Source: an uncultured Saprospiraceae bacterium (lineage in GTDB: Bacteria > Bacteroidota > Bacteroidia > Chitinophagales > Saprospiraceae). Taken from it: a stretch of DNA of 64,000 nt. Position 1 is the stretch's first letter; the number at the start of each line of letters is the position of its first letter. The position numbers and the translations under genes were made by a program. The stretch is taken from contig CALFWO010000007.1 in NCBI GenBank assembly GCA_937928045.1, positions 1-64,000 of the forward strand, in the 5' to 3' direction. Under the pieces are notes generated by a model. That model did not search any database, was not told the DNA's origin, and was given only the letters and a program-made list of their open reading frames with translations. Positions 1 to 64,000 of this stretch are shown in pieces.

Positions 1-303
1 TACTTGGTCAAACTTGGCAATGCTACGTGCATATGGGGTACAGCCCGAAGTTACCCCAAAGAATAATTTTGGCTTGCCCATCTTTTTGAAATCTCGCCAA
101 TCATCCTTCCAATTTGGCTGTGGTACTAAGGCTACTTTGAGACCTTCGCTCTCTAGAATTCGTCCAATTACAGCAGAACCAAACGCTGGATGATCCACGT
201 AGGCATCCCCAGAAATGATAATGACATCCAATTCTTCCCAACCCCTCGCCTCCACTTCTTTCTTAGTGATCGGCATCCAATCTGTCAAAGGTCTTTTTTC
301 CAT
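1..303 (-). CDS. ygiQ: YgiQ family radical SAM protein, N-terminal part (truncated by window edge)
   Basis: Only the first 101 codons lie in the window. The ATG is at 303 and the frame is open to base 1. The translation begins MEKRPLTDWMPITKKEVEAR and contains GDAYVDHPAFG and GKPKLFFGVTSG, the hallmark N-terminal motifs of the YgiQ/UPF0313 family. The radical SAM cysteine cluster would lie beyond the edge. The cellular substrate of this family is not established. After GVTSGC the sequence no longer follows the usual family motif (MDSMVNHYT or similar), so the last 15 or so codons near the edge are odd. The gene is divergent from the metallopeptidase-like gene to its right. Confidence 0.8.
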   Translation of the reverse strand, partial: MEKRPLTDWMPITKKEVEARGWEELDVIIISGDAYVDHPAFGSAVIGRILESEGLKVALVPQPNWKDDWRDFKKMGKPKLFFGVTSGCTPYARSIAKFDQV

Positions 304-431
304 TATCACAAAGGTACAGGAAGTTTTAGGGAAAAGTAGATAATATGTGTCCAGAGCTCAGAACTTATTAACCTGTTAAAGATGTAAAGTGCTGAGCAAT
401 TAACTAGTTAATTAACTAAATTAGTGATCAG

Positions 432-1394
432 ATGTTCAAAATCGTATATCTCTTTTTCTTTTGCTATTCAATTTTAGGATTCTTACCAACGCTAGGAGAA
501 ACCCTAAAAGGACTATACGACAACTTAAAGTATTCTATTAAAATCAATTCAATTCAAAGATTTTGGGACCAAATGAGTAAGGCAGTTAAAGGAAAACCTT
601 TCAATTTGGTTGTAGGTTATTACCATTTGGGACTATTGGTTTTTCTAATAGCTGGGCCTTATCTTTTCTTTAAACAATACTTGACAGAAAACAATGATTC
701 CAATGCGGACAACAAATTTTTCAAATCCTTGAACAACTCTGAAATCGGTAAACATGTAATTTTCTTGAATCAAAACTTACCCAACAAACCGACTGAAAAA
801 AATTATCAATTGACTTTTCAAAAGGTCACAGTTAATGTGGTTGAAAATTCCCCATTGAAAGAAAATCTTCAGTCCGTAGCCGATATCATGTGCAAGCATT
901 TAAAAATGACCAAGCCAATAAAAGTCATGACCTTGAGTAATATAGATGCTGGGAAGTACGAGAGCATAGATGGCATGAAATGTATATATGTTAACGAAGG
1001 TTTAGAAACTCAAAATTTTGAGCAGAAAGTGGCGGTACTTGCCCATGAGATTTCGCATTATTTTTTGGATAGCCATCATATCTATTTTCAGGATATGGAT
1101 AAAAATGAATTGCTCACTGAGATCAATGCAGTTTATGTTGGCTTTGGATTATTGCTTTTAGATGGATACGAGGTAATGGATAATCCTGAGGTAAATATGG
1201 CTTCTAAAGTCGGCTATGTGAATTCAAAAATCATTTTTGATATCATTGTCAAGACTGCGAAAATTCGAAAACAAAATCCGGAGTGGATTATTAAAAACAT
1301 AAGATTTCCATACAACCTTATGGCTTGGTACCAACTGAGGGATTTACTCAAGGCTTATCGAGCGCATAGGAAACGGGCGCAAAAGACTGCCTGA
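432..1394 (+). CDS. membrane-associated HExxH metallopeptidase-like protein
   Basis: This is a 320-residue protein of no family I can name. Hydrophobic stretches lie at about residues 1-20 and 62-82. The C-terminal half carries AHEISHYF at about residues 207-214, an HExxH zinc-binding motif, followed about 25 residues later by ELLTEINAVYVGFG, whose glutamate could be the third metal ligand, as in gluzincins and ImmA/IrrE-type peptidases. I infer a zinc peptidase at the cytoplasmic membrane; the substrate is unknown. It starts at the first ATG after a 128-bp gap and converges on the LytTR gene at its 3' end with 17 bp between the stop codons. No terminator is evident there. Confidence 0.6.
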   Translation: MFKIVYLFFFCYSILGFLPTLGETLKGLYDNLKYSIKINSIQRFWDQMSKAVKGKPFNLVVGYYHLGLLVFLIAGPYLFFKQYLTENNDSNADNKFFKSLNNSEIGKHVIFLNQNLPNKPTEKNYQLTFQKVTVNVVENSPLKENLQSVADIMCKHLKMTKPIKVMTLSNIDAGKYESIDGMKCIYVNEGLETQNFEQKVAVLAHEISHYFLDSHHIYFQDMDKNELLTEINAVYVGFGLLLLDGYEVMDNPEVNMASKVGYVNSKIIFDIIVKTAKIRKQNPEWIIKNIRFPYNLMAWYQLRDLLKAYRAHRKRAQKTA

Positions 1395-1411
1395 TTCACA
1401 ATTACTGTTGG

Positions 1412-1846
1412 TTAAATGACTCCAAGAAATTTCTTTAAACATTTTTTGATCGATCGACTAATTGGAATATGCTCCTTATTTTCCATTAAAAGATAGCCTC
1501 CTTCTTTGTTCACATGCTTTAATATATTGTAAGGATTAACGAGATAACTTTTATGAACTCGGTAAAATCCTAAATAGGTGCATTGTTCTTCAACCAACTT
1601 AAGAGATCTCATAATAAAATTTACCGTGCCATCTGCTGAATACAATCTGCAATAAATATCATCCGATTTGAAGTGTGAAATTTCAGAAATTTTGATAAAT
1701 AAAAATCCATCTAATGTGGGAAAACAAATTTTATCTGAGTTTTCTTTGATCACTTTAGCAACATCCTCGTTGTTATGCGCCTTGAATCTATTGGTTGTAA
1801 CTGATAAATTTTGAATGATCATAATATTAGTTTTAAAAAAAAGCAT
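1412..1846 (-). CDS. stand-alone LytTR DNA-binding protein (first copy)
   Basis: The 144-residue product consists of little more than a LytTR DNA-binding domain at about residues 40-140. Visible motifs are ISEISHFKSDDIYCRL, GFYRVHKSYLVNP and IPISRSIKKCLKKF, all typical of LytTR proteins. There is no receiver domain, so its activity must be set by abundance or by a partner. It is paralogous to the LytTR gene at 6580, sharing the HKSYLVN core. It lies 58 bp after the response-regulator gene on the same strand and is probably the last gene of that operon. A second in-frame ATG at 1822 (MIIQNL...) is equally possible; the T- and A-rich stretch before it resembles the leaders of other genes in the locus. 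Confidence 0.85.
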   Translation of the reverse strand: MLFFKTNIMIIQNLSVTTNRFKAHNNEDVAKVIKENSDKICFPTLDGFLFIKISEISHFKSDDIYCRLYSADGTVNFIMRSLKLVEEQCTYLGFYRVHKSYLVNPYNILKHVNKEGGYLLMENKEHIPISRSIKKCLKKFLGVI

Positions 1847-1904
1847 AGGACAATTATCTGATCTATTAAATCAGTGCCTGAATATTATCAATATTCATAA
1901 GTGC

Positions 1905-2540
1905 TTAACTTAGATTAAGGTATTTTTTTACGGCCTCAACTCGATTGTACACTTGCAATTTTTTATAAATATTGTAAATGGTTGCTTTAACCGTATTCTC
2001 AGAAATATTGAGTTTATCTTTTACTTCTTTGTTCAAAAAGCCTTTTGCAATCAAATCAAGAATTTGTTCTTCACGCTTTGAAAGCTTTTGCAATTCTTTG
2101 AGTTCATCCACAGGTTGGTGAAAACTACTGACCACTTTTTGTGCAATAATTGCTGACATTGGTGAACCTCCATTTACAAAGTCCTCCAAAACTGAGATTA
2201 GTTTATCAGGAATATCATTCTTCAATAAATAGGCTCCAGCACCAACGCGCAAAGCTTCAAATATTTTCTGATCATGACTAAAACTTGTAATCACCAAGAA
2301 CTTCAATTCCGGATTGACAATTTTTAACTTAAGCATAGTTTCCACTCCATCGATCTCCGAAGTCTCTAATCCTAGATCCATAATTATGGCATCCGGAACG
2401 AGTGCAGGTATCTGCGCTAGCGCTTCTTTTGCCGTTTCAAAACTAGCAATACACTCAAAGTTTTCGGACTCCTCTATTTCCTCAAGAAGCCAATTTCTAA
2501 ACTCCTCATTATCTTCAACTATGCAGATTTTTTTTATCAT
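1905..2540 (-). CDS. NarL/FixJ-type response regulator (receiver plus LuxR HTH)
   Basis: With the ATG at 2540 the protein is 211 residues and begins MIKKICIVEDN, as receivers normally do; an upstream GTG at 2561 would add seven residues. The receiver has the acidic pair in VEDN, the phospho-acceptor aspartate in AIIMDLGL (about residue 55), the threonine in VITSF and the lysine in LLKND. A LuxR-type helix-turn-helix follows (LSKREEQILDLIAKG, ISENTVKATIYNIYKKL). It is a DNA-binding transcription factor and lies 66 bp downstream of the propeller histidine kinase, its evident cognate sensor. The usual third partner, the output promoter, may be within this locus. Confidence 0.93.
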   Translation of the reverse strand: MIKKICIVEDNEEFRNWLLEEIEESENFECIASFETAKEALAQIPALVPDAIIMDLGLETSEIDGVETMLKLKIVNPELKFLVITSFSHDQKIFEALRVGAGAYLLKNDIPDKLISVLEDFVNGGSPMSAIIAQKVVSSFHQPVDELKELQKLSKREEQILDLIAKGFLNKEVKDKLNISENTVKATIYNIYKKLQVYNRVEAVKKYLNLS

Positions 2541-2606
2541 TTTATTTTGAATTTCTGACACTGTAAAGATCGTTCGCTAATTTGATTTTACCAATAGTAC
2601 TTTAGT

Positions 2607-5456
2607 TTATGCCAATGGTACAGAGAACTTGGTGATCATCCAGTCTGATTTAGAGAAATGCACTTCTCCTTTAATCGATGACATTCTCTTTCGAATAGAA
2701 TTTAGGCCTTTTCCAGAGGAATTAAGCGCGGCCGGATCAAAACCACTTCCATTCTCAGTAACAACAACATTTATGACATTACTTTCAACTTTGGCCGTTA
2801 CAATCACTTCATTTGCAGTAGAGTGTTTAATGATATTATTGAGTATCTCTTTTATAGCAAGTGAAAGATGGTGCCTGATCTGTCCTTTTATATATACACT
2901 TTGTTCAATGGATTGGAAATCGCATTTTATCGAAAGGTCATTATCTTCAGCCAACGTCGATGAAAAATTTCTTAGGTATGAGGTAAAACTTTCGTAAGTA
3001 TCGTTCTGTGTGTCCATGGCCCAAATTATCGACCGCATACTTTCAATCATTTCCGAAGATATCTCGGCAACTCTTGATGTAATGGTCTTGACATCATTAA
3101 TACTGTCGGCTCGTTGTATTTTTTTACTCGCAAATTTGATACTGGACAACTTACCGCCTAACTCATCATGCAATTCATCCGCAATTCGATTTCTTTCTTG
3201 CTGTAATTGAAGTTCCGTTTTTAGAACCAATTCTTGTTTCTCAAATGCAAATTTCTGTTCGCGAAGTTTATTTTTCAAATACAATATTATTGTGCCTCCA
3301 ACTATTGAAAGGGCCATTAACCACAATAAAGATCTAAACCACCAGGTTTGCCAATAAGGCGGTAGAATAGTTATTTCTAAGGTTGAAAATTCTTCCTTGC
3401 AATTTCCGGAAAGGGTACAAACGCCATACTTAAATGTGTAGTTACCAGGCTTAAGATTAGGATAAGTAATAACAGATTGATCTCCTAGCAATGTCGTATC
3501 TACATCATAGCCTTCTAAGAGGACGCTGTATTGCGGATGATTGTTTTCGGTATAATCTACCGCCACAAAATCAAAGGTCAATGTATTTTCATTGTACTCC
3601 AGATCCACATTTTCCACCACTTCAATATTGACTGTATCGTTCATCCACTCATGACCGTGAACTTTTAGAGAAGTCATCATGAGATTTGGATTGTAGTCTA
3701 TAGACTTGATAGAATCTGGGTGAAAATATAAGACTCCTTTGTTGGTACCAAAGTAGAGGGTACCGTCATGGCCGACAGTAGAACAGTCTGCTGAAAAGGT
3801 GTGAGACTCCAAGCCCGATTTTTCATTGTACATGAGGAGTTTACCCTCTTTAGTTTCATGATACAAACCATTTCTGGTTCCAAACCAGAGGTCTCCGTTT
3901 AAGTCATATAGTAAAGTTTGGATATAGTGTTCCAGGTATTTGTAGTCGGAAATTTCTCTACTTCTTTTATTCAGAATCTTTATTCCTTCTGATGATCCCA
4001 AGAGCAAGGTAGAATCGCTTTGTTCAAGGTATTGCGTTACGCCGGTTTCAAAAGGAATCAAATGATCTAGTCTAACATTTTCAATTTCAATTTTGAAAAC
4101 ATATATATTTTTCAAATCACTGGCATAAAGAAAATTGCCAACCTCATAAAATATCTGATCGTAAAACGACCCCCTATGCAATATGTTCTTTTCATTTGAC
4201 TTTTCACTCCAAACAAAAACTTCATTCTTATCAACAACTAATAGCTTCTCTCCACCTAGCCATAATGCTCCTCTAATATTTGTTAGATTATTAATTCTAC
4301 TTTTATTTATTATCTTTTTTCCCTCTACTGTTTGGTAGCTATAGTTGGACAAAACGGATAAAGCGTTAGGCTCACCTAATACAAAAACGGGATCATAAAG
4401 TGCATTGCAAATCAATTCAAAATCCTCACCATTAAAGCCCATTACATCTCCATTCAAAAATGAATAAAATATGGACTTATTTAGTCGAATTACGCTGTTA
4501 GAAATGGATTTTGATTTTTCAAATTTAAAGCCCGAATTTTTACTATTAACAATTTTAAGACCTTCATCTCCAATGGATGTAATAAATACATCTTGAACGG
4601 GATTAAAAACCCCTTGAGCAGACTGATCCAAAATTTTATCAACAGACCCATTCTCAAGTACTTCATAAACACTTTTTGTATCAGAGAATATCAATCGATT
4701 GCTAGCCGAAACATTAATAAGGCTTATTGGCGATTTTACAATTTCAGTTAGTTCATCACCCTTCAAATTATATATTCCATTTTTAGTAGAAAAATAAATT
4801 TTGTTGTCAATTTCCCGCAGCTGCCTAACTTCCAGTTGGTGCCCTAAGGTGTCCATGTCAAAACCTCCTTTCTCAGTCCTAGTAAGTCTTAGCAACCCTT
4901 TTCCATAATTCCACCTACTTCCATACAAAGAATGAAAATTCCTCTTCTGGTCAACATTTAGGATAAATTCTATGCCTTGAAATCCATTATAAATTTCATT
5001 GAACTTATATTGATTTAAATCAAATGAATAAACAGTCTTACCAACTTGAAGGTAGGCAAGACTGTCAACCACATCAATCAAACGATATGAAGTACTAGAG
5101 GTATCCACTTGAAAATTTTCAAAACCATCAATCTCCTTGTTCCACTTCACTAAATAATTGACAGTAGTGAACCAAATATTTCCTTCATCATCTTCTACGA
5201 AAGGACTTTGATTAAGTCCTTCATTTAGACCATATTTTTTTGCAGGTTCTGGCCAATATATTTTGGTCGTTTCGCCATCATATCTATTAACTGCATTTAA
5301 TGATGAAATCCAGAGTGTGGAATCAGATGACTGATAACAATAGTAATTGTTATAGTCCGAAAGATTTAAACTTACTTGAGAATAACCTCCGTTATACAGA
5401 GAGAAACAAAGAAGAAAAAAGCAAACAGTTTTGCTTAAACTCGAAGTTCGAATCAT
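2607..5456 (-). CDS. two-component sensor histidine kinase with periplasmic propeller and Y_Y_Y domain
   Basis: The 949-residue sensor has a signal sequence (about residues 8-26), a long periplasmic region with degenerate propeller repeats (WISSLNAVNRYDG, NIWFTTVN, DLWFGTRNGLYHET, TLYFGTNKGVLYF), a Y_Y_Y-type Ig domain (YSVLLEGYD, NLKPGNYTFKYG) and one transmembrane helix near residue 720. The cytoplasmic part has a HisKA_3 dimerisation segment with the phospho-acceptor histidine in ELHDELGGKLSS (about residue 763) and a HATPase domain (EILNNIIKHS, GKGLNSIRKRM). This architecture reads periplasmic ligands and pairs with NarL-type regulators; the regulator gene follows directly. Its ATG overlaps the stop of the preceding 253-aa gene by four bases (ATGA), so the two are translationally coupled. 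Confidence 0.92.
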   Translation of the reverse strand: MIRTSSLSKTVCFFLLCFSLYNGGYSQVSLNLSDYNNYYCYQSSDSTLWISSLNAVNRYDGETTKIYWPEPAKKYGLNEGLNQSPFVEDDEGNIWFTTVNYLVKWNKEIDGFENFQVDTSSTSYRLIDVVDSLAYLQVGKTVYSFDLNQYKFNEIYNGFQGIEFILNVDQKRNFHSLYGSRWNYGKGLLRLTRTEKGGFDMDTLGHQLEVRQLREIDNKIYFSTKNGIYNLKGDELTEIVKSPISLINVSASNRLIFSDTKSVYEVLENGSVDKILDQSAQGVFNPVQDVFITSIGDEGLKIVNSKNSGFKFEKSKSISNSVIRLNKSIFYSFLNGDVMGFNGEDFELICNALYDPVFVLGEPNALSVLSNYSYQTVEGKKIINKSRINNLTNIRGALWLGGEKLLVVDKNEVFVWSEKSNEKNILHRGSFYDQIFYEVGNFLYASDLKNIYVFKIEIENVRLDHLIPFETGVTQYLEQSDSTLLLGSSEGIKILNKRSREISDYKYLEHYIQTLLYDLNGDLWFGTRNGLYHETKEGKLLMYNEKSGLESHTFSADCSTVGHDGTLYFGTNKGVLYFHPDSIKSIDYNPNLMMTSLKVHGHEWMNDTVNIEVVENVDLEYNENTLTFDFVAVDYTENNHPQYSVLLEGYDVDTTLLGDQSVITYPNLKPGNYTFKYGVCTLSGNCKEEFSTLEITILPPYWQTWWFRSLLWLMALSIVGGTIILYLKNKLREQKFAFEKQELVLKTELQLQQERNRIADELHDELGGKLSSIKFASKKIQRADSINDVKTITSRVAEISSEMIESMRSIIWAMDTQNDTYESFTSYLRNFSSTLAEDNDLSIKCDFQSIEQSVYIKGQIRHHLSLAIKEILNNIIKHSTANEVIVTAKVESNVINVVVTENGSGFDPAALNSSGKGLNSIRKRMSSIKGEVHFSKSDWMITKFSVPLA

Positions 5457-6214
5457 ACTCTATTAAGAGGCTTTTTTAGCGCAATTTTCCCATATGGTAT
5501 TGTCCTGAAATCTCCGATACTATTTTCTAACACCAAATTATAAAATCTATATTTCATTATATCCCAAACAGGAGGACAAGGAACGCCTGCAGCAACCGAA
5601 GTCGCAATTTCATGATTCCGGGCCACATTGGGAGTTCCAGAATTTATACTGGCTGTCAAAGTTAAATACCTCTTATTCGTCACAGTTCCTGATTCTTCTT
5701 TTGGGATATCAATAACTGAATGTGTAAAGTATAGGGAAACATTCGGCCCCGGAACTTCTGGAATTTCTGGCACTTCTGGAACTAAATCATCAACCATAGT
5801 AGTATTTGAATTAGTTAAATCAGAATCCTGGGGTGTAGCGTCAACAATTAAATTTTGATTCAAAGCATTTCTAATCAATCGTGTAATTTCACTTCTCGGA
5901 AAATAAACTAAAACCAAATCTTCATCAATTCCTTGTTCAGAAAGAAGAAAATCATTTAAGTCAGAAACCTTATTCATCGCTAAATAATTTTCGGTTAAAA
6001 CCGTAACATCATAATTCTGATCATTAACACCCCTATTATATAAATTTACAATAGTAAAATTACCATTATCATCCGATGTATACATTCCCATAAACCATCG
6101 GTCCACCTCAAGATTCGGCATTTTATATAATATTATGCTTTCAAAATCCTCGTTAGATGAATTCACCAGTGTATTTGCTAGGTTCGCAGAAAGATCAATT
6201 CTGTACTGTGCCAT
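5453..6214 (-). CDS. unknown 253-aa protein coupled to the sensor kinase
   Basis: I do not recognise this protein. It has no signal peptide or membrane segment and begins MAQYRIDLSANLANTLV. An N-terminal portion of about 150 residues ends in a Pro/Glu/Val-rich linker (VPEVPEIPEVPGP). A second module with KRYLTLTASINSG and cysteine-containing GVPCPPVWDIMKYRFYNLV follows. It is the first gene of the leftward unit, and its stop codon overlaps the kinase start as ATGA, so it is made with the kinase. A role as cytoplasmic partner or ligand-related protein is only inference. It is read from the same divergent control region as the LytTR gene at 6580, and its leader carries the ACTTTTAAACATT element also found before 7113 and 7856. 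Confidence 0.75.
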   Translation of the reverse strand: MAQYRIDLSANLANTLVNSSNEDFESIILYKMPNLEVDRWFMGMYTSDDNGNFTIVNLYNRGVNDQNYDVTVLTENYLAMNKVSDLNDFLLSEQGIDEDLVLVYFPRSEITRLIRNALNQNLIVDATPQDSDLTNSNTTMVDDLVPEVPEIPEVPGPNVSLYFTHSVIDIPKEESGTVTNKRYLTLTASINSGTPNVARNHEIATSVAAGVPCPPVWDIMKYRFYNLVLENSIGDFRTIPYGKIALKKPLNRV

Positions 6215-6221
6215 AATTTCT

Positions 6222-6235
6222 AATGTTTAAAAGTT
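6222..6235 (-). promoter_or_regulatory. shared leader element AACTTTTAAACATT (minus strand)
   Basis: On the minus strand this 14-mer is identical to the one before the gene at 7113. It ends seven bases before the ATG at 6214. Confidence 0.4.
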
Positions 6236-6327
6236 TGAATTAAAAAATTTAAAAGCATGGAAATTTTCTCAAATCACCACATCTTTTTATCAAAACAAAT
6301 ATCTAGATCAATTAAACCGCGACCACT

Positions 6328-6358
6328 ACCATTTACCCTACAAAAATGACCGTTCACC
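6328..6358 (+). promoter_or_regulatory. LytTR-like direct repeat pair A (ACCATTTACC-N11-ACCGTTCACC)
   Basis: The copies start at 6328 and 6349. They agree at 8 of 10 positions and are exactly 21 bp apart. The second copy matches the published LytTR consensus at every position but the last. The pair lies 230 bp before the LytTR start and about 115 bp before the divergent unknown gene. Confidence 0.6.
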
Positions 6359-6488
6359 TTAAATACGGTCAAAATACTGGTTTCTTCAGTATAAAATCTC
6401 AACATATTGCCATTAAGATATTACATTGTTTTCATAATATATAGTCTTTAGACAATTGAATTCTGATCGTAAATTGTTCTCTGCATTT

Positions 6489-6519
6489 TCCGTTCACCTT
6501 ATTGAATCGACCATTCACA
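6489..6519 (+). promoter_or_regulatory. LytTR-like direct repeat pair B (TCCGTTCACC-N11-ACCATTCACA)
   Basis: The copies start at 6489 and 6510, again exactly 21 bp apart. The pair ends 60 bp before the LytTR ATG, a position suited to autoregulation. Confidence 0.6.
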
Positions 6520-6579
6520 AACATTAGATTCTTTTTCTAATCTAAACCCACGACATTCGGACATCCAAATAAATATTCA

Positions 6580-6933
6580 ATGTCGAAAATAATTGTTCCT
6601 ACCTCAGATGGAATGCATTTGATTAATATAGAAGACATACTCTATCTAAAGTCTGAAGATATCTACGCATATGTTTACACCAATTCAGAAAAATTATTCA
6701 CGACTGTTTCCTTAGGCAGGATAGAAAAGGGCTTAAAGAGGCATTCATTCTTTAGATGTCATAAAAGTTATTTGGTCAACCTTGATCACTTAGCCAAGAT
6801 TACGAAGGGAGTAAATTACCAGTTGATACTTTCTTCAGGCGCGAAGATTCCACTCTCTCGCACTAAGAAAAAGCTATTAATAGAGCACTTAAAAACGCAA
6901 AAGAAATTCATCTCCTACCATAGACCTCAATAA
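6580..6933 (+). CDS. stand-alone LytTR DNA-binding protein (second copy)
   Basis: The 117-residue protein is almost entirely a LytTR domain: INIEDILYLKSEDIYAYVY, HSFFRCHKSYLVNLDHL and AKIPLSRTKKKLLIEHL are visible. There is no receiver domain. It is paralogous to the LytTR gene at 1412. Two pairs of LytTR-like repeats lie upstream, and three more phased copies lie at its 3' end and before the next gene, so autoregulation and control of the downstream secreted proteins are likely inferences. It heads the rightward half of the locus. Confidence 0.88.
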   Translation: MSKIIVPTSDGMHLINIEDILYLKSEDIYAYVYTNSEKLFTTVSLGRIEKGLKRHSFFRCHKSYLVNLDHLAKITKGVNYQLILSSGAKIPLSRTKKKLLIEHLKTQKKFISYHRPQ

Positions 6934-6968
6934 AAACACCATTCACAAGAATTTGAAAACTATTTTCA
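6917..6968 (+). promoter_or_regulatory. three LytTR-like repeats in 21-bp phase before the secreted-protein gene
   Basis: ACCATAGACC at 6917 (inside the last codons of the LytTR gene), ACCATTCACA at 6938 and the weaker ACTATTTTCA at 6959 are spaced 21 and 21 bp. The array lies about 145 bp before the ATG of the gene at 7113, so that gene is the probable target. Confidence 0.55.
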
Positions 6969-7092
6969 AAAGCCACCTCACATTTGAATCAATAAGTAGG
7001 AATTTAGACCATTAGCAAAGTATCCAATTAAAAAGTTAACTCTTATGGTGATTGGCTAGGATCTATTCTCCTTTATCTACATCAAGATTTTT

Positions 7093-7106
7093 AACTTTTA
7101 AACATT
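7093..7106 (+). promoter_or_regulatory. shared leader element AACTTTTAAACATT
   Basis: This 14-mer ends six bases before the ATG at 7113. The same sequence occurs in the leader of the divergent gene (222-235 of the 6.2 kb region, minus strand, 6222-6235), and ACTTTTAAACAAT occurs at 7837-7849 before the gene at 7856. Confidence 0.4.
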
Positions 7107-7112
7107 TCTAAA

Positions 7113-7787
7113 ATGAAAAACTCAACCTTACAATCAATTTTAGTTTTGGTATTCAGCTTTTACTTATTGAGCCAGCATTCCTATGCTCAAAATTCACATA
7201 ATTCATTAGGGTATTCTCAGCCTTCTATTAACTTAAATTCGCCTATTAACCCAGGGGAATCAAATTCTATAGTCTGGAGTAACAATCGAAACTGTTGCCT
7301 TGAATACGATAGCAATAATAACACAGTAGTAAAACTATCAGGAGGAAATAACTGGAATTGCGGTATTGCCTCAAAAAGTTATTTGCCTGCAAACAAGCCT
7401 GGATCTATTGAAATGGAGATAAAAAAAATCAACCACATGTTCATGATAGGTTTGACTGAAAAAGATGTCAACATGTCTTACGAACACATCCAATATGGTT
7501 TGATATTGCAACAAGGAATTGGACAGATGCAACTCAATATTTTTGAAAATGGCATAAACCTAGGAAAAAAGGCAACAGTTTATCTCAACGACATAATATC
7601 CATCGAAAGAACAGAAAGTCAGTCAATAAAATACCTGGTCAATTCAAATGTAATATTTACTTCAAATCAACCTAACAATAAATGTTTAATTATTGATAGC
7701 AGCCTGCGCATTGAAGGAGCCAAACTTGAAGATATTAATCTTAGTGAAAATTGGTCCAACAACGACTTGGATAGGTTTTGCAATTAA
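7113..7787 (+). CDS. secreted protein with a SPRY-like/lectin-like beta-sandwich domain
   Basis: The 224-residue protein has a signal peptide (MKNSTLQSILVLVFSFYLL, cleavage probably after SYAQ). The mature part resembles a concanavalin-like module found in bacterial surface proteins: NTVVKLSGGNNWNCGIAS, GSIEMEIKKINHMFMIGLT, an ENGINLGKK turn and SLRIEGAKLEDINL. It ends without a T9SS sorting domain. A binding or sensory role at the cell surface is inference. Phased LytTR-like sites lie upstream, and its leader carries AACTTTTAAACATT at 7093-7106. The next gene has a very similar leader and the same first residues, MKNST. Confidence 0.7.
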   Translation: MKNSTLQSILVLVFSFYLLSQHSYAQNSHNSLGYSQPSINLNSPINPGESNSIVWSNNRNCCLEYDSNNNTVVKLSGGNNWNCGIASKSYLPANKPGSIEMEIKKINHMFMIGLTEKDVNMSYEHIQYGLILQQGIGQMQLNIFENGINLGKKATVYLNDIISIERTESQSIKYLVNSNVIFTSNQPNNKCLIIDSSLRIEGAKLEDINLSENWSNNDLDRFCN

Positions 7788-7836
7788 CCTTTCCAACGGT
7801 CTACTATGAAGCCAATTATTCGAATTAAAACATTGC

Positions 7837-7849
7837 ACTTTTAAACAAT
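7837..7849 (+). promoter_or_regulatory. shared leader element ACTTTTAAACAAT
   Basis: This is the third copy of the locus-specific leader element, six bases before the ATG at 7856. Confidence 0.35.
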
Positions 7850-7855
7850 ACAAAA

Positions 7856-9571
7856 ATGAAAAACTCAACTCCACATTTGGTGCTAATTCTCATTCTTACA
7901 GGAATTAATTTCCCAATCTTTGCCCAGAACTTTATCACTGATTGGACTTTCTCCGCAGGAACAACAGATTTTGATATTCAAATTCAAACTGCGGGTGATG
8001 TTAATTATTCTTGGACAACGGACTTATCCGGAAATAGTGGTTCGGGGACAATAAATCAAGCTGCCTACGGCACAGTAAATATTTCTGGAATAACACTAAT
8101 ATCTGGAGACATTTTAACTTTAGAATTAGAACCATCAAATGTCAGAAGATTTGGATTAAATTTTAACTATAGACCTAACATTATTGACATCTCCCAATGG
8201 GGAGCAATTCCTTGGACTGACATGATCCAATCTTTCTTCGGTGGAGTTAACCTAGATATTTCTGCGACTGACACTCCTGACTTAAGCAATTGTACAAATC
8301 TAGGAGTTGCTTTTAGAGGATGTACTTCATTAAACTCTCCAAACTTTATCAATTGGAATATATCGAATGTTACAAACCTATCAAGCATGTTCAACGCCTG
8401 CCCAAGTTTTAATCAAGACATTGGGGGTTGGGATGTAAGCAATGTTACTTTTATGATTTCAATGTTTCAAGATGCAACTGCATTTAACCAAAATATCGGT
8501 AGCTGGGATGTGTCAAATGTGGAATTTATGGCTGGAATGTTCATGGGCGCAACTGCTTTTAATCAGGACATTACTAACTGGGATGTTTCCGACGTAACCA
8601 ATATGCGCTTGATGTTTGCTGATGGTAATTTCAGTCAAGATATTTCTTCATGGGACGTAGGTGATGTAACCAATATGGAATTCATGTTCAGTGGCACCTC
8701 TATTTTTAATCGAGATTTATCTTCGTGGAACATGTCGAAAGTAACAAGACTTCGAAGCATGTTTGAAGATGCGGCTGGGTTTAATCAAGATTTAGGTGCA
8801 TGGCAATTTCCTTCAAATCTTATTTCAGATCAATCCAAATTATTTGATAATTCTGGTATGGATTGTACCAATTATTCCAATACCCTAATCGGATGGGAAA
8901 CCAATAATCCAACGATAACAAACATTGACATTGGAGCACTAAATATAAATTACGGGACTGAAGCAGAAGCCGCTAGAACGGCTCTAATCAACAATCAGGG
9001 TTGGACATTTACTGGTGATATTGCCGCTGGTATGGATTGCCTCGCTCCTCTCCCAATAACTTGGTCTTCCAATCTCACTGCGAGACTAAAGGGCCAAACC
9101 GTAGAACTCAATTTCTCAGTTTCTAATCAAATTAACAACGACTATTTTCGAATAGAGCGAAGTGCTGATGGAAGACATTTTGAATCACTTGCGGATATTC
9201 CTGGAGAGATCAATTTTTCTTCGGAAAAGAAATACTCCGTGATTGACAAACAGCCAAGATATGGAACAAGTTATTACAGAGTTCAGCAAGTGGATTATGA
9301 TGGAAATTATAGTTACAGCAACATTGCTAATATCCAGCACAAATTAAACGATAGTGAAATGATATTTTATCCAAATCCAGCAGTTGGTCAGTTGTTCATT
9401 CAATCACAAAAAGCATTAGAACTCTCGATTTATAATGGTGTTGGAGAGATAATTGAACGGCATCAACTAGAAAAAGGAACTAATGAAATTGACATTTCAG
9501 CCATACTTCCAGGGACATATTTTATGAAAATCGATAATAGCATAGTGGATAAAATTATTATCACAAATTAA
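7856..9571 (+). CDS. BspA-family (DUF285) repeat surface protein with T9SS sorting domain
   Basis: The 571-residue protein has a signal peptide ending near IFAQ. It then has six tandem 24-25-residue repeats of the type WDVSNVTxMxxMFxxAxxFNQDI (about residues 167-315), the BspA/DUF285 leucine-rich-like repeat of bacterial surface and adhesion proteins. A module follows with FRIERSADGRHFESL, the fibronectin-like unit that often precedes sorting signals. It ends with a type A T9SS sorting domain: MIFYPNPAVGQLFIQ, GVGEIIERH, GTYFMKI. The protein should be exported and anchored to the outer surface. It probably shares a transcript or regulator with the gene at 7113, and a hairpin terminator lies at 9677. 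Confidence 0.9.
   Translation: MKNSTPHLVLILILTGINFPIFAQNFITDWTFSAGTTDFDIQIQTAGDVNYSWTTDLSGNSGSGTINQAAYGTVNISGITLISGDILTLELEPSNVRRFGLNFNYRPNIIDISQWGAIPWTDMIQSFFGGVNLDISATDTPDLSNCTNLGVAFRGCTSLNSPNFINWNISNVTNLSSMFNACPSFNQDIGGWDVSNVTFMISMFQDATAFNQNIGSWDVSNVEFMAGMFMGATAFNQDITNWDVSDVTNMRLMFADGNFSQDISSWDVGDVTNMEFMFSGTSIFNRDLSSWNMSKVTRLRSMFEDAAGFNQDLGAWQFPSNLISDQSKLFDNSGMDCTNYSNTLIGWETNNPTITNIDIGALNINYGTEAEAARTALINNQGWTFTGDIAAGMDCLAPLPITWSSNLTARLKGQTVELNFSVSNQINNDYFRIERSADGRHFESLADIPGEINFSSEKKYSVIDKQPRYGTSYYRVQQVDYDGNYSYSNIANIQHKLNDSEMIFYPNPAVGQLFIQSQKALELSIYNGVGEIIERHQLEKGTNEIDISAILPGTYFMKIDNSIVDKIIITN
8354..8803 (+). repeat. six tandem DUF285 repeats (72-75 bp)
   Basis: The conserved Trp codons start at 8354, 8429, 8504, 8579, 8651, 8726 and 8801. 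The period is therefore 75 bp, with one 72-bp unit. The repeats have diverged at the DNA level. Confidence 0.85.
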
Positions 9572-9676
9572 TTGACCAACGACGATTCGATATTATTTCA
9601 AGTAACCTCGATACATAGTGATCCAAATAAAACGGAATAACAACTGCTGACTTTTTCAAGTTTCTGTTTTGTTTTA

Positions 9677-9710
9677 GATGCCGAGTAAGAATGATTTTTT
9701 ACTTGGCATC
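9677..9710 (+). terminator. intrinsic terminator-like hairpin
   Basis: A 12-bp stem, GATGCCGAGTAA with TTACTTGGCATC (one G-T pair), encloses a 10-nt loop and is followed by TTCCTTT. It lies 106 bp after the BspA-like gene. Confidence 0.6.
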
Positions 9711-9845
9711 TTCCTTTATGAATAGTCCAATACCAATTTCTGAAAGCACCTATATTTTCGAAATTCATACATTTTGGTAAATAAGCCCGACCAAGAACTT
9801 ACCTTTGTCCCAATCTATTCAATCACAAGTTGTAACCACTAAGAA

Positions 9846-10916
9846 TTGCAGCAGCTCTCAGAAAAATCTATTTTATTAACTGCTCTAAATTGGGGCATCG
9901 GTCATGCTGCGCGCTGCGTTCCACTGATTCAAGCCATCATATCTGAAGGAGCAAATCTAACGATTGCCTCCGATGGAAAAGCGAAGGCATTTCTTCAAAA
10001 GGAATTTCCGACTTTGGATATTCTTGAAATGCCTACTAATGAAATAAGATATGGCAAGAGAGGTGTGGCTGCAGCTTTGCTTCCTCAGCTTCCAGCATTT
10101 TTTAAACAAATCAATGCTGATCAAAAATGGGTGCAAGATTTGGTTTCGAGAAAAGGAATTGATTTAATCATCTCAGATAATCGCTATGGTTGTTACCATG
10201 ACCAAGTCCCTTCTGTATTGATCACTCACCAACTAAATATTCAAGCTCCAAAATTGGCGAAGCCAATGATTGACAAGGTGCTAAGAAGTTGGGTAAACAA
10301 CTTTAATGAAATTTGGGTACCAGATGTTGAAAGTGGGTTGGCTGGAATTTTGACCGATAACAATCTAGATATTCCTGTAAGATTCTTGGGGCCATTATCG
10401 CGGTTTGAAAACAATACTTCAAAGAAAAAAGTCGAAACTTTAGAAAACCAGTTGCTCGTTTTGTTATCTGGGCCAGAACCCCAGAGAAGTATTTTAGAAG
10501 AGAAAATTTGGAGTCAACTTGAAAAAATAAATATTCCTGTTGTATTTGTGCGTGGAACCAATACAGTTTTTGAGCAAACCGACCTTTCTCATGTCGATGT
10601 CTTCGACCTATTAACTGCGAATGACTTAAAACCATTTCTGGAGAAAAGTAAATACATTATTTGTCGCTCTGGTTATTCCACATTGATGGACTTAGCGCAG
10701 TTTTCTTGCCAAGCACTTTTGATTCCAACACCCGGGCAATCTGAGCAAGAATATTTAGCTAAATATTGTGAGGCTAAGAATTGGTCCGTCAACCAACCTC
10801 AGCATAAATTTAATATTGATAAATTTATCAAGCTAGATCACAATCAGTGTTTTCCCAAAATTCCTACTACTATTAAGCGGTGGATTTACCAAATTATTCA
10901 ACTCAGTAATTTCTAG
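9846..10916 (+). CDS. MurG/GT28-like glycosyltransferase
   Basis: The 356-residue protein has a GT-B fold by motif. N-terminal LLTALNWGIGHAARCVPLI is the glycine/histidine loop seen in MurG-like and UDP-sugar transferases. The C-terminal half has VLLSGPEPQRS, KYIICRSGYSTLMDLAQF and LIPTPGQSEQEYLAKY, the nucleotide-sugar-binding region of the family. The start is a TTG at 9846, because a stop codon lies at 9840 and the first ATG is beyond the essential GxGH loop. It is a predicted cytoplasmic or membrane-peripheral enzyme of envelope glycan or glycolipid synthesis; donor and acceptor cannot be told. It stands alone. Confidence 0.8.
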   Translation: MQQLSEKSILLTALNWGIGHAARCVPLIQAIISEGANLTIASDGKAKAFLQKEFPTLDILEMPTNEIRYGKRGVAAALLPQLPAFFKQINADQKWVQDLVSRKGIDLIISDNRYGCYHDQVPSVLITHQLNIQAPKLAKPMIDKVLRSWVNNFNEIWVPDVESGLAGILTDNNLDIPVRFLGPLSRFENNTSKKKVETLENQLLVLLSGPEPQRSILEEKIWSQLEKINIPVVFVRGTNTVFEQTDLSHVDVFDLLTANDLKPFLEKSKYIICRSGYSTLMDLAQFSCQALLIPTPGQSEQEYLAKYCEAKNWSVNQPQHKFNIDKFIKLDHNQCFPKIPTTIKRWIYQIIQLSNF

Positions 10917-11129
10917 TTTGAACAATAATTTATGTTTGTTTTCTGAATGTTACCATTTCTTCAACATTTCATTCCATTAGTCTTAGCCCAGACAAAATCG
11001 TTGATCATCAAATATTTTCAACAACCAGTAAATACACATAACTTACTGACTTATAGATTGTTAAAGCTATAGTTTATGGGCGTGATACTTCTGTGATCTT
11101 TCCGTGAAAAAACGGCAATTATTCATCCC

Positions 11130-11137
11130 TAATTTTG
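11130..11137 (+). promoter_or_regulatory. candidate -7 element TAATTTTG
   Basis: It matches the Bacteroidota -7 consensus TAnnTTTG and lies 50 bp before the lipoprotein ATG. No convincing -33 TTG was found. Confidence 0.3.
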
Positions 11138-11187
11138 TCATCATAAATCAGGCAGAAGCCAATTATAAATCTAAATATTCAACTAAG

Positions 11188-12087
11188 ATGACAATTAAAA
11201 ATGTATTCTCATTCCTATTAGCAATTGCTTTTTTAGGATTCACGGCATGTTCGGAAGACGAAGAACCGACTCCGACTCCGACAACACAAAATATTTCTTT
11301 GAACATTAGTGGACTTCAAGATCTTGGATCAGATTTCGTTTACGAAGGATGGATCATTGTAGATGGCGCTCCAGTATCCACCGGAACTTTCACTGTGGAC
11401 GATGCTGGCACGCTTTCAAAAACAGACTTCTCTGTAAATATTTCTGACGCAGAAAATGCGGTGAAATTCGTACTGTCGATAGAGCCAGCTATTGATTCCG
11501 ATCCTGCGCCAAGTAACAACAAAATTTTAGCTGGAGACTTCAGTGGGGCTACCTCTACATTGAGTGTAAGCGATGGAGCGGCTTTAGGAACTAACTTCGA
11601 GGCAGCTACGGGAAAATATATTCTAGCGACACCAACAGATGGTGGCATGGATACTGATGAAAATTCAGGAGTTTGGTTTTTAGAAATCACAGCAAATGGT
11701 CCAGCAGCTGGTCTTGATCTTCCAGCGCTTCCGGAAGGATGGGCTTACGAGGGATGGGCTGTCGTTGATGGTACACCGGTATCGACTGGTACATTTGTTT
11801 CTGCGACTGGAGCTGATGCTGCTGCTGCTTACAGTGGTTCTAGTGATGGGCCTCCATTTCCAGGAGAAGATTTATTAAACAATGCCCCTAGCGGACTAAG
11901 TTTCCCTGTTGACTTAGCGGGTAAGACCGTTGTAATTTCAGTAGAGCCTGTTCCAGATAATAGCCCAGCGCCATTCGTATTGAAGCCATTAGTTGGAATG
12001 GTTGCTGCAGATGCGATCGACCACACCACTTATGACATGGCAAATAATGCAGTGGCTACAAATCCTACAGGAACAGTAACTAAGTAA
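11188..12087 (+). CDS. lipoprotein with two YEGW...DGxPVSTGTF repeats
   Basis: I place the start at the ATG at 11188 (299 residues), because it gives a lipoprotein signal peptide, MTIKNVFSFLLAIAFLGFTAC, with the lipobox cysteine; the longer frame from a GTG at 11104 adds 28 unlikely residues. A short spacer of Thr-Pro repeats follows. The body contains two similar modules, each with FVYEGWIIVDGAPVSTGTF or its near copy YEGWAVVDGTPVSTGTF and each ending in a short V(V/L)SxEP segment. Similar domains are sometimes annotated as anti-sigma-factor-like, but that function is not supported here. It is predicted to be an outer-membrane-facing lipoprotein of unknown role. Confidence 0.8.
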   Translation: MTIKNVFSFLLAIAFLGFTACSEDEEPTPTPTTQNISLNISGLQDLGSDFVYEGWIIVDGAPVSTGTFTVDDAGTLSKTDFSVNISDAENAVKFVLSIEPAIDSDPAPSNNKILAGDFSGATSTLSVSDGAALGTNFEAATGKYILATPTDGGMDTDENSGVWFLEITANGPAAGLDLPALPEGWAYEGWAVVDGTPVSTGTFVSATGADAAAAYSGSSDGPPFPGEDLLNNAPSGLSFPVDLAGKTVVISVEPVPDNSPAPFVLKPLVGMVAADAIDHTTYDMANNAVATNPTGTVTK

Positions 12088-12116
12088 TACCAAATAATTT
12101 AAGATAAAAGCGTTTT

Positions 12117-12155
12117 GATCGGGTTCACCAACATTGGTGTTCCCGATCTTTTTTT
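12117..12155 (+). terminator. strong intrinsic terminator
   Basis: GATCGGG pairs with CCCGATC and the inner CACCAA pairs with TTGGTG across a TT/TT internal loop. Seven Ts follow at 12149-12155. It lies 29 bp after the lipoprotein stop. Confidence 0.85.
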
Positions 12156-12183
12156 GATTACCACCTATCGAATTTAAAATAGA

Positions 12184-12215
12184 TTGCTCGAAAAAATTAA
12201 TATTCATTATTTTTC
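12184..12215 (+). promoter_or_regulatory. candidate promoter (TTG-N21-TATTTTTC)
   Basis: A TTG at 12184 is followed after 21 bp by TATTTTTC at 12208, one base from TAnnTTTG. It ends 28 bp before the isomerase ATG. Confidence 0.3.
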
Positions 12216-12242
12216 GGCATTCAATCATTTTAAAAATTCAAC

Positions 12243-13286
12243 ATGAAAGGCCCAGCAATATTTTTAGCTCAATTTGCAGACGACAAAGCACCATTTAATT
12301 CCTTTGAAAATATTTGTAAATGGGCTGCATCATTGGGGTATAAGGGAATTCAGGTCCCAACATGGGATGCAAGAATGATTGATTTAGAAAAAGCTGCTAA
12401 GAGTAAAACCTATTGCGGAGAATTGAAGGGAATTGCAAAAGAAAACGGATTGGTAATCTCGGAATTATCGACACATCTTCAAGGGCAGTTGGTTGCTGTC
12501 CACCCTGCATATGATTTACAGTTTGACAATTTTGCTCCAAAGGCTGTGCATGGCAACTCTAAAGCTCGAACCAAATGGGCGGTACAACAATTGAAGTATG
12601 CTGCTAAGGCGTCAAAAAATTTAGGAATCAAGGCCCACGCTACTTTTTCCGGAGCACTGATCTGGCATACCATGTATCCTTGGCCTCAAAGGCCTGCAGG
12701 TTTAGTCGAAGCTGGGTTTAAAGAATTGGCAAAACGCTGGTTGCCAATATTGAATGAGTTTGATAAAAATGGTGTAGACCTGTGCTATGAAATTCACCCA
12801 GGAGAAGATCTTCACGACGGGGTAACTTTCGAACGTTTTTTAAAAGCGACAGGAAATCACAAACGCTGCAATATTTTATATGATCCTTCCCATTTTGTTT
12901 TGCAACAACTAGATTATTTGCAATACATAGACATCTATCATGAATTCATAAAGATGTTTCATGTAAAAGATGCTGAATTTAACCCAACTGGAAGATCAGG
13001 AATTTATGGTGGTTATCAAGATTGGGCCGATCGCCCAGGAAGATTCCGTTCTTTAGGTGATGGTCATGTAGACTTCGTTTCCATATTTTCCAAATTGACT
13101 CAATATGGTTTCAAAGGCTGGGCCGTATTGGAATGGGAATGCTGTATCAAGGATAGTAACCAAGGTGCCATCGAGGGAGCCGAATTTATTTTGGATCACA
13201 TGATTACTCCAGCGGGAAGAGCATTTGATGATTTCGCAGGGCAAAAATCAAATGATAAGTTGAACAGAAAAATCATGGGCTTATAA
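12243..13286 (+). CDS. sugar phosphate isomerase/epimerase (xylose isomerase-like TIM barrel)
   Basis: The 347-residue cytoplasmic protein belongs to the AP endonuclease 2/xylose-isomerase-like TIM-barrel family. It has the strand pattern GYKGIQVPTWD near the N terminus. The four usual metal-ligand regions are CYEIHPGED (Glu), ILYDPSHF (Asp/His), MFHVKDAE (His, Asp) and AVLEWECC (Glu). Such proteins isomerise or epimerise sugars, inositols or hydroxyacids using a divalent metal; the substrate here is not deducible. It has no partner dehydrogenase beside it, but a TonB-dependent receptor follows after 100 bp on the same strand. Confidence 0.88.
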   Translation: MKGPAIFLAQFADDKAPFNSFENICKWAASLGYKGIQVPTWDARMIDLEKAAKSKTYCGELKGIAKENGLVISELSTHLQGQLVAVHPAYDLQFDNFAPKAVHGNSKARTKWAVQQLKYAAKASKNLGIKAHATFSGALIWHTMYPWPQRPAGLVEAGFKELAKRWLPILNEFDKNGVDLCYEIHPGEDLHDGVTFERFLKATGNHKRCNILYDPSHFVLQQLDYLQYIDIYHEFIKMFHVKDAEFNPTGRSGIYGGYQDWADRPGRFRSLGDGHVDFVSIFSKLTQYGFKGWAVLEWECCIKDSNQGAIEGAEFILDHMITPAGRAFDDFAGQKSNDKLNRKIMGL

Positions 13287-13326
13287 TTCCCTAATTATTC
13301 TTTCCAATATTTCTAAATGTCGCCAA

Positions 13327-13352
13327 TTGATAAGTTAAACTTGACTTATCAA
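13327..13352. repeat. perfect 9-bp inverted repeat TTGATAAGT-N8-ACTTATCAA
   Basis: The two arms are exact complements. It lies between the isomerase stop and the TonB-dependent receptor ATG (35 bp upstream of it). No T-tract follows, so an operator is at least as likely as a terminator. Confidence 0.5.
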
Positions 13353-13386
13353 GTTCTCCGCAATGTCTAATTTCTATATTTGGGCT

Positions 13387-15735
13387 ATGAAATTTTATGC
13401 CGTTATATTGCTGCTGTGTTTTTCATTTTCATCAGATGCTCAAGAAGTTCCATTGCTTTATGGCAAAGTGCAAATTTCCAGTTCGAATGAGCCTCTGGAA
13501 GGAGCTACTATATTGCTTACAAATTCAGCTTCAACAGCATCTACGGTTACCGATGCATATGGCAACTATGCATTTGACAATGCCGAGGCAGGTCGCTATG
13601 AAATACAAGTTGACTACTTAGGCTACCAATCCCAAAAAATAGTCGAAGTCCTGATTGAATCTGGAAGATCACTCGAGTTGGACATACAAATGGTCGCCTC
13701 CACTTTAGATTTACCTATTGCTGTTGTACGCGCCGGGATTGAAGATATTCAAGAAGATTTATTGCCAAGTGTTCAAGTATTGACTATTGAAGAAACCCGT
13801 AGACTACCCGCAACATTTAATGATCCAGCCAGACAAATTATTGCATACCCCGGCGTGGTGAACACTAATGATCAAGCGAACAATATTTCCGTTCGTGGAA
13901 ATAGTCCTGCAGCCTTATCCTGGAGACTGGAAGGGGTCGAAATCGTAAATCCTAATCACTTAAGCAATGCAGGTACAAGATCAGATCAGATTTCTGTTGC
14001 AAGCGGCGGAGTAAATATTTTATCTGCACAAATGTTAAATACTTCTGCATTTTACGCAGGAGCGGCTCCAGTTCAATTCGGAAATTTACAAGGTGGATTG
14101 ATGGATATGAGATTGCGAGCAGGAAATAGGGAAAAATGGGAAGGGACTTTCCAAATTGGTTTACTCGGTTTGGATGCATCTCTTGAAGGTCCTTTTTCTA
14201 AGAATAAAAACAGCTCCTATATCATCAACTATAGATATTCTACTTTGGGATTATTAAATGCAGTAGGAGTAGAATTGGGAGATGAGGCGATTCAATTTCA
14301 AGACTTAGCCATACATCTAAATTTCCCAACAAAAAAACTGGGGACTTTTAGTCTATTTGGAATGGGCGGAAATAGTTCTAATGTATTGACTGCTACAAGG
14401 GATACTTCGCTATGGGAATTTTCCAGAGATCGAAACGATATCGATTACAACTCCGGGATGCAGCTTTTTGGCTTGAGTCATAAGGTAAGTTTAGGGAAAA
14501 AATCTGTTTGGACTACTGCTTATGTTTTTTCAAGAACAGACAATTCAAGGGAACAACAATTGCTTAATTATAACTTTGAAAAAGAGGCATCTCAATTTGT
14601 GGATGTCAACATTAATAAGAGTTCATTGGTTTCCAAGATGCAGGGTTCATTCACTTCTTCACTTCAATATCAAGTCGGATTAGAATGGACAAAAAATCGA
14701 TCAAATTATTTCGCACTTACAGAACAAACATTTTTTGGAATTTTTGACGAAGTTAGCTCAAATCTGATTCGGCCGTTTTTAAGTTTAGACTACAAACCTT
14801 CTGCAAAAATATCATTCCTAGTAGGAGTGGCCGCCCCAATAGAATTGATCCAAAGTAAATTCAACCTTGCGCCGCGACTTGGGGCTAATCTTCAAATTAG
14901 TGAAACTCAACGCTTGAAACTTAATGCACAACGCTCTTTTCGAAGACATGCATTCAATGCTTACCTCACTCCTGCGATCAACTCAGTAGTAAACAAAACG
15001 CTCGACCCTTTGCAGGTTGATTTATTTTCAATAGAGCATCAATTAGCTTTGAAAAGTAATAGTATTCTTAGGGCAGGAATATATTTTCAAAATATTCAGG
15101 GCGCAATAGCCCCAGCCGCTCCTATGTCACTTTTTTCAACGCTAAATACTGAAGAAATATATTTTCCAGAGCCGGGAGTATTTACAAACTCAAGTCAAGG
15201 TAGAAATTACGGAATTGAAATTTTAATTCAAAAATACATCCAAAAAGACTTTTACTTTATCGTCAATGGATCAGCATTCAAAAGTGAATATAAAAATTCC
15301 GATTCGAATTGGCGTTCTACACGTTACGATGCGGGATACGTAACCAATGCTACTTTGGGAAAAGAATTTCGTTGGACTAAAAACAAAAGAGATAAGTCAT
15401 TTGGCAAGACCTTAGGAATTAATTTAAGATTAACTTACCTCGGGAATTTAAGATTCTCGCCCATTAATTTAGCTAATTCTATTGAGCAAGGTAGCGAAGC
15501 ATTAGATTTAGAAAATACATTTTCTGAGCAACTAAGGCCATATACTAAAGGCGATATTCGGATTTACCTCCGCACTGATAAAGATAAATATTCCAATAGC
15601 TTATCTCTAGACATTCAGAATTTTTTCAATCGCAAAAATGATGGTTATTTTTTCTACGATCAAGATTCAGAAATGATTTTGAGTAAAAACCAATTGGGAT
15701 TAATCCCAATACTAAATTGGCGATTGTCATTTTAA
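13387..15735 (+). CDS. TonB-dependent outer-membrane receptor
   Basis: I use the ATG at 13387 (782 residues), which gives a clean signal peptide, MKFYAVILLLCFSFSSDAQ; an upstream ATG at 13363 adds eight residues. A carboxypeptidase-regulatory-like domain comes first (GKVQISSSNEPLEGATILL, DAYGNYAFDNAEAGRYEIQVDYLGYQ). A plug domain with FNDPARQIIAYPGVV, NNISVRGNSPAALSWRLEG and GGVNILSAQML follows, and then a 22-strand-type barrel ending in LGLIPILNWRLSF. It should import a ligand across the outer membrane using TonB energy. It is not a SusC, since there is no adjacent SusD. Its stop overlaps that of the convergent kinase by four bases. Confidence 0.88.
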   Translation: MKFYAVILLLCFSFSSDAQEVPLLYGKVQISSSNEPLEGATILLTNSASTASTVTDAYGNYAFDNAEAGRYEIQVDYLGYQSQKIVEVLIESGRSLELDIQMVASTLDLPIAVVRAGIEDIQEDLLPSVQVLTIEETRRLPATFNDPARQIIAYPGVVNTNDQANNISVRGNSPAALSWRLEGVEIVNPNHLSNAGTRSDQISVASGGVNILSAQMLNTSAFYAGAAPVQFGNLQGGLMDMRLRAGNREKWEGTFQIGLLGLDASLEGPFSKNKNSSYIINYRYSTLGLLNAVGVELGDEAIQFQDLAIHLNFPTKKLGTFSLFGMGGNSSNVLTATRDTSLWEFSRDRNDIDYNSGMQLFGLSHKVSLGKKSVWTTAYVFSRTDNSREQQLLNYNFEKEASQFVDVNINKSSLVSKMQGSFTSSLQYQVGLEWTKNRSNYFALTEQTFFGIFDEVSSNLIRPFLSLDYKPSAKISFLVGVAAPIELIQSKFNLAPRLGANLQISETQRLKLNAQRSFRRHAFNAYLTPAINSVVNKTLDPLQVDLFSIEHQLALKSNSILRAGIYFQNIQGAIAPAAPMSLFSTLNTEEIYFPEPGVFTNSSQGRNYGIEILIQKYIQKDFYFIVNGSAFKSEYKNSDSNWRSTRYDAGYVTNATLGKEFRWTKNKRDKSFGKTLGINLRLTYLGNLRFSPINLANSIEQGSEALDLENTFSEQLRPYTKGDIRIYLRTDKDKYSNSLSLDIQNFFNRKNDGYFFYDQDSEMILSKNQLGLIPILNWRLSF

Positions 15736-17789
15736 TTTGCTGAGACGTCTTGCGGAATACTGAAATGAAAAGTACTACCTAATCCTTCCGAAGATTCCAC
15801 CCAAATTTTTCCATTGTGGCGTTCTACAATTTTCTTGCAAGTCGCAAGACCAATTCCTGTTCCTTCAAACTCCTGTTGTGTATGCAGTCGTTGAAACATA
15901 TCAAATATTTTTTCTTGATTTTCCTTTTTGATACCTATCCCGTTATCACGAATTGAGAAATGGTATTGGCCTCCCTTCTTGCGACAATCAATTACAACTT
16001 CTGGGTTTTGGTCATTGGTAAATTTAACAGCATTACCAATCAAATTCTGAAATAGCTGGATCATCGCAGTTTTATTACAGTATAATTTTGGCAAGTGAGA
16101 TTTTTGAAAGTTAATAACAACCTTTCTTTTGTCAATCTTAAATTTAAGATTATCTAAGGCAATAGCTACTAAATCTTGAGAAGAAACCCATTGCGCTCTT
16201 TCACCTTTATTTTGAGCTTTACTGTAATCCAAAAGATCTGTTAACATACGATCCATCCTTGTTGCAGCATCGGTAATAAAATGCATAAATTCTTTTCCCG
16301 ACGCATCAAATGAGGCATTGTATTTTCTACTTAACAGTTTCGTATACGAATTGATCATTCTCAAAGGTTCTCTTAAATCATGAGAGGCAACAGAAGCGAA
16401 TTGCTGCAAGTCCAAATTAGATTGTGCCAACTTTGCATTTTGTTCTTTAATCTTTTTCCCTTTATGTTCTAGCAACTCAAATAATCTTTGCTGCATTTTT
16501 GACTTAGACACAATAACAAATCCTGTAATCGAGAAAAAGGTAGCAAAGGCAAAAAGTAAAAACCAATATAAACCCTTAATTTTTTTCTCTTTAGATAAAA
16601 TATCTTTCTCTGCAGATAATAGTGCGATTTGATTTTCTCGACTTTCCAACTCATACTGATTTTTAACAACGCCCATCTCTTTCAAAGCCACTTCTGTAAT
16701 CAAGGTATCTCGAATAGCAACATATGAATTTAAGAAATGATAACCATCAGATTCGTTACCGAGCATTGCATTAGCTTCGGCCAACACTTTATAAACATTA
16801 GATAATTCTCTTGGCATATTCAACCTTGTGGCAATACACTGAGCTTCATCTAAATAATTCAAAGATTCACCTGGCTCAAGCATTTGAACATAAGAAGATC
16901 CTAATCCAAGATAAGTACTCACTTGGCTTTCCAGTTTACCAGCTGCAATTTCAATAGCTAGAACTTCTTCAAAATGTTTGGCCGCCAATTCATACAATCC
17001 CAACTCCATATAAAGTTGTCCATTGTTCTTTTTTCCAATTGCAATAGATTCGGGATCACCATGCAACTCCGCCAGCGCCAGCGCTTTCTTATTGTACAAA
17101 AGTGCTCGATCTTTTTTATTGATACTTTTATTAGCCTTAGACAATGCTGAATATACCTGGTGCATAGAATAATCATTTCCCGTGGAAATGGCTATGTTAA
17201 AAGCATTATTGTATTCCTTAATGGCCAACTCATAGTTCTCTTGCAAAAAATGAATTTCACCAATTTGTACTCTGGCATCAACCATTCCGATAGAATCTCT
17301 TTCCCTTTCTAAAATCAAAAGTTTGTTGGTGGCGTTTTTATAAGCTTGCTCATATTTACCCAAAGCCATTTCAATGGCTGCCAACTTGCCTTGAGCCTGG
17401 GCGGCATCTAAAGGCACTACACCTGTTCCGCTTCCAATAAGAAAAGCGTTATAATGTTTAATTGCCAACTCAAAATTATGAAGATCAAAATGTGCATTAC
17501 CACAATAGAGTTGGTATTGAAGTGCAATGGTAGTTTGACGATTATTTTCTGCTATATTTTTGCCTCGAAGAAGTTGGTCTAAAGCTTTATTTGGTTCTCC
17601 GTTTTCCAAATAAGCTTTTCCGAGATCGAGAAAAAGTGGACTTAATTGATCTGGCGACCAATTCGGTGCGTCTTGCTCAAGCACCCAGCGCAAGCTATCA
17701 ATTTTAGAGATGGCTCCTTCAAGGTTTAGACTTATACATAGTAGCACAAGCAATACCCCCATAAAGCCTCCATTAGATTGGATCTTCAT
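15732..17789 (-). CDS. TPR-domain histidine kinase
   Basis: Starting at the ATG at 17789 gives 685 residues and a signal peptide, MKIQSNGGFMGVLLVLLC; the open frame extends to 17891. A periplasmic array of tetratricopeptide repeats follows (LGKAYLENGEPNKALDQLL, IGEIHFLQENYELAIKEYN, NGQLYMELGLYELAAKHFE), then a transmembrane helix (GLYWFLLFAFATFFSITGF). The cytoplasmic part has a HisKA segment with ASVASHDLREPLRM and a HATPase domain with NLIGNAVKFTN, DNGIGIKKENQEKIFDMF and GTGIGLATCKKIVERH. No response regulator is adjacent, so it is an orphan sensor kinase. It is divergent from the esterase at 17920. Confidence 0.9.
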   Translation of the reverse strand: MKIQSNGGFMGVLLVLLCISLNLEGAISKIDSLRWVLEQDAPNWSPDQLSPLFLDLGKAYLENGEPNKALDQLLRGKNIAENNRQTTIALQYQLYCGNAHFDLHNFELAIKHYNAFLIGSGTGVVPLDAAQAQGKLAAIEMALGKYEQAYKNATNKLLILERERDSIGMVDARVQIGEIHFLQENYELAIKEYNNAFNIAISTGNDYSMHQVYSALSKANKSINKKDRALLYNKKALALAELHGDPESIAIGKKNNGQLYMELGLYELAAKHFEEVLAIEIAAGKLESQVSTYLGLGSSYVQMLEPGESLNYLDEAQCIATRLNMPRELSNVYKVLAEANAMLGNESDGYHFLNSYVAIRDTLITEVALKEMGVVKNQYELESRENQIALLSAEKDILSKEKKIKGLYWFLLFAFATFFSITGFVIVSKSKMQQRLFELLEHKGKKIKEQNAKLAQSNLDLQQFASVASHDLREPLRMINSYTKLLSRKYNASFDASGKEFMHFITDAATRMDRMLTDLLDYSKAQNKGERAQWVSSQDLVAIALDNLKFKIDKRKVVINFQKSHLPKLYCNKTAMIQLFQNLIGNAVKFTNDQNPEVVIDCRKKGGQYHFSIRDNGIGIKKENQEKIFDMFQRLHTQQEFEGTGIGLATCKKIVERHNGKIWVESSEGLGSTFHFSIPQDVSAN

Positions 17790-17919
17790 CTGCATAAAAA
17801 TTAAGGTTCTTTGGACGGGGGACTTCGGGCTTATTGTCACAAATTTTATTCCATCCCACATTATCATAATATGTAAGAGCCAGCTAACCAAATTTGCCTA
17901 CCTTTGATTAGGTTAAATA

Positions 17920-19023
17920 GTGCATTCATTGAGTACGAAGACTTTAGAAATAGAATTGATAACAGAGCAGGATGATGATCGGCCAGTATATCTTACAGGA
18001 AATTTCAACAACTGGTTGGTAGATGACAAGGAATTTCAATTAAAAAAGTTGGATTGGGGCAAATACAGCATCAAATTACCGATAGGAAAAGCGCTTCCAA
18101 ACCCGTTGGAATACAAATACATTAGGGGTGGATGGGAAAATGAAGAGTGCGATCGTTTTGGCAACAGAAGATCGAATCGAATCATTAAAAAGCGAAGTGG
18201 AAGAGTAAAGGATTATGTTCCAAAATGGAAAATCAATGGCCACACTTACCAAGCTGGATATTTACCTAAGCCCGTAATTTTGGATGAAAATTTTGAGATT
18301 CCACAATTGATTAAGACTCGAAGAATTTCCGCTTTATTACCTCACGACTACTACACCTCTGAGAAATCATATCCCGTACTTTATCTTCAAGATGGTCAAA
18401 ATCTGTTTGACGCCAATGCTCCTTTTGGAACTTGGGGTGTCACAAAAAAGATGGCAATATTAAAAGAGCGAGGAATGGGTGATATAATTGTTGTTGCTAT
18501 AGATCACGCAAAAGAAGAGCGAATCGAGGAATACACTCCTTCTCAGCAAACCAAGTTGGGATCTGGAGATGGGAAAAAATATGTTAGATTTTTGGCAGAC
18601 ACTCTAAAACCTTATATCGATAAAAATTTCAGAACCAAAAGGGGACCAGAACACACCGGAATTGGGGGTAGTTCGATGGGAGGTTTAATAAGTCTGTATG
18701 CAGGAAAAATGTACCCAGAAGTTTATTCAAAATGGATGATTTTTTCTCCTTCACTTTGGGTTGTTCCAACCTTTAAATTTGAAAACCATATCTTTCAATA
18801 TCCTTTTGAACGTCGCGTCTATCTTTATGCGGGTAAAAAAGAATCTGTAAATCTTTTGAGGCGCATCAACACTTTGTCCAACAAGATTACCATTGGAGCT
18901 AAAGGAAATCCGCAAAATACAAAAGTTACCTTAAGCGTATCCGAAGACGGAGAACACAGTGAATACTATTGGGGAAGAGAATTCTGCAATGCAATAGAGT
19001 GGCTTTTCTTCAATAAAAAATAA
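17920..19023 (+). CDS. esterase-family alpha/beta hydrolase with N-terminal E-set (CBM48-like) domain
   Basis: The 367-residue protein lacks a signal peptide. Residues 8-90 resemble a CBM48/E-set module (RPVYLTGNFNNW, LEYKYIRGGWE). The rest is a putative-esterase (esterase D-like) alpha/beta hydrolase: YPVLYLQDGQNLFD, the nucleophile serine in GIGGSSMGGLIS and a candidate catalytic histidine in SEDGEHSEYYW. It starts with GTG at 17920, since a stop lies six bases upstream; a TTG at 17929 is an alternative. It is likely cytoplasmic and is followed after 22 bp by an M17 aminopeptidase. The substrate is unknown; the CBM48-like unit and nearby glycogen genes hint at glycan contact. Confidence 0.82.
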   Translation: MHSLSTKTLEIELITEQDDDRPVYLTGNFNNWLVDDKEFQLKKLDWGKYSIKLPIGKALPNPLEYKYIRGGWENEECDRFGNRRSNRIIKKRSGRVKDYVPKWKINGHTYQAGYLPKPVILDENFEIPQLIKTRRISALLPHDYYTSEKSYPVLYLQDGQNLFDANAPFGTWGVTKKMAILKERGMGDIIVVAIDHAKEERIEEYTPSQQTKLGSGDGKKYVRFLADTLKPYIDKNFRTKRGPEHTGIGGSSMGGLISLYAGKMYPEVYSKWMIFSPSLWVVPTFKFENHIFQYPFERRVYLYAGKKESVNLLRRINTLSNKITIGAKGNPQNTKVTLSVSEDGEHSEYYWGREFCNAIEWLFFNKK

Positions 19024-19045
19024 TACAGACCATACCTTTAGAATT

Positions 19046-20482
19046 ATGAAGATCAATATTCAAGCAAAATCTACTGCCAGTAACAAATTGATTCTGGTTA
19101 CAAAGGATAGAAAAATTCCAGCGAATTTTCTTAAGCAGCACAAAATTTCAAAGCAATCTTTGAAACAAGTTTCGAAACTTGGTGTGGCGTGTTTTGCAAA
19201 TGAAAACACCTACTGTTTTTTACTCGAAGTTGATCTTTCTGCTCAGGGAATCATCCAAAAAATATGTGCTTGGACACAAAAAAATAAATCAGCATTAGGA
19301 AAAGATTTGGCCATCGTTATATCAAAAGAGTTAGAATCTCATTTGACATCTGTCACTTTGGGAATCTTAAGAGGTCGTTATGAAATTGGATTGTATAAAA
19401 CAGCGAAAAAAGAAGCTAATGCTTTTCTAATGTCTTCGGCCAAATTAACGATAGTTGGAGTTTCCAATTCAAAAAAGATGGCTCAAATAAAGGCTGCACT
19501 CGGTTTGTACACTGCGCAAAAAATGGCCATGGACATGGTAAATGCGCCAGGCAATAAACTCAAGCCATCTGACATGGCTAAGACTATAAAAGCAGCCGCT
19601 AAATCTGGGAAATATTCCGTCAAAGTTTTTTCCAAAAAACAAATCGTAAAAACAGGTCTTAATGCATTGCTCGCGGTTAATCGTGGCTCAGAATGGGATC
19701 CCGCATTTATTATTGCTGAGTATAAAGGAAAGACAAAGGCTGGCAAAAAACTTCCGAAGATTGGACTAGTGGGCAAAGGAGTTACTTTCGATACTGGAGG
19801 AATCTCTATCAAAGGTTCTATGAATATGCAATATATGAAGTCGGACATGGGAGGCGCCGCAGCGGCCCTAGGCACACTAGATGCCGCAGCAAGGCTTCAA
19901 CTGCCGATCCATTTAATTGCAATCGTCCCAGCTACCGACAACTGCGTTGATGCCAATGCGATTAAGCCAGGAGACATCATTAGTTCTTACTCAGGAAAAA
20001 CAATTGAAGTAACGGATACGGACGCTGAAGGTCGTTTGATTTTGGCCGATGGCTTATGGTACATGCAAAAGCATTACAAACCAGAAGTAATGATTGACTT
20101 AGCTACATTGACTGGATCATCTGTTCGAACCTTTGGTTACGAAGCTGCAGCCCTTTTCTCAGATAATGTAAAATTACGCAACCAACTAATTGAAGCAGGA
20201 GATGAATGTGGAGAAAGATGTTGGCCACTTCCTCTTTGGGATAGTTACAAAGGATATCTTCATTCTGATGTTGCAGATGTAAAAAACTTTAGCGGGAAAC
20301 CACTAGCGGGGGCGATCACCGCTGCTAAATTTTTACAGGTTTTTAGTAATGGACACCCAGCTTGGGCTCACTTAGATATAGCAGGTGTTGCATTCGGAAA
20401 TAGTTCTTTTGGAAAAGACAAAGCTGCTACTGCTTATGGAATTAGATTACTGATAAGCTATTTACAAAAGAACTTTGCCTAA
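19046..20482 (+). CDS. pepA: leucyl aminopeptidase (M17 family)
   Basis: The 478-residue cytosolic metalloaminopeptidase shows the full M17 active site: K244 and D249 in GLVGKGVTFDTGG, D267 in MKSDMGG, and D326, E328 and R330 in TDTDAEGRLILADG. It should remove N-terminal residues from peptides using two metal ions, normally as a hexamer. The N-terminal domain (about 150 residues) is divergent, as is usual. It is 22 bp after the esterase and 49 bp before glgA, so the rightward genes from 17920 to 24590 may be one transcription unit. Confidence 0.93.
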   Translation: MKINIQAKSTASNKLILVTKDRKIPANFLKQHKISKQSLKQVSKLGVACFANENTYCFLLEVDLSAQGIIQKICAWTQKNKSALGKDLAIVISKELESHLTSVTLGILRGRYEIGLYKTAKKEANAFLMSSAKLTIVGVSNSKKMAQIKAALGLYTAQKMAMDMVNAPGNKLKPSDMAKTIKAAAKSGKYSVKVFSKKQIVKTGLNALLAVNRGSEWDPAFIIAEYKGKTKAGKKLPKIGLVGKGVTFDTGGISIKGSMNMQYMKSDMGGAAAALGTLDAAARLQLPIHLIAIVPATDNCVDANAIKPGDIISSYSGKTIEVTDTDAEGRLILADGLWYMQKHYKPEVMIDLATLTGSSVRTFGYEAAALFSDNVKLRNQLIEAGDECGERCWPLPLWDSYKGYLHSDVADVKNFSGKPLAGAITAAKFLQVFSNGHPAWAHLDIAGVAFGNSSFGKDKAATAYGIRLLISYLQKNFA

Positions 20483-20531
20483 TCAGATAATTGAACTATT
20501 TTGAGGAAAGGCATAAAACCCTTGTCGATCA

Positions 20532-21950
20532 ATGAGAATACTTCATATTAGCGCAGAATGTTACCCTGCAGCCAAAGCTGGCGGATTAGGAGATGTGGTA
20601 GGCGCTTTACCAAAATACCAAAAGGATGCTGCGGTAGTCATTCCAAAATATCACACTAAATGGATTCAGTCTCAAAGCTTTGAAGAAGTATTTCGAGGAC
20701 ATGTAAGAATCCATCAAGGGTCCGTTTCCTTTACCATTCAAAAATTACTGTCAGTTACTCTGGGGTTTGATCTCTACGTTGTAGATATTCCCACGAAATA
20801 TGATCGCCCAGGGGTTTATCTAGACATCAACGGATATGGCTTTGGAGATGAGATAGAACGATCGTTGAGTTTTCAACAGGCAGTTTTACAATGGGTACAA
20901 AAATTCGATCAAAAACCTGCTGTGCTGCATTGCCATGATCACCACACAGGTTTGGTTCCGTTCCTGATCAATCATTGCCCAGAGTTTGAGTCGTTGAAAA
21001 ATACGCCCACGGTATTCACGATCCATAATGGCGAATATCACGGAGCATTTAGTTGGCAAAAATTATTTTTACTCCCCTACTTCAAAAGTGAAGCTCGCGG
21101 AATCTTAGATTGGAAAAACACCATCAATCCTTTAGCCGCAGCCATTAAATGTGCTTGGAAAGTCACTACGGTTTCTCCAAATTACATGAAGGAATTGACT
21201 CAAAGCGCCAATGGTCTTGAATGGTTACTCCGAGGAGAATATTCAAAATCTCAAGGCATTCTTAATGGGATTGATAATCAAGTGTGGGACCCGAAAAAAG
21301 ATCCTCTACTTTCCGTTCATCTAAAAAAGTCAATTCCTAAATTCAAAGAAGCCAACAAGAAAATACTACAAGACAGATTTGACATTGCCAAGGGCTTACC
21401 AATTTTTACCTTTATTGGAAGACTGGCTAGAGAAAAAGGTGCAGATCTATTACCAGAGATGATCAATCACTTTTTAGCCAACGGGAGAAAGGCTGCTTTT
21501 ATTATTTTAGGAACTGGTAACAAAAATTTGATGAATCGCCTTGAAAGGATGAAACATCACTATCGACCTTATGTTGATGTAGCTTTGGAATACAACGAAG
21601 GATTGGCGCATCAACTTTATGCCGGTTCTGATTTTATCCTAATGCCATCAAGAGTAGAACCTTGTGGACTAAATCAACTATATGCTATGAGATATGGTTC
21701 TGTTCCAATTGTACGAAAAATTGGTGGTCTTGCCGATACCGTTCCAGATATTGGTGGAGAAGATGGATATGGATTTAACTTTACCCATTTCTCAAAAGAG
21801 GATGCCGCATTGGCATTATTTAGAGCCGCAGATTTTCATAACGATCAGAAATCTTTCAAGGCGCTACAGAAAAAAATTATGAGTTTGGATTTCTCTTGGG
21901 AAAAATCTGCGGAAACTTATGAAAATTTATATTCAGAAATAATTCGATAA
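20532..21950 (+). CDS. glgA: glycogen synthase, ADP-glucose type (GT5)
   Basis: This 472-residue protein of normal bacterial length transfers glucose from ADP-glucose to glycogen. The N-terminal ECYPAAKAGGLGDVVGALPK has the KxGGL substrate loop at residues 15-19. The Rossmann GT-B halves meet near residue 260 (TFIGRLAREKGADLL), and the C-terminal SRVEPCGLNQLYAMRYG with IGGLADTV is the ADP-binding region. It is cytosolic and directly precedes glgC, giving the two committed steps of glycogen synthesis. Branching enzyme and phosphorylase are not in the window. Confidence 0.95.
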   Translation: MRILHISAECYPAAKAGGLGDVVGALPKYQKDAAVVIPKYHTKWIQSQSFEEVFRGHVRIHQGSVSFTIQKLLSVTLGFDLYVVDIPTKYDRPGVYLDINGYGFGDEIERSLSFQQAVLQWVQKFDQKPAVLHCHDHHTGLVPFLINHCPEFESLKNTPTVFTIHNGEYHGAFSWQKLFLLPYFKSEARGILDWKNTINPLAAAIKCAWKVTTVSPNYMKELTQSANGLEWLLRGEYSKSQGILNGIDNQVWDPKKDPLLSVHLKKSIPKFKEANKKILQDRFDIAKGLPIFTFIGRLAREKGADLLPEMINHFLANGRKAAFIILGTGNKNLMNRLERMKHHYRPYVDVALEYNEGLAHQLYAGSDFILMPSRVEPCGLNQLYAMRYGSVPIVRKIGGLADTVPDIGGEDGYGFNFTHFSKEDAALALFRAADFHNDQKSFKALQKKIMSLDFSWEKSAETYENLYSEIIR

Positions 21951-22001
21951 TAAAATAACCGAGATATTGGCTTATGTGCCTTATCTATAAAATTAGAGCT
22001 T

Positions 22002-23288
22002 GTGATAAAAATGGTTTGCATGATTCTCGGAGGAGGAGTTGGATCAAGACTTTATCCCCTGACGGAACAAAGATCTAAGCCCGCTGTTCCAATAGCAGGA
22101 AAATATAGATTGATTGATATTCCAATTTCAAATTGCTTGAATTCTGGAGTGAGAAGAATGTTTGTATTGACACAATTCAATTCTGCATCTTTAAATCAAC
22201 ATATTAAGAATACTTACAATTTTGACAATTTCTCTCATGGCTTTGTAGATATTCTTGCTGCAGAACAAACACCTAGCGGTGGAGCTTGGTATCAGGGTAC
22301 TGCAGATGCCGTGCGACAATGTATGCGTCATTTGTACAATCATGACTATGACTATATTCTCATATTATCTGGAGATCAGTTGTACCAAATGGACCTTGAA
22401 GAATTCGCCAATTTTCATATTTCGCAAGGTGCTGATTTAACCATTGCGACAATTCCAGTTACTCCAAGAGATGCTCCAGCTTTTGGAATTATGAAAGTAA
22501 ATAACGAAGGTTATATTGATTCATTTATTGAAAAACCAAAAGCAGAATTATTGAACGATTGGGTATCTCCAGTTGCGCCAGAAGACCAGGCAAAAGGAAA
22601 GATACACTTGGCTTCTATGGGGATTTATATTTTCAGCAAAAATATCATCAAGAAATTATTTGGGGACAATCCTGATGCAAATGATTTTGGAAAGGAAATT
22701 ATTCCAAAGGCCATTACAGGAGGGATGAAAGTCGCTGGCTATCAATACCAAGGTTATTGGGAAGACATTGGGTCTATCCGATCATTTTTCGAAGCCAACT
22801 TAGCTTTGACAGACGACATTCCTGAATTCAATCTATTCGATAACGATAATATCATCTATACTCGTCCAAGGATGTTGGCACCATCAAAAATTGCGGGAAC
22901 CAAGTTCACCAACACCTTATTGGCCGAAGGTTGTATTCTGTTTGCAGATAGTATTGAAAAATCTGTTATTGGAATTCGATCAAGAATCGGCAACCATTCC
23001 AAAATCAAAAATTGCATCATTTTCGGAAATGATTTCTTTGAATCAATTGACGAAATCAGCAAAATGGAAAATGAGAACAAAGAACATTTAGGAATTGGAG
23101 ACAATTGTATTTTAGATCGAGTAATTGTTGATAAAAATGTTAGAGTTGGTGATAATGTCCAAATCATAGGTGGCGAAAGTTTGGAAGATACGGAAACCGA
23201 TAGCTATCGAATCGTTGATGGAATTATTGTTATAAAGAAAGAATCAATAATTCCAGATGGCTCACGAATTGGTTTGGCAGCGAATTAG
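22002..23288 (+). CDS. glgC: glucose-1-phosphate adenylyltransferase
   Basis: The 428-residue enzyme makes ADP-glucose from ATP and glucose 1-phosphate for glgA. N-terminal MILGGGVGSRLYPLTEQRSKPAVP is the nucleotidyltransferase signature (quoted here in part: GGGVGSRL, SKPAVP). ILSGDQLYQMD carries the catalytic aspartate, IEKPK the glucose-1-phosphate lysine and YWEDIGSI the family motif. A left-handed beta-helix with hexapeptide-like repeats forms the C terminus (IGDNCILDRVIVDKNVRVG). A GTG at 22002 gives the usual N-terminal extension; an ATG at 22011 is an alternative. It is 51 bp after glgA. Confidence 0.95.
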   Translation: MIKMVCMILGGGVGSRLYPLTEQRSKPAVPIAGKYRLIDIPISNCLNSGVRRMFVLTQFNSASLNQHIKNTYNFDNFSHGFVDILAAEQTPSGGAWYQGTADAVRQCMRHLYNHDYDYILILSGDQLYQMDLEEFANFHISQGADLTIATIPVTPRDAPAFGIMKVNNEGYIDSFIEKPKAELLNDWVSPVAPEDQAKGKIHLASMGIYIFSKNIIKKLFGDNPDANDFGKEIIPKAITGGMKVAGYQYQGYWEDIGSIRSFFEANLALTDDIPEFNLFDNDNIIYTRPRMLAPSKIAGTKFTNTLLAEGCILFADSIEKSVIGIRSRIGNHSKIKNCIIFGNDFFESIDEISKMENENKEHLGIGDNCILDRVIVDKNVRVGDNVQIIGGESLEDTETDSYRIVDGIIVIKKESIIPDGSRIGLAAN

Positions 23289-23387
23289 AAACTTCTAACA
23301 CCAAGGATTAGGAGAACTTTGGTTCAGGAATCGAAAAAACTAAGCATGAATAATTGGTCTTTGACCGTTCACAATAAAAGCTAAGAG

Positions 23388-24590
23388 ATGAAAAAAGGTT
23401 TAACATTTTTGTGCATATCCAATTACTTCAAGGGATTGGATTTCTTAGAGGCGTGTTATAATCAAGGTTGCAAAGTTTACTTGATTACTTCCCAGAAAAC
23501 AATGCATGAAGGTTGGCCTAGACAATACTTGGAAGACATCTTTTTCTTGGAAGATCAAGGCGAACAAGGAGATTGGAACCTTGATGATTTGGTCAAAGGC
23601 ACAGGATATTTTCTACGTAAAGTAAGAGTAGATCGCTTGGTTGCATTAGATGATTTTGACGTTGAAAAAGCCGCACTATTAAGAGAAGAATTTAGAATAC
23701 CCGGAATGGGGGCTACCACCGGAAGGTATTTCCGGGACAAGCTAGCCATGCGTGTAAAAGCAAGGGAAGAAAACATCCCTGTTCCTGGTTTTTCTAGCCT
23801 ATTTAATGATGAAGACATTAATCAATTTATTGCAGCGTATCCCGGACCTTGGGTACTAAAACCTAGGTCTGAAGCATCCGCGACTGGCATTATCAAGGTC
23901 GATGGTGGACATCAACTCTGGGAAGAAATCCATAAGTTGGGTGATCACAGACAACGCTATTTGGTAGAGCAGTTCAAACCAGGAGATGTATATCATGTTG
24001 ATGCTTTAAGCTTGGATGGAAAAGTTATTTTCTCCAGAGTATCTAAATACTTATCTACTCCAATGGAGGTGGCCCATGGTGGGGGAATTTTCAGATCTGC
24101 TATTGTACCTTTTGGTGGCGTTGAAGACAAAGCCTTACAAAAATTAAACAAGGAAGTCATGTCCGCTTTCGGAATGCAATTCAGCGCAAGTCATACGGAG
24201 TTTATCCGAAATCGGGAGACCGGTGAATTTTATTTCCTTGAAACTTCTTCCAGAGTTGGAGGAGCTCATTTAGCTGAAATGGTTGAAGCTTCTTCGGGTA
24301 TCAATCTTTGGAAAGAATGGGCGCACATCGAATTGGCAAAGGCCACTGACAGTAAATACAAATTGCCAAAAGTAAGAAAAGAGTATGCTGGAATAATTGT
24401 GTCTTTGAGTAGAATGGAAAATCCGGACAATAGTGAATTTCAAGAACAAGAAATTGTTTGGCGTTTGAAAAAAGCTTGGCACATTGGCCTGATTGTTAAA
24501 TCCAAAAATCGAGCGCGCGTTTTAGAACTTTTGGACCAGTATGCGGGGAAAGTTCAAACCGATTTTCATGCCGCAATGCCTAGCAAATAA
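23388..24590 (+). CDS. ATP-grasp domain carboxylate ligase-like protein
   Basis: The 400-residue cytosolic protein has a pre-ATP-grasp domain (about residues 1-115) and an ATP-grasp fold. Visible are FRDKLAMRVKARE, the ATP-binding lysine in GPWVLKPRSEASATGI, the hinge YLVEQFKPGDVYHVDAL and the metal-binding FYFLETSSRVGGAHLAEM. Enzymes of this class activate a carboxylate as acylphosphate and join it to an amine. Acceptor and donor are unknown. It is last in the rightward run after glgC (99 bp gap) and ends 28 bp before a convergent gene. It belongs to the same neighbourhood as the ligase operon at 25436-28514. Confidence 0.87.
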   Translation: MKKGLTFLCISNYFKGLDFLEACYNQGCKVYLITSQKTMHEGWPRQYLEDIFFLEDQGEQGDWNLDDLVKGTGYFLRKVRVDRLVALDDFDVEKAALLREEFRIPGMGATTGRYFRDKLAMRVKAREENIPVPGFSSLFNDEDINQFIAAYPGPWVLKPRSEASATGIIKVDGGHQLWEEIHKLGDHRQRYLVEQFKPGDVYHVDALSLDGKVIFSRVSKYLSTPMEVAHGGGIFRSAIVPFGGVEDKALQKLNKEVMSAFGMQFSASHTEFIRNRETGEFYFLETSSRVGGAHLAEMVEASSGINLWKEWAHIELAKATDSKYKLPKVRKEYAGIIVSLSRMENPDNSEFQEQEIVWRLKKAWHIGLIVKSKNRARVLELLDQYAGKVQTDFHAAMPSK

Positions 24591-24618
24591 ACTTAGCATT
24601 GCGACATTTCAATCGTAT

Positions 24619-25296
24619 TTATAATCTTCTTACACTACCACCTAAATTATCATTTACAACCAATTGGTCTGGCCTTCCTTTGTACGAAATGTCCCCGCCA
24701 GTGTGTGCTTGTGCTTCCAATGATTTAAACGCTGTGACTTGAACCACTCCTCCGGTCTTTGCACGAACACGGGAATCTTCACTAGCTACATCAAAAGCTT
24801 CCATTCTTCCCCCGCTGGCCGCTACCCCAGTAAAACGTTTTACTCTTCCTGTCAAATCTGCTACAGATCCTTCCGCCACATCTACATCTACCTTTTCTGT
24901 TTGAATATCCGCCTTCAATTGCCCACCTGATCCGACATGAATATCTAATCTCGTCCCTGTAAAAGAGCCTTCTGATCTAACTTTTGCACCAGCTCTAATA
25001 TCGATTGCTCTTAAGTCTGAATAGGTCAATTCAACTTGAATTGGAAAATCTCGGTAACTTTTATATTTGAATAATTCTGAATGGCTAATAACCAACTGTC
25101 CTCCTTTAAATTCATAAGATACTCGATGATCTTCTCCTCTTTCAATAATTAAATTGGGTTGATCTCCTTTTACAAGTTTTACCTCCAAATTCCCCTTGAT
25201 CATTAATTGATTGAAGGATTCTAGATTAATACTCTTTTGAGCTTTTACTGTTTGAAGAGTAAAAAATAGAGTGAATACAAATAGTAGATGCTTCAT
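24619..25296 (-). CDS. secreted GIN-domain (DUF2807) protein
   Basis: The 225-residue protein has a signal peptide, MKHLLFVFTLFFTLQTVKAQ. A GIN-domain/DUF2807 beta-helix-like fold follows: INLESFNQLMIKGNLEVKLV, YSDLRAIDIRAGAKVRSEG, HVGSGGQLKADIQTEKVDV and a C terminus with LGGSVRRL. Such proteins are common in Bacteroidota, are exported, and have no established function. It lies 139 bp after the ATP-grasp operon on the same strand but has its own leader, so it is likely separate. Confidence 0.85.
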   Translation of the reverse strand: MKHLLFVFTLFFTLQTVKAQKSINLESFNQLMIKGNLEVKLVKGDQPNLIIERGEDHRVSYEFKGGQLVISHSELFKYKSYRDFPIQVELTYSDLRAIDIRAGAKVRSEGSFTGTRLDIHVGSGGQLKADIQTEKVDVDVAEGSVADLTGRVKRFTGVAASGGRMEAFDVASEDSRVRAKTGGVVQVTAFKSLEAQAHTGGDISYKGRPDQLVVNDNLGGSVRRL

Positions 25297-25435
25297 GACG
25301 TTTTTTTCTTTTAATGACCCTAAATCATTCTTAGGGTTGCATCAAAACGATGAAGTACATGAAATATTTGGAACTGAGAATAAATTAATAGAATCTTAAG
25401 ATTGATCACCATCAATGTTTTCCCCAAAAATTATT

Positions 25436-26632
25436 CTAACTTTTTTTGAAAAGACCAACTGAGCCACCCACCCAATCCTTGTTTTTATTGTAGCGAACAC
25501 CAACCATTTCTCCTTTACTGATTCGTGCGAGATTGTTAATGATTTTTGGTCGCTTCGCTCCCTCCTCCCAAATCATTAGCATACGAACTTCACATTTAGC
25601 GGGACCAGAAGGTGTTTCAATCACTGGAGCATATTCTACTTTTTTCTGAAGGATATAATTCTCAGGATTCTTTATCGCTTCGATATCGTATTTGCTCAAA
25701 TTAATAATTACACCAGTACCTGCAAAACTATAAAGCGGTTTTAAAACATAGTTGTAAAGGTCCTCAGGAATTTCTTCTAATTCATTCAAGAAAACTGTAT
25801 CTGGAACATATTCATTTTTCAAGAATGGTAAAGTATGTTTACTAATTCTAAAAAACCAATTCGGGTGACCAATCCACTTCACATCAAGATCATCTGCAAA
25901 GGAAAAATTTCGATGAATATCTTTTCGCCCGAGAAGTTCATCAAAAATTACTCGGTTGACAATTCTTTCAATATGAACTTTCTCCCCATCATCATTGAGG
26001 TAAAACAATTTTCTACCTTCTTTGAGGATTTTTGAAACACAGATCGTCTTAATTCCCAACAGACCTTCAGCGGCCCAGAAATCAATTTGTGTTACTTGGT
26101 TTTCAGGCTCAACTTCTAACAGAATAACATTTGCAGGATTACAATCGCCTACGATTACTTTTCTTAATAAATCAATATAAGTTTCCCCATTTAAATCATC
26201 AAAAAGATGTGTGTAATCCTCCGGAATATCAAAATGCTCCAAATAAGCTTGAGCCACCAAGTCTTGAAAGAAATACAACGAAGGGAAACCTTGCACTTCA
26301 ATCAATTGAGGATGTAGACTTCCATCTTCGGCTTTGCAAATTCCAAAGTCCATTTGTAAAAAAATGGTATGATCATCTTCTCCTGGAACAATTTGTCCAG
26401 GCAATAGGGCACCTTTAGATTTTTCTTTAAAATCCGGCGCAACGATGACATCAGAAATTTTTTCACAAGCGTCTAGCAATTTCACTTGCAAATCGTTTGG
26501 AATAAAAACTGGAGTTTCAGCAATCCGGAAAGATGGTCGATGGTTGTACTTTTCAGCTATCGCATCAAGCATGGCTTGATAAGTTTCATCTGAAAAGTTC
26601 TTATTGAAAGCTTCACGGATTGGAGCCAACAT
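25436..26632 (-). CDS. glutathionylspermidine-synthase-like ATP-grasp protein
   Basis: The 398-residue cytosolic protein resembles the ATP-grasp fold of glutathionylspermidine synthase-type and carboxylate-amine ligases. It has LHPQLIEVQGFPSLYFFQD (a metal-site-like stretch near the N-terminal third), VIVGDCNPANVILLEVEPENQ, YNYVLKPLYSFAGTGVIINL (the ATP lysine region), NYILQKKVEYAPVI and a C-terminal CEVRMLMIWEE segment. It should form an amide or peptide bond at ATP cost; the substrates are unknown. It is the last of three closely packed genes (36 bp after the amidotransferase), which suggests a shared pathway. Confidence 0.8.
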   Translation of the reverse strand: MLAPIREAFNKNFSDETYQAMLDAIAEKYNHRPSFRIAETPVFIPNDLQVKLLDACEKISDVIVAPDFKEKSKGALLPGQIVPGEDDHTIFLQMDFGICKAEDGSLHPQLIEVQGFPSLYFFQDLVAQAYLEHFDIPEDYTHLFDDLNGETYIDLLRKVIVGDCNPANVILLEVEPENQVTQIDFWAAEGLLGIKTICVSKILKEGRKLFYLNDDGEKVHIERIVNRVIFDELLGRKDIHRNFSFADDLDVKWIGHPNWFFRISKHTLPFLKNEYVPDTVFLNELEEIPEDLYNYVLKPLYSFAGTGVIINLSKYDIEAIKNPENYILQKKVEYAPVIETPSGPAKCEVRMLMIWEEGAKRPKIINNLARISKGEMVGVRYNKNKDWVGGSVGLFKKS

Positions 26633-26668
26633 AGGGGGAAATATGTGTGATATTAATAAATGAGTTTT

Positions 26669-27508
26669 CTAGGACTTGGTACTAGAGGTTTGCTCCAGTT
26701 GATCAATCAATCCTTCAATCGCTTGATTTAAAAAACCAGGAATTACTTCATCATGTGTTTTTTGAATTTTCCCAGGATGACTTAAATCCCTAATCATTTG
26801 CTGGAACTTATCTTCACCATGCTCAGCAATAATTGCTTCTTTACGTTCTGCCACTTGGAAATGTTCCAACATTCCTTGGGCATCTCCTTCAGGATGATAT
26901 TGAGTCCCGATTATTTCATTGGAATATCGAATCATCATGATCGCTCGTTCCAAATCAATATGAGGTCTGATTTTTTCTAAGGCAAGAATTTCTGCGCCAA
27001 GTGCATTCAGTTTTTCTTCGTTAGGCTCTATCAATTGGTAGTATCTAAAATCAGCTACATAAAATGGATCTTCAAGATTTTTAAGAAGCGGATCATTTAT
27101 ACCTTGAGGTGTCATATGCACAGGGAAGGTTCCAAAAGACATGGATTGTCTTTTAGTAATTTGACCCAATCCTAAATGATTTGCAACCATTTGGAAAGAG
27201 TGACAAATCAGAAAAAGATACTTTTTATTAATTTTTGAATTTCGATTGTATGTAAAAATTCGATCTATTAATTTAAAATAGTTTGTATCCCACACGCCAT
27301 CACCTTCCAACGGATTCCCAGGACCTCCAGTGCTTATAAATATATCATAATCCATATCTGGCAAAGTAGCTCCACCTCTAACATCATAAACGGTGTATTG
27401 TAATACGCCTTGATATTCATCTAATATCTCCTTGATGGCTCTCATCCCCTGATTGGGAGTTCCATCATACATATCCAAAATTGCCACCTTATGCATTCGA
27501 TAACTCAT
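26669..27508 (-). CDS. class I glutamine amidotransferase (GATase1)-like protein
   Basis: The 279-residue protein has the type I glutamine amidotransferase fold. FISTGGPGNPLEGDG forms the oxyanion region, C102 in LFLICHSFQM is the nucleophile elbow, and H205 and E207 in IIGTQYHPEGD complete the triad. It would release ammonia from glutamine, or act as a related Cys hydrolase, for the ligases encoded on either side. The gaps are 36 and 46 bp within the same operon. No synthetase domain is fused, so the acceptor enzyme must be a neighbour. The second half after the triad is a short helical extension. Confidence 0.87.
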   Translation of the reverse strand: MSYRMHKVAILDMYDGTPNQGMRAIKEILDEYQGVLQYTVYDVRGGATLPDMDYDIFISTGGPGNPLEGDGVWDTNYFKLIDRIFTYNRNSKINKKYLFLICHSFQMVANHLGLGQITKRQSMSFGTFPVHMTPQGINDPLLKNLEDPFYVADFRYYQLIEPNEEKLNALGAEILALEKIRPHIDLERAIMMIRYSNEIIGTQYHPEGDAQGMLEHFQVAERKEAIIAEHGEDKFQQMIRDLSHPGKIQKTHDEVIPGFLNQAIEGLIDQLEQTSSTKS

Positions 27509-27554
27509 AGTACTTCTAATTCAGTTTTTGGCAAATACGCCCTTATATTCAAGA

Positions 27555-28514
27555 TTACTTTTTAGGGGTGTATTTATTTTTTACGCTGCCTTGGACAAAT
27601 GAGCCCCAGCTTAAATTCGTCTTTCCAGTTTTTTGAGCCTGCGCTCTTTCAATGGCATATAGCGCCGCATGTTCAACTACCCATTCAAAATTTTCTGGAC
27701 CGACTGAAGTGGCTTCTGCATCCGGAGCGGGATTACAGAAATCAATTGCTAAAGGAATACCATCTCTCACTGCAAATTCCACTGTATTGAAATCATAACC
27801 TAATGCCTTATTTAATTTCAAAACATATTTTTCAATTGTCTTAAGCAATTTTGCAGGCACTTTGAAATCAGCTTGGTATCGCAGGTGATGAGGATTGCGT
27901 GGTTCATATGGCATAATTTTAACATACTTCTGACCAATGCAATAACATCTCCAATAAGAATCAAAATCTACACACTCTTGCAACATCATCACCAACTGAT
28001 CTGTCTCGTCGTAGGCTTTAAAAAGTTCAGCTTCATTTTCAACTTTGTAAACAGATTTCCATCCTCCTCCTGCGTGCGGTTTCATGAAAAAAGGAAACCC
28101 ACCTAGGTACTTGTATATTTCATCCCATTTCAACAATTCTAAATTTCTAAAAGAATTTTCATTGGTATCATCAGGGTGATTTTTGGAGGGTAGCAATGCT
28201 GTTTTTGGAACAGGAACCCCAACTTGTTCGGCTAATGCGTTGTTGAAAAACTTTTCATCCGCCGACCACCAGAAAGGATTATTGATCACTGCCGTTCCGG
28301 TAATAGCAGCGTTTTTCAAATACGCTCTATAAAAAGGAACATCCTGCGAAATACGATCGATGATTACAGCATAATCATTCGGAATATTTTGCCTTGCCTC
28401 ACCCAATTTCATGAGTTCCGCCTTGACACCTTTAACTTTTTTAGAATTCACACGATCCACAAATGCTTGAGGAAATGTGTTTTCTTGTCCATACAAAATT
28501 CCAATCTTCTTCAT
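27555..28514 (-). CDS. RimK-like ATP-grasp ligase
   Basis: The 319-residue cytosolic protein starts with MKKIGILYGQENTFPQAFVD (pre-ATP-grasp). The ATP-grasp fold follows: SADEKFFNNALAEQVGVPVPK, the lysine in GFPFFMKPHAGGGWKSV, the hinge VMMLQECVDFDSYWRCYCI and the metal site in LAIDFCNPAPDAEATSV. It is predicted to ligate a carboxylate to an amine. It is the first gene of the three-gene leftward operon and is divergent from the second esterase, with 289 bp between the starts. Confidence 0.87.
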   Translation of the reverse strand: MKKIGILYGQENTFPQAFVDRVNSKKVKGVKAELMKLGEARQNIPNDYAVIIDRISQDVPFYRAYLKNAAITGTAVINNPFWWSADEKFFNNALAEQVGVPVPKTALLPSKNHPDDTNENSFRNLELLKWDEIYKYLGGFPFFMKPHAGGGWKSVYKVENEAELFKAYDETDQLVMMLQECVDFDSYWRCYCIGQKYVKIMPYEPRNPHHLRYQADFKVPAKLLKTIEKYVLKLNKALGYDFNTVEFAVRDGIPLAIDFCNPAPDAEATSVGPENFEWVVEHAALYAIERAQAQKTGKTNLSWGSFVQGSVKNKYTPKK

Positions 28515-28762
28515 AAGGGGTATTCTCTTTGCTTTGTTTGTTGAAAGTTAATCTTTTACACAATTTTTTCAATGATTGAAGACTAGAAAAAATGTGTTTA
28601 TTTTCAGGAAAAAAGAGGTAGGGAATAATTCTGGATCAAAGATACGAGAGATTTCATCAAAAGTCCACTCGATTTATCTGACTGTCAATCAATTATGCTT
28701 TAATTCAAAAAGAGAAAAAACCGTCCTTTGTAAAAAAACAAAATTTGATTCGTTAGCTTAAG

Positions 28763-28770
28763 TAAATTTG
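28763..28770 (+). promoter_or_regulatory. candidate -7 element TAAATTTG
   Basis: It matches TAnnTTTG. A TTTG at 28744 is 15 bp upstream, which is short for a -33 element. It would start transcription about 30 bp before the esterase ATG. Confidence 0.3.
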
Positions 28771-28803
28771 CCTTTCCGCTTTTATCAAGATGCTGTTTTG
28801 CCT

Positions 28804-29649
28804 ATGAAGATTTGGAAGGATTTTTTTGAAAAATTTGTTGCACTTTTTTACCCTGTTATTCAGAAGCAAGGGCCAGATCCTTTCATTATATCATCGAAGT
28901 ATTTAAAGCGAGACATTTTTACCAATCTATACTTACCAATTGATAATAAATCAAAGTGGTCTCTACTCCTTATAAACGATGGACAAGATGAAGTACCTTT
29001 AGATCTGCTCAAGTCTCATAAAAAATATCAAAAGGCACCATACCATTTAATGATTTGTACAATTCACGCTGGAGATCGAATAGCCGAATATGGTACTTCT
29101 GAAGTTTTAGATTACAAAGGCCGAGGCGAAAGATCAGATGACTACCAAGAATTTATTATCACAGAATTATTACCAACCCTTAGAGCTAACTACCCAATAA
29201 CAAGTATTTCAGATCACGTTGGAATCGCAGGATTCTCTTTAGGTGGTTTGAGTGCAATAGATATAGCATGGAACAATCCAAACATCTTTGGTTTCGCTGG
29301 TGTATTCTCTGGTGCTCTTTGGTGGCGTAAAGAAAAATTCAAAACCGAAGATCCAGATGCTGATCGAATAATACATGAAAAAGTAATGAACGGAGAATAT
29401 AGACAGCAGAGATACTGGTTCCAAGCAGGAACTAAAGATGAAACGGCAGATAGAAATAATAATGGAATTATCGACTCAATAGATGATACGCTTCATCTGA
29501 TCAACATCCTGAAACATAAAGTTCCTGCTGGAGAAAATTATTTAAAATATGTGGAAATAGAAGGTGGTCAACACAATCCTGAAACTTGGCGAAAGGTATT
29601 ACCCAAATTTTTATCCTGGATTTATAAAAATGAATGCCACCAAACTTGA
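28804..29649 (+). CDS. esterase-family alpha/beta hydrolase
   Basis: With the ATG at 28804 the protein is 281 residues; the open frame extends upstream to a TTG at 28768. No clear signal peptide is seen. The putative-esterase fold has LLINDGQDEVPLDLL, the nucleophile serine in GIAGFSLGGLSAID and a histidine in EIEGGQHNPETW. It resembles the second half of the esterase at 17920 but lacks the CBM48-like module. It is divergent from the ATP-grasp operon. A role in trimming or releasing an ester-linked product of that pathway is speculative. Confidence 0.82.
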   Translation: MKIWKDFFEKFVALFYPVIQKQGPDPFIISSKYLKRDIFTNLYLPIDNKSKWSLLLINDGQDEVPLDLLKSHKKYQKAPYHLMICTIHAGDRIAEYGTSEVLDYKGRGERSDDYQEFIITELLPTLRANYPITSISDHVGIAGFSLGGLSAIDIAWNNPNIFGFAGVFSGALWWRKEKFKTEDPDADRIIHEKVMNGEYRQQRYWFQAGTKDETADRNNNGIIDSIDDTLHLINILKHKVPAGENYLKYVEIEGGQHNPETWRKVLPKFLSWIYKNECHQT

Positions 29650-29664
29650 GTGGGATAATAAAAA

Positions 29665-29684
29665 ACCCTGCCCGAAGGCAGGGT
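29665..29684 (-). terminator. intrinsic terminator acting on the minus strand
   Basis: An 8-bp perfect stem, ACCCTGCC/GGCAGGGT, has a UUCG loop when read on the minus strand and is followed there by TTTTTATTAT. On the plus strand no T-tract follows. It lies 15 bp after the esterase but points away from it. Confidence 0.65.
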
Positions 29685-29839
29685 AATGTTCAGAGTATGA
29701 ACATGGGTTTTGGTGTGTTTATCGTGGGAGTTAAAAAAAACTCCCCTTCTGGGTTAGAAACTCTTTAATACTAAGGCATCTCTTTAGGAAGAACACTTTA
29801 CAAGCTATCTTCCATTTGTACTAGTCCATCGAAATGGAC
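29665..29839 (-). ncRNA. candidate structured RNA made of four hairpins
   Basis: Perfect stems occur at 29665-29684 (8 bp), 29686-29704 (ATGTTCA/TGAACAT, 5-nt loop), 29726-29745 (GGGAGTT/AACTCCC, 6-nt loop) and 29824-29839 (GTCCAT/ATGGAC, CGAA loop). Read leftward they end in a proper intrinsic terminator, as an RNA of about 180 nt would. No coding frame fits, and no minus-strand gene uses the terminator. I cannot assign a known RNA family, and no clear promoter was found. Confidence 0.35.
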
Positions 29840-30000
29840 AATACTTTATCGTTGCTTGGGGAACTTTGGATTTTTACTATTTCCTTAACAGAGCTAGTGG
29901 CTATACAGGGAAAAATTGTAGTATTTTGTACGTTACAATTAAGACGCAAGATAATTTACCCAGTCACAAATTGCAAGAATTTTTTTTATTTTTATTTTAT

Positions 30001-31137
30001 ATGATTGATAGTCAGCCATTTAAATTTTTAAAAACATTTTTTGTCTCCCCACTTTTTGGAAAAAATGTTCTTTTCTTGGCCTTTTTGATAGGTTTTTCTC
30101 CTTTTGGTCTTGCTCAAGAGCAACTAAATCTATTCAATAGCTCTTTTGAAAAAGATGTTCACCAATCTAGTAGAACTCCTTGGGGATGGTATCCATACCC
30201 TGATGACAAGATAAGTAGTCCTGATATTCACAGCAGATATTACACCTATTTTAATGTAAAGCATGTACCTAGTGATGGAGATCGATTCATTAGTATGGTT
30301 ACCCGACCTGATCGTTCTACCGAGGGAATTTGCCAATTTATGGAGAATCCAATATTACCTGACAACAAGTATCGGCTGAAATTAGACCTTAGTTATTCAG
30401 ACGATTTTAAAAGCAAAATGTTGAAAAGTGACACCTTAGTTTCATTTAACAATGCTTGTGTCATTGAGATATGGGGATTTAATCGATTTCAAGAGAAGGA
30501 TACTTTGCTGGCAGTTACACCTACAATTGATCATTCAGATTGGAGAACTTACATATTGTTGATCAACACAGAAATGCAAATCAATGATCTTTGTTTTATT
30601 ACTGGTTATCCTGATGGAACAATAAATCCTAAAGCTGGAAATATTTTAATAGATAATATTCAGCCAATCGAAGCCATGTATAATCATCCATCGCTTCCTA
30701 CCGATCCCGCCATACTAGAAAGCAGATCTGATGAAGACTTATCCGAGATATTAAGAAAAGTAAATCCTGAGTTAACTTCAAATCCGAATACCAGTTCTAA
30801 TTTGAAATTATTCCTAGCCATACCAGAAGTTGAAAAATCACTGGGAAGTCAAACGGTTCAAAACTATATTTTCAATACTGATCGAGAACAGGTGCTCCGG
30901 CATTTAAAAATCTTGGATGCTATTAACGCTAAACATTTGTCTAATATCATTCGCAGATCATTTAGGGCATATATAAATCCTGAACAAGCGACACAGGAAG
31001 ACTCAGATTATTTTTCTTCTGCAGATGCACTTTACAAACAAGCCAGTGCTCAAAAATCTTTAGCGACCAGTAAACTTGAATACTTAAGTTTGCATCGAAA
31101 GTCATTTATTCAAGAAATTGTAGACAAACTATATTAG
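30001..31137 (+). CDS. secreted protein of unknown function
   Basis: The ATG at 30001 gives 378 residues with a long signal sequence ending near FGLAQEQ; the open frame extends to a TTG at 29866, adding 45 unlikely residues. The mature N-terminal part (about residues 45-245) looks like a beta-sandwich/carbohydrate-binding-like module (LFNSSFEKD, FNACVIEIWGFN-type strands, INPKAGNILIDNIQPIE). The C-terminal 130 residues are charged and helical. I do not recognise a family. It ends four bases before the stop of the convergent aminopeptidase P gene. Confidence 0.7.
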   Translation: MIDSQPFKFLKTFFVSPLFGKNVLFLAFLIGFSPFGLAQEQLNLFNSSFEKDVHQSSRTPWGWYPYPDDKISSPDIHSRYYTYFNVKHVPSDGDRFISMVTRPDRSTEGICQFMENPILPDNKYRLKLDLSYSDDFKSKMLKSDTLVSFNNACVIEIWGFNRFQEKDTLLAVTPTIDHSDWRTYILLINTEMQINDLCFITGYPDGTINPKAGNILIDNIQPIEAMYNHPSLPTDPAILESRSDEDLSEILRKVNPELTSNPNTSSNLKLFLAIPEVEKSLGSQTVQNYIFNTDREQVLRHLKILDAINAKHLSNIIRRSFRAYINPEQATQEDSDYFSSADALYKQASAQKSLATSKLEYLSLHRKSFIQEIVDKLY

Positions 31138-31141
31138 ATTT

Positions 31142-32485
31142 TTATTTATCAATTTCTGGGCCTAATAACTTGCTACCACTTTCGGTAATCACATAATTAT
31201 CCTCGAGTCGAATGCCAGAAAATTTTCTGTAGCTATTCAGCGCAGGATAATTTATAAAATCTTTGAGTTTTCCTTCTGCTTGCCATTGATCTATAAGCTG
31301 CGGAATAAAATAAATACCAGGTTCAACAGTTAGAACAAATCCAGGTTCTAAAACTCTTCCTAGTCTCAATGATTTTAATCCGAATTGATCAGAACGTTTT
31401 ATTTTTTCATCATACCCTACAAGATCTTCTCCTAAGTCTTCCATATCGTGGACATCCAACCCCATCATGTGTCCCAATCCATGTGGAAAGAACAATGCAT
31501 GGGCACCTTCCTTAACTGCTTCTGCTGGATCACCTTTCATCAGGCCTAATTCTTTCAAACCAGTTGCGATAACCAAAGAAGATATTAAGTGAACATCTCG
31601 GAAAGATCTACCCGGCGCAAGTGCTTCGACGGCAGCAGTATGAGCGTCTCCAACAATTTGATAGATTGCTTTTTGCTGAGCGGTCAATACCCCGTCCACT
31701 GGCCAAGTTCTTGTAATATCACTGGCATAGTTCATCGGCGTTTCGCAACCAAAATCACCAAGAACTAATTGGCCCGATTCTAATGTATTTCCATGATAAT
31801 GATTGTGTAAAGTTTGCCCATCCTTAGTTAAGATAACGCCATAGGCCAGGTCTCCCCCTTTGGATTTGGCAATTCCGGAAATGACTCCATACAGTTCTGA
31901 CTCTAACATTCCTGGGCGAACATTGTCACGTACATAGTGGTGCATTTCTTTGGTTAGCACCAGAGCCGATTCAATTTCTGCTAATTCTTGAGCTTCTTTA
32001 TAACTTCTGGTATTGATTATCGCCATAATCAAATTCTTTGAAGGCGTTAGCGTTTCAACATCTAACCACTCTTTTAATTTTTCTCTGTTTAAAGCGCGAT
32101 AGGGAGGAAGATAGTGTAGAGAAGCATTTTGACGAGATAGGTGACTCAACCTAGATTCCAAATCAGAAAGGCTTGCAACTTCTTCTATTCCTGCCAAATC
32201 TGCTAATGCGCCTAATTTGGGTTGGTCTCCCATCCAAACGATATGATCTATTGTAATATCTTCTCCATATAATATGGTTTTTCCAGATTCACAATCAATT
32301 CCTAAAAACAAACCTGGCTTGTTTATTCCACAACAGTATAAAAAGTTTGAATCTTGTCTAAATGGATAAGTATTGTCGTGATAATTTTTAGGGCTATCTT
32401 CATTTCCAGTAATTAGGATAAAACCTTTTCCTACTTTCGAAGCGATCTGATCACGTCTATTCTTATAAGTTTGAGCTGAAAACAT
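31142..32485 (-). CDS. Xaa-Pro aminopeptidase (M24B, aminopeptidase P family)
   Basis: The 447-residue cytosolic enzyme removes N-terminal residues preceding proline. An AMP_N creatinase-like N-terminal domain (YKNRRDQIASKVGKGFILI, FRQDSNFLYCCGINKPG) precedes the pita-bread M24 domain. Metal ligands are visible: the aspartates in GDFGCETPMNYASDITRTW, the histidine in PHGLGHMMGLDVHD, and the glutamates in TVEPGIYF and GIRLEDNYVI. Length and motif order are normal for PepP-type enzymes. It converges on the secreted gene at 30001. Confidence 0.93.
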   Translation of the reverse strand: MFSAQTYKNRRDQIASKVGKGFILITGNEDSPKNYHDNTYPFRQDSNFLYCCGINKPGLFLGIDCESGKTILYGEDITIDHIVWMGDQPKLGALADLAGIEEVASLSDLESRLSHLSRQNASLHYLPPYRALNREKLKEWLDVETLTPSKNLIMAIINTRSYKEAQELAEIESALVLTKEMHHYVRDNVRPGMLESELYGVISGIAKSKGGDLAYGVILTKDGQTLHNHYHGNTLESGQLVLGDFGCETPMNYASDITRTWPVDGVLTAQQKAIYQIVGDAHTAAVEALAPGRSFRDVHLISSLVIATGLKELGLMKGDPAEAVKEGAHALFFPHGLGHMMGLDVHDMEDLGEDLVGYDEKIKRSDQFGLKSLRLGRVLEPGFVLTVEPGIYFIPQLIDQWQAEGKLKDFINYPALNSYRKFSGIRLEDNYVITESGSKLLGPEIDK

Positions 32486-32617
32486 TTGTTACATTTTTGT
32501 ACTGCGAAGCATTCTGAACTTTTCGCTTCGCGAAAGGTAAGTAGATTGCAGCGCAGCACAAAATTGTATTAAGGGCAGTCGTTGTAATTATTAAATCCCG
32601 ATGCTCAGAAATTTAAT

Positions 32618-33340
32618 TTAATTGCATTCATTAATAGAACCTGAACCAGATATTCGAGAAGTTACTATTGGATCTCCTTTGTAACATAAATCTCCAGACC
32701 CATCAATATCTACATCTAGATTTTGATTTACAAAAACTTCTACATCCCCAGATCCATCAATTGAAACATTGCAAGTCTCTGTGGTCATGCCAAAAGCTTG
32801 AACCATTCCGGAACCATCAATATCAATAAATATTTCGCTACTCTCTTCTCCATCCAATTTGATTTCACCCGAGCCATCGATAATTGCCAAAATCTTGTTC
32901 GTAGATTTTATTTCAACATCAATTGTTCCGGAGCCATCAATATCTAAATCAAGATTTTCTATGTTTTCAAAAATTCCTTGGGTCATGATATTTCCGGAGC
33001 CATCTAAAGACAACATTTTAATTTCCGGAATTTCAATAAAAAAACGAATGTCTTCACCAATGACACAATTTTGATTTACTCTAATTCGCCATACCCCTTG
33101 ACTAACGACAGAATGTTGTAAAATTTGATCGATAATATTTTGTTGAGCAGCAATTTCAATTTTCTGAGTACTTGATTCTTTGATGGTAATATCTGCTGGC
33201 AGATCTAAAACGATACTATGAATATTTTCAAGGTTCAATTCTCTATTAATGATTTGGCCATCTCCATTAAGACAAAGTGAATTGTTGTCATTACAGGATG
33301 CTAAAAAAAGAACGCTGAAAAATAAAATGAAAATTCTCAT
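32618..33340 (-). CDS. GIN-domain (DUF2807) lipoprotein with IDGSG repeats
   Basis: The 240-residue protein begins MRIFILFFSVLFLASC, a lipoprotein signal with lipobox LASC. The body is a DUF2807/GIN-domain beta-solenoid in which the pentad (I/L)DGSG recurs about every 20 residues (LDGSGN, IDGSGT, IDGSGE, IDGSGM, IDGSGD, IDGSGD, ISGSGS). It ends with two cysteine-bearing turns (DLCYKGD, INECN). The function of the family is unknown; an envelope adhesin or stress role is inference. It is a second GIN protein, distinct from the one at 24619. Confidence 0.88.
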   Translation of the reverse strand: MRIFILFFSVLFLASCNDNNSLCLNGDGQIINRELNLENIHSIVLDLPADITIKESSTQKIEIAAQQNIIDQILQHSVVSQGVWRIRVNQNCVIGEDIRFFIEIPEIKMLSLDGSGNIMTQGIFENIENLDLDIDGSGTIDVEIKSTNKILAIIDGSGEIKLDGEESSEIFIDIDGSGMVQAFGMTTETCNVSIDGSGDVEVFVNQNLDVDIDGSGDLCYKGDPIVTSRISGSGSINECN

Positions 33341-33514
33341 GATGGTGTTTTTAAGTTATGAATTGAAATACAAACTAATAGACACCGCTTAAAATGGAGG
33401 GTTGCTTAATATTGAAGAATAAGATATGTGAAAACTAACTAATTGGCGTTAAATTGATGTTAGTCTGTTTTCGATTTATATCAACAATTTAAATTCATCA
33501 TATTTATTTAACAA

Positions 33515-33530
33515 GATGATCTAAATCATC
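33515..33530. promoter_or_regulatory. palindrome GATGAT-CTAA-ATCATC
   Basis: This perfect 6-bp inverted repeat with a 4-bp centre has the TGAT-N4-ATCA core of CRP/FNR-type sites, but with A rather than T at the outer position. It lies 175 bp before the GIN lipoprotein start. Confidence 0.3.
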
Positions 33531-33573
33531 AAAAAATAGCTATTTATAAGTATAAATGCCTAGGTATTAACTA

Positions 33574-33613
33574 AATTAGCACCAAGTCGAACTGAATCGA
33601 AATGGTGCTAATT
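33574..33613 (-). terminator. hairpin after the double-glycine peptide gene
   Basis: An 11-bp perfect stem, AATTAGCACCA/TGGTGCTAATT, with an 18-nt loop starts 23 bp after the stop of the peptide gene on the minus strand. It is followed by TAGTTAATA. The T-tract is weak, but its position supports a discrete transcript. Confidence 0.5.
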
Positions 33614-33636
33614 ATACTATTGGGCAGTCTTTAGTT

Positions 33637-33756
33637 TTATCCTAGGTCTAAGTCTTCAGTAATAACTACATCTTCTTTCTCACTTCCTCCTTTTAAACTC
33701 TGCAATTCAACTTTAGTTAGAACTTCTAAATTTAGTTTGTTAGATAGATTTTTCAT
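33637..33756 (-). CDS. 39-aa peptide precursor with double-glycine leader
   Basis: This small frame reads MKNLSNKLNLEVLTKVELQ, then SLKGG, then SEKEDVVITEDLDLG and stop. Residues 1-24 look like the double-glycine leaders of Bacteroidota natural-product precursors (a KLTLSKVELQSLKGG-like pattern with cleavage after G23-G24). The 15-residue acidic core has two (T/V)EDxDL-like stretches. A TAATTTTG -7 match lies 32 bp upstream and an 11-bp hairpin lies downstream, so it looks like an independent gene. No C39 peptidase transporter or modification enzyme is adjacent; the ATP-grasp genes are 5 kb away. The product and its fate are unknown. The size and leader make a real gene likely, but chance cannot be excluded. 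Confidence 0.6.
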   Translation of the reverse strand: MKNLSNKLNLEVLTKVELQSLKGGSEKEDVVITEDLDLG

Positions 33757-33787
33757 TTGTTTCTGAATTAATGATGATGATAAAGTC

Positions 33788-33795
33788 CAAAATTA
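33788..33795 (-). promoter_or_regulatory. candidate -7 element TAATTTTG for the peptide gene
   Basis: On the minus strand it matches TAnnTTTG and would place transcription start about 25 nt before the peptide ATG. A well-placed -33 TTG is not seen. Confidence 0.35.
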
Positions 33796-33872
33796 TTCCA
33801 GTCTAACAAGCTTTGTTTTATCAATTTTCTTATATTTAAACTATAGAAATTCTTTAGTTATAGATTTCAATT

Positions 33873-35309
33873 ATGGAGCAATTAAAATATTTTGTAAAGG
33901 TCATTGATGGCAATCTTTTAAATGGGATTACTGGACTTAGCGGAGAACTGATTCAACTTGTTCGTTCAGGTGAATTCGATGAGGACGAAGACAAACTTTC
34001 TTATGCGATAACAAAAGGGAAAGGGCATCAATACTATCTAAATCTTAAACAAAGAACCCTTAGAGTTTTGCATTCCTTATTTCTAATTACACCTCCAATG
34101 AAGCGAAAGGAAAGTGTAATTGAAAAATGGGATTGTAGAAGAAAATATACTGCAGCCATTGGTCTCATAGAATCCGGCAAAAGGGATTTGGCTTGGAAAC
34201 CATTGATACAAGCATTTAGAATTGCTAAAGAAGCACGCTTATCCGAATTAGCATATCAAACTGCCAGTCTTCTCATGTCTTCTTGCGCTTTAAAGCGAAA
34301 TCAAAAGGATTTTGACTATTACAGAATCCAAGCGGAAAAATTTTTAGAGGATATGCAGGCTGAATTTAAAATGCGACAAATTGCTTACGGATATGCAATT
34401 CAAACAAATTCTAAAAGTCAACCTAACTATGCTGCTGTTAAAATAGAACTAGAAGCGGTAAACAATCTTAACTGCGATAGTAATATGTTTTTGCAGATGT
34501 ATTATTCAACGCGAATTCTAATTGAGTTGTCAATGGGACAATATGCATTGGCAAAAATGGTTGCGGACAGCGCTGTTAAGGCATTAAAAGGAAGAAGAGG
34601 GCTTTCAGGTACTGCATTACAAATCTTTTATAAAAATAAAGCTATAGCACAAATAGCATTAAAGGATAACAAGGGAGCAAAGAAATCATTGGCTCTTGCA
34701 GAAGAATATACGATTGAAAAATCATTCAATTGGCATAGCATACAGTATACAAAAGCTTTGAATCACTTACATGCAAAGGAGTATAAAAAAGCACATGAAT
34801 TATATAGAACATTCCGAAAGAATAAATTTGATGTAATCGCAGAGTTCTGGTTAGTAATGGGTGGCTATTTATATTTTCTTAGAGAGATCGGTGCTTTTAA
34901 AGCTCCATTTGAAAGGTTCAAAGTTGGACGATACTTAAATGAAGCTTCTGTCTTGCACCATGATAAAAACGGTGGCAATGCGAATATTTTGATTGGGGAG
35001 CTATTAATATATATGGTAACTGATCGAAGTAAATTCATTGAACGCGTTCATGCCGTTAATCAATATAGTTATCGTTATTTGAAGGGGGAACGAGCTAAAA
35101 GAGCCAAATGGTTCATCAGACTCTTGTGTAAAGTGCCTACCGCAGATTTCAATTTTCCTAAGTTAATGAAAAAGTCAGACGAGTATGTCGAAAAACTCAA
35201 TGCAAACCCAATTGGACTTGGTGATAACTTAGCTCTTGAAATCATTCCTTATGATCATATCATTCAAATGATGAGTAAGTCAAAAGTGATTATGTCAATT
35301 ACGGAATAA
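33873..35309 (+). CDS. TPR-like helical-repeat protein of unknown function
   Basis: The 478-residue cytosolic protein has no signal or membrane segment. Much of it is helical and repeat-like (RRKYTAAIGLIESGKRDLAW, LAYQTASLLMSSCALKRNQ, NKAIAQIALKDNKGAKKSL, NHLHAKEYKKAHELYRTF), suggesting TPR-type scaffolding. I do not recognise a catalytic motif. The N-terminal 60 residues are distinct and include an acidic stretch (SGEFDEDEDKLSY). It is divergent from the double-glycine peptide gene, with 116 bp between the starts, so co-regulation is possible but unproven. Confidence 0.75.
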   Translation: MEQLKYFVKVIDGNLLNGITGLSGELIQLVRSGEFDEDEDKLSYAITKGKGHQYYLNLKQRTLRVLHSLFLITPPMKRKESVIEKWDCRRKYTAAIGLIESGKRDLAWKPLIQAFRIAKEARLSELAYQTASLLMSSCALKRNQKDFDYYRIQAEKFLEDMQAEFKMRQIAYGYAIQTNSKSQPNYAAVKIELEAVNNLNCDSNMFLQMYYSTRILIELSMGQYALAKMVADSAVKALKGRRGLSGTALQIFYKNKAIAQIALKDNKGAKKSLALAEEYTIEKSFNWHSIQYTKALNHLHAKEYKKAHELYRTFRKNKFDVIAEFWLVMGGYLYFLREIGAFKAPFERFKVGRYLNEASVLHHDKNGGNANILIGELLIYMVTDRSKFIERVHAVNQYSYRYLKGERAKRAKWFIRLLCKVPTADFNFPKLMKKSDEYVEKLNANPIGLGDNLALEIIPYDHIIQMMSKSKVIMSITE

Positions 35310-35728
35310 CTTTTTAGACAATTTCTCAGGCATCTACGCATTATCATTTTCTATAGTATTCTTACCAGAATAGGATAAATCGCTTGTAGCAAAGAGAATA
35401 AATCAACTTTTTCACATCACTATACTCATATCTTCCCTTTTTTACATTTATAATGTACTGAGCACCTAATAAATACACAAATAAAAAAAACCGTTGTTTG
35501 AAAATACCACCTGCTTGGTATGGCATTGACCTCGGTCTGACTATATCTTTGTAGTGTCTTTACGACGATAGGGACAAAACAAACAACCACACTTCGAACA
35601 GGTATTCAGACTTAGGAAAAGCCATACTTACAGCCAATTCAGGGCAAAAAACAAAACACTTCAGAACAAAACGAACTTCAAGTTCACAATCTATTTGAGA
35701 AGATTGTTTGCTTGATAAAAACGTAACC
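35310..35728. other. 419-bp region without a gene
   Basis: No supported coding frame is present. The only signals are a TAnnTTTG match at 35544 and AT-rich sequence after the TPR-like gene. Confidence 0.5.
35544..35551 (+). promoter_or_regulatory. candidate -7 element TATCTTTG
   Basis: It matches TAnnTTTG, with TTG at 35526 15 bp upstream. It implies a long 5' leader of about 170 nt before the ATG at 35729. Confidence 0.3.
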
Positions 35729-36568
35729 ATGAAGTGCTCAGATTTAATCCGTACCAAACTAATGTTCTTGATTGCCATGGCAATCAGTCTCTCCAATTCT
35801 CTTTATGCACAAAATGCAGTAGACCGAACTACTGCGCATTCAGCTAATGATCTTTGCTCTAAAGCTACTCTGCTTAAGACAAACCTAATGAGTACTTTTT
35901 CTACATTTAGTTTGGCGAATGCCGAACAGTTTATTAACACACACAGATCTGTATGTGAGGAACCTAATGAATTACAGCGAGCCGTTTGGTTTAAAACGAT
36001 TATGCCAAGCAGTGGAAAATTGAATGTCTATTTACAAAGTGAAAATGAAATGCCTAGAATCACTGTTTTTTACGGTGAATGCGAAAATTTAAAGTACCTC
36101 GCATGCGACGGAAGTAGTAACGTCAATTCTAAAATGTTGACTATTATCGCCAAACAACTTATTGAGCAACCCGTATTCATTAGGGTTGCAACAGCAAATA
36201 CCTTAAGCAAAGCATTCGATATCAAGGTAGAAAACCCAAGTATACCATCAGTATCCATTAAGGACTTCTCTGTTATTAATAGTAAAAAAGGCAATAAATG
36301 CCAATGGACATCAAAATCCGTAAATGAAGCATTCCAAATTCATATTCAACACAGCACTGATGGAGTGTCATTTACAAATTTATCAAGCGAAAAGGGACAA
36401 AACCACAGCACACACGAACAACACTATTTTATTCACGAGCGTCCGCAGGTAGGTAAAAATTTCTATCGGCTCGAAATAACTCTAGACAATGAGGAAAAAT
36501 TTCTCATTGATGAACAACTTGTGATCGTTGAGCATATCAACAAGAAGATCCGCATCAATCCTAAATAA
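35729..36568 (+). CDS. secreted protein with PPC-like domain, lacking a T9SS tail
   Basis: The 279-residue protein starts at the ATG at 35729 with a signal peptide ending near SLYAQ; the frame is open to a TTG at 35708. NDLCSKATLL and VFIRVATANTLSKAFDIKV fit a bacterial pre-peptidase C-terminal (PPC)-like domain. FQIHIQHSTDGVSFTNL and NFYRLEITLDNEEKF match the fibronectin-like unit that normally precedes a T9SS sorting domain. The protein then ends at RINPK, so the PNP-type sorting tail is absent. It may be a truncated or soluble relative of T9SS cargo. A strong terminator lies downstream. Confidence 0.72.
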   Translation: MKCSDLIRTKLMFLIAMAISLSNSLYAQNAVDRTTAHSANDLCSKATLLKTNLMSTFSTFSLANAEQFINTHRSVCEEPNELQRAVWFKTIMPSSGKLNVYLQSENEMPRITVFYGECENLKYLACDGSSNVNSKMLTIIAKQLIEQPVFIRVATANTLSKAFDIKVENPSIPSVSIKDFSVINSKKGNKCQWTSKSVNEAFQIHIQHSTDGVSFTNLSSEKGQNHSTHEQHYFIHERPQVGKNFYRLEITLDNEEKFLIDEQLVIVEHINKKIRINPK

Positions 36569-36713
36569 GATAGCAAAGGCAAAACGATTAAGTTTCCACG
36601 GAGATAAAGTCGTCTTTTCTACTCTGAAAAACCAGCCATATAGTTTACTCAAACTATTCATCAAAATGAAGAGGCAACTAAATAAGCCCATGTAGTTGCA
36701 AACCAACCAACAA

Positions 36714-36745
36714 AAAAGAGGATCGATTTTCATCGATCCTCTTTT
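36714..36745. terminator. bidirectional intrinsic terminator
   Basis: A 13-bp perfect stem, AAAAGAGGATCGA/TCGATCCTCTTTT, with a 6-nt loop lies between two convergent genes. T-rich sequence follows in both directions. Confidence 0.9.
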
Positions 36746-36769
36746 ATATCTTTTAAATGCTAGTTGCTA

Positions 36770-37504
36770 TTAATCAACATACTCTACTTTTCTTATGAAA
36801 CGCATTCCAACAGAAATCTCTATGGTTGTATTTGACAAATCTTGTTCCGGCAAAGTAGAAACCTGCATGGTATATGGATTATAGACGTTGTCTATTGTTG
36901 GCCTGAAGTATTGTTTTGAAAAATCTGGGTTAACCGTCAACTCCACTATTCCTGCGATAAAATCTGAAAACTTAAATTCAAATCCTCCACCGACCGTAAC
37001 ACCGTAATTTATCTTTCGCACAAAATCATCAGTTGGAAAATAGTTTGCTATTCCTACAGGAAATCCATCTGCCCGCTCATTAAGATTTGTACTTGCTGTA
37101 AATTCACCTCTTAGTCCGAACAAATAGTAATAAGAAAAATTATTCAATCCAAATTTTTGCTTACCTCCAATTGTCAAGGAAAGATTCCGAAATTCATAGC
37201 GATCGGTTCTTCCACCAAATTCACGCAGATTATTAGAATTATCTAAATAAGTAAATCTATTGTATCTAACTGCTCCGCCTTTTACGTGATATCCAGCCTG
37301 AGCAAAAATTGAAAACTCGTCTTGCTCAGCTAAAGATTCGATAAAAGCTATTCCGTGATAAGCAAACAATGCATCTCTTTGAGAACCAGTATTCCATTTT
37401 TGAAAACCTATAGAAGGTCCTCCTTTGAATCCAAATGCCATTCCTTGGCCAAAGCCAGAGGCGGCTATAAATAAAATAAATACTAGGCTTCCGAAATATT
37501 TCAT
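36770..37504 (-). CDS. outer-membrane beta-barrel protein
   Basis: The 244-residue protein has a signal peptide (MKYFGSLVFILFIAASGFGQ). It then has alternating amphipathic strands typical of small outer-membrane barrels: FGFKGGPSIGFQKW, SIFAQAGYHVKGGAVR, NYGVTVGGGFEFKF, and a C-terminal ISVGMRFIRKVEYVD. It resembles PorT/OMP_b-brl-type proteins of Bacteroidota, but the exact family is not certain. It lies 17 bp after the LysM-glucosaminidase gene and is probably co-transcribed with it. Confidence 0.8.
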   Translation of the reverse strand: MKYFGSLVFILFIAASGFGQGMAFGFKGGPSIGFQKWNTGSQRDALFAYHGIAFIESLAEQDEFSIFAQAGYHVKGGAVRYNRFTYLDNSNNLREFGGRTDRYEFRNLSLTIGGKQKFGLNNFSYYYLFGLRGEFTASTNLNERADGFPVGIANYFPTDDFVRKINYGVTVGGGFEFKFSDFIAGIVELTVNPDFSKQYFRPTIDNVYNPYTMQVSTLPEQDLSNTTIEISVGMRFIRKVEYVD

Positions 37505-37521
37505 AATTCCTTTGATTTCTC

Positions 37522-39072
37522 TTAGTCAATAATCAGCCTTTGACCAATGCTGATTGTATTGCTACGAAGATCGTTTTTAGCTTTCAAGTCAGCAACTGAT
37601 AAGCCATAATTTTTACTAATTCCGTACAATGTTTCACTTCGACTTACCACATGAACTCTTGGAGCTGGTGGAGAATAGGTACCAACTGGATTCGTTTCAG
37701 GCTTTGCCTTAGATTTTGCCTCTGGCTTTATCTCAACCATTTTTTCACCTTCAACTTTATACTGCTTAAAATGGCTATCTGTCAGATGTGTTTTTTCTTC
37801 GACATTTTGCTTCGGAGCATCCCAAATAATCGTCTCTTCCTTTGAAGGTTTAGCTATCGGCTTTGTCACTGTCGGAACTGAAGCTGTAGGACGTTCCCAA
37901 ACAATATCTTCCGGTTTGGAACTTGACTTATTTGAATTGTTCTTTTGAGAAACTACTGCATCCAAATAATTTTCTCTGTCAGTCTCTTCTTCATTTTCAT
38001 CTTCCCATTCAAAATTATCAACTGTAATTGGTGATCGGTTTTCTTTCCAATTCTTTCTTGGAATTTCATTTTCTTTCACCTTGGCACCTCTAATTTTTAT
38101 TCTTTGACCAGAAGCCGGTTCGTAGCCAGGATCCAATCTATTCTTCTCATATAAAGTTTTCAAACGAATTCCATAAAGTTGAGAAATATCAAACATACTT
38201 TCTCCGGCTTTAACAAAATGATATTTCTTTTTTCCTCTATAACTTTTTCGTTTTGGCTGAAGATATATTCGTTCACCCCCATTCAGACTTTGATTCGGAC
38301 GATTTAAAAATTCATTCCATCGAATCAATTTTCTAACATCAACATTCGTTTGGTTCGCAATCCTTTCTGGTGTATCTCCTACTCTTGCGCTAACATTCTT
38401 AACATCATTGATAGTAATTACTGCTAAAACACTATTCGCTCTTGGAGCATTTGGCCTAGGAGTATGCTTCACAGCGACAGGTTTTGGTTGCTCTTTAACT
38501 ACTTCCGGCTCAGTAGCTACAATTGATTCTTCAGTGTTGTCAATTCCAAGATCAAATAAATACAATTCGTATTCTTCTATCAATTGAATTAGCTTATTTG
38601 CATAAGTACTCGAAGTCGCATAGCCCGCTTTTTTCAAACCTCGAGCCCAACCTTTATAATCTGTAGGATCCAGTTCGAACAAAAAAGCATATCTGCGATT
38701 ATCCAATAAAAATTGAGAATGGGCTCGAAATGACGAACTAACCGACTCGTATTTTCTAAAGCAAGAGGCGATTAATTTTCCTTTGTCATCATAATCATCA
38801 TCCTTGCGGTACATGGTCTTTCCATTCCAATTTTTACCACATTTGATTCCAAAATGATTGTTTGCTTGTAGTGCCAAAGTGCTAGTTCCTGCTCCAGACT
38901 CTAATAAGGCCTGGGCCATTTTAATACTTGCTGGGACACCTACGCGCTCCATTTCATCCATTGCAATACGTTTATAAGTAGCAATGTAATTTTGACGAAT
39001 ATCACTTGATGCAGTGAGGAAAATGGGCATAATAAGCCCAAGGGACAGGGTAAGAAATAGGTTCTTTTTCAT
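37522..39072 (-). CDS. peptidoglycan glucosaminidase (GH73-like) with LysM domains
   Basis: With the ATG at 39072 the protein is 516 residues and has a signal peptide (MKKNLFLTLSLGLIMPIFL); an upstream start at 39108 adds 12. The glucosaminidase domain spans about residues 30-180: VPASIKMAQALLESGAGTS (catalytic Glu), NNHFGIKCGKNW, YESVSSSFRAHSQFL and GYATSSTYANKLIQLIEEY. Three LysM modules follow at about 225-285, 290-335 and 465-516 (HVVSRSETLYGISKNYGLS), with a Lys/Pro/Glu-rich linker between the second and third. It should cleave septal or wall peptidoglycan in the periplasm. It is followed by an outer-membrane barrel gene. Confidence 0.92.
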   Translation of the reverse strand: MKKNLFLTLSLGLIMPIFLTASSDIRQNYIATYKRIAMDEMERVGVPASIKMAQALLESGAGTSTLALQANNHFGIKCGKNWNGKTMYRKDDDYDDKGKLIASCFRKYESVSSSFRAHSQFLLDNRRYAFLFELDPTDYKGWARGLKKAGYATSSTYANKLIQLIEEYELYLFDLGIDNTEESIVATEPEVVKEQPKPVAVKHTPRPNAPRANSVLAVITINDVKNVSARVGDTPERIANQTNVDVRKLIRWNEFLNRPNQSLNGGERIYLQPKRKSYRGKKKYHFVKAGESMFDISQLYGIRLKTLYEKNRLDPGYEPASGQRIKIRGAKVKENEIPRKNWKENRSPITVDNFEWEDENEEETDRENYLDAVVSQKNNSNKSSSKPEDIVWERPTASVPTVTKPIAKPSKEETIIWDAPKQNVEEKTHLTDSHFKQYKVEGEKMVEIKPEAKSKAKPETNPVGTYSPPAPRVHVVSRSETLYGISKNYGLSVADLKAKNDLRSNTISIGQRLIID

Positions 39073-39215
39073 GGTATATCGGTTACTTCTGGCTTTTATT
39101 AACGACAAAAAAGAACGAAGGATTGGTTTTTTGGTGATTTTTTTGAGATTTTAACTATGAACTAACTGAAATTTTTGAAAAATCTGGCCAGCAAACTAAA
39201 GTGTTCAGTCTAAAA

Positions 39216-40976
39216 CTAATTCAATTGATCTTCCAAAGATTCGATCAAATCTCCTGCTTCTCGGTAACTTTGTTGTAGATCACCTTCACCGGTTTTTCCC
39301 GCAAACAAAGCCATTTGGCAATTCTTCAGGATATCCATAAAGCCTTCAATGGAATTTGACTGAAGAGATAGACTTTCCAATTTTTCTCTGATAAAAGACT
39401 CGCTCAAAGATGAAAGTGGAATGCCAATTTTATCTTCCAAATAACCGTGCATAGCTTTTGACAACTCATCATAAAATTGTCTAGGGTTGTTTTGATCGAG
39501 AGCTAATTTTGCTTGACTAAGTTTTAGCAAAGCCATTTCTCTTGCTTTGTTTCTTCGATCAACTTCCGGATTAATTGCTGGCTGATTTTTTCGATAATAA
39601 AAAATACCAATCATGGATAGCATTCCGAAAATTGGTACTCCCATCATGGACCAAAGCAATGTTTTATTTATTGGTTCCAAAGAAGGCATGCCATTGTCAT
39701 TATGAGATAGCATGATACCGCTAAGTCCATCTTTGATTACCGGAGCCTCATAATTAGTCGTTCCAATCGGGTTAGAACCTTTCGAAACGCGCAACTCAAT
39801 TGTATCACAGCTTAAGGAAACGTAAGACATATTTTCGGCATCGAAATAGGAATACTTCGGGCTGACTTGATAAGTGCCGGGATACTTTGGCAATATTACA
39901 AACTCAAAGGATTTCTCTTTTACAATTCCATTAGGGGTTTGAAATGAATTTTCATCCACCAATTTTGGCGTATAGATTTCCAAACTATCCGTTGAAGAAA
40001 ATTTAGGAGCTTGCATTTGTTTTGTATCTCCTTTCCCTACAATTTTTATTAATAAACTGATTGCATCATCTGTGGTTATGACCCGTTGATCAACTTTACA
40101 TTGAATATCTAATTCTCCAACCGCTCCAGAAAAATCACTTGGTGCAGGCTGCGGTAAATCATCAACACGCACGTTAAAACCATTAGACCTTAAGTCAATT
40201 CTATTCACGGAAGGTTGATTAAAAAAGGAGCGTCTTCTTGGACCATTTTTATCTTCAACATCAATCATTATTCGATAAGAACCTATTTCCAAATCTCCCA
40301 ATTGCTGTGGATAAATGATACTCCTGAACAAGGTTTTACTCTTGAATTTTTTACCATTCACAGTAGCCTCATAAGTCCGATAAGTTCCTCTTGGATTATC
40401 CTCACGATAAAAACCAGTAAGCGTTGGTTCTGCCAACAACCTGACATTATACACATTCGGAATCCAGTACAATTTTAATTCATAAACCAAAGGTTGACCG
40501 ATTACCGCTGTAGAATCGGATAATTCTGCTCGGATAAAAACTTGTTCTGTGAGCGCGGCTGTTAATTCTTCATCAGTTGAAGCATTATTTACTTTTGCTC
40601 TAATGACTTCAATTTGAATTCGTTTGGTAAATACGGTTTGACCGGCGATATCAATAGACGCTGGCTGAATCCAAAATTTTCCAGTTTTCTCTGGTTTGAT
40701 ACTATAGGTCCATGATTCTGATGATGACACCCGTCCATTAACGTTGGAGGTTCGAGTCCCTCGCATAGGAGCACCAAGCACTTTGAAGTATTTAAAATCT
40801 GGAGGTGTAAAATTTGCGCCTCTAGTATTGCTCAAAGTGAACTCTACTTGTATAGATTCTCCAATAGCAACTTGCTTTGCATCCACAGAAACATTCCATC
40901 TAGAATCCGAAGCTTGAGAAAAAAGCTGAACTCCTAGAAAAAGGAAAAAAATAGTAATTAAAGAGAACTGCTTCAT
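39216..40976 (-). CDS. batD: BatD family protein
   Basis: The 586-residue protein has a signal peptide ending near LFSQ. Repeated BatD Ig-like domains follow (WNVSVDAKQVAIGESIQVEFTL, WTYSIKPEKTGKFWIQPASI, KSFEFVILPKYPGTYQVSP). A transmembrane helix near residue 445 (LLWSMMGVPIFGMLSMIGI) leads to a cytoplasmic helical C terminus. BatD proteins act with VWA-domain BatA/B and MoxR ATPases at the inner membrane in aerotolerance and stress. It is the last gene of the nine-gene operon and abuts the preceding gene with no gap. Confidence 0.92.
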   Translation of the reverse strand: MKQFSLITIFFLFLGVQLFSQASDSRWNVSVDAKQVAIGESIQVEFTLSNTRGANFTPPDFKYFKVLGAPMRGTRTSNVNGRVSSSESWTYSIKPEKTGKFWIQPASIDIAGQTVFTKRIQIEVIRAKVNNASTDEELTAALTEQVFIRAELSDSTAVIGQPLVYELKLYWIPNVYNVRLLAEPTLTGFYREDNPRGTYRTYEATVNGKKFKSKTLFRSIIYPQQLGDLEIGSYRIMIDVEDKNGPRRRSFFNQPSVNRIDLRSNGFNVRVDDLPQPAPSDFSGAVGELDIQCKVDQRVITTDDAISLLIKIVGKGDTKQMQAPKFSSTDSLEIYTPKLVDENSFQTPNGIVKEKSFEFVILPKYPGTYQVSPKYSYFDAENMSYVSLSCDTIELRVSKGSNPIGTTNYEAPVIKDGLSGIMLSHNDNGMPSLEPINKTLLWSMMGVPIFGMLSMIGIFYYRKNQPAINPEVDRRNKAREMALLKLSQAKLALDQNNPRQFYDELSKAMHGYLEDKIGIPLSSLSESFIREKLESLSLQSNSIEGFMDILKNCQMALFAGKTGEGDLQQSYREAGDLIESLEDQLN

Positions 40977-41468
40977 TTATATCTTATAAATCTTCTTTTT
41001 CTTCTTGCCGTTTAGTTTTTTCTTTGGAGGATCCCAAGGCAATTGATTCCAATTTAGATCTTGCTTTTGATCTTCTTGAATTATGCCATCAGGGTTTGGA
41101 AATACTACAATTTCGATTGGTGATGTTTCAATAATTTGACCTTCCAATTCAATGCTTGCTGGAGCGATAAAAAAATTGCCAATTTCCCTTGGACGTAATA
41201 TATAACTATAAGTCATTTCCTGAGTTACATCACCGTTGATGATACTCATTGAAGAAGATTGATTGGGACCTGACAATAGCTCGAAGTCTTCAAATGAGGG
41301 CGCAACAAAATTATTTGACCTAGCATTTTTCAAGGTGAATGAAAGGGTGAACTGATTGCCAAGAAGTATTGAATCTGTACTCACAGCTGCTTCCCAACTC
41401 GTAATTCTTTCCTGCGCGTTTGCAGCAAAAGCAATGAATATTGATAAAATAAAAACTATTGATTTCAT
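40977..41468 (-). CDS. BatD-like N-terminal-domain-only protein
   Basis: The 163-residue protein begins MKSIVFILSIFIAFAANAQ (signal peptide); the ATG at 41468 is two bases after the previous stop, and a TTG at 41477 is not needed. The one domain is clearly homologous to the first domain of BatD next door: WEAAVSTDSILLGNQFTLSFTL, YSYILRPREIGNFFIAPASI. The protein ends in a very basic tail (KKKLNGKKKKKIYKI) with no transmembrane helix. It looks like a partial tandem duplication of BatD that has been kept as a separate gene. It is likely periplasmic. Confidence 0.85.
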   Translation of the reverse strand: MKSIVFILSIFIAFAANAQERITSWEAAVSTDSILLGNQFTLSFTLKNARSNNFVAPSFEDFELLSGPNQSSSMSIINGDVTQEMTYSYILRPREIGNFFIAPASIELEGQIIETSPIEIVVFPNPDGIIQEDQKQDLNWNQLPWDPPKKKLNGKKKKKIYKI

Positions 41469-41470
41469 AA

Positions 41471-42271
41471 CTACCAATCTTTTTTAGGTTTCACTCTTTT
41501 CCCAGAACCACGACGTAGTTTTTCTTGCGTTTTTTGTTCCTGCTCTTCCATGATTTCTAAAAGGCGCTTTGCTTCTTCTTTATTCATTTTTTGAGGATCT
41601 CCTTCGCTACCGTTTTGCTCTTGCTGATCACCTTGCTGCTCTTCCCCGCTATCCTGCTGCTGTTCATCCGATTGCTTTTGCTGATCTTGGTTTTCCTGTT
41701 GATCTTGTTGCTGCTGTTGCTGTTGTTCTTGATTTTCTTGATCCTGCTCTTGTTGTTCTTGCTGCTCTTGTTCTTGTTGCTCCTGATCTTGGTTTTCCTG
41801 ATTCTGATCTTCTCCGGATTGCTGTTGTTGTTGCTGCTGTTGTTCTTGCATTTTCTGACGCATTAAAGCTTGCTGATAATTATAGCTGGCATCATTGTCA
41901 TTTGGATTGTATTTCAGACTACGTCTATAATTTTCTATAGCTGCCTTCCAATCCTGTTTTTGCGCAGAAGTATTTGCAAGGTTATAATAGGCCCTTGATT
42001 TTTCTTCATCAGTTTTAGCCTTAGAAACAGCAGAATTAAATCTTTCCTCTGCCTCTTCAATTTTCTTTTGTTCATAAAGACTATTCCCTAAATTAAAAGT
42101 TGATTTAAATGAAGGGTCCTCAGATTCTGCTGCCCGGTAATCTTGTTCAGCTTTGTTAAAATCTTGTTGTTCATAAGCACGATCCCCTGCTCTTCTCAAA
42201 TCAGCTGCCTTTTGTCCATTCATTAATTGAAAAGTCAATAGGAAAATTATAAGTGTGCTAAATCTTTTCAT
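41471..42271 (-). CDS. TPR protein of the Bat operon with Gln-rich tail
   Basis: The 266-residue protein has a signal peptide (MKRFSTLIIFLLTFQLMNG) and about three tetratricopeptide repeats (LRRAGDRAYEQQDFNKAEQ, NLGNSLYEQKKIEEAEERF, NLANTSAQKQDWKAAIENY). A stretch of about 100 residues of mostly Gln, Glu, Asp and Asn (from about 140) follows, ending in a basic tail, KRVKPKKDW. It corresponds to the BatC/BatE TPR protein, probably a periplasmic scaffold for the Bat complex. The gaps to its neighbours are two and three bases. Confidence 0.88.
   Translation of the reverse strand: MKRFSTLIIFLLTFQLMNGQKAADLRRAGDRAYEQQDFNKAEQDYRAAESEDPSFKSTFNLGNSLYEQKKIEEAEERFNSAVSKAKTDEEKSRAYYNLANTSAQKQDWKAAIENYRRSLKYNPNDNDASYNYQQALMRQKMQEQQQQQQQQSGEDQNQENQDQEQQEQEQQEQQEQDQENQEQQQQQQQDQQENQDQQKQSDEQQQDSGEEQQGDQQEQNGSEGDPQKMNKEEAKRLLEIMEEQEQKTQEKLRRGSGKRVKPKKDW
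41600..41860 (-). repeat. low-complexity CAG/CAA-type tract encoding Gln/Glu-rich sequence
   Basis: This stretch is dense in CAA, CAG, GAA and GAC codons and encodes runs of up to eight glutamines. It creates long spurious open frames on the other strand. Confidence 0.85.
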
Positions 42272-42274
42272 TTA

Positions 42275-43309
42275 TTATTTCGATTCAGTATATGAGAATT
42301 CTTTCCAAGCAGATTTTGCCCGATCACCAAGAAAGAATTCTACAGCAATTAAGAGCAAACCAAAGGCTAAGAAGTATTGAAAATAACTCTCGTATTCGGT
42401 AAAAATTGCCTCTTCAAACTCTTGCTTTTCTAATCGTTCAATTAATTTTTTCAATAAATCAACCATTTCGTCAGGGTTACCTAAGGGGAAATACACGCCA
42501 CCACCTGCCGATGCCAGTTGCTTAAGCATATCTACATTCAACTTGGAGTTTACAATCTGTCCGGTTTGTCGATCTTTTAAATAACCACCACCTTGGTCCA
42601 TCGGCAAAGGAACTGAAGATCCGTTTTCTGTACCAATCCCAACTGTACAGATCGTGAGACCTCGTTCATTGGCTTCTTTGGCCAATTCCAATGCAGAAGC
42701 TTCATGATCTTCTCCATCACTAAGGATAACCAACAACCGCGATCGGTTGTCTCCTTCTTGAAAAGATTCTTCGGCTTTTTCAATTACAGATTTTAGAGAT
42801 GTTCCTTGAGTACTGGCCTGATTCGGATTGGCACTGCTTGCTAGTAATTCTACCGCTGCATAATCAAATGTCAATGGTAGTGCCAAGTAAGATTCAGCAG
42901 CAAAAATGATAAATCCTTGTCGCTCTCCTTTAAAGCCATCAGCCATTCTTATTATCAATTGTTTGGCGCGTTCTAACCTCGAAGGTCGAGTATCTTCCGC
43001 CCACATTGATTTGGAAATATCCAGTGCATAAAAAATATCCGCACTTTCTCTTTTCACTTTCTGCTGCCTGGTTCCCCATTGCGGATTGGCCCAACCTACA
43101 ATCAGAAATGCAAGTCCAAAAAATATTAGGAGCCATCTAATATTTAGCTTTCGCACAGACAACTTTGGTCCTAACCGCTCGATCAAATTATAATCTGCCA
43201 AACGCTCTAAAGCTTGCTTACGATATCGATCAGCCAAATAAATAAATATCCCTAGCAACGGTAAGCTTGCTAATGCCCATAAATATTCGATGTGTTCAAA
43301 TCTAAACAT
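42275..43309 (-). CDS. batB: BatB, VWA-domain membrane protein
   Basis: The 344-residue protein has an N-terminal transmembrane helix (YLWALASLPLLGIFIYL) and a second near residue 60. A von Willebrand factor A domain with the MIDAS motif in FYALDISKSMWAED is in the middle (LLVILSDGEDHEAS and TICTVGIGTENG are further VWA strands). A C-terminal membrane helix (YFQYFLAFGLLLIAVEFFL) follows. Bat VWA proteins bind divalent metal and partner proteins in the periplasm. One base separates it from batA, its paralogue. Confidence 0.93.
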   Translation of the reverse strand: MFRFEHIEYLWALASLPLLGIFIYLADRYRKQALERLADYNLIERLGPKLSVRKLNIRWLLIFFGLAFLIVGWANPQWGTRQQKVKRESADIFYALDISKSMWAEDTRPSRLERAKQLIIRMADGFKGERQGFIIFAAESYLALPLTFDYAAVELLASSANPNQASTQGTSLKSVIEKAEESFQEGDNRSRLLVILSDGEDHEASALELAKEANERGLTICTVGIGTENGSSVPLPMDQGGGYLKDRQTGQIVNSKLNVDMLKQLASAGGGVYFPLGNPDEMVDLLKKLIERLEKQEFEEAIFTEYESYFQYFLAFGLLLIAVEFFLGDRAKSAWKEFSYTESK

Positions 43310-43310
43310 A

Positions 43311-44246
43311 TCAGGCTGGCAAAGTTCTTAAAATGGTTTGATTCAATAATATTTCCAAAAAGATTAGAAACAATCCAATGAAAGCAAAAATATGAAACCG
43401 TTCGATGTAGCGCTTTACAACGGCAATTTCAATTTTAGTTTTTTCTAATTGATCAATCTCTTCATATATTTTATTCAGCGCATTTTGGGATCCTGCATAA
43501 TAGGATTTCCCTCCGCTGACTTCAGATATTTTCTGTAAAATGGGTGAGCGAATCTTTAGCCCAATGGTATATACTTTTGCGCCCAAACTTGCAGCCGCTT
43601 CTCCAGCCGTTAAAGGTTGTACATATCCAGCATTATTCTCACCATCTGTTAATAGGATAATAACTTTACTCAATCCTGTACTTTGCTCCAATCTATTTAG
43701 ACCAGAGATAAGACCATCTCCAACAGCTGTTAGTCCCGGTAACATTCCGAATTGCAAATTCTTTACAAAATGATTTACCACAGAATGATCAGAAGTCAAG
43801 GGACTCAAGGTTAATGCTTCTCCGGCAAATATGGAAAGGCCAATGCGATCATATTCACGGCCATCTATAAATTGCAAAGCGGCTTCTTTTGCCACTTCTA
43901 ATCTGTTAGGTCTCAAATCAGGATCTGCCATAGATTTAGAAACATCCATAACCAACATTATGTCAATTCCTTCCGCTTCAACCTTTTCTTCTTGTAAAGC
44001 ATTTTGAGGTCTGGCGATGGCGACCACTAATGAACAAAAAGCAATCGCTCTGATTACCGGCAAAATTTTTCTCAACCTTCCCCTCCAACTTACGATTCCT
44101 TCTACACCCGCTAAGTTTGAAAAACGAATGTAACTGCCTTTGTTTTTATAATTTCTAAAATGAAAAAATATAAACAAAGGGAGCAGTAGCAGAAAGCTAA
44201 ATACCCAAGGATTTACAAATTCTATATTTTTAAAAAATTCAATCAA
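43311..44246 (-). CDS. batA: BatA, VWA-domain membrane protein
   Basis: The 311-residue protein resembles BatB but is shorter. It has two N-terminal hydrophobic segments (VFSFLLLLPLFIFFHF and a second near residue 60), a VWA domain with MIDAS DISKSM-type motif MLVMDVSKSMADPD and IILLTDGENNAGY, and a C-terminal helix (FHIFAFIGLFLIFLEILL). It likely forms a complex with BatB and BatD at the inner membrane. It is three bases after the preceding gene and one base before batB. Confidence 0.93.
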   Translation of the reverse strand: MIEFFKNIEFVNPWVFSFLLLLPLFIFFHFRNYKNKGSYIRFSNLAGVEGIVSWRGRLRKILPVIRAIAFCSLVVAIARPQNALQEEKVEAEGIDIMLVMDVSKSMADPDLRPNRLEVAKEAALQFIDGREYDRIGLSIFAGEALTLSPLTSDHSVVNHFVKNLQFGMLPGLTAVGDGLISGLNRLEQSTGLSKVIILLTDGENNAGYVQPLTAGEAAASLGAKVYTIGLKIRSPILQKISEVSGGKSYYAGSQNALNKIYEEIDQLEKTKIEIAVVKRYIERFHIFAFIGLFLIFLEILLNQTILRTLPA

Positions 44247-44249
44247 GTT

Positions 44250-45956
44250 TTAAAGTTCAAGATTTTTAAATGGCAAATAATGTGTTTCCTTCGCAGGATT
44301 TTTGAAACGTTGATACATTCTATAACCGAAGAAAAATATGAACCCAACACAAACCAACATGAGCACAGTTGGTCCCAATGTTTCATAAATAATTTTCAAC
44401 ACTGCCGAATTTCCTCTTGATCTTCTCGACCCTGTTTCACTTACTTCAGTAAACACTTCAGGAGTGAACAACAACATCAAAAGGAACATTCCCGTTAATA
44501 AAATTCCTCCAGCATTTGCTAAAAGTGGCCAAGTTTTATTTTCATCTTGGATAACTTTTTGCAAGCCAGCTTGCTCTCCTAATATCTGACCAAAATCATC
44601 GGCTTCCGTTGGATTTGCAAATATCAAGGTCTTTTTCTTACGTTTTCCTTTTTTATTAAGATACCAGACATAGAGCTCTTGTTTTACTTCGTTGAATTGC
44701 AATTCTTTTATCGAAGACAAAGGAACAGAAACGACAGATCTCAGCAATGCAGGTCGACTAATATTTTTCTCAAACTCCTCTTGCGTATTTAGTTTTGAAG
44801 ATGAAAAATGAAATTCATTCGAAAAAATAGCAACGGATCTCCAAGTCTGCTTTCTACGATTCCTTAATTGTCGTACTACGCTAAAAGAGATTTTTTGAAT
44901 ATCTTCAATTTCATTGTAGTTTCCATTCGATATATCTTTTGTCGCATGAATCAAATCCTTGGCCCACTTCAACCAAGTGGTGTGTTCTTCTTGCTCTGGA
45001 TTGGCTTTTGCGAATTTCACTAAATCTGCCATTGGCAACAACCGTTTCAACTCAACCTTCCAAGCATCTTCAATTCCAATTGATTTCAAATCACGAATAA
45101 ATTCGTCCGAAGTCGATTCCAAGGCTTTTACTCCATATCGATCTTCAAAATACCTTCTGATTACTAAAGTAAGTTCATCGTAATATTTTTTAAGCAAACC
45201 TTTTTCCCAATCTCTTTTCTTCTCAATTCCTGCAAGGGCCGTAAGTGCTTTTTCATGTGCACTGATTGGAATTGGCGGAGGAATTGGTTTGGCCTTTTGC
45301 TTACTGAAATAATAATAAAATCCAGCAATCAATGCACCCAAGGCAAAAAGTATCCCAAGAATTAAACTCCAATAACTTTTTGCATCTTCTCTAATTATTG
45401 ACTTTATTGGAGCCAAGCCCATAGAATCAACTGTTGATACTTTGGCATCGTCTGCTAACCCAATAGTAAATCTAACTTCATTAGAATACACATCATAAAC
45501 TCCTGTTTCTAACGCTACTTCAACTTTAGCAGCAGGAAATACAAAAACGCCAGGTTCCCAAACAAAAAGTTTCAGCTGATTTTGAAATAATTTTACGGAG
45601 CCATTACTACTTCCCTTCCAATTGAGTTGGGCTGGTAGAAATTTGTATTCATTGGCTACTGAAAAACTTCCATAGTCCTGAAACTCATATTCTACTGCTG
45701 AAGAATCCTGAAAAGCACGTGCAAGTACTTTTATGGAGTCGGGAAAAAATTGAATGTGATTAACAACACCATTCTCGGGAATTGACAATTGCATTTGCAA
45801 ATTCAAAGGTTGGCCTATTCGAACTGAGTCTGGGCTAAAATCTAATCTTAAATTTACATCTGCCTGTCCAAAACCATAGCTACTGAAACAAAGCATCAGT
45901 ACAACGTAAATAATTCTTAAATGAATTTGTAAATATAAATTCAACTTTTCCTTCAT
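44250..45956 (-). CDS. BatD/DUF4381-like membrane protein fused to a PH-like domain
   Basis: The 568-residue protein has a signal sequence (about 1-30). An Ig/BatD-like region (about 32-185) follows, then a transmembrane helix (SYWSLILGILFALGALIAGF, about 195-220) and a DUF4381-type cytoplasmic helical domain (EKALTALAGIEKK, YYDELTLVIRRYFEDRYG). The unusual part is a C-terminal extension of about 220 residues. It has a PH-like beta-rich stretch (VAIFSNEFHFSS, LYVWYLNKKGKRKKKTLIF) and two more transmembrane helices (NAGGILLTGMFLLMLLF, PTVLMLVCVGFIFFF). The fold of the extension is inferred from sequence pattern only. It is four bases after the DUF58 gene in the Bat operon. Confidence 0.82.
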   Translation of the reverse strand: MKEKLNLYLQIHLRIIYVVLMLCFSSYGFGQADVNLRLDFSPDSVRIGQPLNLQMQLSIPENGVVNHIQFFPDSIKVLARAFQDSSAVEYEFQDYGSFSVANEYKFLPAQLNWKGSSNGSVKLFQNQLKLFVWEPGVFVFPAAKVEVALETGVYDVYSNEVRFTIGLADDAKVSTVDSMGLAPIKSIIREDAKSYWSLILGILFALGALIAGFYYYFSKQKAKPIPPPIPISAHEKALTALAGIEKKRDWEKGLLKKYYDELTLVIRRYFEDRYGVKALESTSDEFIRDLKSIGIEDAWKVELKRLLPMADLVKFAKANPEQEEHTTWLKWAKDLIHATKDISNGNYNEIEDIQKISFSVVRQLRNRRKQTWRSVAIFSNEFHFSSSKLNTQEEFEKNISRPALLRSVVSVPLSSIKELQFNEVKQELYVWYLNKKGKRKKKTLIFANPTEADDFGQILGEQAGLQKVIQDENKTWPLLANAGGILLTGMFLLMLLFTPEVFTEVSETGSRRSRGNSAVLKIIYETLGPTVLMLVCVGFIFFFGYRMYQRFKNPAKETHYLPFKNLEL

Positions 45957-45960
45957 TGAT

Positions 45961-46830
45961 TTATCTTGCTCTTCTTTTAAAAAACTGAATCAATTCATTC
46001 AAATAGGGCTCATTGGTTGCCAAAGACAACTGTGCGACTCCCGCCTTCCGAAAACTTTCTTTCATATATTGAATATTATCATCGTACCAATCCTTGTAGC
46101 GATCTCTGGTTTTCTTTTGAGCGGTATCCAACCACTGGAACCTTCCAGTTTCTGCATCGGTCACACGAATCAATCCGACATTTGGAAGTTCAGTTTCCAA
46201 CGGATCGAATATTTGCACTCCAATCACATCGTGTCTTCGAGCAACGACTCGCAATGGCACTTCGTAATTCTTCGCCATAAAATCACTTAAAACGAAACAG
46301 ATGCATCGCTTACGAATAATATTGTTTAAATATTCCAAGCCAATACCAAGCTCCGAACCTTTGCCTGTCGGTTCAAAGTTTATCAACTCACGAATGATGC
46401 GAAGAATATGTTTCTTTCCTTTTTTAGGCGGAATGTACTTTTCAACTTTATCAGAAAAAAGTACCATGCCCACTTTATCTTGATTATTGATCGCAGAAAA
46501 TGCCAGCACTGCTGACAACTCTGTCATCAACTCCTGTTTGAATTGTTGACGAGAACCAAAAAAAGCGGAAGCACTTAAGTCGACTGCTAACATAACCGTC
46601 AATTCTCTTTCCTCTTCAAATCTTTTAGTAAAAGGCTCACCAGTTCTCGCAGTTACATTCCAATCTATATTTCGGATATCATCTCCGTACTGATAGCTGC
46701 GTACTTCAGAAAAAGACATACCTTGACCTTTGAAAGCTGAATGATATTCTCCAGAAACCAAATGACTACTCAATCCTTTGGTTTTTATTTCTATCCGACG
46801 AACTTTTTTTAATAATTCTTTTGTATCCAT
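45961..46830 (-). CDS. DUF58 domain protein (MoxR-associated)
   Basis: The 289-residue protein is a DUF58 family member: GEYHSAFKGQGMSFSEVRSY, DIRNIDWNVTARTGEPF, and a VWA-like part with LAVDLSASAFFG and CFVLSDFMAKN. DUF58 proteins are VWA-like clients of MoxR ATPases and often stand in the same operon, as here. Unlike BatA/B it has no obvious transmembrane helix, so it is likely cytoplasmic. It begins one base after the preceding gene's stop. Confidence 0.92.
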   Translation of the reverse strand: MDTKELLKKVRRIEIKTKGLSSHLVSGEYHSAFKGQGMSFSEVRSYQYGDDIRNIDWNVTARTGEPFTKRFEEERELTVMLAVDLSASAFFGSRQQFKQELMTELSAVLAFSAINNQDKVGMVLFSDKVEKYIPPKKGKKHILRIIRELINFEPTGKGSELGIGLEYLNNIIRKRCICFVLSDFMAKNYEVPLRVVARRHDVIGVQIFDPLETELPNVGLIRVTDAETGRFQWLDTAQKKTRDRYKDWYDDNIQYMKESFRKAGVAQLSLATNEPYLNELIQFFKRRAR

Positions 46831-46831
46831 A

Positions 46832-48148
46832 CTATTTAACCAGCAAGGTTAAGGCTTCAGAAGTTCGCAAATAAGGAATCATCTCTTCAAATGGAAAAAC
46901 AATTTTTTCTTTTCCAAAAACAGAGTGAAAACTGGTTTCAAAAGAAATTCCATTACTCTGAATATTGATCAAATCGAAAGTTTGTTTGTCTATCCAATTA
47001 CAAAATGATTTATGGTTATTATATTTTTCTTTGAGTTTTTCTTTCTCAGTTGCCAATAACTTATTCAGCCCTTCACTTTTTACAACTATTCTAGCTTGAT
47101 CAAATAAAGTTTCATTTTGCAAATCAAAGATAAAGGCGACAGACTTGTTATCATTAGACCAACTACTTAAATAATTCACTACACCGCTAATCACTCTTCC
47201 ATTAAAGTAGTTTACTTCAGTCCATGCCACGGCTTGCAAGGAAGCTCTAATATTAGGATTTAATCTAGGGTTACTTTTTCGAACACCTTTACCGTACTCC
47301 TTACATTCACTGATAAATTCGAGTGCTTGACCCTCAAACCAAGTATTAATATTTTCAAAATTAGTTATCGGATAAGTCATAGAATAACTCCCAACGAAAT
47401 CTCCGTAATTAGCGCATCCAAATAGAAATTGATCATTTTGTTTAAAGAGTATCTGCTCACCTGTTCCGTCTGTCCATTTAAAAATCACTTTTTGGATTTC
47501 TTGACCACTAAATCCGCAAATTGCATTACCAACTATTTTGTTGGATTCGTAAATATCAATATCATAGTATCCGGCATCAGTAATAGATCCCAACAACTGA
47601 TAACCTTCGGAGAATTTATCTAAATATAAGCTTCCGGAAACATCACGAGTATTGATTTTTTGAACAAGCATTTTGGCACTAGATTGTTCATCGGTATAAC
47701 GCCTAATCCAGTTTTCTTGGGCACATGATGCAGCTACGCTTGGTGCAGCCACCACTTTTTTCAAATCAAAATCGAAGTAAATATTTTCATCTATCGAACT
47801 CCACCATCCGGTCAAATTATCTTGGTTCCGATTAGCGATAATCTTTCCGGAAATTTTTCCAAAAAGATTATACTCATTGAAGGTGATTTGTTCCTTCTTC
47901 GAAATTCCCTTTAGCACCAATTCTTCTTTGGACTTAACATAACGAAGTACTCCTCTGCAATCTTTTTTATCACAAGCCATAGCAATTACAATTTCTTCCA
48001 TACCGTCTAGACGACCATGGAAAAATTCAACTGGTACTTCTCCTGCGTTTTCTTCAAAAAGCTCTTTTACTTTAAATTCGAGCAAATCTTGACTAAAGCC
48101 AGGGAGGGTGCACCAAGCGATACAAATAAGTACTATTGCTATTCTCAT
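46832..48148 (-). CDS. secreted unknown protein inserted between MoxR and DUF58 genes
   Basis: The 438-residue protein has a signal peptide (MRIAIVLICIAWCTLPGFSQ). I do not recognise a family. The mature part has repeated aromatic/glycine strands (GKISGKIIANRNQDNLTGWW, GSLYLDKFSEGYQLLGSITD, GYYDIDIYESNKIVGNAICGF) and scattered cysteines (CDKKDC, FGCANYGDF), which suggest a periplasmic beta-rich protein. It is packed tightly in the Bat operon (two bases after moxR and one before DUF58), which implies a shared role with the stress machinery. Confidence 0.8.
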   Translation of the reverse strand: MRIAIVLICIAWCTLPGFSQDLLEFKVKELFEENAGEVPVEFFHGRLDGMEEIVIAMACDKKDCRGVLRYVKSKEELVLKGISKKEQITFNEYNLFGKISGKIIANRNQDNLTGWWSSIDENIYFDFDLKKVVAAPSVAASCAQENWIRRYTDEQSSAKMLVQKINTRDVSGSLYLDKFSEGYQLLGSITDAGYYDIDIYESNKIVGNAICGFSGQEIQKVIFKWTDGTGEQILFKQNDQFLFGCANYGDFVGSYSMTYPITNFENINTWFEGQALEFISECKEYGKGVRKSNPRLNPNIRASLQAVAWTEVNYFNGRVISGVVNYLSSWSNDNKSVAFIFDLQNETLFDQARIVVKSEGLNKLLATEKEKLKEKYNNHKSFCNWIDKQTFDLINIQSNGISFETSFHSVFGKEKIVFPFEEMIPYLRTSEALTLLVK

Positions 48149-48150
48149 AA

Positions 48151-49149
48151 TTAAGGCACCTCTACTGTATCTAAAATTTGACGAATGATATCTTCTTGAG
48201 TAATTTCTTCAGCTTCCGCTTCGTAGCTTAATCCGATTCTATGGCGCAATACATCATAGCAAATGCTTCGAACATCTTCCGGAATTACAAAACCACGTCG
48301 CTCCATAAATGCTTTTGCCTTAGAAGCCAGAGCGAGATTGATACTAGCTCGAGGAGATCCTCCAAAGGTGATCAAAGGAACTAAATCATTTAATCCATAT
48401 GACTTCGGATCACGAGTAGCGAAAACGATATCCAAAATGTACTGCTCGATTTTTTCGTCCATATAAACTTTACGAACAGTTTCTCGAGCTTTTAATATTT
48501 CATCAGTTGTGACAACTTGCCCTATTTTCCCAAAATCACTAACCCCTAAATTTCTACGAACAATTTCTCGTTCTTCTTCTTGATTAGGATATCCAATTTT
48601 CACTTTTAGCATGAATCTATCAATTTGCGCTTCTGGCAAAGGATAAGTTCCTTCTTGTTCAATTGGATTTTGTGTAGCCAATACCAAAAAAGGCTCCGTT
48701 AGCTTAAAGGATTCTTTGCCAATTGTAACTTGTCTTTCTTGCATCGCTTCTAACAAAGCTGATTGCACTTTGGCTGGGGCTCTGTTAATTTCATCCGCAA
48801 GAATGAAGTTGGAAAAGATTGGTCCTTTTCTTACGGTAAATTCATTTTGCTGAGGATTGTAAATCATCGTTCCGACGATATCGGCTGGCAGTAAATCCGG
48901 TGTAAACTGTATCCTAGAGAATTGTGCGTTGATAGCCGAGGCTAATGTTTTGATGGCAAGAGTTTTTGCTAATCCAGGCAGTCCTTCCAATAAAACATGG
49001 CCTTTGGTTAACAAGCCTAACAATAATCTATCGAACATTATTGGCTGACCCACAATCACTTTTGAAGTTTCAGCTCTTAACCGCTCAACAAAAGCAGATT
49101 CAATTTTAATTTGCTGATTTAGTGCTTCAATATCTACAGATGTTTGCAT
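48151..49149 (-). CDS. moxR: MoxR-family AAA+ ATPase
   Basis: The 332-residue cytosolic ATPase has Walker A GLPGLAKT (residues 56-63), Walker B FILADEINRAP (D119, E120), sensor 1 LVLATQNPIEQEG and an arginine-rich C-terminal lid (GGSPRASINLALASKAKAF). MoxR proteins act as chaperones for VWA-domain proteins, which are encoded by the genes that follow. It is the first gene of the Bat operon, 93 bp after the small coupled gene at 49243, so it probably has its own promoter. Confidence 0.95.
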   Translation of the reverse strand: MQTSVDIEALNQQIKIESAFVERLRAETSKVIVGQPIMFDRLLLGLLTKGHVLLEGLPGLAKTLAIKTLASAINAQFSRIQFTPDLLPADIVGTMIYNPQQNEFTVRKGPIFSNFILADEINRAPAKVQSALLEAMQERQVTIGKESFKLTEPFLVLATQNPIEQEGTYPLPEAQIDRFMLKVKIGYPNQEEEREIVRRNLGVSDFGKIGQVVTTDEILKARETVRKVYMDEKIEQYILDIVFATRDPKSYGLNDLVPLITFGGSPRASINLALASKAKAFMERRGFVIPEDVRSICYDVLRHRIGLSYEAEAEEITQEDIIRQILDTVEVP

Positions 49150-49242
49150 AAATAATCTATTCTTTAGCGCTGAACATAAAGTGTGCTAAGTTAGGGCATT
49201 GATTGTAAAAAACGGGAGTAAATAGCCTGTTTTAGGAAATTC

Positions 49243-49590
49243 TTAAAATTTCACTATCGGCTCAATGGCCAGCGTATCTTTCAGCTCCTTTTTCTCTGGA
49301 AAATCGGGCTTTATAGGCTTTTCAGGTCTTTTCAGACTGTCAAACAACATCAACTCATTGGCTTTGATAAAGACTATAGAATCAGCATTTCTTTTTGCAA
49401 TTTTCAAAACTTCATCTTCGCACTTCACCTTCATCCGTATAGCATAAGCATTCAACTTCTCTTCCAAGTCATTTTGAATCAATGACTTACGACTTGGCAA
49501 TTCCTTTTTTGCTTGTTGAAATTGGTAAGTTCTCCATCCGACAAAAGCTGAAAGAGCGCAAATAGCCACTATTAAGAGTTTATTCCTCAT
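49243..49590 (-). CDS. small membrane-anchored protein of unknown function
   Basis: The 115-residue protein has an N-terminal membrane helix ([19 protein letters not shown]) and a charged, probably helical remainder rich in Lys and Glu. Its ATG overlaps the stop of the upstream small lipoprotein by four bases (ATGA). I do not recognise it. Its position after lptB suggests an envelope role. Confidence 0.65.
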   Translation of the reverse strand: MRNKLLIVAICALSAFVGWRTYQFQQAKKELPSRKSLIQNDLEEKLNAYAIRMKVKCEDEVLKIAKRNADSIVFIKANELMLFDSLKRPEKPIKPDFPEKKELKDTLAIEPIVKF

Positions 49591-49850
49591 TGGCGATTTA
49601 CTAATTTACGAATTTCGATAAGTTGCAATTCAACCAATGAATCGGTTCTCACTTGAATCATGCTGTCCTGAGTTACAGTACAAATGCTGTCCAATTCCTT
49701 TCTAAAAAGAGGAATTCTTGCGTTATAGAGGGTATCTACAATATCGGACTCTTCAGGGGTAAGTTCATTTGCAGGAAGTCGACATGAGCTGAATGCAAGG
49801 ACCAAACAGCTTAGAAAAGTTAGAAAATAAGAGAAAACACTAAGCTTCAT
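49587..49850 (-). CDS. small lipoprotein of unknown function
   Basis: The 87-residue protein begins [20 protein letters not shown] and has a lipobox-like FSSC. The rest is short and helical, with [19 protein letters not shown]. Its start lies inside the last codons of lptB (11-base overlap), so it is translationally coupled to it and to the next small gene. The role is unknown; involvement with lipopolysaccharide transport is inference. Confidence 0.65.
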
Positions 49851-50598
49851 CTAAATCAATCGTTTTTCGCTTCAATTCAAAGTTCTTTCCGAGATAAACC
49901 TTGCGCACCATCTCATCAGCCGCAAGTTCTTCAGCTGTGCCGGTTTTTAGAATATTTCCTTCGAACATCAGGTAAGCACGATCTGTAATACTCAGTGTTT
50001 CTTGAACGTTATGATCCGTAATAAGAATTCCGATATTCTTGGTTTTTAGCTTGGCAACGATATATTGTATGTCTTCTACGGCGATGGGGTCAATCCCCGC
50101 AAACGGCTCATCGAGTAATATAAAATTTGGGCTAGTGGCTAAGGCACGGGCGATTTCGGTTCTACGACGCTCTCCACCAGATAAAGTATCTCCATAACTT
50201 TTTCGGACCTTATCCAAACGAAATTCAGCAATTAAGTCTTCCAATTTTGCTGCTTGTTCTGACTTACTCAAATCTGTCATTTCTAATACAGCGGAGATAT
50301 TGTCTTCCACCGTCAGCTTTCGGAATACAGATGGTTCTTGCGGCAAATATCCAATTCCTCTTTGTGCTCGCTTGTACATCGGTAGCGTTGTAATGTCATC
50401 CATATCCAAAAACACATTGCCGTCATTGGGTCTAATGAAACCAACCACCATATAGAAAGTTGTCGTTTTCCCAGCACCGTTAGGTCCTAGGAGTCCGACT
50501 ATTTCACCTTGATTCACTTCTATGGAAACCTTTTTGACTACGGTACGACGACCATAAATCTTGACTAAATTTTCCGCGCGAAGTTTACTTTTACTCAT
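49840..50598 (-). CDS. lptB: LPS export ABC transporter ATP-binding protein
   Basis: The 252-residue cytosolic ATPase has Walker [12 protein letters not shown]-loop [17 protein letters not shown], the ABC signature [11 protein letters not shown], Walker [14 protein letters not shown] and H-loop ITDHNVQE. The length and the [10 protein letters not shown] and DEPFAGIDP sequences fit LptB, which powers lipopolysaccharide extraction with LptF/LptG. The F/G genes are not in the window. It lies 67 bp after the upstream lipoprotein gene. Confidence 0.93.
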
Positions 50599-50665
50599 GA
50601 ATTATTTAACGAGGTTATCGCAAAGATAGCTTGGTTTTCTATGATTATTTTTCAATTCCTAAGGC

Positions 50666-52321
50666 TTATTCTTTCAAAGCACTTAAGTCCCAATCTTCAC
50701 TTCGATCAAAATTCGGTAAGAATTTTTCGAAAAGCTTTGTTTTTATTTGCTCAGGTTGTGATTTGCTTTGATAATCTCCGCTGTCCCAAACACCGTTTTT
50801 ATTGCGATCTAGAATTATCGTTGCCGACAAGTCTAAGGGTTCTAATTTAGGATATTTCAGGGCCAAATCCGCTTGACCAAGAATTGTTTTTGTATCAATT
50901 ATTCTACCACTCTTCTTTTCTTCCAATTTATAAACATACTGCTGAGAACTGTCTAACCCAGTGACATTCAATTCAAAATTTGTTAAATCTTCGACCGTTT
51001 TTATTTTCAACTCATAAATCAAAGTATCATTTGGACTGTTGTGAATACTGATTAAAGCTTCAGGTAAAAAAGTCAGTTTGTAATTTTCGCCAGCTGTAAA
51101 TACATCATTGAAAGCTAAATTCCTAAAGTCACTGGAATCCTTTTGCATTGATAAAGGAATTGGGCTGTCAACAGAATCTTGATTCAGAATTATCTTGTTG
51201 CTATTGATAGCTTCAATCGGAAAATTAAAGGCTATAAAGAAAGTATCAAATGGATTGACCTCAATAGCTTCGTCTGTAATTTTCTCAAGTGGCATCAAGT
51301 CTAAGTCTACATCCATTTTGAGTCTACTTGATTTCACCAACAAGGTATCATAGTAGTTAGTATCTTTTTCTAAATATAAATTCCAATCACTCGTATCGGT
51401 ATTGTTGTACCAAACAAAAAGACTATCATCCTCCACAAGTTTATACATTCTTTCCCGAGGAGGATCTGCTGTTATTTTCACCTGATCAGGAGATTGATTA
51501 AATCCAATCGAAATTTTACCATAGCTATTTTTAATGTCCTTGATTTTTCGAAAAGGTGGAATCGGATTTGACAAAACAATATTCAACGGAGTCGATTGAT
51601 TGGTGTCCAAAATCAACATTGAATCGATAAAACCAATCGCTTCCGTCAAAGAATCAAATTTGTAATTTAAATCTGTAGCTGGGAGTACAAAAACTTGGAA
51701 AGTATCTGACTTCAGATTGTCTAATTTGAACTTTCCATCCTTGTCAGATCTAGCTACATAAAGTGGCTTGACCGTAGTAATAGCAGTGTCGGCTAAATTA
51801 TCATGCAACATCACAACGGCCTTGTTTACCGGATTGCCAGTTAAGGCATCGACCACAGTTCCAGAGACGCTCATAGAATCTATTACCTCCCCAGTTGAAA
51901 AAACATATCGCAAATTGGGTACAGGATTTCCAGCAGTGTAATCCACCACTGATTCTCCAAAGTTAATTATGTACGTGAGGTCGTCTTTCAGCTTATAGTC
52001 TTTATCAAAGGAAAAAACAACTGATTTTTTTTTGATGGAAATATCATAATCACTCTTTTCCATTAAAGGAGAGGTTAAGACTTGTTCTGCTACATTTTTA
52101 AGCTCAATCCATTCGTTGAACTCAATTACGATATCTTGCTTAGTAAAGTTTTTTTGAAAATTGGCTGTTGAAGCCAAGGTGTCCATGATAGGAGCTTCGG
52201 TATCCTCTTCACCGCCAGTTGGAGCTACAATCTGAGCACAGGAGTAAAGCCAAAGGGCAAACACTACCAACAACGCACTAAATTGAAAACTTCTTTTTTT
52301 CCTACTGCTCATTAAGGGCAA
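50666..52321 (-). CDS. Ig-like domain lipoprotein
   Basis: The 551-residue protein has a lipoprotein signal peptide, FALWLYSC; a shorter start four residues in is possible. SbsA-like/Big_5-type Ig domain motifs follow: APIMDTLASTANFQKNF, DIVIEFNEWIELKN, DLTYIINFGESVVD. A carboxypeptidase-regulatory-like module then has GTVVDALTGNPVNKAVVML, DKDGKFKLDNL. The C terminus has a DRNKNGVWDSGDY motif that resembles calcium-binding loops. This is a widespread Bacteroidota outer-membrane lipoprotein of unknown role, often beside lptB as here. Confidence 0.82.
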   Translation of the reverse strand: MPLMSSRKKRSFQFSALLVVFALWLYSCAQIVAPTGGEEDTEAPIMDTLASTANFQKNFTKQDIVIEFNEWIELKNVAEQVLTSPLMEKSDYDISIKKKSVVFSFDKDYKLKDDLTYIINFGESVVDYTAGNPVPNLRYVFSTGEVIDSMSVSGTVVDALTGNPVNKAVVMLHDNLADTAITTVKPLYVARSDKDGKFKLDNLKSDTFQVFVLPATDLNYKFDSLTEAIGFIDSMLILDTNQSTPLNIVLSNPIPPFRKIKDIKNSYGKISIGFNQSPDQVKITADPPRERMYKLVEDDSLFVWYNNTDTSDWNLYLEKDTNYYDTLLVKSSRLKMDVDLDLMPLEKITDEAIEVNPFDTFFIAFNFPIEAINSNKIILNQDSVDSPIPLSMQKDSSDFRNLAFNDVFTAGENYKLTFLPEALISIHNSPNDTLIYELKIKTVEDLTNFELNVTGLDSSQQYVYKLEEKKSGRIIDTKTILGQADLALKYPKLEPLDLSATIILDRNKNGVWDSGDYQSKSQPEQIKTKLFEKFLPNFDRSEDWDLSALKE

Positions 52322-52413
52322 AAATGGTTAAAATTTTAGAAGGAAGTAAAACTTACTGCCAGTCAAACGATAATTGACAATGAAATGTATGCACCTCTAC
52401 TAGAAAAGCAAGA

Positions 52414-54009
52414 TTAATTCATCCACCAAATTTTCACATTTTCTAAATCTCCTCCCATATTGCTGGCTTGTTCTGCCCAATTCTCTGCATTATTATTTAC
52501 CTCAGAAGGCGGATATTGAAATCTATTGAATTCATTAATTGGACCTTCTCTAGGGGTCCTATTCGTTCTTCTAAGAAGGGAGAAAGCTTCCCAAGGTTGT
52601 CTGAAATTGTCGACCCATCTCTGAGCATAAATCATTTCCAATTTGCTGGATACATCAGTAGCCATCATAATATTGTATTTAGGATGATCTACTACGGAGA
52701 ACAATTCACCAGTTGTAAATATTTGACTTTGATTTTGCCAGATTGGTGAATTCACCATGATGTTCTGCCAAAAATTCTGCGATTCTGATGCTCCGAGAAT
52801 ATAATTGAAATCCGCGTTGGAAAAATCTTGCGCAACACCAAGTCCTCTAGCAAACACTTCTGCCTTAAGGAATTTAATTTCTGCAGAGGTCATTATTATT
52901 TCAGGAATATCTTTGTTGTCCCTAACTAAGTAATAATTAAAATTGGAATAAATATTTCCTTGCCCTTTGTCATTATAGTCTCGATCTCTTGAATCTTGAA
53001 AGTATGGCTGTCCTCCAGATTGAGGAGTACTCGCAGAAGGAATCTGTGGATAAGCGACCCACTCATCCTCATTGTTGGTTTCAAAAAAGATTCTCGCACG
53101 AGGATCAATTATCTGTGAACCATCTCTGAAAAAATTCCAAAGATTAGATCCCATCCGAACCTTATTATGTTCACGGAAGGACCAATTCAATCCCCAATTG
53201 TCCCAAGCTTGATCCCTTGGAGACATAATGATGTCTTCTCCCGCATTTATAAAATCGGCCCCTTGAGTAAAAAGTGTTTCAATTTTTGGAGTTACATATT
53301 CTGGATCTTTTTCCACCATTCGCAGCAGATGCCTTAATAGCAATCCATTTCCAAATTTTATCCACTTGGACCAATCATTGCTAAACATTGTGTCGAATTG
53401 CCCAAATGATATTTTAGATACTCCTGATGGCAATGGTGTTCCGGCATCTTTGAGCATGGAAGTTGCCCATTCCAAATCTTCAATTAGCATTTTGTAAATA
53501 GTCTCTTGACTATCATACTTCGGACGAATATTATCTACATTTTGAAAAGCTCTTCCGGCTTCTGTAAAAGGGACATCACCAAATAGATCTGTAAGTTGAA
53601 AAGTCTTATAGGCCATTAGTATTTTAAGCTGAGCTCGAACATTGTTCAACACTTCAGGGTCTGGACCTTCCCAGTTTTCATAACGGCGTTCGAGCTCTCT
53701 GGTGTTTGCCAAAGCTCGATAATAGTTTTGCCAAATGTCCTCAGTTGCAATACTGATATTCTGAAAAGTATTAGCGGTCAAAGCTCCTAATTCCGTCACT
53801 TGATACAATACTTCATTGTGCATATACAATTGTCGAACATGACCAAGCCTTAACGAGGAAATAATTTCATTAAACAATGCACCATCAACAACCTGAGTTG
53901 GAGAAAAAGGATTTTGATTTAATTCTTCAAAATCTTTTTCACAACCTACTCCAACCAATATGAAGAAAGAAAGGAAAACGATTTTATATTTAATAATCAT
54001 ATTTTTCAT
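52414..54009 (-). CDS. SusD/RagB-family outer-membrane lipoprotein
   Basis: The 531-residue protein has a lipoprotein signal with lipobox VGVGC. It shows SusD-like helical features: EDFEELNQNPFSPTQVV near the N terminus, YYRALANTRELE, and a C-terminal region with AEVFARGLG and YAQRWVDNFRQPWEAF. It should act as a surface substrate-binding lid for the adjacent SusC. The ATG overlaps the susC stop by one base (TAATG), so expression is coupled. The ligand is not deducible from sequence. Confidence 0.9.
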   Translation of the reverse strand: MKNMIIKYKIVFLSFFILVGVGCEKDFEELNQNPFSPTQVVDGALFNEIISSLRLGHVRQLYMHNEVLYQVTELGALTANTFQNISIATEDIWQNYYRALANTRELERRYENWEGPDPEVLNNVRAQLKILMAYKTFQLTDLFGDVPFTEAGRAFQNVDNIRPKYDSQETIYKMLIEDLEWATSMLKDAGTPLPSGVSKISFGQFDTMFSNDWSKWIKFGNGLLLRHLLRMVEKDPEYVTPKIETLFTQGADFINAGEDIIMSPRDQAWDNWGLNWSFREHNKVRMGSNLWNFFRDGSQIIDPRARIFFETNNEDEWVAYPQIPSASTPQSGGQPYFQDSRDRDYNDKGQGNIYSNFNYYLVRDNKDIPEIIMTSAEIKFLKAEVFARGLGVAQDFSNADFNYILGASESQNFWQNIMVNSPIWQNQSQIFTTGELFSVVDHPKYNIMMATDVSSKLEMIYAQRWVDNFRQPWEAFSLLRRTNRTPREGPINEFNRFQYPPSEVNNNAENWAEQASNMGGDLENVKIWWMN

Positions 54010-57000
54010 TACAAATTCACTAAAAGTCTTAAGCTAATTGATCGCATTCCTGGGTAAGAAGCCCATTCTAAACCTTGCGCATTTCCAGCCCCGTTATTTC
54101 CTTCAGGATTTATTCGATCCGGAAGGGATGAATAAATATAAAACAAGTCTCTACCAACAACCGAAGCAGTCATACTTTGGAATATTTTCATTTTATCCAA
54201 AAGCTTGTCAGAAAATTTGTAGCTCAATGCTATTTCTCGCATTTTCACCCAACTATTTTCCAATACGCCTGGAGAACTTAGGAAAGGTCCCCAACCCCCG
54301 GCATTAGGTAAATATTTAAAATAATAATGAACTATTTTATCATTTGGAGTTCCGTCGGCATATACTCCTGGAAGGATTACACCTACATTCCTAACATTAC
54401 CATCTGGATCCGTGTATGGCAACCCTCCACCTTCCCTTTCCAAAAGCGTAGAAGGACTCTGACCAGTTTGCTGACCAATAACATACGACCCGGCATAGAC
54501 ATCTCCTCCAATTTTTGCATCAATGAGTGTCGAAAGCGTAAATCCCTTCCACCCCATTCTCATATTCCAACCTCCGATTAACTTGGGAGAAGAGTTACCA
54601 ATCGGCACTCTATTGGCGCTAACCTGATAATGCGTTCCTTCATCGTTAAGAATCGGTTGACCAGTTCCTTCATGACGGACATAATCATAGCCGTAAATCG
54701 TTCCATACTCATCGCCTTCTTGCACCGCGATTGCTGGCCCATTCAATCCCCAGATATTTGCCAGTTCTAAAAACTTTGCGCCATCTCCTAGGCTTTTTAC
54801 AAAATTTCTATTTCGACTAAAATTCAATCCTGTTTCAATGTAGAATCCTTTCCGTTGAAAAACTGTCGCACTTATTATTCCTTCAAAACCTTTGTTTTCT
54901 AAAACGCCGTTATTGATTCTAATCTCTGCTGCGCCAGAAGAAGTTGGAACTGGGGAATCTAGAATTTGATCAAACGAACTGATTTGATAATAAGTTAGAT
55001 CAAGATTGATTTTATCTTCAAAAAAACCAATCGTTGTTCCTAATTCAAATGAATTTGCTTGTTGCGGCCTCAATGCAACAGGCGGAATAACGTTCGGATA
55101 AGTTGCTGTTTGATTGCCTGCAAAAGTATTGGTATTGTAAATAAAGTTGACTTGAAAAGGGTCGGTGTCCGAAGCCGTTTGCGCCCAAGCACCTCGTAAC
55201 TTCAAAAAGCTAATCCATTTATTTTTAATATCGAAAGCTTCACTAGCAATAAAACTTAGAGAAGCAGAAGGATAAAAATAGCTATTGTTATCAATGGGTA
55301 AAGCTGATGACCAATCATTCCTTCCAGACAATTCTAAGAACAAATAATTTTCATAGGAAAGATTTAGAAAAGCGTATAAAGAATTGATCTTTTTATCATA
55401 CCGAATTTCTTGAGGAAGATTGGTCGAAAGGACTTCTTCGAAATTATTGAAACTAAATAGCCAAGGATTTTCCCACCTATTGGTTTCTGCTTTGATTCCG
55501 TATTGGCTTCTACTCCACTGAGTTCCGCCAACAGAAAATTTAACACCAATTGGGCCATCAAGAAATTTATCTTTATAAGCAGTAATTAAAAATTCATTGT
55601 TCAAAACTTGATCTCGGACCAGTTCATTTGCGTATAATCCCTCCCCCACACCAGATAAATCAATTGGATCAAAGCGCTTTTCAAATTGGTTCGTATTCAT
55701 ATCCATTCCGATTCTTCCAGTAACTTTCAGCCAATTGGTAGGATCATAATTTAAAGCTAGTGAACCAATAATTTTGTCTCTATTTAAATAAGTGTTTTGA
55801 TGATAAGCATTCCACCAAAGATGAGGAGGAGAAAACGAAAATGGGTAATTACCTCCGTAGTTGTTTCTAGTTCCAATCGGAAGAATATTTATATCCTTCT
55901 CCAATCCTTTATAAGATCTTGGCCAGGAGTACAAAATTCCTTTTCCAAATGAAGCGTTGTTGTCGTCCCCTAATGACGGGCTATTTTTTCTTGAATAGTT
56001 TACATAGGAGATTGCAATGTCAGCAGTAATTTTATCCGACACATTTAAATTTGAGCCAAGGTTAACAGTATATTGATTAAAGTTTGAATTAGGAATCACA
56101 GCCTCGTGATCTTGAGCAGATAAAGACAATCGAACATTTCCCAGAGCGCCACCTGCTGAAAAATTAATATTGTGATTAGTGGTCGAACCGTTTTCAAAAA
56201 ATAAACCTAGGTTATCTGGCTGTGGGTCCCAATTTCTTAGTTCGCCATCCCACCAACGAACTGGTGTTCCATCTAGTTCTGGGCCCCAAGACACTCCGGT
56301 AGAATAAAAACCAAACAATTCAGTCGTTGGTCTGCCGAATGGTCCATTGCTCACATGAACCGCAGATGGATAAGCTGCTTCGCCATCAGCATTAAGTTTA
56401 AAAGTTGGTTCCAACAAATTGATTGGTCCTCCTGCGCCGTACTTGTTCTGGACATCTCTAAAACGATAGGGTTGAATAACTTTATGGGTAATTCCATATT
56501 GAACGCCCAAGCCTTTTTGCTTAGAACCTCTTTTGGTGGTAATTAGTATAACTCCGTTAGCACCTCTAGTTCCATATTTGGCAGCAGCAGTTGGCCCTTT
56601 AAGAATATTTAAACTTTCGATATCATCGGGATTTATATTATTGATTGCAGAACCCCAATCTACTCCCCTCCCGATGTCAGTAAGTCCAGGATCGTTTTGC
56701 AAAGGAACTCCATCGACAATTATCAGCGGTTGGTTATTTGCTCTTATATTATTATTTCCTCTAATCGTTATTCTAGACGTACCTCCGTCCACTCCATTAG
56801 GAGAAGCGATTTGCACTCCTGCGGATTTTCCACTCAAAGCGTTGACCACATTTGGAGCATTTGAAAGTGCAATACTTTTCCCAGAAAATTTTTCGGCAGA
56901 ATATCCAAGTTCTCTTTTCTGTCGATTACCTCCAAGTCCAGTCACTACTACTTCATCCAATTGCACACCATCTGACGATAGTTTAATATTAAACGAAGTC

Positions 57001-57278
57001 AATCCTTCCACATCAATGATCGAAGATTTATAGCCTAAGTAAGAAACCACTAACTGAGCTTGATCAGATGCTAAAATCAATTCAAAGGAACCGTCAATTT
57101 CCGTAATCGCGGCATTACTAGTTCCCTTTTCTTGAACTAAAGCCCCGATCAACACTTCTTCCGTTCGCCCATCTATTACGACGCCATTTATTGTATGCTG
57201 CGCATTGCCGAAATAACTAAAACAAATGACCAGCATGGCCACAATCATCGTGCTCTTCATTTGGTTTATATTTTTCAA
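54009..57278 (-). CDS. SusC/RagA TonB-linked outer-membrane protein
   Basis: The 1089-residue receptor has a signal peptide (MIVAMLVICFSYFGNAQ). It then has a carboxypeptidase-regulatory-like domain (INGVVIDGRTEEVLIGALV), the SusC plug (QLDEVVVTGLGG-type TonB-box region, RGNNNIRANNQPLIIVDGVP, GANGVILITTKRG) and a 22-strand-type barrel ending in LRLLVNL. It works with the SusD lipoprotein to import large ligands, typically oligosaccharides. A hairpin between it and the upstream PNGase-like gene suggests the pair has its own promoter. Confidence 0.93.
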   Translation of the reverse strand: MKNINQMKSTMIVAMLVICFSYFGNAQHTINGVVIDGRTEEVLIGALVQEKGTSNAAITEIDGSFELILASDQAQLVVSYLGYKSSIIDVEGLTSFNIKLSSDGVQLDEVVVTGLGGNRQKRELGYSAEKFSGKSIALSNAPNVVNALSGKSAGVQIASPNGVDGGTSRITIRGNNNIRANNQPLIIVDGVPLQNDPGLTDIGRGVDWGSAINNINPDDIESLNILKGPTAAAKYGTRGANGVILITTKRGSKQKGLGVQYGITHKVIQPYRFRDVQNKYGAGGPINLLEPTFKLNADGEAAYPSAVHVSNGPFGRPTTELFGFYSTGVSWGPELDGTPVRWWDGELRNWDPQPDNLGLFFENGSTTNHNINFSAGGALGNVRLSLSAQDHEAVIPNSNFNQYTVNLGSNLNVSDKITADIAISYVNYSRKNSPSLGDDNNASFGKGILYSWPRSYKGLEKDINILPIGTRNNYGGNYPFSFSPPHLWWNAYHQNTYLNRDKIIGSLALNYDPTNWLKVTGRIGMDMNTNQFEKRFDPIDLSGVGEGLYANELVRDQVLNNEFLITAYKDKFLDGPIGVKFSVGGTQWSRSQYGIKAETNRWENPWLFSFNNFEEVLSTNLPQEIRYDKKINSLYAFLNLSYENYLFLELSGRNDWSSALPIDNNSYFYPSASLSFIASEAFDIKNKWISFLKLRGAWAQTASDTDPFQVNFIYNTNTFAGNQTATYPNVIPPVALRPQQANSFELGTTIGFFEDKINLDLTYYQISSFDQILDSPVPTSSGAAEIRINNGVLENKGFEGIISATVFQRKGFYIETGLNFSRNRNFVKSLGDGAKFLELANIWGLNGPAIAVQEGDEYGTIYGYDYVRHEGTGQPILNDEGTHYQVSANRVPIGNSSPKLIGGWNMRMGWKGFTLSTLIDAKIGGDVYAGSYVIGQQTGQSPSTLLEREGGGLPYTDPDGNVRNVGVILPGVYADGTPNDKIVHYYFKYLPNAGGWGPFLSSPGVLENSWVKMREIALSYKFSDKLLDKMKIFQSMTASVVGRDLFYIYSSLPDRINPEGNNGAGNAQGLEWASYPGMRSISLRLLVNL

Positions 57279-57298
57279 CCTAAAGAATTACCTGAAAC

Positions 57299-57335
57299 AA
57301 AAAGAGAAGTAAAACAATGTTTTACTCCTCTTTTT
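57299..57335 (-). terminator. terminator of the PNGase F-like gene
   Basis: A 17-bp stem, AAAAAGAGAAGTAAAAC/GTTTTACTCCTCTTTTT, with one mismatch and a 3-nt loop lies between the gene stop at 57350 and the susC start at 57278. On the minus strand T-rich sequence follows. Confidence 0.85.
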
Positions 57336-57349
57336 ATTCATTTTACGTT

Positions 57350-59866
57350 CTACCTTGGATGTACAATTAATTTTTTAACCAACCGTGCTCCAGAAGATTC
57401 TCTAAACTCAACCAAATATAAACCACTAGTTGGTAGTTCAACTTGGAAATTTTTATTACGAATATCAAAAGATTTAATCTGCTTTCCTGTTTGATCCATA
57501 ATCAGAACTGCGCCCTCAAATTGATATCCTCCAAATTCTATATTAACGTATTCTCCGGTAGAAGGATTTGGGTATATTGCAATGAATTCGTTTAAAATTT
57601 CCGTGGTATTGGAAAGCTCTGGATTCAATTCCGTTTTAGAAATATTATCACCACTGTTTTGATCATTTCCTTGACTCACAACGCCATAAACTTTGTTGTA
57701 CAAGTTAGGTGTAAATCCAGCAAGCATATTGAATTCATACTCCAAGGATTCACCAGGAGCCAAAGAACCACTTACATCTTCTTCTACAACAAATTCATCG
57801 TTTACAAAGTAACTCGCCTTAATGTTAGACATTGTTTGAGATCCATTGTTAGAAATGGTAATTGTCATCTTATCAAGCGTCTGTGCTCCTGCAGTTCCAG
57901 ATATTTCGCCCTCAATTTTATCACATACCAAATTGAAATAATCTTCATAACGATTAGAACTGTTTTCGACAAAGCAAGAATGAATTCTAAAGTGAGGTTC
58001 AGTATGCCCAGAATTGTTGTAACCTGTGTTTAGCAAATTCGTGTAGTTTTGCAATTCATAATCTAAAGCAATCGAACTGCCAGCAGAAACATTGGAAGTT
58101 GTATTTACAATATAAGGATCAACTGCTTGTCCAGGACACCAACCGGCTCTATCAAATAGCCAATTCCCAGCCTGATTAGAACAACTATTTGATTCACAAT
58201 CAGGTTTCCATGCATTGTGGTTATTTATTACAGCACCATTCAGTACAAAGTCATGTGTCGCGTTAAAGAATTCTGCTGCGTTATTTGTATTTCCCTGACC
58301 ATGACCAGAAAGCGTCATCCTTATGTGGGAAGATTCAGAATTATTATCAACCGTTAAACTTACAGGTGACAAATCATCATTTATACCTGGATCTCCATAA
58401 ACCCAATAATCTGTTTCCCAAAGTTTACTGACTTTTGAATAAGGCTGTGCAGCTGTCCCTTCAACTAACTCCAAATCTATAGTCACCAACCAGCCTGAAT
58501 TCCCCCAAACCTGGATAAAGGATCTAAAATCTACAGCTCCCTGCAATACTGATTTATAGTCTGTAACATCGACCGTCCAAGGACCACATGCAATGCCATA
58601 AGGTGTAATATATCTTGCAATTTCAAAAGTACCTTGGTTCGTAATGGCTTCAATTTTTGCTGGTTGATCCCATGGATCACATCCACCAGAAGGGCAGTCT
58701 ACGGAGATATGTAATAGCAGCTTCTCATAAACAGAAAGGTCTGCTGGTAGTACAACAGAAGAACTATGTGTTCTACCCTCTCCTCCAAAACTATGTTGTT
58801 CTTGATCAAAAAGTCTAATAAGATTACCAACGGGCGATTTCACAGCAATACTAGTGCTGTTATTCAAACTATTTCCATCAGTGGAAAGTGTCGTCCTAAT
58901 TTCGATCAAAGGGTCGGTTTTTCCTGTAAGGTCTAAAGGTGTGAAAAAAGTGTGGGTGTCATTTGCTCCTGCAGGAATACTTCCAATATAATCTTCTGAC
59001 AATGCTAATTCTCCATCGACATATATTTCTAAAGGAACTGTTGTCAAAGTTTGTGATCCTGTATTTTGTAAATCAACATTCAATCGAATTGGACGTACTC
59101 CAAGATTGATAATATCAAGACCAGAAATCTTAGAAGGACTTACATCGAAATCTGGAATGGTATAGCCTTCTACCCAGTTGGAATCATCTGTATTGACTAG
59201 TGACCCGCTGCATCCAGCATCTACAAGATTGGTTACAGTTGTTCCACTTCCTTCATTCATTGAAAAGTATGCTACCAATCCGGGCTCTGTTCCCGTAAAG
59301 GAGGTGGTTTTATTATCTGCAATTTCGGCAGCTGTTCTAGCAGTATTCCACATTCTTACTTCGTCAATCACTCCGTCAAAGAACCTTTCTCCAAATCCTG
59401 CTGAACTTGCAATTTTCAGATCACGCATATTTGAAGAGGGAGTACCACTATAAGTTGAAGAGATAATTGGATTGCCATCTATATACAGACTCATATTCCC
59501 ATTATCTATTACCACCGCTACATGATGCCACTGTTTTTCGTTCATTATAGGATCAGTAAATACTTCGTTCCAAATATTATTTACCGACATCACAAACGAC
59601 AATCTTCCGCCATCACCACATCTCAAAACATATCCATCATCGGGCGTTGGTCCATCTTTCCCAACAATACTCCCTCGCCATTGTTCTGGCTTCCAATTAT
59701 TTGCAAAAATCCAAGCTTCTAAAGTATAGGTTGAACCAATATTGAAGGCTGGTTTGTGATCTATTGAAATGGTTTCATCGTTTCCATCAAATAGAACTCC
59801 GTTATTTTGAGAAAATCCGGCAAAATAACAAGCCATGAGAATGACTAAAAGTAAATTTCTTTTCAT
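57350..59866 (-). CDS. secreted PNGase F-like protein with LamG and T9SS sorting domains
   Basis: I use the ATG at 59866 (838 residues, signal peptide MKRNLLLVILMACYFAGFSQ); the frame is open to 59917. A LamG/concanavalin domain comes first (YTLEAWIFANNWKPEQWRG, KQWHHVAVVIDNGNMSLYID, DEVRMWNTARTAAEI). An Ig/CARDB-like module follows, then a region resembling the C-terminal half of peptide-N-glycosidase F (HISVDCPSGGCDPWDQ, NSGWLVTIDLELVEG, LSGHGQGNTNNAAEF, GNWLFDRAGWCPG). A second CARDB-like unit leads to a T9SS tail (IAIYPNPSTGEYVNIEF). It would release N-glycans from glycoproteins at the cell surface. It lies just upstream of susC/susD on the same strand. Confidence 0.85.
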   Translation of the reverse strand: MKRNLLLVILMACYFAGFSQNNGVLFDGNDETISIDHKPAFNIGSTYTLEAWIFANNWKPEQWRGSIVGKDGPTPDDGYVLRCGDGGRLSFVMSVNNIWNEVFTDPIMNEKQWHHVAVVIDNGNMSLYIDGNPIISSTYSGTPSSNMRDLKIASSAGFGERFFDGVIDEVRMWNTARTAAEIADNKTTSFTGTEPGLVAYFSMNEGSGTTVTNLVDAGCSGSLVNTDDSNWVEGYTIPDFDVSPSKISGLDIINLGVRPIRLNVDLQNTGSQTLTTVPLEIYVDGELALSEDYIGSIPAGANDTHTFFTPLDLTGKTDPLIEIRTTLSTDGNSLNNSTSIAVKSPVGNLIRLFDQEQHSFGGEGRTHSSSVVLPADLSVYEKLLLHISVDCPSGGCDPWDQPAKIEAITNQGTFEIARYITPYGIACGPWTVDVTDYKSVLQGAVDFRSFIQVWGNSGWLVTIDLELVEGTAAQPYSKVSKLWETDYWVYGDPGINDDLSPVSLTVDNNSESSHIRMTLSGHGQGNTNNAAEFFNATHDFVLNGAVINNHNAWKPDCESNSCSNQAGNWLFDRAGWCPGQAVDPYIVNTTSNVSAGSSIALDYELQNYTNLLNTGYNNSGHTEPHFRIHSCFVENSSNRYEDYFNLVCDKIEGEISGTAGAQTLDKMTITISNNGSQTMSNIKASYFVNDEFVVEEDVSGSLAPGESLEYEFNMLAGFTPNLYNKVYGVVSQGNDQNSGDNISKTELNPELSNTTEILNEFIAIYPNPSTGEYVNIEFGGYQFEGAVLIMDQTGKQIKSFDIRNKNFQVELPTSGLYLVEFRESSGARLVKKLIVHPR

Positions 59867-60059
59867 ATCGATAATTTCTACAATTATAATTGGCAATGTT
59901 GCGAAAACAGCAGCCATAGATCGGGATTAGCGCGGTTAAAATACATGATAAATAGCAATTCATCTAACAAATATTAGCTAAATATTCCTATTAGCTAATT
60001 GGCCTACAAATATTCCAATAAAATTGGATTTCTTACTAAAACCCAATTTTAAAAGATAA

Positions 60060-60094
60060 AAATGCGTTTGAGAACTTTTCTCCCAAACGCATTT
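60060..60094 (-). terminator. terminator of the outer-membrane barrel gene
   Basis: An 11-bp stem, AAATGCGTTTG/CAAACGCATTT, is followed on the minus strand by TTTTTATC. It lies 28 bp after the stop at 60122. Confidence 0.85.
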
Positions 60095-60121
60095 AAACCA
60101 ACATCAATAAATCAATACCAC

Positions 60122-60787
60122 CTAAAATCGAATGGATGTTTCTAGCCCAAATGACATAGGAGTGATATCTTTCGTAGGATCAATACTGATCGCTTTTGTT
60201 CCGCTATTATTAACCAGTGTTATTTTGTTTTCTCCGACGACTCCCTGAAACATTACGAATGGTGCAAAAGAAAGAATTCCTTTTTCGCCAATAAATCGGT
60301 AACCAAATTTTCCATATGGAGACAATTGTTGCTTTTCTGATTTTCCTTGCATCACCTCGTAGTTAGAACCATTAAATAGAAAATTCAATACCACACCACC
60401 AATACTAGAATATCTATTACCATTATCAGGCAAAGGAGACTTTCCATTTGCTACCCAATTTGCACTACTTAAACTAACACCTCCTTCTAAAAAAAATCCA
60501 CTTCCATTTGCATTTTGAGTAAACTGCCCTCCCATACCAAAATCGACTACGCGTCCAGTGATTTCACCTGATTTTAAGTTATTAAATTCAGCATTGTAAG
60601 CTCTTTCTCCAAATGAAGCTACAACACCCAGATGCTTGCTGACTTTTCGTTGATACGCTATGTGAAAAGCAGTTTTATTTTTTCCAAAATCGGAAGTTGC
60701 TACAATAGCATTACTACGGAAATCCTGAGCTTTTCCTGCTACTTGATATAAACAAATAGCAAAAATAATTAAGATCGAATTTTTCAT
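60122..60787 (-). CDS. outer-membrane beta-barrel protein (tandem copy 2)
   Basis: With the ATG at 60787 the protein is 221 residues and begins MKNSILIIFAICLYQVAGKA, a signal peptide; an upstream ATG at 60799 is possible. Amphipathic strands are seen (HIAYQRKVSKHLGVVASFG, FGMGGQFTQNANGSGFFLEGG, PYGKFGYRFIGEKGILSFAP), and the protein ends in phenylalanine, as barrels do. It is paralogous to the gene at 60860, sharing the GFFLEGG/GYFLEGG, GYRF and FAP blocks. It likely sits in the outer membrane; the function is unknown. Confidence 0.78.
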   Translation of the reverse strand: MKNSILIIFAICLYQVAGKAQDFRSNAIVATSDFGKNKTAFHIAYQRKVSKHLGVVASFGERAYNAEFNNLKSGEITGRVVDFGMGGQFTQNANGSGFFLEGGVSLSSANWVANGKSPLPDNGNRYSSIGGVVLNFLFNGSNYEVMQGKSEKQQLSPYGKFGYRFIGEKGILSFAPFVMFQGVVGENKITLVNNSGTKAISIDPTKDITPMSFGLETSIRF

Positions 60788-60859
60788 TAAATTTCCCATA
60801 ACTAAAATTTTAATCTACGGTTATAATTTATTTTAAATTGCAATTTCTTTACTCATTAA

Positions 60860-61504
60860 TTAGAAATGAAACTTGGTTTCAAAACCAACACTGATGAGAT
60901 TAATTCCTTGGCCGACTTGGAGTTTATGCGTCTTTTGCCCATCAAAACTATTCATGAGCAATTCATCTTTTCCCGCGACAGGCTGGAACATAACTATAGG
61001 AGCAAAAGAAAATTTTCCTGAATTATGCATAAAACGATAACCCAATTTTCCATAAACATTTAAAGCCGTTTTTTTAATTGTTCCACTATATTGAATGTTA
61101 TTCTGATTCCCCATCAAATTGGGCGCTACACCATCTTCCAATTTTGAACCAACAGCCGACCAATTTGCCCGACTTAGATTTAAACCTCCTTCCAAAAAAT
61201 ACCCCTTTCCATTTTTCATTTGGGAAAATTCGACACCAATACCAAAATCTGAACTTTCTCCTTTTATTAAACTGGACGACAAAGTACTCGTACTACTTTG
61301 GTAGATCCGTCGTCCGAGTGATCCAACCAATGAAAACTGATTCGTCAATTGACGTGTATATTCTAGACGTGCGCCATATTTATCAGTTCCTCCATGAAGG
61401 CTGACTCCGATTCCATTTTTACTTTCAGACTGAGTATTTCCAGCTATTTGAAATAGCAAGATTGATAAAACTAACAGCAATGATTTCTTTAGTAGATTTT
61501 TCAT
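60860..61504 (-). CDS. outer-membrane beta-barrel protein (tandem copy 1)
   Basis: The 214-residue protein has a signal peptide (MKNLLKKSLLLVLSILLFQIAG). Strands parallel those of its neighbour: LEYTRQLTNQFSLVGSLG, GVEFSQMKNGKGYFLEGGLNLS, VYGKLGYRFMHNSGKFSFAP, and it ends FETKFHF. It is a tandem duplicate of the gene at 60122, diverged to roughly a third identity by eye. It is divergent from the sulfite-dehydrogenase-like gene. Confidence 0.78.
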   Translation of the reverse strand: MKNLLKKSLLLVLSILLFQIAGNTQSESKNGIGVSLHGGTDKYGARLEYTRQLTNQFSLVGSLGRRIYQSSTSTLSSSLIKGESSDFGIGVEFSQMKNGKGYFLEGGLNLSRANWSAVGSKLEDGVAPNLMGNQNNIQYSGTIKKTALNVYGKLGYRFMHNSGKFSFAPIVMFQPVAGKDELLMNSFDGQKTHKLQVGQGINLISVGFETKFHF

Positions 61505-61662
61505 AATTGTAAACTTTAAAAACTTTTGATATTCAAAGAAACGGGGAAATCAAGGCTGAAATGTCTCGTTTTATGAGAATCACAAAATCAAATTCTCAGA
61601 TTTCTAGAACTATAAGGCAAATTCAAATTTTTACTTTGCTGATTTTTTTGGAATCTTTAGCC

Positions 61663-62898
61663 ATGAACTTTCGCTCTTCTCGCAGACTTTTCTTGAAACA
61701 TTCCAGTTTAACAGGCTTTTCCTTATTACTTGGGAGTAATATGGTCTTCGCTTCAAACTTCCCAAAAGGGATGATTCCAATTGGATTAGCAGATTATTCT
61801 TTGGGGCAACTACCCGGTAAAAGATTGGGAATGCGCGTTCTCAACGACAATCCCATCAATGCTGAAACTCCAGCTCACCTGCTCGATGATTTGCTTACAC
61901 CGAATGATGTATTTTTCGTTCGAAATAATGGAACTCCTCCTGAGACTTTTGACTTAAAAAACTGGAATTTGGTAATAGAAGGGGAAGCCGCCCAAAGCAA
62001 AAAATCATTTTCATTAGAACAACTAAAAAATGACTTTCCTAAATACAGTTATAATTTGACATTGGAATGTGGGGGAAATGGAAGGAGCGAATTCAACCCT
62101 CCTGCCAAAGGAAACCAATGGTCTACCGGCGCGGTTGGTTGCGCAAGATGGACAGGCGTACGCCTAAGAGATGTACTAGAAGCAGTAGGTATAAAATCGA
62201 ATGCGAAGTACATTGGATATTACGGCAAAGATACTCACCTTTCAGGTGACCCAAAGAAAGATTCGATATCAAGAGGAGTTCCGATCCATAAAGCATTGGA
62301 AGACGAAAGTCTCATTGCTTGGCAAATGAATGACCGTGACCTTCCTGTATTAAACGGTTATCCATTAAGATTGGTTTTTGGTGGCTGGCCGGCATCATGC
62401 TCTGGAAAATGGCTAGAAAGAATTGTCATAAGAGATCGAGTTCATGATGGACAAAAAATGAAGGGTAAAGCATATCGCGTTCCTTGTAATCCAGTGGCCC
62501 CGGGATCGAAAGTTGCTGATGAAGACATGTGCATCATTGAATCAATGCCAGTAAAATCTTTGATTACTTTTCCGAAATCGGGAGCAACAATAAAACTAAA
62601 TCAAACATTGCCAATTAGAGGTCATGCTTGGGTCGGTGATGCCTCGGTAAAAAAGTTAGACTACTCCATTGACTTTGGTGCAAGTTGGAAGTCTTGTGAA
62701 CTCACAACACCCGATAATAAAAATGCCTGGCAACATTTTTCTGCACAAGTAAAATTTCCTAAAGTTGGATACTACGAAGTCTGGAGCAAAGCAACAGATG
62801 AAAATGGCAACGCACAACCAATGCTTGTTCCAGGTTGGAACCCGAAAGGATATTTGAATAATGCTTGCCATAGAATTGCTGTGAAAGTAATCGCCTAA
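61663..62898 (+). CDS. sulfite oxidase/SoxC-like molybdopterin enzyme
   Basis: I use the ATG at 61663 (411 residues), which places a twin-arginine signal at the N terminus (SSRRLFLKHSSLTGFSLLL); an upstream ATG at 61561 is unlikely. The molybdopterin-binding fold of the sulfite oxidase family follows: FFVRNNGTPPETFDLKNW, the molybdenum cysteine in TLECGGNGRSEF, GYPLRLVFGGWPASCSGKW, then a dimerisation Ig domain (IRGHAWVGDASVKKLDYSID). It should oxidise sulfite or a related substrate in the periplasm and pass electrons to the cytochrome encoded next, whose start overlaps its stop by one base (TAATG). Confidence 0.88.
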   Translation: MNFRSSRRLFLKHSSLTGFSLLLGSNMVFASNFPKGMIPIGLADYSLGQLPGKRLGMRVLNDNPINAETPAHLLDDLLTPNDVFFVRNNGTPPETFDLKNWNLVIEGEAAQSKKSFSLEQLKNDFPKYSYNLTLECGGNGRSEFNPPAKGNQWSTGAVGCARWTGVRLRDVLEAVGIKSNAKYIGYYGKDTHLSGDPKKDSISRGVPIHKALEDESLIAWQMNDRDLPVLNGYPLRLVFGGWPASCSGKWLERIVIRDRVHDGQKMKGKAYRVPCNPVAPGSKVADEDMCIIESMPVKSLITFPKSGATIKLNQTLPIRGHAWVGDASVKKLDYSIDFGASWKSCELTTPDNKNAWQHFSAQVKFPKVGYYEVWSKATDENGNAQPMLVPGWNPKGYLNNACHRIAVKVIA

Positions 62899-63398
62899 TG
62901 AAGCAGCCAAAAGTAAACATAGAAGAAGAATTAATTGCTAAACATTGGCGACAGTTCATTTCATTTTTAGTCTTATCCATTTTCGGTTTGACCACCACTT
63001 TAGGCATACTAATTCTAGAGCCCGATCTAAATGCAATATTTGAGCGCAAAGAAATAGACACCACTAAAAGAACATTTACCGCTTCAGGAGAAGTGGAAGA
63101 TGACAAAGTTGTTGATGGAATTCACTTGGCTACCGGCATGCCATACGACGAACGCTTCCCAATCGTAAAAGCCACTTGCACCGCCTGTCACTCCGCCAAA
63201 TTAGTCACACAAAATAGAGCTACGCGAGATGGTTGGAAGCAGATGATTGACTGGATGCAAAAAACGCAAGGACTCTGGGAACTCGGCGGAAATGAACCTA
63301 TCATATTGGATTACCTGGCTGAATATTACGCACCCAAGAAAGTAGGGCGAAGAGCAAGTTTAGAAGGAGTGGAATGGTATATTTTAGAATTGGAGTGA
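62898..63398 (+). CDS. membrane-anchored monohaem cytochrome c subunit
   Basis: The 166-residue protein has an N-terminal transmembrane helix (FISFLVLSIFGLTTTLGIL) that is probably not cleaved. A periplasmic domain carries one haem-binding CxxCH motif, TCTACHSAKLV. DYLAEYYAPK near the end fits the usual second helix of small c-type cytochromes; the sixth ligand is not certain. Coupled start overlap with the molybdoenzyme gene suggests a SorAB-like pair, with the cytochrome as electron acceptor. Confidence 0.87.
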   Translation: MKQPKVNIEEELIAKHWRQFISFLVLSIFGLTTTLGILILEPDLNAIFERKEIDTTKRTFTASGEVEDDKVVDGIHLATGMPYDERFPIVKATCTACHSAKLVTQNRATRDGWKQMIDWMQKTQGLWELGGNEPIILDYLAEYYAPKKVGRRASLEGVEWYILELE

Positions 63399-63427
63399 CC
63401 TCTTAAGTATTTTTAAAACTACATCCC

Positions 63428-63445
63428 CATTGATATATATCAATG
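63428..63445. promoter_or_regulatory. perfect FNR/CRP-type palindrome CATTGATATATATCAATG
   Basis: The core is TTGAT-ATAT-ATCAA at 63430-63443, an exact match to the FNR box TTGATN4ATCAA, within an 18-bp perfect palindrome. It lies 64 bp before the AarF-like ATG and 30 bp after the cytochrome stop. Confidence 0.6.
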
Positions 63446-63508
63446 ACAAATACCAACATTCAATAAGGATAGTATGTAAATTGCAGAACAACTTCTAAAC
63501 TCTAGAAA

Positions 63509-64000
63509 ATGGCCCAAAGCAAGCGAATTTACTCCCCAAGTGTTCGAAAGCGAAAAGCATACTCCACAGCATTTCGAGTATTCTTCAGCTACCTTTGGTT
63601 GAATTTCAAGAGTAAGATTTTTGGACAAAGGTATTACAACAAAAGAATCACTGCACTTCATTTAAAAAATGCAGATCGGATTAAAATTCGGATTCAAGAA
63701 TTGCAAGGATTGTTTATCAAATTTGGACAACTTATTTCCAATTTGTCCAATGTTTTACCTGCGGAATTTCGTGCGCCATTGGAAGAACTACAAGACCACA
63801 TCCAAGCCAAGCCCTTTTCGGAAATTAAAGAATCTATTCAAGAACAACTCGGAGATGATCCCGACAATATTTTTAGTGCTTTCAATCACGAACCTTTAGC
63901 GGCCGCTTCTATAGGCCAAGTCCACAGAGCAACCGTCAACGGTGAAGAGGTCGTTGTAAAAATTCAACATAAGAATATTGAGACTATTGCCAAAGCTGAC
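63509..64000 (+). CDS. AarF/ABC1/UbiB-family kinase-like protein, N-terminal part (truncated by window edge)
   Basis: The frame is open from the ATG at 63509 to the last base (164 codons). It begins MAQSKRIYSPSVRKRKAY and shows the family-specific N-terminal KxGQ motif in GLFIKFGQLISNLSNVLP, the alanine-rich loop in PLAAASIGQVHRATV and the kinase-type lysine strand EEVVVKIQH. AarF/UbiB proteins are atypical kinase-fold ATPases linked to isoprenoid-quinone biosynthesis. An FNR-type palindrome upstream suggests oxygen- or redox-linked control, by inference. Confidence 0.9.
   Translation, partial: MAQSKRIYSPSVRKRKAYSTAFRVFFSYLWLNFKSKIFGQRYYNKRITALHLKNADRIKIRIQELQGLFIKFGQLISNLSNVLPAEFRAPLEELQDHIQAKPFSEIKESIQEQLGDDPDNIFSAFNHEPLAAASIGQVHRATVNGEEVVVKIQHKNIETIAKAD

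Follow-up and report, generated by a model that had tools for sequence, protein, structure and literature searches.

Genes around LytTR1

The window, by which we mean the whole 64-kb stretch of DNA analysed here, carries at 6580..6933 on the + strand the gene of a 117-aa protein, LytTR1, which is a stand-alone LytTR DNA-binding protein without a receiver. Its match to Pfam family PF04397 scores 89.5 bits against a curated cut-off of 22.6, which places it within the LytTR domain family, and is the top score among 18 LytTR matches in the genome, most of which are longer, response-regulator-sized frames. The domain spans residues 11-104, and a Pfam search returned no further family for LytTR1. 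The protein also aligns with two solved chains, 3d6w (E 6.7e-10) and ComE 4cbv (E 0.0053).

Divergently to LytTR1, on the - strand, lies a predicted operon. Its first gene (5453..6214) encodes a 253-aa protein of no family, for which a search of 398 genomes of the same bacterial family returned the self-match alone. This gene overlaps by 4 bp with the gene of a 949-aa histidine kinase (2607..5456) that carries Reg_prop, Y_Y_Y, HisKA_3 and HATPase_c domains. There follow a NarL/LuxR-type response regulator of 218 aa (1905..2561) and a second stand-alone LytTR protein, LytTR2, of 144 aa (1412..1846), which is 36% identical to LytTR1. Neither LytTR1 nor LytTR2 has a Response_reg match in the Pfam search.

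On the other side, 179 bp 3' of the end of LytTR1, begins gene 7113 (7113..7787, +), which encodes a predicted secreted protein of 224 aa and no family; its N-terminus, judged by eye, is signal-peptide-like, with a single hydrophobic stretch. This is the gene downstream of LytTR1, and a membrane inhibitor gene is absent from the LytTR1 transcription unit. Next comes gene 7856 (7856..9571, +), which encodes a 571-aa surface protein with DUF285/PARCEL repeats and a type IX secretion sorting tail; the repeat models that match it carry the names of Mycoplasma and Listeria proteins. The first 14 bases of genes 7113 and 7856 are identical. Exactly three copies of the 10-mer CTTTTAAACA occur in the window (6224-6233 on the - strand, 7095-7104 and 7838-7847 on the + strand), each beginning 18-19 nt 5' of a start codon, namely those of the divergent operon, 7113 and 7856. 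Genome-wide, the 10-mer is not enriched (35 copies against 53 for the reversed control).

Repeat pairs in 21-bp phase

Six 9-mers of the type ACCRTTCAC, all read on the + strand, form three direct pairs around LytTR1. Pair P1 (6328..6357), ACCATTTAC-12-ACCGTTCAC, lies 113 bp 5' of the ATG of the divergent operon and has one mismatch in the copy at 6328 and none in that at 6349. Pair P2 (6489..6518), TCCGTTCAC-12-ACCATTCAC, lies 61 bp 5' of the LytTR1 ATG, with one mismatch at 6489 and none at 6510. Pair P3 (6917..6946), ACCATAGAC-12-ACCATTCAC, lies 166 bp 5' of the ATG of 7113, with two mismatches at 6917 and none at 6938. Within each pair the start-to-start distance is exactly 21 bp, as the first-pass annotation had stated, so that all three have the form of LytTR operators, direct 9-bp repeats with a 12-bp gap, and can be taken as predicted operators; LytTR Regulatory Systems (LRS) are described with the same 9-12-9 arrangement (PMC6193735). 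P1 and P2 are 161 bp apart, between the divergent genes. The first copy of P3 overlaps the 3' end of LytTR1, whose stop codon ends at 6933; the sites are otherwise non-coding, and the three 12-bp spacers are mutually unrelated.

The same annotation had counted seven repeats, and six of them stand as the three pairs. The seventh, ACTATTTTC at 6959..6967 on the + strand, is in phase and is not convincing, with three mismatches: 1028 of about 64,000 + strand 9-mers in the window (1.6%) have at most three, and this copy cannot be told from chance. At the in-phase positions flanking P1 and P2 there are four to eight mismatches. Two further exact copies had been noted in the window, and they are found at 23364, between two ORFs, and at 40353, inside an ORF. 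The best copies had also been said to fit the published LytTR consensus save at the last position; this holds for ACCGTTCAC at 6349 only, ACCATTCAC differing at one more. As to the control of surface proteins that the annotation had proposed, gene 7113 does have a pair of its own, and no other secreted-protein gene does, the surface-protein gene 7856 included.

The paired motif is rare. In the window, four neighbouring pairs (the fourth being 6938/6959) have a total of at most three mismatches at a spacing of 21, and at other spacings from 10 to 59 there is at most one such pair per strand. The real stretch 6215-7112 has three pairs with two mismatches or fewer, whereas 3000 dinucleotide shuffles of it produced not one. 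Across the 5.18-Mb genome, the motif has 19 matches with at most three mismatches against 14 for the reversed control, and five against two with at most two mismatches. P1 and P2 are the sole one-mismatch matches genome-wide, and the two-mismatch matches are P3 and two inside ORFs; three pairs thus lie within 620 bp, and the other matches of this quality in 5.18 Mb are the two in ORFs. Four of the 19 looser matches are at the locus (P1, P2, P3 and 6938/6959). The remaining 15 comprise 14 inside ORFs of at least 100 aa and one outside, C28:77073, with three mismatches and 85 bp 5' of an ORF. With so few matches elsewhere in the genome, the predicted operator is essentially private to the LytTR1 locus. 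We rejected a wider regulon in this genome for sites with at most three mismatches, C28:77073 being the sole non-ORF exception, and none of 15 other LytTR genes of this genome has such a pair within 400 bp upstream.

Conservation of the pairs and spacing to promoter-like boxes

We searched 398 genomes of the family by alignment, with LytTR1 and its counterpart in genome G181 as queries and at most 11 candidates scored per genome. A LytTR gene in genome G286 scored 122.5 bits and the next match 99.5; the 225.4 bits of the G181 protein are a score by construction, since it is one of the two query rows. G181 had been located through the motif scan, and G286 was located without the motif. Identity to LytTR1 is 46% for the G181 protein and 43% over 100 aa for the G286 protein, and both are stand-alone proteins from one other genus. 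The first-pass annotation's reading was to fall if the spacing proved not to be kept in related genomes, and it withstands this check: both G181 and G286 carry phased ACCRTTCAC-type pairs at 21 bp upstream of the LytTR1 orthologue, 98 bp away in G181 and 170 bp from the likely start in G286. In a three-way upstream alignment the pair is the main common feature, with the footprint CCRYTCACC-11-ACCATTCAC. No LytTR1 orthologue was found in the two same-genus genomes searched (73% and 81% complete), where the best matches are 35% and 38% identical, nor was a close one found among the best 80 of 282 wider relatives (best E 2e-16, best-segment identities 27-45%).

On contig C136 of G181, two pairs, one with no mismatch and the other with one, stand on either side of a 146-aa gene that precedes the stand-alone LytTR gene. 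The pair without mismatches is separated by 112 bp from the ATG of a divergent gene, as P1 is by 113 bp here, and has the identical orientation relative to LytTR1. The product of that divergent gene starts MQYKIDL and the 253-aa protein starts MAQYRIDL. The G181 gene is cut by the contig end, and in a single comparison the two share 14/49 identities at E 0.046, a protein match so weak that orthology is suggestive only. A LytTR2 orthologue in G181 (54% over 98 aa) also sits at a contig edge, on a different contig from the divergent gene. A G181 counterpart of the kinase operon was not found: the best kinase match, on C195 (28% identity), belongs to another operon, whose first gene encodes 425 aa and which lacks LytTR2. 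In G286, which is 94% complete and fragmented, no clear LytTR2 orthologue was found, the best match being LytTR1 itself; the presence of the pair there suggests that it travels with LytTR1, and pairs adjoin LytTR1 in all three genomes. Gene 7113 is not homologous to the G286 gene beside LytTR1 (E 2.4), and the G181 146-aa gene has no similarity to the 253-aa gene. A LytTR1-adjacent family without a Pfam match does link the two relatives (L198:8656-9096 in G181 and L249:573-1385 in G286; 47% over 144 aa).

Beyond these orthologues, a match to the paired motif means little on its own, since a pattern scan of 199 family genomes gave at least one paired match with at most two mismatches in 143, many of them tandem ACTATTCACTATTCAC arrays, and in some genomes control matches outnumber motif matches. 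Among 89 LytTR genes of this genome and of family and order relatives, four have a spacing-21 pair with at most three mismatches (those of this genome, G181, G286 and G173), where other spacings give 0.28 genes on average and never more than 1; if four mismatches are allowed the count is seven, compared with an average of 1.72 and a highest value of 5 at the other spacings. These counts are biased upwards, because G181 and G173 entered through the pattern search. In a wider collection, none of 87 LytTR genes with enough upstream DNA has a 21-bp pair with at most three mismatches, and two have one with at most four (mean 0.88 and maximum 5 at other spacings). These counts indicate that the exact ACCRTTCAC operator is not universal; across the LytTR loci of relatives the geometry recurs and the exact sequence does not.

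Some loci of relatives, chosen by eye among the matches listed from the 199-genome scan, link 21-bp arrays to other LytTR genes. In G173, a three-copy array (L200:6629-6679) lies 93 bp upstream of a LytTR response regulator gene, a zero-mismatch pair (L199:6797-6826) about 416 bp upstream of a LytS-type kinase gene, and a further three-copy array (L201:4277-4327) 93 bp upstream of a Fib_succ_major-domain gene. In G075, a three-copy array (L203:692-742) lies 122 bp upstream of a receiver-LytTR gene that is cut by the contig edge and was outside the 89-gene set, having missed its E-value limit; another (L202:6665-6715) lies just upstream of a secreted-protein gene. QPGLHVAENH, judged by eye, is common to the N-termini of the L202 and L201 proteins. 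G173 and G075 belong to one genus, and both have arrays before LytTR response regulator and secreted-protein genes, which may represent a small conserved regulon. A sister motif, ACCATTCAG-N12-ACCATTCAG, occurs at seven loci in four family genomes (L287, L288, L289, L290, L291, L292 and L293). In most of them AACA follows the second copy, and L293 has a full LytTR response regulator gene immediately upstream of the motif.

The pairs can also be placed relative to promoter-like sequences. The -7 element of Bacteroidota is given as TAnnTTTG, with its first T at -12 (PMC6847099). A candidate box of this kind for the divergent operon, GATATTTG (6296..6303, -), lies 89 nt before the ATG, and the G181 divergent gene has a box, TAATTTTG, likewise 89 nt before its ATG, an agreement found once when the three candidate boxes here are compared with the two in G181. 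A candidate box CACATTTG (6979..6986, +; 5/6) lies 32 nt behind P3, and a weak candidate for LytTR1, GACATTCG (6552..6559, +), which reaches just 4/6, lies 33 nt behind P2, the pair upstream of that gene. Counted from where the second repeat begins to where the box begins, these distances are 41 nt for P3 and 42 nt for the weak P2 box. From the sites given in PMC6193735 we computed the corresponding distance to the -10 hexamer as 41 nt for HdrR, 40 for BrsR and 42 for S. pneumoniae spr1731, which is like that of P3, and as 36 nt for SMU_294 and 45 nt for Bacteroides LRS-like operons with 11-bp repeats. In the interval between P2 and the LytTR1 start there is also a palindrome, TTAGATT-N8-AATCTAA (6524-6545), that occurs once in the window. 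We considered it as a site for the NarL-type regulator and did not use it, since none is seen by eye upstream of LytTR1 in G181 or G286.

A box of at least 5/6 stands at +32 after the second repeat in 6/16 chosen pairs (three from this locus, two from G181, one from G286, three from G173 and seven of the ACCATTCAG type, with the L202-L209 pairs left out), among them P3 and the pair before LytTR1 in G181. Shuffles reach six in 0/2000 cases at any of 85 offsets, with a maximum of four and a mean at +32 of 0.2; the offset of 32 was first noticed in the data and then tested as the maximum over 85 offsets, and the -7 motif and the 5/6 threshold were chosen after looking. Among the six LytTR1-locus pairs (three here, two in G181, one in G286) only two have such a box at +32. 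P1 and the G181 divergent pair have no box in the forward direction, and that of G286 is at +42. The two LytTR-linked arrays of G075, outside the 16, have just 4/6 boxes, at +31 and +32. Among 28 other pairs listed from the scan, 10 lie in ORFs, and of the 18 further non-coding ones, one has a box at +32 and none a LytTR gene in its 3-kb locus. Over all non-coding pairs examined, the count at +32 is 7/36.

Proposed regulation and its alternatives

We regard the set of predicted operators as real and well supported. The reading that we favour, at roughly three chances in four, is that the three pairs are operators of LytTR1, acting as an autoregulating, receiver-less activator that would also control the divergent operon and gene 7113. 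A LytTR dimer would sit on each head-to-tail pair, whose repeats face the same side of the DNA at a distance of two helical turns. Through P2, LytTR1 would turn on the gene that encodes it, and through P3 the secreted-protein gene 7113. Second repeats that begin some 41-42 nt before a -7 box hold the position of an activator in contact with RNA polymerase; LytTR1 therefore most probably activates itself and 7113, and the conserved distance of P1 from the divergent promoter-like box suggests that it probably adjusts the divergent operon too. P1 would then link the kinase, NarL-type and LytTR2 operon to LytTR1 and close a loop with the two-component system, in which the kinase/NarL pair may supply the signal to LytTR1. 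The earlier regulatory reading, of a LytTR protein acting on itself, the divergent operon and the surface proteins, is supported at the level of sequence, because the 21-bp pairs are kept at both orthologues and boxes lie near P3, P1 and, more weakly, P2.

Which protein would occupy the sites, and to what effect, can be read in other ways. It is possible, and we hold it a minority view of some weight, that LytTR2 uses the pairs as its operators, or that the two LytTR proteins share or compete for them as homo- or heterodimers, one acting as activator and the other as competitor. LytTR2 is itself stand-alone, is encoded in the divergent operon, resembles LytTR1 and has an orthologue in G181; G286, however, keeps the pair without a clear LytTR2 orthologue (with the caveat of its fragmented assembly), which favours LytTR1, and it is LytTR1 that the pairs adjoin in every one of the three genomes. 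That the sites serve another LytTR response regulator, encoded elsewhere and acting in trans, is improbable. There are candidates enough among the 18 LytTR matches, most of them response-regulator-sized, and LytTR repeat sequences resemble each other across regulators (tables of PMC6193735), but a regulator in trans would normally have further sites elsewhere, whereas every other genomic match with at most two mismatches falls inside an ORF, and the 15 other LytTR genes have no pair with up to three in the 400 bp upstream.

An effect opposite to activation, with P1 and P2 looping together over the divergent promoters to repress them, would suit two pairs placed 161 bp apart between divergent genes, one of which, P2, lacks a good forward box. 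We consider it unlikely, as the distance to the box matches the published activator geometry for P3 and roughly does so for P2. Chance, or a general sequence repeat in which protein-coding or 7-bp tandem repeats give ACCATTCAC at 21 bp, has on its side the matches in 143/199 family genomes with their many ACTATTCACTATTCAC arrays, the excess of control over motif matches in some of these, and the 10/28 other scan pairs in ORFs. At this locus, however, unrelated spacers separate the repeats, the sites lie in non-coding DNA except at the LytTR1 end, none of the 3000 shuffles produced a comparable pair and the orthologous loci retain theirs, all of which makes such an origin scarcely credible.

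Activation by LytTR1 remains our preferred reading, and among described systems LytTR1 and its repeats come close to the LRS without having their membrane inhibitor gene. In the LRS of Streptococcus mutans, HdrRM and BrsRM, the regulator likewise has no receiver, and 9-bp repeats with a 12-bp gap lie upstream of its own gene, with extra sites at target genes. The LRS differ in their membrane inhibitor gene, in place of which LytTR1 has as its neighbour the divergent histidine kinase/NarL-type/LytTR2 operon, and in their repeat core, which is ACCACTTAC-like and here ACCRTTCAC. As there is no membrane inhibitor in the LytTR1 transcription unit, we do not file the locus as an LRS. The best named relative of LytTR1 in NCBIfam is BtsSR (YehUT) of Escherichia coli, at 46.7 bits, far below the cut-off of 246. 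BtsSR has few target genes, as LytTR1 would, but its regulator BtsR contains a receiver domain and is paired with a LytS-type kinase. BtsSR is termed a LytS/LytTR-type system (PMC5552118); the locus here is not a two-component system of that kind, since LytTR1 lacks a receiver and the kinase beside it belongs to the HisKA_3 type.

In Bacteroidota, the phylum that the type IX sorting tail suggests for the window, LRS-like operons of Bacteroides thetaiotaomicron and B. ovatus share with our locus paired repeats upstream of a -7 box, TATCTTTG (PMC6193735, Table 3). In these operons, however, the repeats are 11 bp long with an 11-bp gap between them, the LytTR protein has transmembrane segments, and an NfeD/DUF2154 membrane protein is encoded as well (PMC6193735). 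Among titles and abstract openings of the open-licence literature, we found no paper on operators of a soluble stand-alone LytTR protein in Bacteroidota. For this phylum the accessible parts of PMC6193735 treat the Bacteroides LRS-like operons only, with no soluble stand-alone LytTR operator, those of PMC5552118, PMC10269533 and PMC6847099 describe none either, and those of the Flavobacterium papers PMC5395568 and PMC10197871 contain no LytTR operator. The candidate operator ACCRTTCAC-N12-ACCRTTCAC, often with a -7 box 32 nt downstream, could offer a handle for predicting what such proteins control.

Within a few kilobases the locus combines a two-component system with two LytTR proteins and with secreted proteins. 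We might go further and see in it one compound signalling unit of Bacteroidota, a NarL-type two-component system and two receiver-less LytTR proteins around one divergent control region, in which the kinase and NarL-type regulator would signal, LytTR1 and LytTR2 would act as amplifier and rival on shared operators, and the secreted proteins would be the output; such a unit would be an LRS equivalent with the two-component operon replacing the membrane inhibitor. We consider this extension doubtful. As to the kinase operon itself, its first gene and that of a different kinase operon in G181 (L281) both have no Pfam match, and both overlap their kinase gene by 4 bp, at 5453-5456 here and at L281:8512-8515 in G181.
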